From contig PFJX01000034.1 in NCBI GenBank assembly GCA_002784045.1, positions 1 through 32,257 on the forward strand: DNA of 32,257 nt, written 5' to 3'. Origin of the DNA: Hydrogenophilales bacterium CG_4_10_14_3_um_filter_63_21. Lineage in GTDB: Bacteria > Pseudomonadota > Gammaproteobacteria > Burkholderiales > Thiobacillaceae. A program made the position numbers and the translations under genes. This document shows, in pieces, positions 1 through 32,257 of this stretch (positions within the stretch are counted from its first letter, which is position 1; every line of letters starts with the position of its first letter). Under the pieces are notes generated by a model that worked only from the letters and a program-made list of their open reading frames with translations, made no database searches and was not told where the DNA came from.

Positions 1-214
1 TCGCGTGATGCCCTAAAGGATACCGGGCTGCGCCCATAATCGCGCAGGCCATTGTTTGCAATGGGAATTTTGCGAAGGAGCGGCGTAGTTATCCATACGC
101 CCGACTGAGCAAGGCTTTCCAGTGCGGACAAGGGACCAGCGAGGGCGCGCGAGTATTCATGCAATATCCGGGCTAGAATCCCGGCCGCTTCAAATAAATG
201 AGAATGAGTCATCC
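1..214 (+). promoter_or_regulatory. Leader region upstream of uppP
   Basis: No coding region is convincing here. A short hairpin (CCATTG, loop TTTG, CAATGG) lies at 49-64 and is followed by AATTTT. It could be a weak terminator for a gene to the left of the window. A good sigma70 -10-like hexamer TAGAAT lies at 174-179 inside the small inverted repeat CCGGG/CCCGG (about 169-184), but no clear -35 box is found at the right spacing. The purine-rich stretch GAGAATGAG at 201-208 lies just before the GTG start at 215. This is a weak promoter assignment based only on motif resemblance. Confidence 0.3.
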
Positions 215-1039
215 GTGGAACTCCCCATCCTGCTCAAAGCCCTGATCCTCGGCCTCGTCGAGGGGATTACCGAATTCCTGCCGGTTTCCAGTACCGGCCA
301 CCTCATCCTCGCTGGCCAGTTGCTTGATTTCACCGGCGACAAGGCCAAGGTGTTCGAAGTCGCCATCCAGTTGGCCGCGATTCTCGCGGTGGTGTGGGAA
401 TACCGTGCCCGCCTCGGGCATGTCGCCGTTTCCATGACCCGGGAAAAAGTCTCGCAACGCTTCGCCCTGAACCTGATCGTGGCCTTCCTGCCGGCCGCCG
501 TGCTCGGCCTGTTGTTCCTCAAACAGATCAAGTTTTACCTGTTCAACCCGATCGTGGTGGCTTCCGCTTTCATCATTGGCGGGCTGCTGATTCTCTGGGC
601 GGAACGGCGCCAACATGTGGTGCGGGTGAGGGAAGTGGAGGAAATGCGCTGGCCGGATGCCCTGAAAGTCGGCTTCGCCCAGGCCCTGGCGATGATTCCC
701 GGCACTTCGCGTTCCGGCGCCACCATCATCGGCGGCCTGTTCTTCGGCCTCTCGCGCAAGGCGGCCACGGAGTTTTCCTTCTTCCTGGCCATCCCCACCA
801 TGTTCGCGGCGACCCTGTACGACGTTTACAAGCACCGCGAGTTATTCAGCGCCGACGACCTGGGACTGTTCGCGGTGGGCGGGGTGGCGTCTTTCATTTC
901 CGCCTTCCTGGTGGTGCGTGGCCTGATCCGTTTCATTAGTCGCCACGATTTCACGCTATTCGCCTGGTACCGCATCGCCTTTGGGGTGGCCGTGCTGGCG
1001 ACGCACTATCTGGGGCTCATCCACTGGGCGGCGGACTGA
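215..1039 (+). CDS. uppP: Undecaprenyl-diphosphatase UppP (BacA)
   Basis: This 274-residue integral membrane enzyme dephosphorylates undecaprenyl pyrophosphate to the monophosphate carrier used in peptidoglycan and other wall-glycan synthesis. High levels give bacitracin resistance in relatives. The two family signatures are present: [14 protein letters not shown] at residues 16-29 (acidic E16 and E20, then Ser and His) and PGTSRSGAT near residues 162-170, whose Arg and Ser belong to the active site. The rest is a series of hydrophobic segments. The frame is open back to 122, but the extension is polar and unlike the family. The GTG at 215 gives the usual length (about 270 residues) and places the first membrane segment at the N-terminus. 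A hairpin terminator follows. The identification is firm; the exact start is inferred. Confidence 0.95.
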
Positions 1040-1065
1040 GGCGGCTCGCGGCGTACCCCTGTAGC

Positions 1066-1088
1066 GCCGGCTTCCAGCCGGCTGTTTT
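1066..1088 (+). terminator. Hairpin terminator after uppP
   Basis: GCCGGCT, loop TCC, AGCCGGC forms a 7-bp stem at 1066-1082, followed by TGTTTT. It lies 27 bases past the uppP stop and between converging genes. The upstream GTAGCGCCGGC part is shared with a repeat at 22230-22285, so this terminator may be one copy of a dispersed hairpin family. Confidence 0.6.
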
Positions 1089-1126
1089 AAAGACGCTCTC
1101 TTTGCGGGTATGCCGGCGCCACCGCG

Positions 1127-1900
1127 TCAGCGTTGCACCTGCCGATACCCCGGCGGCACCATGAAGAATTCATCCGGCACCGGATCGGTTGTGGCGTTGT
1201 CGTAGACCAGGTTGAGGCGCGTACCCATGCGCCGGGCGAGTTCCGCCATGCGGCCACCGCCCTCGTATCTGAGTTCCACATCGATGGCGCAAACCATGCC
1301 CTGGTTGAACAGGCGCCGCAGCACTTCGCCGAGGGCGCGCGTTTGTGTCGGCGGGTTCTTCGCGAGGGCGGAGATGCCCATCAGGAAGTCCGGTGAGTCC
1401 ATCGCCTTGAAGAACGCCTGCAGGTCTTTGTGTTCGCGCGTGTTGCGGGCCAGAAAGACCTTTCCGGCAAGCTGCACGGTGACTTTTTCCGTTCCCAGTT
1501 CAGCCGGCATACTGGCGTTCAGGGTGTTTTCCGCGCAATTCCACGGCCCCAATCTGTGTTTCAGTCCGCTGGGTTGCAGTTCCAGCTTGAGGTCTTTGTG
1601 CGTGGCGCGGGCTTCGGGTGTGTTGGCGGGCGCGTTCATTTCATACACCCGCAATTGGCGCTGCGAGTGGTCAAGCGCGCTGATCTCGCGGCCACGCAGA
1701 TCGTAGATGTAGGTGTAGGCCTTGCCGCGATCAAGCTGGTCGCGGCGCAGCCAGGATTTTTTCAGGTAGATCCGCTCCTGGCTGGTGGTGGGCATGTTCA
1801 TGGACATGACCGTGCTGTGGCCGGTGAGGGTGAGGTCGGCGGCGGCGCTGCCGGCAAACAACAGGGTGGCTAGTAGTCCGTTCCCCCAAACCGATAACAT
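1127..1900 (-). CDS. Putative exported protein, DUF4412/LolA-like
   Basis: A 257-residue product. The start at 1900 is chosen because it gives a typical signal peptide: a short hydrophobic run (GNGLLATLLFAG) ending in Ala-rich SAAA, with cleavage likely near residue 22 before DLTLTG. The mature part is rich in beta-like segments, and two cysteines (in GPWNCAEN and GMVCAIDV) could form a disulfide. The frame is open further upstream to an ATGATGA that overlaps the stop of the MMPL gene at 2062-2065. Translation could therefore begin there by coupling, adding about 54 polar residues before KRRRL and the hydrophobic core. Position after an MMPL-family exporter suggests a periplasmic partner in lipid or envelope transport. 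The DUF4412/LolA-like label rests on general resemblance only. Confidence 0.55.
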   Translation of the reverse strand: MLSVWGNGLLATLLFAGSAAADLTLTGHSTVMSMNMPTTSQERIYLKKSWLRRDQLDRGKAYTYIYDLRGREISALDHSQRQLRVYEMNAPANTPEARATHKDLKLELQPSGLKHRLGPWNCAENTLNASMPAELGTEKVTVQLAGKVFLARNTREHKDLQAFFKAMDSPDFLMGISALAKNPPTQTRALGEVLRRLFNQGMVCAIDVELRYEGGGRMAELARRMGTRLNLVYDNATTDPVPDEFFMVPPGYRQVQR

Positions 1901-2061
1901 TAAACGGCGTCTTTTCCCGCCATGCGTTGTTGCATCCCCTTGCCGTATACCCCATACGGCGGCGGGGCTGCGCCTAGCCTGGCGAAAAAATCCATCCGTT
2001 TCATTTGTCACCGGTTTGGCGGAACGAACTACTAGGCCGAGGCCGATGGGGCGGGTATTCA

Positions 2062-4344
2062 TCATTTTTCCTGGTCCTGGCGGGGGTCGATTTCGCTGAG
2101 GTGAAAGCGCTGGTAGAGACGCAACAACGGCTTCGGCGCCCACCAATTGAGGCGGCCGAGCAGGCGGAGCGAAGCGGGGGTGAGCAGCATGCGCACCAGG
2201 GTGGCGTCGACGATAACCGAGAGCAGCAGCCCCAGGCCCATCGCCTTCATGAACACCACTTCGCCCATCGCGAAGGTGCCGAGCACAATGCCGATGAGCA
2301 GGGCGGCGCTCGTGATGATGGGGCCGCTTTTCTGGATGCCGGTGGCCACCGCGCGCATGTGGTCGCCGGTGGCGACGCACATTTCCTTGACCCGCGAGAG
2401 CAGGAATACTTCGTAGTCGATGGAGAGGCCGAAGGCGCTGGCGAAGATCAACACTAAAATGGTGCCGTCCATGCTGCCCTGCGGGGTGAAGTTGAGCAGC
2501 CCGGCCAAGTGCCCTTCCTGGAATATCCATACCAGGATGCCAAAGGTGGCGGAGAGCGAGAACAGGTTGGTGAGCACGGCTTTCAGCGGTACCAGCACAC
2601 TGCCCAGCATCAGGAACAGCAGCACGAAAATCACGCAGACGATGGCCAGGATGACCCAGGGCACCCCGCTGCGCAGGGATTCCACATAGTCCAGATGGAA
2701 GGCCGGAAAGCCGCCCACCTGCACCTCTTGCAGCCCGCGCGGTCTGGGAATGGCGCGGATCTGGCGGACCAGGGCACGTGCTTCCGGCGAGGTCGGCGCC
2801 GCCCGGTAATAGACGAAGATCAGGCTGTCCGGCCCCTTGGCGTACTCCTGCAAGCCCACCTGGGCGACGGGAAACTGGTCCGGATATGCGTACATGAGTT
2901 GATAGTCGGCCAAGGCGAGGGCGCCGGCCTGGTTATTCGGGTCACTCAGGCTCACCAGTCCGGCCGCGCGGGTGACGCCGGGCAGCGCCTGGATCTTGCG
3001 GGTCAGTTCATGCAGGCCAGCCAGACTGGTGGCTGCCTGGGCCGGGCCATTGGCGCGCACGGTCAGCACCAGGGGGCTCAGTTCGGCATGGCGGAAATCG
3101 CGATCCAGGGCTTCCTGCACGCGGCGGCTCTCGGCACTGACAGGCAGCGATTTGCTGTCGGAGGGGCCGACCTGCATATGCAGCACCGGCACGCCCATCG
3201 CCCCCAGCAACAGAAAGGCGCCCACCAGCACCGGCACGGCATGGCGCATCACGATCTGGCTGAAGCGATACCAGCCGCCGCTGCCCTCCTCGCGCGCGCT
3301 CCGGCGGGCCAATACAGGCAGGGCCAGGCGGTTGACGCGCGGCCCCAGCAGAGCGAGCAGGGCGGGCAGCAGAAGTACCGAGGTGAGCATCGCCGAACCC
3401 ACCGAAATGGCGCCGGCCAGGCCCATGTTCTGGAAGAACCGCTGCGGCATCAGGAGCAGGCAGAACAGGCTGGCCGCCACCGTGAGGCCGCTGTAGGCGA
3501 CGGTGCGGCCGGCGGTGGACAGGGTGGCGAACAGGATCAGTTCCGGGCTGCCGCCGCGCGCCAGTTCCTCGCGATAACGCGAGACGATGAACAGGCCATA
3601 GTCGATGGCCAGCCCCAGGCCGAGCATGGACACCACATTGGCGGCATAGACGCTGATGTCGGTGAACAGGGTGAAGAACTTGAGCAGGGCGGCCGAGAGG
3701 ACGATGGTGACGCCGCCGATGACCAGCGGCAGCGCCGCCGCCACCGCCGAGCCGAACACCCAGACCAGCAGGATAGCCAGCAGCGCGAAGCTGGCCATCT
3801 CGGCGTTCCAGATGTCCTTCGCCAGTTGCTCGCGCACATCGACATAAGTGGCCAGTTCGCCGCCCAGTTCGATCTCCACCCGCTCGCTGTGCAGTTGCGC
3901 GCGCAGGCGCTGATAGGCGCCCATGCCTTCGTCGGCGGCGAGTTTGAGGTTGATCAGGGCATAGGTCATGTCGCCCTTGGCGGAGCGCAGGCGGGTATCC
4001 GCGTTGCCGTAATAGCTCTGCACACCGGAAACATCGGGGTTCTGGCCAATGCCGGCCAGTGCCGCCTCCACCGCGTCGCGGAAGGCCGGATTGTCGACAT
4101 TCGCCGGCCCGCCCGGCCTGGCGCGGAATAACACGATAACCGGCGTTTCGTCCTTGCCCAGGCGGTCGCGCAGTTGCTTCAAGGCCAGCTCGGAGCCGCT
4201 GTTGGGCACATCCCAGCCCGGTGCCAGGGTCAGATGTTTCACCACATCGGCGCCGAACCCCGCCGCCATCCCCACCACGACAGTGGCGACCGCGACGAAC
4301 AACCAGGGGAATCGGCAAATCAGGCGACCCAGCAGCGCGAACAT
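2062..4344 (-). CDS. MMPL/RND-superfamily exporter
   Basis: A 760-residue inner-membrane transporter of the MMPL branch of the RND superfamily. These proteins move lipids or other hydrophobic molecules using proton flow. The protein shows the classic duplicated plan: one N-terminal membrane helix (residues about 12-32), a large periplasmic loop, a block of helices, then a second copy. The two copies carry the paired motifs GLAIDYGLFIVSR (near 245) and GLSIDYEVFLLSR (near 636), where Asp and Tyr in the membrane are expected for proton relay. The length fits single-gene MMPL exporters of Proteobacteria. Its stop codon overlaps ATGATGA at the head of the next gene, which suggests the two are expressed together. 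The substrate cannot be read from the sequence. Confidence 0.85.
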   Translation of the reverse strand: MFALLGRLICRFPWLFVAVATVVVGMAAGFGADVVKHLTLAPGWDVPNSGSELALKQLRDRLGKDETPVIVLFRARPGGPANVDNPAFRDAVEAALAGIGQNPDVSGVQSYYGNADTRLRSAKGDMTYALINLKLAADEGMGAYQRLRAQLHSERVEIELGGELATYVDVREQLAKDIWNAEMASFALLAILLVWVFGSAVAAALPLVIGGVTIVLSAALLKFFTLFTDISVYAANVVSMLGLGLAIDYGLFIVSRYREELARGGSPELILFATLSTAGRTVAYSGLTVAASLFCLLLMPQRFFQNMGLAGAISVGSAMLTSVLLLPALLALLGPRVNRLALPVLARRSAREEGSGGWYRFSQIVMRHAVPVLVGAFLLLGAMGVPVLHMQVGPSDSKSLPVSAESRRVQEALDRDFRHAELSPLVLTVRANGPAQAATSLAGLHELTRKIQALPGVTRAAGLVSLSDPNNQAGALALADYQLMYAYPDQFPVAQVGLQEYAKGPDSLIFVYYRAAPTSPEARALVRQIRAIPRPRGLQEVQVGGFPAFHLDYVESLRSGVPWVILAIVCVIFVLLFLMLGSVLVPLKAVLTNLFSLSATFGILVWIFQEGHLAGLLNFTPQGSMDGTILVLIFASAFGLSIDYEVFLLSRVKEMCVATGDHMRAVATGIQKSGPIITSAALLIGIVLGTFAMGEVVFMKAMGLGLLLSVIVDATLVRMLLTPASLRLLGRLNWWAPKPLLRLYQRFHLSEIDPRQDQEK

Positions 4345-4420
4345 GGACCCGTTTTCTTATCAAAGAGCGCGGCAGGATAACACCGGGAGGCATCTGCCGG
4401 CGCCACATCAAGCGCGCCGC

Positions 4421-5404
4421 CTACTGATTCACATCCACCAGATAGCGCCCGACCACCTGCCCGGCGAGGAGGGCTTGGGCGGCAGGAATGCAGTCCTGTA
4501 GCGCGATCTCATGGGCGATGCCGCCCAGCAGGGCCGGGTCAAGATCGTCGCCGAGCCGGCTCCAGGCGGCCTGGCGGCGCGCCCGGCTGGCATAGACCGA
4601 GTCGATGCCATATAGCGCGATGCCGCGCAGGATGAAGGGCGCCACGCTGGCCGGGAAATCCATGCCCATCGCCAGGCCGCAGGCGGCCACCGCGCCGTCG
4701 CGCCTCACCCGCGCGCAGGCATTGGCCAGGGCCTGGCTACCCAGGGTATCGACTACCCCGGCATAGCGTTCCTTTTGCAGTGGCTTGGCGGACGCGGTGA
4801 AGGCGGCGCGTTCCAGTACCTCGGATGCGCCCAGGCGTTGCAGGTATTCCGCCGCGGTCGCCTTGCCGGTAACCGCCACCACTTCGAAGCCGGCGCGCGC
4901 CAGCAAGGCCACAGCGATGGAGCCGACGCCGCCGGTGGCCCCGGTGACCAGCACCGGCCCGTCGCCGGGCGTGAGGCCATGCCGTTCCAGCGCCTGCACG
5001 CACAGCGCCGCCGTGTAGCCGGCGGTACCGATGGCGGCGGCATCGCGCGGGGTGAGCGGCGCCGGCAGTTTCACCAGCCAGTCGCCGGGCACACGAGTCT
5101 TCTGCGCGAGGCCGCCCCAGCGGGTTTCACCCAGGCCCCAGCCATTCACCACCACCGGGTCGCCGGGCCGGAAATCCGGATGCGACGAGCTTTCCACCAC
5201 TCCCGCCGCGTCGATGCCGGCCACCATGGGCCAGATCCGCACGACGGGGCTCCTGTTGCGGATGGCCAGAGCATCCTTGTAGTTCAAGGTGGAATAGCTG
5301 ACCCGGATCAGCACATCGCCCTCGGGAAGGCTCGCGACATCGATATCGGCCACTTGAACGGAAAAATCGGGTTGCTTGTCGAGTAACAGCGCCCTGCAGC
5401 TCAT
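4421..5404 (-). CDS. acuI: Acrylyl-CoA reductase/quinone oxidoreductase, YhdH/AcuI type
   Basis: A 327-residue medium-chain dehydrogenase/reductase without the structural or catalytic zinc ligands of alcohol dehydrogenases. The N-terminal GroES-like domain has the family stretch SYSTLNYKDALAIRN (about 36-50) and the GIDAAGVV segment (63-70). The NADPH-binding Rossmann loop is VTGATGGVGSIAV (153-165). Length and motifs match the YhdH/AcuI group, which reduces acryloyl-CoA to propionyl-CoA and removes a toxic electrophile. The symbol is given on family resemblance; a closely related quinone reductase is the alternative. It is transcribed alone, with 76 bp to the MMPL gene downstream and a broken gene upstream. 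Confidence 0.8.
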   Translation of the reverse strand: MSCRALLLDKQPDFSVQVADIDVASLPEGDVLIRVSYSTLNYKDALAIRNRSPVVRIWPMVAGIDAAGVVESSSHPDFRPGDPVVVNGWGLGETRWGGLAQKTRVPGDWLVKLPAPLTPRDAAAIGTAGYTAALCVQALERHGLTPGDGPVLVTGATGGVGSIAVALLARAGFEVVAVTGKATAAEYLQRLGASEVLERAAFTASAKPLQKERYAGVVDTLGSQALANACARVRRDGAVAACGLAMGMDFPASVAPFILRGIALYGIDSVYASRARRQAAWSRLGDDLDPALLGGIAHEIALQDCIPAAQALLAGQVVGRYLVDVNQ

Positions 5405-5481
5405 GCTGGCTCCTATCCGTCAATCAGAGTAGCGCATGGTGCGGGGGGCTGCGGGTGGGCGCAAGCCACCCGTCTGGCGCC

Positions 5482-5726
5482 TCAAAGATCGAAGCCGACG
5501 CCGAGGGTAGTGCTCCAACGGGGCGTGAGCTGTTCGCCGTTGACGTACTGCCGAATCGGCAACTGGACGAAACCATAGACATGAGTGCCCGGTACCACGG
5601 TCACGCTCAGCCCCGGGCTGAGGAACACGGCATGTCCGCCGGAATTGCCCAGTGGGTCGGCGTTGCCGCCGTGGTCGCGGGCGCGCTGCAGGATACCAGG
5701 GCCAGCAGGTTCAGAATCCTCTTCAT
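5482..5726 (-). pseudogene. Collapsed outer-membrane protein gene: signal peptide joined out of frame to beta-barrel C-terminus
   Basis: The start is excellent: GGAGGAGACC directly before ATG at 5726, then MKRILNLLALVSCSAPA, a typical signal-peptide beginning. That frame stops after only 39 codons (stop near 5608). In a neighbouring frame the same DNA continues as DHGGNADPLGNSGGHAVFLS, then GLSVTVVPGTHVYGFVQL and a final segment WSTTLGVGFDL before a TGA at 5482. The alternating hydrophobic and polar pattern and the aromatic residue near the end look like the last strands of an outer-membrane beta-barrel. The simplest reading is an internal deletion that removed most of the gene and shifted the frame. 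The original function is not recognised. Confidence 0.6.
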
Positions 5727-5799
5727 GGTCTCCTCCTCAAAAATGGGAGGCAGTGTAGAAGGCGGCGTAGACCAGGGCATGCGACGAATTGCTGCAGCC

Positions 5800-7302
5800 T
5801 CAGCGGGAGACGGCACCGAGTAGTGCGCGGATCACCTCGCGCATGCGCCAGACCATGTAAATGCCCGGCACACCCAGCAGCACGGCGATCAGGAAGAACG
5901 CTGGCCAGCCGATGCTCTCCGCCATGACCCCGGCCAACGGGCTGACATAGATGCGGCCGACCGCGGCCAGCGCCGAGAGCAGGGCGTAGTGGGTGGCGCT
6001 GAAGCGGTGGCTGCACAGGCTCATCAGCAGCGCGACGAAAGCCGCCGTGCCCATGCCGCTGGTGACGTTCTCGGCGGCGATGGCGGCCATCAGCAGGCTG
6101 TCAATTTGCGCCGGCTGGGTAATCGCCACGAAACCCCAGTCGAAAGGTTGCAGGGTGAAGCCGCCCCAGGCGCCACGGCCCAGCACCGCCAGGGCGTAAA
6201 AACCGAAGTTGGCGAGCATTTGCAAGACGCCGAACAGCAGCAGCGAACGGTACAAGTTGAGGCGCAGCATCAAGGCTCCGGCCAACAAGGCGCCGAAGAT
6301 GGTCAGCCAGATGCCGATGATCTTGTTGACGATGCCCACTTCCGCCTGGCTGAAGGCCATGCCCTTGATCAGAAACGGCGTGGTCAGGCTGCCGGCGAAA
6401 GCATCCGACAGTTTGTAGAGCACGATCAGCAACAGGAAGGACCAGGCCGCCGGCTGGCTGAAATAGCTGGAAAGCGACTGGGTCAGCGTCTCGAACCCCG
6501 CTTTTCTGGCCGCCCAGTAGCCCAGCGGCAACGCGCAGGCCAGGCCGGCCAGCACGAACAACAGGCGCACCCACTTGTTCGGGTCATCCGGATCGAGGCC
6601 CAGGCCCAGCAACCCCCAGCGGCTGGCGAAGGCGCCGACCAGCACCCCGGCGAGCAGCGCGAGAAAACCCAGCAACTCGCGTTTCGGGTCGGAATCCAGC
6701 GGCTTCGAGGCGCCGCCCACCTTCGGAATGGCGAGCAGGGAAAATCCGGCGGCGGCGACCATGATCCAGGCCATCACCTCATACACCCGCCCCCAGCTTT
6801 GCCACTGATCCGCCCAGATCAAGGCGATGCCACCGGAGAGAATCATCGCCAGACGATAGCCGAACACCGCCAGCGACCCCCCCAGGCCGCGCTCGTTGGG
6901 CGCCAGCACATCGGTGCGATAGGCGTCTATCACCACATCCTGGGAGGCGGAAAGGAAGGCCACCAGCACCGCCACCCCGGCGAAGGCCAGCGGCGCCTCC
7001 TTCGGGCTCGCCCCCGCCATCCACCACAACACCGCCGCCAAGAGCAGTTGGGTCAGCACCAGCCAGCCCCGACGTCGCCCGAGGAAGGGCGGCTCGAACC
7101 GGTCCATCAGCGGCGCCCAGAGAAACTTGAAGGTGTACGGCACCCCGACCAGGCCGAGGAAACCGATGGTGGCGATGTCCACCCCCTCGATGGTCAGCCA
7201 CGCCTGCATGGCCTGGCCGGTGAGCGCGAGCGGCAGGCCGGAGGCGAAGCCGAGGAAGAGGACGGCGAAGAGGCGGTGGAAGGCGGCGAGGGATGAGGGC
7301 AC
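5800..7302 (-). CDS. ampG: AmpG-family muropeptide permease (MFS)
   Basis: A polytopic inner-membrane protein of about 500 residues. It resembles AmpG, the proton-driven importer of GlcNAc-anhydroMurNAc peptides for cell-wall recycling and for beta-lactamase signalling. Supporting features are the opening FLGFASGLPLALTGQAMQAWL, the MFS loop LWAPLMDRFEPPFLGRRRGW between helices 2 and 3, and the segment ASQDVVIDAYRTDVLAPNERG, which is characteristic of AmpG. The frame also has a GTG at 7350, but that codon lies inside a strong terminator hairpin for the gene upstream. I prefer the GTG at 7302, which has GAGATAACC just before it and gives a compact N-terminus before the first helix. Confident for the family; the start is uncertain. 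Confidence 0.88.
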   Translation of the reverse strand: MPSSLAAFHRLFAVLFLGFASGLPLALTGQAMQAWLTIEGVDIATIGFLGLVGVPYTFKFLWAPLMDRFEPPFLGRRRGWLVLTQLLLAAVLWWMAGASPKEAPLAFAGVAVLVAFLSASQDVVIDAYRTDVLAPNERGLGGSLAVFGYRLAMILSGGIALIWADQWQSWGRVYEVMAWIMVAAAGFSLLAIPKVGGASKPLDSDPKRELLGFLALLAGVLVGAFASRWGLLGLGLDPDDPNKWVRLLFVLAGLACALPLGYWAARKAGFETLTQSLSSYFSQPAAWSFLLLIVLYKLSDAFAGSLTTPFLIKGMAFSQAEVGIVNKIIGIWLTIFGALLAGALMLRLNLYRSLLLFGVLQMLANFGFYALAVLGRGAWGGFTLQPFDWGFVAITQPAQIDSLLMAAIAAENVTSGMGTAAFVALLMSLCSHRFSATHYALLSALAAVGRIYVSPLAGVMAESIGWPAFFLIAVLLGVPGIYMVWRMREVIRALLGAVSR

Positions 7303-7338
7303 GGTTATCTCAAATGGTATTGGCACCGAGGGGGCCAA

Positions 7339-7364
7339 GAAAAAAGCCACCCGGACAGGTGGCC
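7339..7364 (-). terminator. Rho-independent terminator at the end of the accessory cluster
   Basis: On the minus strand GCCACC, loop TGTCCG, GGTGGC makes a perfect 6-bp stem (7346-7363), followed by a run of six T residues (7340-7345). It lies 28 bases after the stop of the 55-codon ORF and just before ampG, so it closes the 7.4-8.8 kb cluster. Confidence 0.85.
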
Positions 7365-7391
7365 GTTTGATCTTTTCGTGTCTGAGAAAGG

Positions 7392-7559
7392 TCAGTGTTT
7401 CTTGAACTCGGAGGCGATTTCACGCTTGCTCTGCCGCAGCAAGGCGATTTCGGATGGTGTCAGCATCCGGGGTGCGAGCGAGGTACCGAGCTTCCGATTG
7501 AGTAAGGCAGTCGAAACGTTGGCCAAACTTGGCTTCCCACCAGGGTTCGATTGATCCAT
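7392..7559 (-). CDS. Small conserved-looking hypothetical protein (55 aa)
   Basis: The ORF begins at ATG 7559 with AAGAGAAAACC in front, almost the same leader as the DUF4926 gene upstream. It ends at 7392, 28 bases ahead of a strong terminator. The product is MDQSNPGGKPSLANVSTALL and so on, ending LTPSEIALLRQSKREIASEF plus KKH. The second half looks like an amphipathic basic helix. A different frame (7420-7641, 73 codons) overlaps it, but that frame has no ribosome site and odd composition. No family is recognised with certainty. Being last in a toxin-antitoxin-like cluster suggests an accessory role, but this is only context. Confidence 0.5.
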   Translation of the reverse strand: MDQSNPGGKPSLANVSTALLNRKLGTSLAPRMLTPSEIALLRQSKREIASEFKKH

Positions 7560-7647
7560 GGTTTTCTCTTAATTCAACAAGTTGAGAATGTCGCAGGGCA
7601 TGTTTCACAAAATAAGGTTTACCGGTCAACGAGATGTCCAATCGACA

Positions 7648-7878
7648 TTACGCCGCCAGCAGTTCCCGCACATGTGGCATATCACGTCGAGACGCCGCCC
7701 GGATTTGTCCGGCGGAGAGCGTTTTGATGCCGACGGTTTCGCCTTCCAGGGTCAGAAATTCAACCTCGTAAGCCTCGCCTTCGCGATGCACATGCACCAC
7801 CACGCCGACATCGCCCACCTCCAGTCCGGACCGGGGCAGAGATTCCAGCAATACCACTGAGGCATGTTCCTGAATCAG
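7648..7878 (-). CDS. DUF4926 protein, probable CTG start
   Basis: A product of 76 residues with the DUF4926 pattern: SVVLLESLPRSGLEVGDVG, then VVHVHREGEAYEVEFLTLEG near the middle, and a conserved TLSAGQIR. The family usually has about 8 residues before the VVL core. Here those residues (IQEHAS) are in frame and begin at a CTG at 7878, which follows AGGAGAAAACC at ideal spacing. No ATG, GTG or TTG exists in that leader. The only standard start is GTG 7857, which would cut into the core and has no ribosome site. The upstream gene resembles DUF6883, a family often found next to DUF4926; the pair's function is not known to me. Confidence 0.7.
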   Translation of the reverse strand: MIQEHASVVLLESLPRSGLEVGDVGVVVHVHREGEAYEVEFLTLEGETVGIKTLSAGQIRAASRRDMPHVRELLAA

Positions 7879-7887
7879 GGTTTTCTC

Positions 7888-8214
7888 CTAAATCGGGTGA
7901 GCGGTTATCAGGCGGAGGTGGGTGGAACCCGTTTACCATATCCAGACCGTTCGCACACGTGGAAGCGGTTCCCGCCGACTTGGTGTATCGATGGCGCCGT
8001 CCACACTGTAGCGCGTGCCATAGGCCGAATCCATCGCCGAGACCACAGGGAAACACCGCGCCTGCGTTATCAACGCCTCGGCCAGCGCCTCCCATGCTTC
8101 GGGTGCGAAACCATAGCGCATGAAGAATTGGGCTTTGCCGCGCCCATTACTTGAATGCAAAAGATAGTCGATGATTTTGGCGCGATCCACGCGCAAATCG
8201 TCCGGAAATGGCAA
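7888..8214 (-). pseudogene. DUF6883-like gene broken by one nonsense codon
   Basis: The frame encodes AKIIDYLLHSSNGRGKAQFF, then RYGFAPEAWEALAEAL, PVVSAMDSAYGTRYSVDG and PRVRTVWIW, all matching the DUF6883 layout, followed by TAA at 7935-7933. Translation past that TAA, in the same frame, gives TGSTHLRLITAHPI and then TAG at 7890-7888. This is the expected C-terminal tail of the family (a TVW, about three residues, TG, then LxTAxP). A single G-to-T change in GAA (Glu), giving TAA, would explain it. The true end sits directly before the ribosome site of the DUF4926 gene. The start is uncertain: TTG at 8214 is the best in-frame codon after the toxin stop at 8228. A 93-residue product could still be made. 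Confidence 0.6.
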
Positions 8215-8227
8215 CGCACTTATGCCG

Positions 8228-8557
8228 TCACCCGCTTCCGCTCGTCTCGTGTTGCAGGATGGCGGGCAGGTCGCGTGCGGCGTGCAGCACACGAATCACT
8301 TCGATGGCCTCGGCGCGATACAGATAGAAAATCAGGTGGGGAAAGCCTTTGACCGGCCACATCCGCAAATTCACACCGGGCAGCAGATGGGCGTATCGCG
8401 GTGAGCCGATACCTGGCTGTTCACACAACAGTTCGAAGGCGGGCTTGATGGCTTCGAGAAACGCGCCGGCGGCGGCAGGATTTTCGTCGAAAAGGAATGC
8501 GGCGGCATGGTCAATGTCCGCCGTCGCCAGCGGCCGGACGCAGAGTGGGAACTTCAC
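8228..8557 (-). CDS. RelE/ParE-family toxin
   Basis: A 109-residue protein with the ParE/RelE fold pattern: an N-terminal strand VRPLATADIDHAAAFLFDEN leading into helices, a middle hinge PGIGSPRYAHLLPGVNLRMW, and the typical C-terminal strands FPHLIFYLYRAEAIEVIRVL followed by HAARD. ParE-type toxins poison gyrase, whereas RelE-type toxins cut mRNA on the ribosome; the sequence does not settle which applies. The start is GTG 8557, inside a GTGA overlap with the antitoxin stop, which is the usual coupling for these modules. The downstream genes follow without a terminator, so the module may be co-transcribed with the DUF6883/DUF4926 genes. Confidence 0.85.
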   Translation of the reverse strand: MKFPLCVRPLATADIDHAAAFLFDENPAAAGAFLEAIKPAFELLCEQPGIGSPRYAHLLPGVNLRMWPVKGFPHLIFYLYRAEAIEVIRVLHAARDLPAILQHETSGSG

Positions 8558-8790
8558 CGCCCCAGCCTGGCGCGGCGTTCGGCCCAATAATCGGCGTCCA
8601 CCGGCGCGGCAACGCCTGATTCCAGCCCCTGGCGCAGTAGATCGGTCAACCGCTGTTCGGCGCGGCGCACCTGATCCTGGCGGATCAACTCACGCACATA
8701 TTCGCTGGAGGAGCCATAGCCGCCATTCTCGACGCACTGGTCGACGAAGCGCTTGAGGCTATCCGGGAGAGAAACATTCATCGTGGTCAT
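8554..8790 (-). CDS. ParD/CopG-type antitoxin
   Basis: A 78-residue protein beginning MTTMNVSLPDSLKRFVDQCV, a ribbon-helix-helix DNA-binding N-terminus (strand NVSLP, then helices ending at SSSEYVRELIRQD). An acidic and basic C-terminal tail (RLTDLLRQGLESGV and beyond) follows and normally wraps the toxin. Two in-frame ATGs are possible, at 8790 and 8781. It lies before and overlaps the ParE/RelE gene by 4 bp, and such antitoxins usually repress their own promoter. The reading frame stays open upstream to 9000 but shows no family features there. Confidence 0.87.
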   Translation of the reverse strand: MTTMNVSLPDSLKRFVDQCVENGGYGSSSEYVRELIRQDQVRRAEQRLTDLLRQGLESGVAAPVDADYWAERRARLGR

Positions 8791-8948
8791 GGCCGAACTG
8801 TAGTGGGATTTGGCAAAGATTGCCATCGAGGATGGCTCGTTGTCGCGGCGCCAAGTGGTGTCTTGCAACAGCCCAGGCTTGAGGCCTTCGATGCCACGCG
8901 TGCTGGCTGGCATGACCCGTACGGAGCTTCGTTGGTGCCAACCTGACC

Positions 8949-8998
8949 GGCTGGTGTTCGGCCTTATGTGGAGCTCCACATAAGGCCGAAGACCAGCC
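8949..8998. repeat. Near-perfect 50-bp palindrome
   Basis: The central 34 bases (8957-8990) are a perfect palindrome: TTCGGCCTTATGTGGAG followed by its exact reverse complement, with no loop. Outside a single G/G mismatch the symmetry continues for seven more bases (GGCTGGT at 8949-8955, ACCAGCC at 8992-8998). It lies in the 252-bp gap between the parD-like antitoxin start and the end of exoA, about 45 bases downstream of the exoA stop. It could terminate exoA, bind a dimeric protein, or be a dispersed repeat. There is no T run. Confidence 0.8.
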
Positions 8999-9042
8999 AT
9001 TCCGGCAGCGTCCCCGCCGAACGGCTTCTATCCACTTCCCGT

Positions 9043-9822
9043 CTATAGCGTGTAGTCGTAATCGACGATCAGCGGCGCGTGATCGGAAAACCGCTGTTCC
9101 TTGTACACGCTGGCGGCGCGCGCCTGGGCGGCGATGCCGGGGGTGGCGATCTGGTAGTCGATGCGCCAGCCGACGTTCTTCGCCCAAGCCTGGCCGCGAT
9201 TGCTCCACCACGTATAGGCCTCGCCTGCGTGCTCCGGATAGAGGCGGCGGTAGACGTCGACCAGGCCGATGCGCTCGAACAGGTGGCTCATCCAGGCGCG
9301 TTCTTCCGGCAGGAAGCCGGAGTTCTTCCGGTTTCCTTTCCAGTTTTTCAGATCAATTTCGCGGTGGGCGATGTTCCAGTCGCCGCACAGGATGAACTCG
9401 CGCCCGCTCTTCGCCAGCGCCTCCAGGCGCGGCAGAAAGCGTTCCATGAAGGCGAATTTGGCGGCCTGGCGTTCCTCCCCCGAGGAGCCGGAGGGCAGAT
9501 AAAGCGAGACCACGGAAAGATTGCCGAAGACGGCTTCGATATAGCGGCCTTCCGCGTCGATATCGGGTATGCCGAGGCCTTCGATGATCTGCCCAGGCTG
9601 TTGTTTCGAGTACAGGCCGACGCCGCTGTAGCCCTTTTTTTCCGCGTAATGGAAATAGCCGTGGAGCCCGGGCGGGTTGAGCATTTCCAGGGACAGGTCC
9701 GGCACTTGCGCCTTGAGTTCCTGGAGACAGATGACATCGGCATCCTGGCTGGCCAGCCAGGCGTACACGCCCTTCTTGGCGGCGGAGCGAATTCCGTTAA
9801 GATTCAGGCTGATAACGCGCAT
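9043..9822 (-). CDS. xth: Exodeoxyribonuclease III
   Basis: A 259-residue enzyme of the exonuclease III/AP endonuclease (EEP) family, which cuts at abasic sites and removes 3' blocking groups in base-excision repair. The key motifs are present: [10 protein letters not shown] at the N-terminus, LQELK with metal-binding Glu35, YSGVGLYS, the catalytic GDWNIAH near residues 149-155, and the C-terminal [10 protein letters not shown] with the catalytic His. Length and order are typical of the ExoA-like branch. The ATG at 9822 lies 18 bp from the divergent pyrE start, so both genes must share a very small or overlapping promoter region. Confidence 0.95.
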
Positions 9823-9840
9823 GGAACGAAGGCTATAGGG

Positions 9841-10485
9841 ATGCAGGATTTCAAACGGGCGTTTCTCGAATTCGCGATTCGCCAACAGGTATTGCTGTTC
9901 GGGGAGTTCAAGACCAAGGCGGGGCGGATGAGTCCGTATTTCTTCAACGCCGGCTTGTTCAATGATGGGGCGTCGCTGAAACAGCTTGGCGAATTTTACG
10001 CGCAGGCGATTCAGCACTCCGGCCTCGCCTTCGATGGCTTGTTCGGGCCGGCCTACAAGGGCATTCCGCTGGCGTCCGCGGTGGCCATCGCCTTTGCCGG
10101 CGCGGGGCGCAACCTGCCTTACAGCTACAACCGCAAGGAAGCGAAGGACCACGGCGAGGGCGGCAATATTGTTGGCGCCCCGCTGTCCGGACGCATCCTG
10201 ATCGTCGACGATGTGATTTCCGCCGGCACTTCGGTGCGTGAATCGGTGCAACTGATCCGCGCGGCGGGGGCCACGCCGTGCGCCGTGGCGATCGCCCTGG
10301 ATCGCATGGAACGCGGCCAGGGTAGCCTGTCGGCGGTGCAGGAGGTGAGCCGCGATTACAGTCTGCCGGTGGTGGCCATCGTCAACCTGAATGACCTGGC
10401 CCACTACCTGGCCGACACGCCGAAGTGGGGCGATACTCTCGCGGCCATCGTACGTTATCGCGGCCAGTATGGCGCCGATGAGTGA
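9841..10485 (+). CDS. pyrE: Orotate phosphoribosyltransferase
   Basis: A 214-residue cytosolic enzyme of de novo pyrimidine synthesis that joins orotate to PRPP to give OMP. The PRPP-binding signature [14 protein letters not shown] lies near residues 118-131. The N-terminal [14 protein letters not shown] and the mobile-loop stretch [14 protein letters not shown] are as in bacterial PyrE. The ATG at 9841 is chosen because it begins the conserved [12 protein letters not shown]; the frame happens to be open much further left, on the strand opposite exoA. The gene is divergent from exoA with 18 bp between them. Confidence 0.96.
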
Positions 10486-10618
10486 CGGAATGCCTATACA
10501 GGATGCCGGGATTCCAACGGACGCAACCGCGAGAGGGTTGTACAACATGTTGAAAATAAAAGAATTATTGCTGGCCTGCCGCTTGCTGGAGAGGGGAGCC
10601 CCCTCATTTGCCAGCCGC

Positions 10619-11236
10619 ATGCGCATCGTTACCACCCTCCTTCTGATTTTCGCCGCCGGCCCAGCCCTGGCCACCACCTACCGTTGGGTGGATGCCAACG
10701 GCAAGGTGCATTATGGTGATGTCATGCCCAGCCAGCAGTCCGGCCTGGGTCACCAGGAACTGGACAAGCAGGGAAGGGTGGTCAAGAGCACGCCGCGCAC
10801 CCTGCTCACCCAAGAGGAGCGGCGTCGCCGAGCCGAGGAAACCGCCGCCCACGACGAACATATGCGCCGGGTGGAAGATCAGCAGCGCCGCGACCGCGCC
10901 TTGTTGTCCACCTTCGCCAATGAGAGTGAGATCGACCTGGCGCGGGATCGCGCCCTGATTTTGGAAAGGTCGAACCTGAACGGCTTGCAGTCACGCCTGG
11001 ACAGCACCGCGGCCAAGCTTTCCTTCGCCAACAAGCAATTGGCCCGCTTGCGTGCGGCGCGCATGGTGGAGCCAGCCAATCTCGCGCAGATGCGCGACGA
11101 GGCGCAGGCGGAGCTGGAGCAAATCGGCGCGGCCATGCGGCAGCGGGAAAAGACCATGAATGGCCTGAAACAACGGTTCGAGGCCGACAAGGCGCGCTTT
11201 CAGGAACTGCTGGAGTTGAAGGCGATAGCGCGGTAG
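10619..11236 (+). CDS. Exported DUF4124-domain coiled-coil protein
   Basis: A 205-residue protein with a signal peptide (MRIVTTLLLIFAAGPALA) and then the DUF4124 opening TTYRWVDANGKVHYGD, a short beta-hairpin module common at the N-terminus of proteobacterial periplasmic proteins. The rest is charged and helical (about residues 55-200, rich in Glu, Arg, Ala and Leu) and is probably a coiled coil. The frame is open upstream to 10391, but the signal peptide fixes the start at 10619. The gene follows pyrE by 133 bp. A structural or envelope-associated role is likely from the architecture; the function is unknown. Confidence 0.75.
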   Translation: MRIVTTLLLIFAAGPALATTYRWVDANGKVHYGDVMPSQQSGLGHQELDKQGRVVKSTPRTLLTQEERRRRAEETAAHDEHMRRVEDQQRRDRALLSTFANESEIDLARDRALILERSNLNGLQSRLDSTAAKLSFANKQLARLRAARMVEPANLAQMRDEAQAELEQIGAAMRQREKTMNGLKQRFEADKARFQELLELKAIAR

Positions 11237-11252
11237 CAGGAAGTAGGCCGGG

Positions 11253-11270
11253 TTAACGTGAAACAACCGC
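11253..11270 (+). repeat. Copy of a dispersed 18-bp repeat (TTA-RCGTGAAACAACCGC type)
   Basis: TTAACGTGAAACAACCGC here matches, in inverted orientation and at 17 of 18 bases, the stretch 22297-22314 (GCGGTTGTTTCACGCTAA). Both lie between genes. The rest of the gap 11237-11388, between the DUF4124 gene and gatB, shows nothing else I can name. Confidence 0.5.
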
Positions 11271-11388
11271 CATGCCGTCGGAGCTTCATCACACGGTCCG
11301 CTCCTACGGTGGGTTGCATTTTCACGAGCGGCCGTCCGGTCATGCGCGTTAGGCGCGGGGGGTTGCGCCGTAGCCCGATCTACGTTGA

Positions 11389-12855
11389 TCAGCCCGCGCC
11401 GAGTTTCCGCTTCAACAGTTCGTTGACCTGGGCCGGATTGGCGCGGCCCTTGCTGGCCTTCATTACCTGGCCGACCAGGGCATTGAAGGCCTTCTCCTTG
11501 CCGGAACGGAATTCCTCGACCGACTTGGCATTCGCGGCCAGCACTTCGTCGATGATCGCCGAGAGGGCGCCGGAGTCGGAAACCTGTTTCAGGCCACGGG
11601 CTTCGATGATGGCGTCGGCTTCGCCTTCGCCGGCCCACATCGCCTCGAACACCTGTTTCGCGAGCTTGCCAGACAGCGTGCCGTCCTGAATCCGCGCCAG
11701 CAGGCCGGCGAGTTGTCGCGCCGAGATGCGGCTGGCGGCAACGTCCAGGCCTTCCCGGTTGAGGGTGGCTGAGAGGTCGCCCATGATCCAGTTGGCGGCC
11801 AGCTTGGCGTCCGGCTGCATCAGTCCGGCCACGACGGACTCGAAATAGTCCGCCATCGCCCGCGAGGAGGTCAGGGTGTTGGCGTCATATGCGGATAACC
11901 CCAGATCATCGCGATAGCGCGCCTGCTTCTGTTGCGGCAATTCCGGCAGCGTGGCGCGCACTTGTTCGATCCAGTCTTCGTCCAGCTTGACCGGCAGCAG
12001 GTCGGGGTCGGGGAAATAGCGGTAATCGTGGGCGTCTTCCTTGGTCCGCATGACGCGGGTTTCGCCACTGTCCGGGTCGAACAGCACGGTGGCTTGCTGG
12101 ATGGTGTGGCCGTCTTCGATCTGCTCGATCTGCCAGCGCGCTTCGTAATTGATCGCCTGTTCCAGAAACTTGAACGAGTTGAGGTTCTTGATCTCGCGCC
12201 GGGTGCCATATTCGGCTTGTCCCATGGGCCGCACCGAGACGTTGGCGTCCACCCGGAAGCTGCCTTCCTGCATGTTGCCGTCGCAGATGCCGATCCAGGC
12301 CACCAGGGTATGCAGCGCCTTGGCATAGGCCACCGCCTCTTTGGCCGAACGCATGTCCGGCTCCGAGACGATTTCCAGCAGCGGCGTGCCGGCGCGGTTG
12401 AGGTCGATGCCGCTCAGTGGACGACCATCCTCGCCGTGGAAGTCTTCGTGCAGCGACTTGCCGGCGTCTTCTTCCAGGTGCGCGCGGGTGATGCGGACGG
12501 TCTTTTCCACGGCCTTGCCCCCCTCGCCGACTTGGACGGTCAACTCGCCGGCTTCGACGATGGGCAGCGTGAACTGGCTGATCTGGTAGCCCTTGGGCAG
12601 GTCCGGATAGAAGTAATTCTTGCGGTCGAAAATATTGGTGCGATTCAGTTTGGCGCCAATAGCCAGGCCAAACTTGATCGCCCGCTCCACCGCGCCCTTG
12701 TTGAGCACCGGCAGCACGCCGGGCAGGGCGATATCGACCTGGCAGGCCTGGCTATTGGGCGCGGCGCCGAAAGCAGTGCTGGCGCCGGAGAAGATTTTGG
12801 TCTGGGTGGAGAGCTGGGAATGCACTTCCAGCCCGATGACGGTTTCCCATTGCAT
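11389..12855 (-). CDS. gatB: Aspartyl/glutamyl-tRNA amidotransferase subunit B
   Basis: The 488-residue tRNA-binding and kinase subunit of GatCAB, which converts Glu-tRNA(Gln) or Asp-tRNA(Asn) to the correctly amidated form using ammonia from GatA. Diagnostic stretches are [20 protein letters not shown] at the start, [33 protein letters not shown], and [18 protein letters not shown]. The C-terminal helical YqeY-like domain ends with [13 protein letters not shown]. Its start lies 6 bp after an inserted Uma2-family gene rather than directly after gatA. Confidence 0.97.
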
Positions 12856-12860
12856 GGCTT

Positions 12861-13481
12861 TTATCCGTAACTGGGGATGTCCTGGCGGGCCTCGATCTGC
12901 AATGGCCAGCCGAACAAATCGTGAAAGGCGAGGCTGAAACCGGGGGCGACACGCAGGGTGAGCGTGTTTTCCGCCAGCAGCACCTCGGATTCGGGATAGC
13001 GCCCGTCCGCGCCCAGGCTGTACAACTCGGCAAAACGGTAGGCCGGGTCGATCAGCAGATATTGCGGCACGCCGGCGGCCTCATACAGACGGCGCTTGTG
13101 TTTGCGATCCTTGGCGGCGGTGCTCGGTGAGAGCACTTCCACCACCAGATCCGGCGCGCCGCGCACCCGGCCGTTCACCACGATGGTGGGGTCGCACACC
13201 ACGATCAGGTCGGGCTGCACCACGGTGAGGTCGGAGAGGATGACGTCGATGGGGGATTCGAGAATGTCGCAGGGCGGCTCGCCGCCACCGGATTTCAGGC
13301 GTTCGCGTTGATGCAGCGCCAGTTCGACATGCAGCGCCGCCACCACCTTCTGGTGGTCGTAGCCCGGGGCGTTCATCTCATACGGAATGCCGTCGATCAG
13401 TTCATATCGCGTGCCGTCCTCCGGCCAGGTCAGGTACTCCTCGACGGTGTAACGCTCGTCCTTATGTAATGCGAAGCCCAT
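12861..13481 (-). CDS. Uma2-family (DUF820) PD-(D/E)xK nuclease-like protein
   Basis: A 206-residue protein of the Uma2/DUF820 family, which has a restriction-endonuclease-like fold. The visible core is [20 protein letters not shown], then [29 protein letters not shown], and [14 protein letters not shown]. The Asp and Glu of the PDLVVE strand and a following Lys are the expected catalytic set. The family is abundant in cyanobacteria and scattered in Proteobacteria, often in many copies, and its biological role is poorly defined. Here it is wedged between gatA (12 bp gap) and gatB (5 bp gap), in the same direction, so it is surely co-transcribed with the amidotransferase. It looks like an insertion into the operon. 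Confidence 0.85.
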
Positions 13482-13493
13482 GATCGTCTCCTA

Positions 13494-14954
13494 TCAAAGT
13501 GTCGGCGCCCGTGTGTGCCAGTCGCTCGCCAGTTGGTACTGGTGCGCCACGTTCAGCATCCGCGCCTCGGCGAAATAATCGCCGATGAGTTGCAGGCCGA
13601 TCGGCAGGCCCTGGGCGTCGAAGCCGCAGGGCAGGCTCAAACCCGGCAGGCCGGCGAGGTTGACGGCGATGGTGTAGATGTCGGAGAGGTACATCTCGAC
13701 CGGGTCGGCGGTTTTTTCATTCAGCTTGAACGCGGTGGTGGGCGCGGTGGGGCCGAGGATGACGTCGCACTGCTTGAAGGCCTCGACGAAATCCTGGGCG
13801 ATCAGGCGGCGGAGCTTCTGCGCTTGCAAGTAATAGGCGTCGTAGTAGCCGTGCGAGAGGACGTAGGCGCCGATCATGATGCGCCGCTTGACCTCAGGCC
13901 CGAAGCCTTCGGCGCGGGTCTTCTCGTACATCTCGGTGAGATCGCCATACTCGGGGGTGCGGTAGCCGTAGCGCACGCCGTCGAAGCGCGACAGGTTGCT
14001 GGATGCTTCCGCCGGCGCCAGGACGTAATAGGCAGCGACCGATAGCCTGGAATTGGGCAGGGCCACTGCCACGGCTTGCGCGCCCAGCTTCTTCAACGCA
14101 TCGATGGCTTGCTCGACCGCGCGGGCAGTTTCGCCGGAAAGTCCCTCGCTGAAGAATTCGCGCGGCAGGCCGATTTTCAGGCCGGCCAGGGGACGGGAGA
14201 GGTCGCGGGTGTAATCCTCTTTCTCGCGTTCCAGGCTGGTGGAGTCACGCGCATCGAAGCCGGCCATGACGTTGAGCAGCAGGGCGCAATCCTCGGCGGT
14301 CCGCGCCATCGGCCCGGCCTGATCGAGGCTGGAGGCGAAGGCGATCATGCCGTAGCGCGACACCACGCCATAGGTGGGCTTCAGGCCGGTGATGCCGCAC
14401 AGCGCCGCCGGCTGGCGGATGGAGCCGCCGGTATCGGTGCCGGTCGCCGCCGGGGCGATCCGCGCCGCTACCGCCGCCGCGCTGCCGCCGGAGGAACCGC
14501 CGGGCACGCGCGTGGTATCCCAGGGGTTCTTCACCGGGCCGTAGAAACTGGTCTCATTGGAGGAGCCCATCGCGAACTCGTCCATATTGGTCTTGCCGAG
14601 CGTGGGCATCCCGGCCGCCTTGAATTGCTCGATGACGTGGGCGTCATAGGGCGAGACGAAGTTGGACAGCATCTTCGAGCCGCAGGTGGTCAACCAGCCT
14701 TCGGCGCAAAAGATGTCTTTATGGGCGATCGGTACCCCGATGAGCGGCCCGGCGGGGTTGCCAACACTCCCGGCGGCGCGGCGCGCATCGGCGGCGGCAG
14801 CCTCGGCCAGAGTCTTGTCAGCAGCGACGGTGATGAAGGCGTTGAGCGTGGGGTTCAGCCGCTCGATGCGGCCCAGGGTGTCCTGGCACAGTTCGACGCT
14901 GGAGATTTTGCCCGCGGCGAGGAGGGCGGAGAGGGATTTGATCGTGTCGGTCAT
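13494..14954 (-). CDS. gatA: Aspartyl/glutamyl-tRNA amidotransferase subunit A
   Basis: A 486-residue amidase-signature enzyme that hydrolyses glutamine to supply ammonia to GatB. The Ser-cisSer-Lys triad is visible: Lys79 in [10 protein letters not shown], the cis-Ser in [14 protein letters not shown] (about 154), and the nucleophile Ser178 in [12 protein letters not shown]. The length is normal. It follows gatC after a 48-bp spacer that can form two competing hairpins, unlike the tighter spacing in most gat operons. Confidence 0.97.
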
Positions 14955-14964
14955 GGCTCAATGA

Positions 14965-15001
14965 CAGTTGGCAGCGTGCAGTCGGTAGTGACTGCCAACT
15001 G
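14965..15001 (-). promoter_or_regulatory. Competing hairpins in the gatC-gatA spacer
   Basis: The spacer holds a perfect 10-bp inverted repeat, CAGTTGGCAG (14965-14974) and CTGCCAACTG (14992-15001). Inside it is a second pair, GCAGTC and GACTGC, which shares the right arm, so the two folds exclude each other. In the gat transcript this would form just upstream of the gatA start and could tune GatA output. It may also be only a dispersed repeat; no T run follows. Confidence 0.45.
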
Positions 15002-15002
15002 A

Positions 15003-15290
15003 CTACTCGATAACTTTGGGTACCAGATACAGCCCATTTTCGACCTGCGGCGCCACGGCCTGGAAGGCGGTGCGGCGGTCGGGTTCGGAAACGGTGTCGG
15101 TGCGCAGGCGCTGCGACAGATCCTGGGCATGGGACATGGGGGCGACGCCGCGGGTATCGACGGCCTGCATTTCCGCGATCAGGCCGAAAATGCCGTTGAG
15201 TTGCGCTTGATACCCGGCGGCCTCGGCTTCATCCACCCGAATGCGTGCCAGATGGGCGATGCGTTGCACGTCTTGCAGGGAAAGAGACAT
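15003..15290 (-). CDS. gatC: Aspartyl/glutamyl-tRNA amidotransferase subunit C
   Basis: A 95-residue belt subunit that holds GatA and GatB together. Typical features are [20 protein letters not shown] at the N-terminus, the central [10 protein letters not shown], and the C-terminal [20 protein letters not shown]. It is the first gene of the gatC-gatA-Uma2-gatB operon and is divergent from mreB with 74 bp between starts. Confidence 0.95.
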
Positions 15291-15299
15291 GTTCTCAAA

Positions 15300-16405
<1,106 letters not shown>

Positions 16406-16412
16406 TACCTCA

Positions 16413-16464
16413 GGGGCAAGGAACAAGGGGCAAGGAAAGCCGGCGCCCTACTTGTCCCTTTCCT
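16413..16464 (+). repeat. Purine-rich direct repeat and hairpin in the mreB-mreC spacer
   Basis: GGGGCAAGGAA occurs twice (16413-16423 and 16427-16437), 14 bases apart. The stretch AGGAAAG (16433-16439) can pair with CTTTCCT (16458-16464). It could reduce read-through from the strongly needed mreB to mreC, or it may be a decayed repeat with no role. Confidence 0.35.
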
Positions 16465-16472
16465 GACCACCC

Positions 16473-17330
16473 ATGCCCCACACCCCTCAGGCTCCCCTGT
16501 TCGTCCGGGAAATGGGGTTGCCCACCCGGTTCGCGCTCTACCTGCTGTTCTGCTTGCTCTTGCTCGCGCTGGATGCGCGTTATTCCACCCTGGCCTGGTT
16601 GCGCGGCGGGCTCAATACGCTGCTCTATCCGATCCAGCGGGTGCTTGCCGCGCCCTGGGAGTGGAGCCAGGATGTGGCCGGCTTCTTCATTACCCACGGC
16701 GAACTCAAGCGCGATAACGATCGCTTGCGCGAGGAGCGCGACCGCATGCGCATCGCCCAGCAGGATCGCCAGACACTGCTGGCGGAGAACAACAATTTGC
16801 GCCAGTTGCTGGCCTTGCCAGCACGGCCCGATGCGGCGCCGCGCGTGGTGGAGATCGTGCAGACCGTGCCCAGCCCTTTTTCGCGCAAGGTGATCATCAA
16901 CCGTGGCCAGGCGCATGGCCTGGAGGCCGGCTCGCCGGTGGTCGACGCGGTCGGCCTGGTGGGGCAGGTGACGCGCAGTTATCCCCTGACCGCCGAGGTG
17001 ACGCTGCTGACCGACCGCGATCAGGGCGCGCCGGTGCAGATTCTGCGTAACGGCCTGCGCCTGATCGTTTCCGGTACCGGCTCGGACCGCTTGCTGGAAG
17101 TCCGTTTTCTCGACATGCACGCCGACATCAAGGAGGGCGATCTGCTGTACACCTCGGGCATCGACGGCACCTATCCGGCCGGCATACCGGTGGCGCAGGT
17201 GGTCAAGACCGAACCGCCGCGCAATACCCCTTTCGCGCGGGCTTATTGCCGTCCGCTCGGCGGCGTCGGCCGTTACCGGCATGTGGCGGTGTTGCAGCCC
17301 GCGCTGAAATCCGCGCCGGATAAACCATGA
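16473..17330 (+). CDS. mreC: Rod-shape-determining protein MreC
   Basis: A 285-residue bitopic protein of the elongasome that links PBP2 to MreB. It has a short cytosolic N-terminus, one membrane helix (FALYLLFCLLLLALDARY, about 21-38), a coiled coil (ELKRDNDRLREERDRMRIAQ, about 75-110), and a periplasmic beta domain with VIINRGQAHGLEAGSPVVD and GDLLYTSGIDGTYPAGIPV. Length and order are typical. Its TGA overlaps the mreD ATG by 4 bp. Confidence 0.95.
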   Translation: MPHTPQAPLFVREMGLPTRFALYLLFCLLLLALDARYSTLAWLRGGLNTLLYPIQRVLAAPWEWSQDVAGFFITHGELKRDNDRLREERDRMRIAQQDRQTLLAENNNLRQLLALPARPDAAPRVVEIVQTVPSPFSRKVIINRGQAHGLEAGSPVVDAVGLVGQVTRSYPLTAEVTLLTDRDQGAPVQILRNGLRLIVSGTGSDRLLEVRFLDMHADIKEGDLLYTSGIDGTYPAGIPVAQVVKTEPPRNTPFARAYCRPLGGVGRYRHVAVLQPALKSAPDKP

Positions 17331-17860
17331 GCCTCGCCAAACCCCTGCTGCCACAAGGCGCCGCGCTGGCCGCGCCGGCCACCCGCGCCAAGGTCATGTC
17401 CACCCTGTTCGCGGCGCTTTGCCTCACCCTGTTGCCGTGGGCGGATGGGTTGCGCTGGCTGCTGCCCGATCTCACGCTGATGGTGCTGCTCTATTGGTGT
17501 ATCCATGCGCCGCGCCTGGCCGGGCTTGGCATTGCTTTCGCGCTCGGCCTGCTCACCGATGTGACGCACGGCCTGCTGCTGGGGCTGGATGCGCTGGCCT
17601 ATTGCGGCGCCGCCTTTGTAGCCTTGATGGTGCAAAAGCGTCTGGAAGGGTTCGATGTACCGCGCCAGACCCTGCAACTGGCGCCGCTGCTGCTCGGCAA
17701 GGAGGCTCTGGTGCTGACTCTCGGGCTGGCTTTTGGCCGTGGCGAGGCGGATTGGCGCTATCTGGCCGCCGGCCTGTTGGCCGCGTTGCTCTGGTTGCCG
17801 CTGGCCATGCTGCTGGACCGTGTGGCCGGACGGCCCGTGCCCGAATCTGAACACTCGTGA
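17327..17860 (+). CDS. mreD: Rod-shape-determining protein MreD
   Basis: A 177-residue, very hydrophobic inner-membrane protein with about five membrane segments, including LTLMVLLYWCIHAPRLAG and the family-like stretch FALGLLTDVTHGLLLGLDAL. MreD is a component of the rod complex with MreC and PBP2. It has 4-bp overlaps with both neighbours (ATGA with mreC, GTGA with mrdA), so the three are translated in a coupled way. Confidence 0.93.
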   Translation: MSLAKPLLPQGAALAAPATRAKVMSTLFAALCLTLLPWADGLRWLLPDLTLMVLLYWCIHAPRLAGLGIAFALGLLTDVTHGLLLGLDALAYCGAAFVALMVQKRLEGFDVPRQTLQLAPLLLGKEALVLTLGLAFGRGEADWRYLAAGLLAALLWLPLAMLLDRVAGRPVPESEHS

Positions 17861-19821
17861 GCAGCCTGCGCCTGATCAACCCGGAGGTGGAGTTCTTGCG
17901 CTATCGGCGGCGCATGGAAATCGCCGGGGGGGTCGCGGCCTTGTTGTTTCTGGCCCTGTTTTCGCGTTTCGTCTGGCTACAAATCATCCAGTACGACCAT
18001 TACCATGCGTTGGCCGAGAGCAACCGCATTTCTCTGGTGCCGGCGCCGCCCTCGCGCGGGGTGGTCTACGACCGGCAAGGCCTGGTGCTGGCGCAGAATT
18101 TTTCCGCCTATACCCTGGAGATCACGCCCGACAAAGCCGGCAAGCTGGCGGATACCATCGATCAGCTTGCTCGGGTGGTGAACATCGACGCCGAGGACCG
18201 CAAGCGCTTCAGGCGGTTGCTGGCGGAGAGCAAGAATTTCGAGAGCGTTCCCATCCGCAATCGGCTGACGGAAGAGGAAGTTGCGCGCTTCACCGTCAAC
18301 CGCTACCGCTTTTCCGGTGTCGAAGTGAAGGCGCGCCTGTTCCGGCAATATCCGTTCGCTGATATTTTTTCGCATGTGGTGGGCTACATCGGCCGCATCG
18401 GCCAGCGCGATCTGGATCGTCTGGAAGCCAACGAGCAACTGGCCAACTACCGTGGCAGCGACTACATCGGCAAGCTTGGTATCGAAGCCAGCTATGAAGC
18501 CTGGCTGCATGGCAACACCGGCATCGAAAAAGTGGAAACCGATTCCAGCGGCCGCGCCGTGCGCGTGCTCTCGCGCACGGCGCCGGTATCGGGCCATAAC
18601 CTCTACCTGCATCTGGACGCCAAATTGCAGCAGGTGGCGGAAAAGGTATTTGGCGACTATCGCGGCGCCCTGGTGGCGCTGGACCCGCGCAATGGCGGCG
18701 TGTTGGCGCTGGTCTCCAAGCCCGGCTTCGACCCCAATCTGTTTGTCGACGGCATCGACAGCGCCTCCTGGCGCGAGTTGAACGATTCGCCCGATCGCCC
18801 CCTGGTGAACCGGGCGCTGCGCGGGGTTTACCCGCCCGGCTCGACGATCAAACCTTTCATGGCCCTGGCCGGCCTGGAAATCGGCGTGCGCAAGCCGGCT
18901 GACACGATCTCGGACCCCGGCTATTTCGTCCTGCCCGGCAGTAGCCACCGCTACCGCGACTGGAAAAAAGGCGGCCACGGCATGGTCGATCTGAAGCGCT
19001 CCCTGGTCATCTCCTGTGACACTTATTACTACGGCCTGGCCCATCTGATGGGTATCGAACGGATGTCCGGCTTCCTCGCTCAATTCGGTTTCGGCAAAAA
19101 GAGTGGGGTCGATCTCGACGGCGAACTGGCCGGACTGATGCCAACGCCGGCGTGGAAACAGAAACGCCTCAAGCAGCCCTGGTGGCCGGGCGAGACGGTC
19201 ATCGCCGGCATCGGCCAGGGTTTTGTCCTGACCACCCCCATGCAACTGGCGGTCGCCACCATGGCCATCGCCAACAACGGTGTAGTCTACAAACCGCAAC
19301 TGATCCGCGCCTGGCGCGATCCCGTAAGCGGCCAGGTTAGTTATGCGGCACCGCGCCCGCTCGGGAAGATCGCCATGAGCCCGGAACATCTGCGCCTGGT
19401 GAAAGAGGCGATGGTCGAAGTCACCCAGCCCGGCGGCACCGCCTCGGCCGCCGGCGCCAATGCGCCCTACCTGCTCGCCGGCAAGACGGGCACCGCTCAG
19501 GTAATCGGCATCCGCCAGGGCGAGAAATACGACGCCAGCCGGGTTGCCGCGCGCAACCGCGACCATGCCCTGTTCATCGCCTTCGCGCCGGCCGACGATC
19601 CCAAGATCGTGGTGGCGGTGCTGGTGGAAAACGGCGGCCACGGTGGCTCCACCGCCGCCCCGGTGGCGCGCAAGGTGATCGACTACTGGCTGCTCGGCAA
19701 GCTGCCCACGGTGTATGCGCCGGTGGAACCGATGGCCGCCCCACCGGAAGAAGAAGTGGAAGATGCCGGCCCGACGGAAGAAATCGCACCGCCTGTCGTG
19801 GAAGAAGGAGCCACACAATGA
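17857..19821 (+). CDS. mrdA: Penicillin-binding protein 2 (elongation transpeptidase)
   Basis: A 654-residue class B PBP that cross-links peptidoglycan during rod elongation, together with RodA. It has one N-terminal membrane helix (about 26-45), a dimerisation/pedestal region (PPSRGVVYDRQGLVLAQN), and the transpeptidase domain. The active-site motifs are complete: STIK with the acylated Ser329 and Lys332, SCD near 386-388, and KTGT near 543-546. The C-terminal tail is acidic and Pro/Glu-rich (after about 622). It starts at GTG 17857 within a GTGA overlap with mreD, and its stop overlaps rodA. Confidence 0.97.
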   Translation: MSSLRLINPEVEFLRYRRRMEIAGGVAALLFLALFSRFVWLQIIQYDHYHALAESNRISLVPAPPSRGVVYDRQGLVLAQNFSAYTLEITPDKAGKLADTIDQLARVVNIDAEDRKRFRRLLAESKNFESVPIRNRLTEEEVARFTVNRYRFSGVEVKARLFRQYPFADIFSHVVGYIGRIGQRDLDRLEANEQLANYRGSDYIGKLGIEASYEAWLHGNTGIEKVETDSSGRAVRVLSRTAPVSGHNLYLHLDAKLQQVAEKVFGDYRGALVALDPRNGGVLALVSKPGFDPNLFVDGIDSASWRELNDSPDRPLVNRALRGVYPPGSTIKPFMALAGLEIGVRKPADTISDPGYFVLPGSSHRYRDWKKGGHGMVDLKRSLVISCDTYYYGLAHLMGIERMSGFLAQFGFGKKSGVDLDGELAGLMPTPAWKQKRLKQPWWPGETVIAGIGQGFVLTTPMQLAVATMAIANNGVVYKPQLIRAWRDPVSGQVSYAAPRPLGKIAMSPEHLRLVKEAMVEVTQPGGTASAAGANAPYLLAGKTGTAQVIGIRQGEKYDASRVAARNRDHALFIAFAPADDPKIVVAVLVENGGHGGSTAAPVARKVIDYWLLGKLPTVYAPVEPMAAPPEEEVEDAGPTEEIAPPVVEEGATQ

Positions 19822-20918
19822 ACCTACGCGCCGTGTTTACCCGCCTGTTCGCCCATCTCGATGGCCCCCTGGTCGGTTTGCTTGGCCTGCTGCTGCTGCT
19901 CGGTAGCCTGGTGGTATTAAGTGCGACCGGCGAGAACACGGCCAAAATTGCCAGCCACTTCCTCAATATGTCGTTGGCGCTGGGCGCCATGTTGCTGGTG
20001 TCGCACATCCCGCCACAGCGCCTCATGCAGTTCGCCCTGCCGGCCTACGCGCTAGGCTTGGTACTGCTGCTTGGCGTGGCGCTGTTCGGCATCGTCGTCA
20101 ATGGCTCGCGGCGCTGGCTGGAACTGGGCGTGACCCGCATCCAGCCGTCGGAACTGATGCGCCTGGCGGTGCCCATGATGTTGGCCTGGTATCTGCACTA
20201 CAAGCAGGAAACCCTGCGCGGCCGCGACTTCGCCATTGCTGGCCTGTTGCTGATGCTGCCAGTTGGTTTCATCGCCAAACAGCCGGACCTGGGCACCTCC
20301 TTGCTGATCACCGCTTCCGGCTTCTATGTTCTGTTCCTCGGCGGGCTGTCCTGGAAAGTCATCGTCGGCGCGGCGGCCGCCGCTGGCGCGGCCTTGCCGC
20401 TGGCCTGGAACACCCTGCTGCACGACTACCAGCGCAATCGCGTGCTGACCCTGATCGACCCGTCTTCCGATCCCCTCGGGGCCGGCTACCACATCATCCA
20501 GTCCACCATCGCCGTCGGCTCCGGCGGCGTCTCCGGCAAGGGCTGGATGGCCGGCACCCAGACCCACCTGGATTTCCTGCCGGAACGCAGCACTGACTTC
20601 ATCTTTGCCGTTTATTCGGAAGAATTCGGCCTGATCGGCAACCTGTTCCTGCTTCTGCTCTACGCCGCCATCATCTGGCGCGGCCTGGTCCTCGCCGCCG
20701 CGGCCCCCTCCCTGTTCGGCCGCCTGTTCGCCGGCGCCATCGTGCTGACCTTCGCCACTTACGCCTTCGTCAATATGGGCATGGTCTCCGGCATCCTGCC
20801 GGTGGTGGGCGTGCCGCTGCCCCTGGTCAGCTATGGCGGCACCTCGATGCTCACCGTGCTGGTGGGCTTCGGCATCGTCATGAGCTTGGTGACACACAAA
20901 AGACTTGTAAAAACATAA
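19818..20918 (+). CDS. rodA: Peptidoglycan glycosyltransferase RodA
   Basis: A 366-residue SEDS-family polymerase with about ten membrane helices. It polymerises lipid II in partnership with PBP2. The family features are LGVTRIQPSELMRLAVPMML, KQPDLGTSLLITASG with the conserved Asp region, the large periplasmic loop containing LDFLPERSTDFIFAVYSEEF, and the final PLPLVSYGGTSMLTVLVGFG. The ATG overlaps the mrdA stop by 4 bp. Confidence 0.97.
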   Translation: MNLRAVFTRLFAHLDGPLVGLLGLLLLLGSLVVLSATGENTAKIASHFLNMSLALGAMLLVSHIPPQRLMQFALPAYALGLVLLLGVALFGIVVNGSRRWLELGVTRIQPSELMRLAVPMMLAWYLHYKQETLRGRDFAIAGLLLMLPVGFIAKQPDLGTSLLITASGFYVLFLGGLSWKVIVGAAAAAGAALPLAWNTLLHDYQRNRVLTLIDPSSDPLGAGYHIIQSTIAVGSGGVSGKGWMAGTQTHLDFLPERSTDFIFAVYSEEFGLIGNLFLLLLYAAIIWRGLVLAAAAPSLFGRLFAGAIVLTFATYAFVNMGMVSGILPVVGVPLPLVSYGGTSMLTVLVGFGIVMSLVTHKRLVKT

Positions 20919-20974
20919 AGATGGGCGATATTCTTGCGGAACTTTCTCACGACATCTGTCGTAGCGGGGCCGCC

Positions 20975-22183
20975 ATGAATCAACCCACGTGCCGACATTC
21001 CTTGCCTCACCCCCTTCGCACCCCCTTGATCGCACTCGCTGTCGCCGCCTATCTGGCCGGTTGCGCGAGTGTGGCCGACAAGCGTGCCGAGAAGACCCAG
21101 CCGGCACAGACCGCGCGTGGCGAAACGACCGCCCCACCCTACAAGGGGGGCGGTTACTACAAGGACGATGGCCCCGGCCGCAATGTCCCGACCAATCTGG
21201 ACCAGGTGCCGGACGCCGTGCCCAAGGTGGAACCCCCGCACCGCTACGCCAACGAGGCCTACAAGGTGATGGGCAAGACCTATCAGCCCATTGCGGCAGA
21301 TAAGCCTTACAAGGAAAAAGGCCTCGCCTCCTGGTACGGGCGCAAATTCCACGGCAAGAACACCTCCTCGGGCGAGCCGTATGACATGTATGCCATGTCG
21401 GCGGCCCATGCCACCCTGCCGATTCCCAGCTATGCCCGCGTCACCAACCTGAATAACGGCCAGAGCGTGCTGGTGCGGGTCAACGACCGCGGCCCGTTCC
21501 ACGACGGCCGCATCATCGACCTGTCCTACACCGCCGCCTACAAACTCGATGTGCTCAAGGGGGTGGCGCCGGTGGAAGTTGAACTGGTCTCTGCCGCCGC
21601 CGCGCCGGATTCCTTCATCGCCCAGGCCAATGAGGTTCAGGCGGTTTCGCCGATCCGCGAGGCTTCGACGCCGGCGCCCAGCGCTCAACCCGCGCCAGCC
21701 GGGGAAGCGATCTACCTGCAACTGGGCGCCTATGCCAATCCAATTTCCGCCGACGCCTTGCTCGCCCGAGCCAGCGCCAAGCTGTCGCGCGACTTTCCCG
21801 GCGTGATGCGCCTGGAGGTGGGCGGTCTGCACAAGGTCCAGGCCGGGCCGTTTCTGACCGCTGACGCCGCCCGCCAGGCCGCCGCGCGGATTCGCGCGGA
21901 ACTGGATGTGGCGCCGGTCAAGGTGATGAGCAAGCTGGCGGTCGCCGCCGCCCCAGGCCTCTATCTACAACTTGCCGCCCTTTCCAGCCGCGCCGCCGCC
22001 GAAGCCCTCGCCACCCGGGTCAAGGCCCGCTTCGGCGGTGAACTGCCCGGCATCGACCACCAAGCGGTGGGCAATTGGGTCAAGGTCCAGGCCGGCCCCT
22101 TCGCCACCGCCGCCGCCGCCGAACAACTGGCCCTCGCCTACCAGCAGGATTTCGGCGTCAAGCCCTACAAAGTGCAGCGTTAA
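20975..22183 (+). CDS. rlpA: RlpA septal-ring lipoprotein with two SPOR domains
   Basis: A 402-residue outer-membrane lipoprotein. The ATG at 20975 gives a signal peptide with lipobox LAGC (Cys30). The double-psi beta-barrel lies near residues 113-200, with GLASWYGRKFHGKNTSSGE and NDRGPFHDGRIIDLSYTAA, including the Asp and His residues of RlpA lytic transglycosylases. The C-terminal half contains two SPOR-like units, starting IYLQLGAYAN (about 246) and LYLQLAALSS (about 328), each ending with a KVQAGPF motif. SPOR domains bind denuded glycan strands at the septum. Most RlpA proteins have a single SPOR domain, so the doubled version is less usual. It follows rodA after 56 bp. Confidence 0.93.
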   Translation: MNQPTCRHSLPHPLRTPLIALAVAAYLAGCASVADKRAEKTQPAQTARGETTAPPYKGGGYYKDDGPGRNVPTNLDQVPDAVPKVEPPHRYANEAYKVMGKTYQPIAADKPYKEKGLASWYGRKFHGKNTSSGEPYDMYAMSAAHATLPIPSYARVTNLNNGQSVLVRVNDRGPFHDGRIIDLSYTAAYKLDVLKGVAPVEVELVSAAAAPDSFIAQANEVQAVSPIREASTPAPSAQPAPAGEAIYLQLGAYANPISADALLARASAKLSRDFPGVMRLEVGGLHKVQAGPFLTADAARQAAARIRAELDVAPVKVMSKLAVAAAPGLYLQLAALSSRAAAEALATRVKARFGGELPGIDHQAVGNWVKVQAGPFATAAAAEQLALAYQQDFGVKPYKVQR

Positions 22184-22229
22184 CGGGCATGGAGTGCGGT
22201 CACCCTGAAGCATGAAACCGGGCGCACTG

Positions 22230-22285
22230 GTAGCGCCGGCGTCTTTTTGATCAGGCCCACGAAGCCGGCGAGACGCCGGCGCTAC
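22230..22285. repeat. 15-bp inverted repeat (GTAGCGCCGGCGTCT type)
   Basis: GTAGCGCCGGCGTCT (22230-22244) and its exact reverse complement (22271-22285) are separated by 26 bases. The inner GCCGGC of the right half pairs again with GCCGGCGAGACGCCGGC. The CTGTAGCGCCGGC core also occurs at 1059-1071 next to the uppP terminator. The element lies after rlpA and may end its transcript. The rest of the gap 22184-22437 holds the 18-bp repeat copy at 22297-22314 and probably the secB promoter, which I could not place. Confidence 0.7.
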
Positions 22286-22296
22286 AGTGGAGACGC

Positions 22297-22314
22297 GCGG
22301 TTGTTTCACGCTAA
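22297..22314 (-). repeat. Second copy of the 18-bp dispersed repeat
   Basis: On the minus strand this reads TTAGCGTGAAACAACCGC, matching 11253-11270 at 17 of 18 bases. Both copies lie within about 100 bases of other inverted repeats or gene ends, so they may be parts of the same class of intergenic repeats. Confidence 0.5.
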
Positions 22315-22437
22315 TGGACAGAGCGAGCAGTGCCGCCGCGGATGAGGAGTGTCTCTCGTGATGCCCGTTCTCCGGCAATTGCCGCTATGCCGCCACTATA
22401 ATGTGCCGCTTTTTTCACCCTAAAACCGGACTCCACC

Positions 22438-22905
22438 ATGACCGACCAGCAAGCCCAACAACCCGCCGCGCCCTTGTTCAACATCGAGAAGATCTACGTC
22501 AAAGATCTTTCCGTGGAAGTGCCCAACGCGCCGGCCATCTTTCTGGAGCGCGACGCGCCGCAGATGGAAATGCAGATCAACAGCCAGAGCGCCGCGGTCG
22601 AGGATGGCATCTATCAAACCATTCTCTCGATCACCATCAGCGCCAAGATCAAGGACAAGACCGCGTTTCTGGTGGAACTGCAACAGGGCGGCATTTTCCG
22701 TATCCAGAACCTGCCACCGGAAGCGCTGGAGCCGGCACTCGCCATCGGCTGCCCCAACATCATCTTTCCCTACGCCCGCGAAGCCATTTCCGAAGCCGTG
22801 CTCAAAGCTGGATTCCCGCCCCTGGTGTTGCAGCCGGTGAACTTTGAAGCCCTCTACCTGCAGCAGCAACAGCAGCAAGCCAAGGCGGCCGGCCAGCCCA
22901 ACTGA
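22438..22905 (+). CDS. secB: Protein-export chaperone SecB
   Basis: A 155-residue cytosolic tetrameric chaperone that keeps preproteins unfolded and delivers them to SecA. Recognisable stretches are FNIEKIYVKDLSVEVPNAP, the acidic SecA-binding strand region, and the conserved IGCPNIIFPYAREAISEAV followed by GFPPLVLQPVNFEALY. The C-terminus carries a run of CAG-coded glutamines (QQQQQQ), a common feature of betaproteobacterial SecB. The gene is 16 bp ahead of gpsA and probably co-transcribed with it, an arrangement also seen in enteric bacteria. Confidence 0.97.
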   Translation: MTDQQAQQPAAPLFNIEKIYVKDLSVEVPNAPAIFLERDAPQMEMQINSQSAAVEDGIYQTILSITISAKIKDKTAFLVELQQGGIFRIQNLPPEALEPALAIGCPNIIFPYAREAISEAVLKAGFPPLVLQPVNFEALYLQQQQQQAKAAGQPN

Positions 22906-22921
22906 GCCTTTCCATTTCGCC

Positions 22922-23911
22922 ATGAGCATCTCTGTACTGGGGGCCGGCGCCTGGGGCACGGCCGTGGCTATCCGCCTGGCCGGGGCTCACTCGCTGCGGC
23001 TATGGACGCGCTCGCCGGAACAGGCCGCCGCGATGGCCGCTCAGCGGGTCAACTCGCGCTACCTGCCGGGCCAGGCCCTGCCAGCCAACCTGCTGCCGAC
23101 CGCCGACCTGGACGCCGCGCTCGCCGGCGCGGACTGGCTGATTTCGGCGGTCCCCAGCAGCGGCTTCCGGCCGCTGTTGCAAACCCTGTGTGAGCGGGGC
23201 ACCCAAACCCCCCTGATCTGGTTGTGCAAAGGCTTCGAAGCTGGCTCGCGTCGCCTGCCGCATGAGGTGCTGGAAGAAGCCTGGCCGGAACATCCACCAG
23301 CCGCCGTGCTGTCCGGGCCGAGCTTCGCGCTGGAAGTTGCGCGCGGCTTGCCCGCCGCGCTCACGGTCGCCTCCCGAGACGCCGAATTCGCGCGCCGCGC
23401 CGCCCAGGCGCTGCACGATCCCCGCCTGCGCCTCTACGCCAGCACCGATGTGGTCGGAGTGGAGCTGGGCGGCGCGGTGAAGAACGTCATCGCCATCGCC
23501 GCCGGCATCTCCGATGGCCTTGGCTTCGGCCTCAATGCGCGCGCCGCCCTGGTGACCCGTGGCCTGGCCGAGCTCACCCGCCTCGGCCTGCATCTAGGCG
23601 GCCATCCGGAAACTTTCATGGGCCTGTCCGGCATGGGCGACCTGATTCTGACCTGCACCGGCGATCTCTCCCGCAACCGCCAGGTCGGGATGCGCCTGGC
23701 CGCCGGAGAGAGCCTGGAAGGCGCCCTGCGCCAACTCGGCCACGTCGCCGAAGGCGTCACCACCGCCCTGGAACTCGATGTCCTGGCCGACTCGTTGCAA
23801 GTTGACATGCCCATCACCCGCGCGGTGGCCGGCATCCTGCGCGGCGAAATGCCGCCGCGCGAAGCTGTCACAGCCCTGCTGGCGCGGGAGTTGAAGGACG
23901 AGGCGATTTAA
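22922..23911 (+). CDS. gpsA: NAD(P)-dependent glycerol-3-phosphate dehydrogenase
   Basis: A 329-residue cytosolic enzyme that makes sn-glycerol 3-phosphate for phospholipid synthesis. It has the Rossmann signature SVLGAGAWGTAVA (4-16), the catalytic-lysine segment GGAVKNVIAIAAGISDGLGF (about 182-201), and GLSGMGDLILTCTGDLSRNR. The start at 22922 begins MSISVLGAGAWG; the frame is open back to 22844 inside secB, but that extension is not conserved-looking. A MITE-like repeat begins at its stop codon. Confidence 0.96.
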   Translation: MSISVLGAGAWGTAVAIRLAGAHSLRLWTRSPEQAAAMAAQRVNSRYLPGQALPANLLPTADLDAALAGADWLISAVPSSGFRPLLQTLCERGTQTPLIWLCKGFEAGSRRLPHEVLEEAWPEHPPAAVLSGPSFALEVARGLPAALTVASRDAEFARRAAQALHDPRLRLYASTDVVGVELGGAVKNVIAIAAGISDGLGFGLNARAALVTRGLAELTRLGLHLGGHPETFMGLSGMGDLILTCTGDLSRNRQVGMRLAAGESLEGALRQLGHVAEGVTTALELDVLADSLQVDMPITRAVAGILRGEMPPREAVTALLARELKDEAI

Positions 23912-24075
23912 CCTAGAAAGCTCGGTTGGACGCCCGATTGCACGGTTTTCGAGCCATCTAGCTGCGTTGCTCCTCCTTGCGGGGCCAGCCCCGCTGCGCG
24001 CATTGGCAACTGAGCGCGCCTTGCCAGACGACTCGAAAACCGCACACTCGGGCGCGTTCAACTGAGGAATCTAGG
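23912..24075. mobile_element. MITE-like element with ~43-bp imperfect terminal inverted repeats
   Basis: The left end (23912-23953) begins CCTAGA, passes through GTTG-ACGC-CCGA and ends in CGGTTTTCGAG. The right end (24031-24075) is its imperfect reverse complement, ending TCAACTGAGGAATCTAGG. The core between them is about 77 bases, GC-rich, with GGGGCCAGCCCC as an internal palindrome, and it codes for nothing. There is no transposase. It starts directly at the gpsA stop and ends 9 bp before the jetD stop, so it separates core genes from the defence island and might terminate both. Its last 18 bases recur inverted at 32147-32164. Confidence 0.6.
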
Positions 24076-24084
24076 CTAAAAGGT

Positions 24085-25308
24085 TCAGTCGAAACCACGA
24101 AGGTTTTCAGGATCAATCCCCGCCAGCGCGGCTTGAACCCAGGCAAAACCGATCCGCTCTTGCTCCAGCCGCACAGCCGGCCCGATCCGGTCGTGGCGCA
24201 AATCGTCGTACAAACCGGCTTCATCGGCCTGGAGCCGGCTCAATGCCCGCTGCGTGGGCGTGGCTTCCCGCCCCCACAACGGCCTATGGGCCAGCAAGGT
24301 GGCGCGATCCATCAGGAGTGAACGGGCGTGCGGAAAGTGGCTGCGCAACTGGTCGAGGATGGCGAAGCCGTGGCTGTCGATGTCGCCCCAGTAGAAGATT
24401 TCCCGCGCCTGAAGCCAGCTTGCCTCGGCCAGTGGGTCGAAGCCGTAGCCGGCGCCGAAGATCACCAGGCTGTCGGGTACGCGGGGGAAGGCCAGGAAGT
24501 TGATCTCGTTTTCCGTGATGAAGACCCGCCGGGCGGGGAGCGACAAGCGGGCGAACTCGCCGCAGGGCACGGAGAGGTCGGTCAATCCGTGGAACGGCGC
24601 GTCGAGCAGGCGGAAACGGATCGCCAGCGGCTTGGCGCGAAAGCCGTAGCGCCGCTCAAAGCCGGCCGCGCCGCTGGCTGAAGCGGCGGCGATGGCCGCC
24701 GCCGGCAGCACCAGATCGAGCAGTTCGGACAGCAGGGCGCGGTGGCGCTCGATGAATTTGGAATGCACGCCGGGCACGTCGATCTGGCGCAAATAGACCT
24801 TGGGGCGCGGGTGCTTGGCGATCCAGCGCAACACCCCCAGCAGCCCCGGCCAGTCTTCCGCCTGTTCCAGGACGCGCAAGGGGCGTTTGGCGAGCCAGGT
24901 TTGCAGTTGCGGAAAGGCCTGGGAAATTGTGCCGGCAATCTCGTGAAACCGGGCCGCTTCGCGCCGCTTGCCGATCAGGGCCAGGGCATCGCCCTCGGTG
25001 TCGAGCCAGGCCGCCACCGGCACCTGGTTGCGGCCGAGTTGGCGATGGTTGATTTCCTGGAATTCCAGGCGGTAGCCGGCGCTGCTTCCGCTCTTCCCAG
25101 CCTCGGCCTTGGCGCCCTCGGCGAGGGCGTGTATCCACTGCCGCACGGCGTCGAATTGGTCCGCCAGCAGCGCGGTGGTAGGGCCTTTCAGGGGAATCCG
25201 CCAGGGATACAGCGCCTCGCCGGTCAGGGAAAGCGAGAGCAGACGGCCGCGTTCCCAATCGCGCAATACGCGGCGACGGAGGTCGGCGGCGGAGGTCCAG
25301 TCGGTCAT
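24085..25308 (-). CDS. jetD: Wadjet protein JetD (TOPRIM nuclease subunit)
   Basis: A 407-residue protein of the DUF3322/DUF2220 type, the JetD subunit of Wadjet, which cleaves small circular DNA after loop extrusion by the JetABC SMC complex. The TOPRIM core is intact: the Glu of VFITENEINFLAFPRVPDS (about 261-279) and the Asp pair of EIFYWGDIDSHGFAILDQLR (about 301-320). The N-terminal region (DLRRRVLRDWERGRLLSLSL) matches the DNA-binding part. It is last in the operon, and its ATG overlaps the jetC stop by 4 bp. The gene itself looks undamaged although its partner jetC is broken. Confidence 0.9.
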   Translation of the reverse strand: MTDWTSAADLRRRVLRDWERGRLLSLSLTGEALYPWRIPLKGPTTALLADQFDAVRQWIHALAEGAKAEAGKSGSSAGYRLEFQEINHRQLGRNQVPVAAWLDTEGDALALIGKRREAARFHEIAGTISQAFPQLQTWLAKRPLRVLEQAEDWPGLLGVLRWIAKHPRPKVYLRQIDVPGVHSKFIERHRALLSELLDLVLPAAAIAAASASGAAGFERRYGFRAKPLAIRFRLLDAPFHGLTDLSVPCGEFARLSLPARRVFITENEINFLAFPRVPDSLVIFGAGYGFDPLAEASWLQAREIFYWGDIDSHGFAILDQLRSHFPHARSLLMDRATLLAHRPLWGREATPTQRALSRLQADEAGLYDDLRHDRIGPAVRLEQERIGFAWVQAALAGIDPENLRGFD

Positions 25309-26084
25309 TTTCCGTGCGCCGCTTTCTCCGCCCGGTACTCCGCAATGGTGAGATTGCGCAGCAGCGATTCCCGCCCATCCGCGTTGTGCACGAAGCCGAC
25401 GTTGGCCACATAGGGTTCGATGATGTGGATTTTCTGGAGCGGGGTGACGATCAGCAATTGCAGGTTGAGGCGCTGAAACAGTTCCAGGCCGAAGCGCGCG
25501 GATTCGTCCGAGCCGCGCCCGAAGGCCTCGTCGATGACCACGAAACGGAAGGTGCGGGAGTTCACCGCGCCCGCTTTTTCGTGCAACTCAAGCCCAAATT
25601 GGTAGGCCAGGCTGGCCGCCAGCACGGTGTAGGCCAGTTTCTCCTTCTGGCCGCCGGATTTGCCGCCCGAGTCGGTGTAGTGCTCGTATTCCTTGCCGTC
25701 TTCGCGCCAGCGCTCGGCGGCCGCGAACACGAAGCCGTTGCGCACGTCGGCCACCTTGCGGGTCCAGCGCCGGTCCAGGTCGGTCTGCCCCTCGCGGCCC
25801 CGGAAGCGCTCGATGATGGCTTTCACCTGGAGGAATTTCACCTCGGAATATTGGGCGTCCTCCGAGCCGGTCAGGCTGCCCTCGGTGCAGGCCCGCAGTT
25901 CGCTCTGGAAGTCGCGGATCTCCGGGTCCGGGCTAGTCTGCGCTTCCAGTTCGATATAGCGGCCGGGGTTGTAGTCGATCTGGCGCAAGGACTGGTTGAT
26001 GCGCTCGATGCGTTCCTTGATGGTCTGCCGTTCGCGGGCCAGTTGCGACTGGAAATTGGCCACCTCGCGGATGGTGTTCTCGTT
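25305..26084 (-). pseudogene. jetC: jetC C-terminal fragment (signature and Walker B lobe)
   Basis: The frame resumes JetC homology at NENTIREVANFQSQLARER (from 26084) and stays open for about 259 codons to the jetD overlap. It carries the ABC signature SGGKSGGQKEKLAYTVLAAS (about 25670-25610) and the Walker B segment RFVVIDEAFGRGSDESARFG. The corresponding N-terminal lobe is 2 kb upstream at 28125-28838, and the roughly 600-residue middle is missing from the window. An in-frame GTG at 26063 is the only standard start near the junction, and it has no clear ribosome site. Instead AAGGAG lies at 26116-26111, right at the ariB stop, with only ACG codons in range. A separate C-lobe polypeptide could be made but is not assured. 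Confidence 0.8.
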
Positions 26085-26114
26085 GAAAGGCGGAGTTTTG
26101 TCCGTCGTGACTCC

Positions 26115-27008
26115 TTAAACCACTTGATCCAGCATCTGCTTCAGAGCCGAGAAGTCCTGCGGCATCGTGTCTTGGTGGGATCGGAGGAGGTCCACAGCAA
26201 CTGCTCGCTGAGCGCTGCGTCCGCTCAGCCGTGCGTTGCCTCCTTTCGAATTGTCTGGGACAACAAACCATTCGCTCACCATGGAATGGAAGAATGCCTT
26301 GCTAGACATCAAATCCCTCCAACGGCCATGCCCCCAAGTCAAAGGGGTGTTGCCGCCCGACAAGACTTCAACCTCTTTATCAAAATCCAGTCGCACCCGC
26401 TGTTTTGCCAGTTCCTTCTTGGCGGTGGTGGCAAGGTCTTGCAGCAACGGCGACGAAACCAGCTTTTCAACCACTTGATCCCTGCTACACCCATACAGGT
26501 CTCCTTGCTTTAACAGACTTCCGGGGCTTCGTTTGACGCGGTTGCGTTTCGCAATAAGTACACGGTTTGCCGCCTCCAGCCACAATACTTTGCTGGCCTC
26601 TACTGCCAACCACAGACCAAGATCAACAGATGTTTTGCCGGGTTTGAAGTACTTGCTGTTGCATACCCAGGCGGGCTCAAGGAAATGGTTTTCCAACTCT
26701 TTACGACGCCAGATCAGGAGGTTGTCCTTAGCTGGGTCTGGAAAGCCACCCCAGGATGCGTCCACTGTCGCATCGTCCCAATCGTCTCGGTCGATGACGA
26801 ACCAGTATTCGGGATGGAACTCGTGCAGTGCTGTGGCCACAGACCGAACCGAAAAGCTGGCGCCCAAGGGCTCTACGCGCAGCTTTGGCGTGAGAAGTTC
26901 ATGCAGAACTGTCACGTCGAGACCGTCCTTCGTACCCTCCACGAACAAGATGTGTTGTGCTCCTTGCAGCACTTCCTGGGAGGTGGCACCCGTGCGAACA
27001 GTGAGCAT
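26115..27008 (-). CDS. ariB: DUF4435 TOPRIM nuclease, AriB-like (PARIS)
   Basis: A 297-residue protein with TOPRIM features: HILFVEGTKDGLDVTVLHEL (19-38, catalytic Glu24) and YWFVIDRDDWDDATVD (68-83, Asp73, Asp75 and Asp76). These are followed by LLIWRRKELENHFLEPAW (97-114), a stretch typical of DUF4435. In PARIS systems AriB is the DUF4435 effector, held by the AriA ATPase and released when a phage anti-restriction protein is sensed; it then cuts host tRNA. Gene order (ATPase first, 6-bp gap) fits. The base composition is visibly lower in GC than the flanking jet genes. Assignment to PARIS rather than another ATPase-TOPRIM pair is likely but not proven; the symbol is tentative. Confidence 0.68.
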   Translation of the reverse strand: MLTVRTGATSQEVLQGAQHILFVEGTKDGLDVTVLHELLTPKLRVEPLGASFSVRSVATALHEFHPEYWFVIDRDDWDDATVDASWGGFPDPAKDNLLIWRRKELENHFLEPAWVCNSKYFKPGKTSVDLGLWLAVEASKVLWLEAANRVLIAKRNRVKRSPGSLLKQGDLYGCSRDQVVEKLVSSPLLQDLATTAKKELAKQRVRLDFDKEVEVLSGGNTPLTWGHGRWRDLMSSKAFFHSMVSEWFVVPDNSKGGNARLSGRSAQRAVAVDLLRSHQDTMPQDFSALKQMLDQVV

Positions 27009-27014
27009 GGGCGG

Positions 27015-28112
27015 TTACCCTCTCTGGAGCATTACGCGACGATCTTCGGTGACAGAACCAAAGATTTCCTCTGAATGTGTCGCGAGGATGTACTGATTTT
27101 TCGGTGCCATCTCGGCGAGCTTGCGCACGAAAATGCGCTGCCACTCCGCGTTCAGGTGAAGCTCCGGTTCGTCAATTAGCACGATGCTCGGGCGCTCCTG
27201 CGTCATGTACCAGACGAGGAATAGCGTTGCGATGATTTCCTTCTGACCAGAGCTGAGCCCGTCGAAACTGAAAGAGGCGCCACCGCCGACGGGGGTCACG
27301 CGCAACTCCAGCGTTCCATCGGGGCCGGGCCGAAGCTTGTCCACCGTTCCACCGGCAAAGTCGCGGATGAGCCCATTGAGCCGGTCGAGGATCGCTTGGT
27401 TGTCGCTCTTGGAGTCCATTCCTTCGAACAATCCACTCTTGGTCATGAGCGCCTGAACCAGGACGACTTTGAAGGTGCTGAGCGGACCGGGTCCGCCGAA
27501 ACGGCGCGGCGGGTATCCACGGCGGGCGAAGGTAGGGTCAACCATCGCGCCAAGAGCAGAACTTCCTTCCAGTACTTTTCGATAGGAGTGGAAGAGCAAA
27601 ACGGGGGGAACAATCAACGGCTCACTGTTCATTCCCAGCAAAGAATCCAGCAGCTCTCCTTCCTCGAACAGTTCGTTATGTCGCCAAGCGCTATCGAATT
27701 TCTTTCGAAGACTGGTTTCTTCATGTGGTTTAAAACCCGAGGGGCCAAGTTCCAAACCAACCTCATGGGCGCTTCTGTCGACGCTGATCTGGGCGTGGAT
27801 CGTCGCCTTGTCAGCTCCGGAGCGGATCAAGAGGTTGTGCAGAGCAAGCGGTGCCCGTGGACGGTGATCCCGCTGGAGAAGCTCGGGGAAGACCGCACCA
27901 ATCAATGCGAGTGCGCAACACTCCAGCAATGAGCTCTTGCCAACCCCATTCTTGCTGCCGAGTACGAACGCATCGAGCTGGTCGGCAGTGGACGGAGCTG
28001 GAAGTTCTAGTTCCAGTTTGTCGAGCGATTTGTAGTTTTCGACTGTGATCTTGGCGAGGCGCAGAGATGGCCAAGGTTTTTCTGGTGTGGTCCGGGATTT
28101 GCGGAGAGCCAT
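27015..28112 (-). CDS. ariA: AAA/ABC-type ATPase, AriA-like (PARIS)
   Basis: A 365-residue SMC/ABC-type ATPase without long coiled coil. It has KITVENYKSLDKLELELP at the N-terminus, Walker A GSKNGVGKSSLLE (52-64), the signature SFDGLSSGQKEIIATLFLV (about 280-298), Walker B PSIVLIDEPELHLNAEW (about 306-322), and the switch ILATHSEEIFG. This set fits AAA_15/AAA_21 ATPases of defence systems; with the DUF4435 gene behind it the best match is AriA. It starts at ATG 28112 with AAAAGGATCG upstream, 12 bp after the stop of the jetC N-terminal fragment, so it may be read from the jet promoter. Alternatives are an OLD-like or Septu-like ATPase. Confidence 0.7.
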   Translation of the reverse strand: MALRKSRTTPEKPWPSLRLAKITVENYKSLDKLELELPAPSTADQLDAFVLGSKNGVGKSSLLECCALALIGAVFPELLQRDHRPRAPLALHNLLIRSGADKATIHAQISVDRSAHEVGLELGPSGFKPHEETSLRKKFDSAWRHNELFEEGELLDSLLGMNSEPLIVPPVLLFHSYRKVLEGSSALGAMVDPTFARRGYPPRRFGGPGPLSTFKVVLVQALMTKSGLFEGMDSKSDNQAILDRLNGLIRDFAGGTVDKLRPGPDGTLELRVTPVGGGASFSFDGLSSGQKEIIATLFLVWYMTQERPSIVLIDEPELHLNAEWQRIFVRKLAEMAPKNQYILATHSEEIFGSVTEDRRVMLQRG

Positions 28113-28124
28113 CAGGCGATCCTT

Positions 28125-28838
28125 TTACGGTACGTGATTCGAATGACAGGGGCGGAGCATAAAGGATTGGAAAGTCAAACACCTATCATGGAAATCTGCG
28201 TGAACACCGCTTGAACCAGACGTATGACTGGTTTTGCTGCGTGTGGCGCCATAAGGCGGGAAACTGTCGAACAGGTCGATGCCACGGCGGCCGCGCAGGC
28301 GGCGGCGCAAATCGTTGATGTCGCTGCCGAAGCCGGCGAAGTCCAGGGCGATGGACAGGTCTTTCTCCGCCGCCACGAAGAAGCGCGCCGGCTGGCTCTG
28401 GGCATCTTTCAGCCAGAACACCTGGGCCAGGGTCACGCTCTGGTCGAAGCCGGTGTTGCGGAACACCCCCAGCACCACCGAATAGGCGTTGTGGTCGCGC
28501 AGGGCCACCGGCTTCGCCGCCAGGCCGGCGTCGGCCCGCTCCGACTTGTAATGGCCCAGAACATAGGAGCGCAAGGTGCGCTCCCGCGCCTCCGCCCCGG
28601 CCGCCTTGTTGTAGGCGATGCGCTGCGCCGGCACCAACAGGGTCGTGACCGCATCCACCAGGGTGGACTTGCCGGAACCGATGTCGCCGGTCAGCAGCGC
28701 GTTGTCGCCGTTCAGCGTGAGCGTCCACACCCGCTTGTCGAAAGTGCCCCAGTTGTAGACCTCCAGCCGATGCAGGCGGAAACCGGCTTGTGCGTCGCCG
28801 GCGGAGAAGTCGAGGGCGGCAGTGGCGGGTTCAGTCAT
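28125..28838 (-). pseudogene. jetC: jetC N-terminal fragment (Walker A lobe)
   Basis: The first ~198 codons are good JetC, the SMC-like ATPase of Wadjet: HRLEVYNWGTFDKRVWTLTL, Walker A GDIGSGKSTLVDAVTTLL (51-68), then RLRGRRGIDLFDSFPPYGA. At that point (about 28244) the similarity ends. The remaining 39 codons, rich in His and Ser, are read from the inserted DNA up to TAA at 28125. A complete JetC is roughly 1,100 residues, so the coiled-coil arms, hinge and C-lobe are absent from this ORF. Its ATG overlaps the stop of a ParE-like toxin gene by 4 bp, so it should still be translated. Confidence 0.82.
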
Positions 28839-29134
28839 GGCAGGTAGCGATCCATATCGAGAGCACCGTGGAACACGCCAAGAATCTCGATGGCCTTCGT
28901 ATCGGTCCGATGCAGGTAGACGATGCGGTAGTGGCCATACAGGATCATTCGCACCTCGCCTTCGGGCACGATGCGCAAACGTGTGCCGAGGTCGGGGAAG
29001 CTGGTCAGCAGTTCCGCCTTCCCGACTATCCCGTCGATGACCTTGGCGGCTGCGGTCGGGTTGTCATGGGCGATATAGCGATGGATGTTCCCCAACCAAT
29101 CCAGCGCCTCATCGGTCCATCTCAATTCCGCCAT
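28835..29134 (-). CDS. RelE/ParE-family toxin inside the jet operon
   Basis: A 99-residue protein starting MAELRWTDEALDWLGNIHRY, with the ParE pattern of two helices (ending AKVIDGIVGKAELLTSFP), the turn DLGTRLRIVPEGEVRMILYG, and the C-terminal strands HYRIVYLHRTDTKAIEILGV followed by FHGALD. Its start overlaps the antitoxin gene by 13 bp, and its TGA overlaps the jetC ATG by 4 bp. A toxin-antitoxin module therefore lies between jetB and jetC with translational coupling on the jetC side. Confidence 0.88.
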   Translation of the reverse strand: MAELRWTDEALDWLGNIHRYIAHDNPTAAAKVIDGIVGKAELLTSFPDLGTRLRIVPEGEVRMILYGHYRIVYLHRTDTKAIEILGVFHGALDMDRYLP

Positions 29135-29328
29135 GAATGGATTCTCCGAACAGCCTCTTCATGGCTCACCGTGCGTCCAGCGCGGGCATCAGCCAAGCCC
29201 CGTTCGACCATGCGCTCGAAGGCCAGCTCACGCATGATTTCCTCATAGCTGGCATCTTCGGGCTGCGCTTCGATCACCTCGCGCAGCAAGGCCTTGGCAC
29301 TGGGTTTTTCTTCCACTTGGGCAGCCAT
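29122..29328 (-). CDS. Antitoxin partner of the ParE-like toxin
   Basis: A 68-residue acidic protein. The stretch AQPEDASYEEIMRELAFERM and the final TVSHEEAVRRIHSWRN are typical of small antitoxins paired with RelE/ParE toxins (the SHEE-x-x-x-R-x-x-x-W ending is common). The ATG at 29328 is chosen because AGGAG lies 7 bases ahead; the GTG at 29334 is too close to that site. No strong DNA-binding domain is evident. Confidence 0.8.
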   Translation of the reverse strand: MAAQVEEKPSAKALLREVIEAQPEDASYEEIMRELAFERMVERGLADARAGRTVSHEEAVRRIHSWRN

Positions 29329-29569
29329 TTCCACTCTCCTTTGTCGGCCGCGATATTTGCCGACGATGTTTTCCGGTCACCGGCGACACCCGGGGACGAT
29401 GCGTTCCGTTCCTCACCCCATCCTACCGCCCCTCCGGTCACACTGGGCGGAGTAGGCAAGGGGAGAAAAGACCTTCCAGGGGGGCATATCGTGCTGGCCA
29501 ATAAAGCAGTCCTGCCATGTCCACGCCACTGTCGGCCTGGATTTCAAGCACTCCACTGCACACGCCCGC

Positions 29570-29702
29570 TCACAACCAGCCCAGCAGCCAGGGCCAGACC
29601 AGGCGTTCCACGAGTTGCGGGTCTTTGCCGTGGGCGAAGGCCAGGGCGATGGATTCGTCGCTGCAATGCCAGACCCAGGGGTGGGGCGCTATCGGTGTCC
29701 AT
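29570..29702 (-). pseudogene. Remnant of an unrecognised gene
   Basis: In one minus-strand frame the DNA reads PHPWVWHCSDESIALAFAHG, then KDPQLVERLVWPWLLGWL and TGA at 29572-29570. The composition and pattern look like real protein. The only ATG nearby (29702, MDTDSAP) is in the neighbouring frame, and a single-base shift in the run of C would join the two into a protein of about 45 residues. I do not recognise the family. Confidence 0.35.
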
Positions 29703-29730
29703 GAGGTGTCGACGAGGTGTCGACGAGGTG
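29703..29730. repeat. 11-bp tandem repeat, 2.5 copies
   Basis: The unit GAGGTGTCGAC begins at 29703 and 29714, with a partial third copy GAGGTG at 29725-29730. It lies at the start of the gene remnant, suggesting slippage or recombination in dead DNA. Each unit contains GTCGAC, itself a palindrome. Confidence 0.8.
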
Positions 29731-29828
29731 AGTCCTGCCTGTGGTTTGTTTTCCTGGCCCGGCGCGGTCGGGCTGCCGTGGCTGCGGAATTCTAGCCGCT
29801 TTGGCCGAATCACCTTGCGGACCCAACC

Positions 29829-29957
29829 GTAGGGTGGATGCACTGTGCTTATCCACCCTACCGCAGCTTCATGGTGCGCACGGCGCACCCTACTTGCTTG
29901 CCGGACCTGAAGCGTAGGTTGGGAATGTTGGGCTTCCTGGCGTCAGCCCAACCTACG
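29829..29957. repeat. Cluster of three different hairpin repeats
   Basis: Three separate inverted repeats stand in a row: GTAGGGTGGAT/ATCCACCCTAC (29829-29839 and 29851-29861), GGTGCGC/GCGCACC (29873-29889), and CGTAGGTTGGG/CCCAACCTACG (29913-29923 and 29947-29957). All contain or adjoin a GTAGG/CCTAC edge. Similar GTAGGGTG and GTAGGTTGGG hairpins are scattered in many beta- and gammaproteobacterial genomes. Here they follow jetB at 8 bp and could end the jetAB transcript. Confidence 0.75.
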
Positions 29958-29964
29958 ATTTGCA

Positions 29965-30594
29965 TCACTCTGACACCTCCAACCCCGCTAACTGCGCCCG
30001 ATACCCCCCCAGCCGTTGGTCGAACTCGGCCAGCCATTGGGCATCGACGAAGGCTTTGAGGAGGCGGCGCACCTCGAAGGCCGGCTCGCCGCCGGGCGCT
30101 TTCAGGCGGCGCACGAAACCCAGTTCGATGATCTTGTTGATATGGGTGTCCACCTGGTCGATCAATTTCGCCTCATTGCTGCCCGAAGGCAGAAATACCC
30201 GGATCAGTTCGACGATCTCGTCACGGGTCAGGATCAGCCTCGTATCGCCACCCCCGGCATCGAACTCGGCCAGTTTCTTGCGCAGCAGGGCCAGGAGCAG
30301 GCTGACCGGGAAGGACAGGGCGCGGCGCTGCACCAGGCGCGGCAATTCGGTTTCGCCTTCATGGAGGGGGCGGGTGCGCAGGAAGGCATAGCCCTCGGCC
30401 TCATCGAGCAGCAGCTCCAGGCCCAAGACCGCGACGTGGTCGCGCACGCGGGCTTGCAAAGCGAGCAGGTCCTGCCACAGCGGCGCGTCGCCCTCGCGGT
30501 AGACGACGCCTTTCATCAGCCCGACCAGGACCCGCGATAACGCAACACCCTGCTCAACACCGTGCGTCGATTCCATCGTTTCCATGATGCTCAT
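29965..30594 (-). CDS. jetB: Wadjet protein JetB (DUF4194, KleB-like)
   Basis: A 209-residue protein of the DUF4194 family, the MukE-like subunit of the Wadjet SMC complex that bridges JetA and JetC. It is built of winged-helix-like units, with EGYAFLRTRPLHEGETELPR and the long helix PVSLLLALLRKKLAEFDAGG, then LTRDEIVELIRVFLP and IDQVDTHINKIIELGFVRRL. Its ATG overlaps the jetA stop by 4 bp, as expected for this operon. The gene is intact. Unlike the usual arrangement it is not followed directly by jetC but by 1.1 kb of repeats and a toxin-antitoxin pair. Confidence 0.88.
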   Translation of the reverse strand: MSIMETMESTHGVEQGVALSRVLVGLMKGVVYREGDAPLWQDLLALQARVRDHVAVLGLELLLDEAEGYAFLRTRPLHEGETELPRLVQRRALSFPVSLLLALLRKKLAEFDAGGGDTRLILTRDEIVELIRVFLPSGSNEAKLIDQVDTHINKIIELGFVRRLKAPGGEPAFEVRRLLKAFVDAQWLAEFDQRLGGYRAQLAGLEVSE

Positions 30595-32033
30595 CTCGTG
30601 AAAATCACTCTCGGCAAGGTTGCCCGCCTTGGCTTCCCGGTCGCATCCAGCCAGGCCACCGATGCTCGCGTGTCTTCGTCGAACAGCGATTTGCGATCCT
30701 CGCTGGCCAGCGTCAGCCAGGCGACCAGTTCGGCCAGGCCGTGCTCCAGCGGATGCCGTTCCAGCAGTTCGCTCAAGCTGACCTGCGACTGCTCTTGCAG
30801 GGACTGGCGGACCCAGCCGGCCAGCCGCGCCTTGTCCACCACGATGTGGCCAAACAGGGCATCCGTTTCGACTTCCGCCTCGCCCTCCAGCAACACCTGA
30901 TCGGCGATCACCGGGCGGATTGGCGGCGTATACAAGGGGCGCTCCATGGGCAACTCGATGCGGGGTGACGCTTCGTCCAATTCCATGAAGGCGTCCATGG
31001 GCGGCGCCTCGCGCAGCGCCAGCGCCTGGGCCTCGATGCCGTGCAGCACTTCCATGATGCGGCGGTTTTCCAGCCAGGCCTTGTCGTCGAGAAAGCGGCG
31101 CAACTGCATGGATAGCAGCGCCACCGTGCGCTGGGTGTGCTCACCGGCTTCCAGCCAGTCGTAGTGGACGCGCTTCAGGCGCCCATCCGGCGCCAGGGAC
31201 TGCACCGCCGCGAGGCCGAACACCGACTCCAGCAACGCCGTTAGCTCCTCCTGCCGGGCCGGCGACATCAAAAAATCCCAAAAGGCGCGAAAACTGCGGC
31301 CCTGGTCGGAATCGGCGATGGCATCGCGCTCGCCGAAGATGCTTTCCAGCGGGGCGCCCTTGCCGCCCTCCCACAAGGCGATGCGCTCGCGCACGCTGCG
31401 GTCGAGGTTGCGGAAGTTCTGTTCCACCTCGCGGAAGTCCGAGAGCAGTTCGCGCGCCGTCGCCGCCACCTGCTGAAACCGATCTTTCACCGCCGTATCG
31501 TCGAGCAGCGCCATTTCCCCCTCGCGCACGCGGGCAATCTCGGCGTCGATCTCTGCCCGGCGCTTCTCCAACTCACGGATGCGCGCCTCGGGGTCGGTTT
31601 CCGAACCTTCCACCATCTGCCGCAACAGCTCGAACACCGTCATCAAGCGCGACTCGGTGCCGACGAAGGCGCGCTGGGCCAGGCCCTCCAGCCAGGCCAG
31701 GGCCTTTTCCGTCGATGGGGTGAGGTCGAAATGCGCCTCATCGGAACCGGGCGGATAGAACTTGCGCAACCAGCCCTTCTCGTTGGTCGCCCAATCGTCC
31801 AGATAGTACGCGGCGGAACGTGGGAAAACGCCCTCGCCCAGCGTCTGGCGCAGGCCGAACAGGACATCCTCCAGCTTTTCCACCAGATCGGCCTGGGCCA
31901 TCACCCGCACATTGGGCAGCACGAAAACCTGATGGAGAAAGCTCGCCACCAGCGGCGCATGCGGCGAATCGAGCAGGCGCCAGGCCGGGTGGTTGCGGCG
32001 CAGGGTGTCGAGGGTGGCGTAGTCGAGGGGCAC
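30591..32033 (-). CDS. jetA: Wadjet protein JetA (DUF3375, MukF-like kleisin)
   Basis: A 480-residue protein of the DUF3375 family, the kleisin-like subunit of Wadjet. The N-terminal helical domain begins MPLDYATLDTLRRNHPAWRL and includes AAYYLDDWATNEKGWLRKFY. A coiled coil follows (RIRELEKRRAEIDAEIARVR, about 150-170), then LRRFLDDKAWLENRRIMEVL, and a C-terminal winged region ending VAWLTLASEDRKSLFDED. The start is GTG 32033; no ATG is better placed. It is the first gene of the jet operon, and the next gene overlaps it by 4 bp. No frameshift or stop is seen. Confidence 0.9.
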   Translation of the reverse strand: MPLDYATLDTLRRNHPAWRLLDSPHAPLVASFLHQVFVLPNVRVMAQADLVEKLEDVLFGLRQTLGEGVFPRSAAYYLDDWATNEKGWLRKFYPPGSDEAHFDLTPSTEKALAWLEGLAQRAFVGTESRLMTVFELLRQMVEGSETDPEARIRELEKRRAEIDAEIARVREGEMALLDDTAVKDRFQQVAATARELLSDFREVEQNFRNLDRSVRERIALWEGGKGAPLESIFGERDAIADSDQGRSFRAFWDFLMSPARQEELTALLESVFGLAAVQSLAPDGRLKRVHYDWLEAGEHTQRTVALLSMQLRRFLDDKAWLENRRIMEVLHGIEAQALALREAPPMDAFMELDEASPRIELPMERPLYTPPIRPVIADQVLLEGEAEVETDALFGHIVVDKARLAGWVRQSLQEQSQVSLSELLERHPLEHGLAELVAWLTLASEDRKSLFDEDTRASVAWLDATGKPRRATLPRVIFTR

Positions 32034-32035
32034 GG

Positions 32036-32143
32036 CTACAGGATGCTGGCCTTATTGAGGTGATTCACCGCCACGAATGCGGGGTACGGGATTCGCTCAT
32101 GGGAAATCAGGAACGCGGGGCGTGCGAATGGTGGCGTTGCCAT
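32036..32143 (-). CDS. Possible 35-codon leader ORF before jetA
   Basis: ATG at 32143 follows CTAGGATA, a possible ribosome site formed by the 18-bp repeat, and the frame ends 2 bp before the jetA GTG. The product begins MATPPFARPAFLISHERIP. It resembles nothing I know. Because the jetA GTG has no clear ribosome site of its own, this ORF could bring ribosomes to it by coupling. It may equally be chance. Confidence 0.3.
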   Translation of the reverse strand: MATPPFARPAFLISHERIPYPAFVAVNHLNKASIL

Positions 32144-32146
32144 TAT

Positions 32147-32164
32147 CCTAGATTCCTCAGTTGA
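32147..32164. repeat. Right copy of the 18-bp island-bounding inverted repeat
   Basis: CCTAGATTCCTCAGTTGA is the exact reverse complement of 24058-24075, the outer end of the MITE-like element beyond jetD. After this the two sequences stay weakly alike (ACCGCTCCC against ACGCGCCCG), so the right copy may be the end of a second, diverged or cut-off element that runs out of similarity before the window edge. Confidence 0.75.
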
Positions 32165-32193
32165 CCGCTCCCCAGAGTCTTTTCCAACATGGT

Positions 32194-32245
32194 ATGAGTC
32201 TGAACGGTAGAGCGTATTTCCATCGAGGAATGAGTCTGAACGGTA
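32194..32245. repeat. 16-bp direct repeat, 36-bp period
   Basis: ATGAGTCTGAACGGTA occurs at 32194-32209 and again at 32230-32245. The DNA between is not repeated. It lies upstream of the jet operon beyond the inverted repeat, and the window ends 12 bases later, so the number of copies is unknown. Options are protein-binding sites, the edge of a longer repeat array, or the end of a mobile element. Confidence 0.6.
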
Positions 32246-32257
32246 CAAATGGGATCG

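Follow-up and report, generated by a model that had tools for sequence, protein, structure and literature searches.

A ParE-family toxin–antitoxin pair at the jetB–jetC junction of a type I Wadjet operon, and other occupants of that junction in related operons

Described counterparts of the arrangement reported here include defence loci that carry additional genes. In CreTA, a toxin–antitoxin RNA guard of CRISPR-Cas in which a toxin–antitoxin unit is physically linked to the defence locus, the toxin is repressed through the guarded effector, Cascade, under the direction of an antitoxic RNA (PMC9458426). The auxiliary or backup effectors of BREX, too, are additional genes, for nucleases or HEPN/MNT proteins, that lie inside core defence loci (PMC12839542), and the SMC–HicA fusion is related in spirit (PMC10865869). 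Nested defence cargo is a known idea; we found no description of a recurrent slot for it in Wadjet operons, nor of genes nested between jet genes, in a literature search that covered titles and the beginnings of abstracts (subscription papers and preprints lay outside its scope), and the available part of a Wadjet review (PMC10586767) contains no word starting with "insert" or "toxin". As for the junctions themselves, reporter work found strict translational coupling in 13 of 14 tested pairs of overlapping genes (PMC6728339), and a spacing of about 20–40 nt largely removes such coupling (PMC10666635). Among co-directional genes, overlaps of 4 bp and 1 bp far outnumber any other spacing (PMC10666635), so an overlap taken alone is ordinary.

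The toxin–antitoxin pair and its place in the operon

The window (the whole stretch of DNA analysed here, 32,257 nucleotides of contig PFJX01000034.1 from Hydrogenophilales bacterium CG_4_10_14_3_um_filter_63_21) carries a type I Wadjet operon on its minus strand in the order jetA, jetB, toxin–antitoxin (TA) pair, jetC, jetD. We use G000 for this genome and its operon; other G- and L-numbers are labels of the compared genomes and loci. The operon resembles described type I Wadjet (JetABCD) anti-plasmid operons in the order of its four jet genes, all of which are recognised by PADLOC: the type I models (JetA1–JetD1) match JetA, JetB, both of the pieces into which JetC is divided, and JetD, the E-values ranging between 4e-225 and 1e-91. 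jetA (30591..32033; 480 aa, GTG start; PDLC00457 JetA1, E 4e-225; DUF3375) and jetB (29965..30594; 209 aa; PDLC00474 JetB1, E 1e-91; DUF4194) are followed by a gap (29329..29964) with palindromic repeats and no recognised gene, and then by the antitoxin gene (29328–29122; 68 aa, with an ATG start, a GTG at 29334 being also possible), which overlaps the toxin gene (29134–28835; 99 aa) by 13 nt. The toxin TGA (28837–28835) and the jetC ATG (28838–28836) in turn share the bases ATGA (28838–28835). These coordinates, together with a Pfam match of the toxin to ParE_toxin (PF05016, E 8e-15, above the gathering score), confirm an earlier sequence-only reading of this DNA, which had described a TA pair between jetB and jetC with a 4-bp overlap at the jetC start. 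A correction concerns the jetB side of the pair, where 636 bp separate the jetB stop from the antitoxin ATG and no overlap exists.

Two features that the sequence-only reading had named as possible evidence against itself were looked for. A sequence scan of the 636-bp gap, which is a weak test, found neither a promoter-like nor a terminator-like site that would isolate the pair, and the jetC start at 28838 is sound, given that jetC opens with the same ATGAC(T/C)GA in G017, G021 and G014. The window contains two further 4-bp ATGA overlaps between jet genes, at jetA/jetB (30594–30591) and between the 3′ part of jetC and jetD (25308–25305).

The toxin belongs to the ParE/RelE superfamily and also matches the PDB entry 6x0a_A (plasmid stabilization system; E 9e-6). 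For the antitoxin, searches of Pfam, NCBIfam and PADLOC at E 1e-3 gave no family. A recognised antitoxin family is no defining requirement for a type II TA system. At E 1e-12, toxin homologues occur in 18 of the 369 genomes of the class, this genome included, and we examined 15 homologous TA loci (L179–L193; the three weakest rows, L194–L196, were left out). An antitoxin homologue lies directly upstream of the toxin in all 15, the 13-nt antitoxin/toxin overlap is identical in 12 of the 15 pairs, one toxin frame (L190) is shortened, and the flanking sequence retrieved with each locus (up to ~1.5 kb) contains no jet gene. The toxin gene ends in ATGA in 4 of these 15 jet-unlinked loci. More distant toxin relatives (<60% identity) are found in 70 of 72,556 plasmid records and in 1 of 50,697 phage records, and the Shine–Dalgarno sequence of the window antitoxin is strong (−9.1 kcal/mol). 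The pair is most readily understood as an autonomous type II TA module with putative toxin and antitoxin activity, and as a TA module it would be ordinary. Elsewhere in the window, a second and distant ParE-like toxin frame is present on the minus strand (8228–8587; matched over 8261–8500, E 5e-4).

The same pair occupies the same junction in G017, a genome of the same genus, in which the toxin is 92% and the antitoxin 88% identical. Between the two operons dN/dS is 0.14 for the toxin and 0.165 for the antitoxin, indicating purifying selection, and dS is 0.29 and 0.45, respectively, alongside 0.51 for jetB, 0.35 and 0.54 for the 5′ and 3′ parts of jetC and 0.45 for jetA (the lowest of these six values is that of the toxin, though the genes are short). 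Because dS is similar for the TA and jet genes and dN/dS is low (0.14–0.17), long co-residence under selection is suggested; on the simplest reading, the pair would have resided in the operon for roughly the time since the operons separated, with both of its proteins conserved.

The jetB–jetC junction outside and within the lineage

JetC matches were surveyed in GTDB contigs (best 80 of 579), in the class (best 30 loci, with matches in 98 of 369 genomes), in the phylum (29 loci, with matches in 31 of 398 genomes) and in family searches, giving 157 entries that represent 145 distinct operons, 139 of them outside the lineage defined below. jetB lies upstream of jetC on the same strand in 135 of these 139 operons, and in 134 of the 135 the gap is shorter than 100 bp (jetC starts being projected from the profile), which bears out the earlier statement that jetB and jetC are normally adjacent. 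The commonest spacing is an 8-bp overlap (61/135), compared with the 4 bp by which cargo and jetC overlap in the window. Indeed, jetB–jetC is the tightest jet junction outside the lineage: a single operon of 135 has an insert longer than 300 bp there (G333, 2.9 kb), and gaps of that length occur in 10 of 119 operons at jetA–jetB and in 10 of 97 at jetC–jetD. The G333 insert (L173 8558–11459; another family) comprises two MNT–HEPN-like pairs, the HEPN side of which falls below Pfam cut-offs, and places TA-like cargo at jetB–jetC without any overlap. The four operons that have no jetB on the contig side are L084, the contig of which ends at once upstream of jetC; L081 (=G069), with 2.2 kb upstream that contains YefM/YoeB-like and MazF/CopG pairs on the opposite strand; and L102 and L023, which show other ORFs. 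Of the operons with large gaps at the other two junctions, L087, L132 and L232 probably have a jetC divided between frames and no insert, to judge from the survey figures.

Cargo also occurs at the other junctions. Gene content there was read for L074, L078, L133 and L113, and an ORF listing covered L088, L122, L151 and a set of loci that lack jetA (L068–L071 and L073). The Accumulibacter operons L074 (2944–7360) and L078 (4869–9364) carry a SIR2 protein (Dsr1-like in L074) and BrnT between jetA and jetB, L133 carries HEC-01 between jetC and jetD, and L113 carries a DUF1016_N fragment between the same two genes (13375–13824) with an ATGA overlap at both ends. A 66-aa ORF that follows BrnT in L074 is CopG-looking by eye and has no Pfam match; a 61-aa ORF in the jetC–jetD gap of L081 likewise has none. 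On plasmids, the N-terminal part of JetC was matched at E 1e-20 in 5 of 72,556 records, and the single plasmid jet region inspected (L240, Candidatus Thiodictyon syntrophicum) has no insert.

We define the jet lineage as those members of the genus whose JetC N-terminal part is at least 85% identical to that of the window, the window included (n = 7); L063 (87%, genus unknown, no insert) was counted outside. A comparison of junctions among relatives, as the sequence-only reading had proposed, finds cargo genes between jetB and jetC in four of the seven lineage operons (G000, G017, G021 and G011) and in 1 of 135 outside; counted over every genus member that matches JetC at E 1e-20, the figure is four of nine. 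The Fisher p for 4/7 vs 1/135, 1e-5, was not used as a test, the groups having been drawn post hoc and the loci being related.

The contents of the junction differ among these operons. The TA pair is the cargo of G000 and G017. That of G021 (L022 2389–7739) consists of a 1400-aa NACHT-like NTPase (NACHT E 4e-5, slightly below the Pfam cut-off) and a 379-aa DUF1016/YhcG-type nuclease (PADLOC PDC-S02), with ATGA overlaps on both sides, and that of G011 extends over ~10 kb (L062 9326–19023), where a type III-like methyltransferase and a weakly matching Res-like protein enclose a PD-T4-4-like ATPase with its partner and an OLD/AriA-like ATPase, the stop of the Res-like gene overlapping the jetC GTG start (GTGA). 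In three of the cargo-bearing operons (G000, G021 and G011) a 4-bp overlap joins the final gene of the cargo to the start of jetC; in the fourth, G017, toxin and jetC are 106 bp apart, and this palindromic stretch (L021 4802–4907) folds to −54 kcal/mol with the toxin stop codon included. The jetC frame is intact in G021 (1140 aa), G011 (1132 aa) and G017 (1129 aa). No gene lies at the junction in G008, G009 or G014; G008 has a palindromic stretch of 133 bp between jetB and jetC (L024 3421–3553), which with its flank folds to −62 kcal/mol, and the N-terminal part of the G014 jetC is spread over two frames.

Taken together with the survey, TA cargo is present in five of the nine gene-cargo operons that were read (G000, G017, G333, L074 and L078) and no recognised TA in the other four (G021, G011, L133 and L113), and the occupants match known or candidate defence families (DUF1016/PDC-S02, PD-T4-4, Dsr1-like, HEC-01) in addition to TA pairs. 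The jetB–jetC junction thus looks like a slot with changing contents in this Wadjet lineage, of which the TA pair would be one occupant. Traces of older cargo were sought in the gaps. Among the cargo proteins tried, none gave a convincing match in the G000 gap; in the G017 gap, 27 alignment columns that include HGIYLVGW match the C-terminal region of the NACHT-like protein of G021 (E 5e-4 in a tiny database), a hint of a possible older-cargo remnant. The N-terminal part of JetC is 96% identical between G000 and G011 and 88% between G000 and the TA-bearing G017, and because G000 groups with G011 and not with G017, a single TA capture is unproven and would need repeated loss or exchange between lineages. 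The flanks share a few bases (CATGA in G021, TGACG in G011, CCATGA at the G017 palindrome and ATGATCC at the G008 palindrome); a target-site duplication was rejected as proof of transposition, since any stop–start overlap by itself imposes ATGA or TGA at both ends and the few additional identical bases carry no weight.

The interrupted jetC of the window

In the window, jetC is divided into two fragments. The 5′ fragment (28125..28838, minus strand; PDLC00512 positions 4–197) encodes JetC to about codon 198 and continues in a foreign reading to its stop, and the 3′ fragment (25305..26063, minus strand; PDLC00512 875–1120 of 1123, E 1e-135) resumes at about residue 870 of the G011 JetC and leads into a complete jetD (24085..25308, minus strand; 407 aa; JetD_C, DUF3322; PDLC00530, E 1e-152). 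The ~670 absent codons, which lie between the two halves of the JetC ATPase, are replaced (28242–26064, minus strand) by an AAA-ATPase gene (27015..28112; 365 aa, AriA/PtuA-like; PF13304/PF13175) and an ORF of 297 aa (26115..27008). A full-length JetC profile matches just the two pieces in this genome, and the missing middle, queried with the corresponding stretch of G017, is absent from G000 and present in G008, G011, G017 and G021. The inserted genes have a G+C content of 55–57% (0.57 in the ATPase gene) compared with 0.63–0.68 in the jetC pieces.

jetA, jetB and jetD are complete and jetC is not, which leaves the type I Wadjet set incomplete. Because ~670 jetC codons are missing, Wadjet is very probably inactive in this genome, given the assembly as it stands; the assembly is rated 99.92% complete and consists of 174 contigs, so an assembly join error at jetC is possible. 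To call Wadjet intact here from jetA, jetB and jetD alone would be misleading. The earlier claim that the pair is coupled to the downstream jetC has to be divided accordingly: the ATGA overlap and the jetC start are upheld, but what lies downstream is the first ~198 codons of a broken gene.

The inserted ATPase matches PtuA (E 9e-24) and AriA (E 6e-19) in PADLOC. The 297-aa ORF has no match in Pfam, PADLOC, NCBIfam, plasmids or IMG/VR, and PDB gave nothing useful; in 274 genomes of the class there are two weak partial matches besides its own locus, its residues 11–79 are weakly similar to two longer ORFs, and its AlphaFold model (no alignment) has a mean pLDDT of 36. The ATPase gene and this ORF are in the same frame, separated by one TAA and two codons, and the OLD-like protein of G011 aligns across the TAA (26%, E 2e-6). 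Given the shared frame and the alignment across the stop, the two may represent a split ATPase–TOPRIM-like unit.

Origin of the overlap and comparison with known systems

The Shine–Dalgarno sequence of the window jetC is weak (−3.1 kcal/mol, a value matched in weakness by 3 of 52 native loci, the mean of which is −7.9). Cargo-free related operons have values of −7.7, −9.5 and −7.8 (G014, L063 and G009), the sites of G021 (−6.9) and G011 (−5.5), which carry cargo, are stronger than that of the window, and the window jetB (−3.4) and jetD (−2.7) are as weak as jetC. A stop–start overlap or very short spacing is a feature of translationally coupled gene pairs, and the toxin/jetC ATGA is such an overlap. 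The weak Shine–Dalgarno sequence makes it plausible that, in an ancestor with an intact jetC, JetC output was set by termination and reinitiation at the end of the toxin gene. To this extent the suggestion that the pair sets JetC output can be retained for the ancestor. The G017 jetC frame is open with no Shine–Dalgarno sequence (+1.2) and is separated from the toxin by 106 bp, which indicates that the overlap is not obligatory; either coupling is dispensable in G017 or its jetC is poorly made. The overlap in the window looks like more than a chance junction, because ATGA recurs at two other junctions and two unrelated cargos (G021 and G011) also overlap the jetC start, in keeping with the earlier remark that such an overlap is unexpected for a random insertion.

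We consider it probable that an autonomous TA module was captured in a tolerated slot and that the overlap was kept because jetC translation is coupled to the preceding gene. A type II TA module would have entered at jetB–jetC, on the simplest view ahead of the split between the G000 and G017 operons, into a slot whose contents turn over between a TA pair, a NACHT-like NTPase with DUF1016, and a type III R-M-like/PD-T4-4-like/OLD-like block. If jetC, the SMC subunit gene, rides on ribosomes that finish translating the preceding gene of a presumably co-transcribed operon, the cargo stop would overlap the jetC start for that reason; arrangements that keep the stop–start overlap would keep JetC made, and such insertions would be those that survived. 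An ATGA ending occurs in some toxin genes of this family, which could themselves supply the ATG. The antitoxin, which presumably neutralises the toxin, would be translated from its own strong ribosome site, and the toxin would be coupled to it via the 13-nt overlap. In the window genome, the coupling would by now be vestigial, because a second insertion (the ATPase gene and the 297-aa ORF) replaced the middle of jetC. It is rather unlikely, in our estimation, that the junction is a true exchange slot, in which recombination swaps payloads, the ATGA fusion to the SMC gene is kept and the payload is made in step with JetC; here a 4-bp overlap would itself permit swapping: both genes stay whole when 4 bp are duplicated, as they would not with the 8-bp overlap that is most frequent in other Wadjet operons.

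Three other accounts were weighed against capture with a retained overlap. A mobile TA could have landed at random, with the 4-bp overlap arising from a later deletion and no functional link either way. The dispersal of TA homologues (18/369 class genomes, 70 plasmid records and 1 phage record), the frequency of 4-bp overlaps in general, and a possible remnant and palindromes that suggest a worn region are all consistent with such an event, and yet the same junction is filled in four of seven close operons, three times with overlap of the jetC start, and divergence of the TA has kept pace with that of the operon; we therefore judge a chance neighbour to be unlikely. Under the guard role that the sequence-only reading had offered as one of two possibilities, loss of the Wadjet locus would leave a long-lived toxin without its antitoxin. 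Although TA modules recur in type I Wadjet operons (five of the nine gene-cargo operons read) and the pair is under purifying selection, the other four of those operons hold no recognised TA, the same TA is found without jet genes nearby (flanks up to ~1.5 kb) in all 15 loci, and the pair is intact where jetC has lost ~670 codons. Nor does the toxin appear to depend on any Wadjet protein, a complete protein antitoxin being present. A guard role is neither shown nor favoured, is a weaker idea than capture of an autonomous TA, and seems to us quite improbable. The toxin might instead be a second Wadjet effector, made in proportion to JetC and released when invaders disturb the operon. The coupled, overlapping gene order and the match of other cargos to defence families would fit; however, no shared sensor or domain is seen, a complete antitoxin is retained with its own ribosome site, and Wadjet is broken in the window genome, and we give this account very little credence.

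If the slot inferred here is real, Wadjet operons would be carriers of other immune genes, and stop–start junctions would mark where to seek new ones. The operons G000, G017, G021 and G011, together with the cargo-free G009, offer natural comparisons for the stoichiometry of an SMC complex with a foreign gene between jetB and jetC.

Among known systems, the pair is closest to type II TA modules of the ParE/RelE superfamily, with which it shares a small antitoxin gene that comes first and overlaps a gene of the ParE_toxin family, and conservation of the pair across other genomes; it differs in an antitoxin without family match and in its position inside a defence operon, where it overlaps the operon's next gene. 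In contrast to CreTA, both toxin and antitoxin are predicted proteins and no dependence on Wadjet is visible. The auxiliary effectors with which the cargo invites comparison are described for BREX and related systems, in an article of which the main text, in the part available, does not contain the word "wadjet". Relative to type I Wadjet itself, the operon differs in the foreign genes between jetB and jetC and in its interrupted jetC. What sets it apart is that one Wadjet lineage apparently has a cargo slot that is filled repeatedly, for the most part with the overlap kept, and that in the window Wadjet itself is broken.
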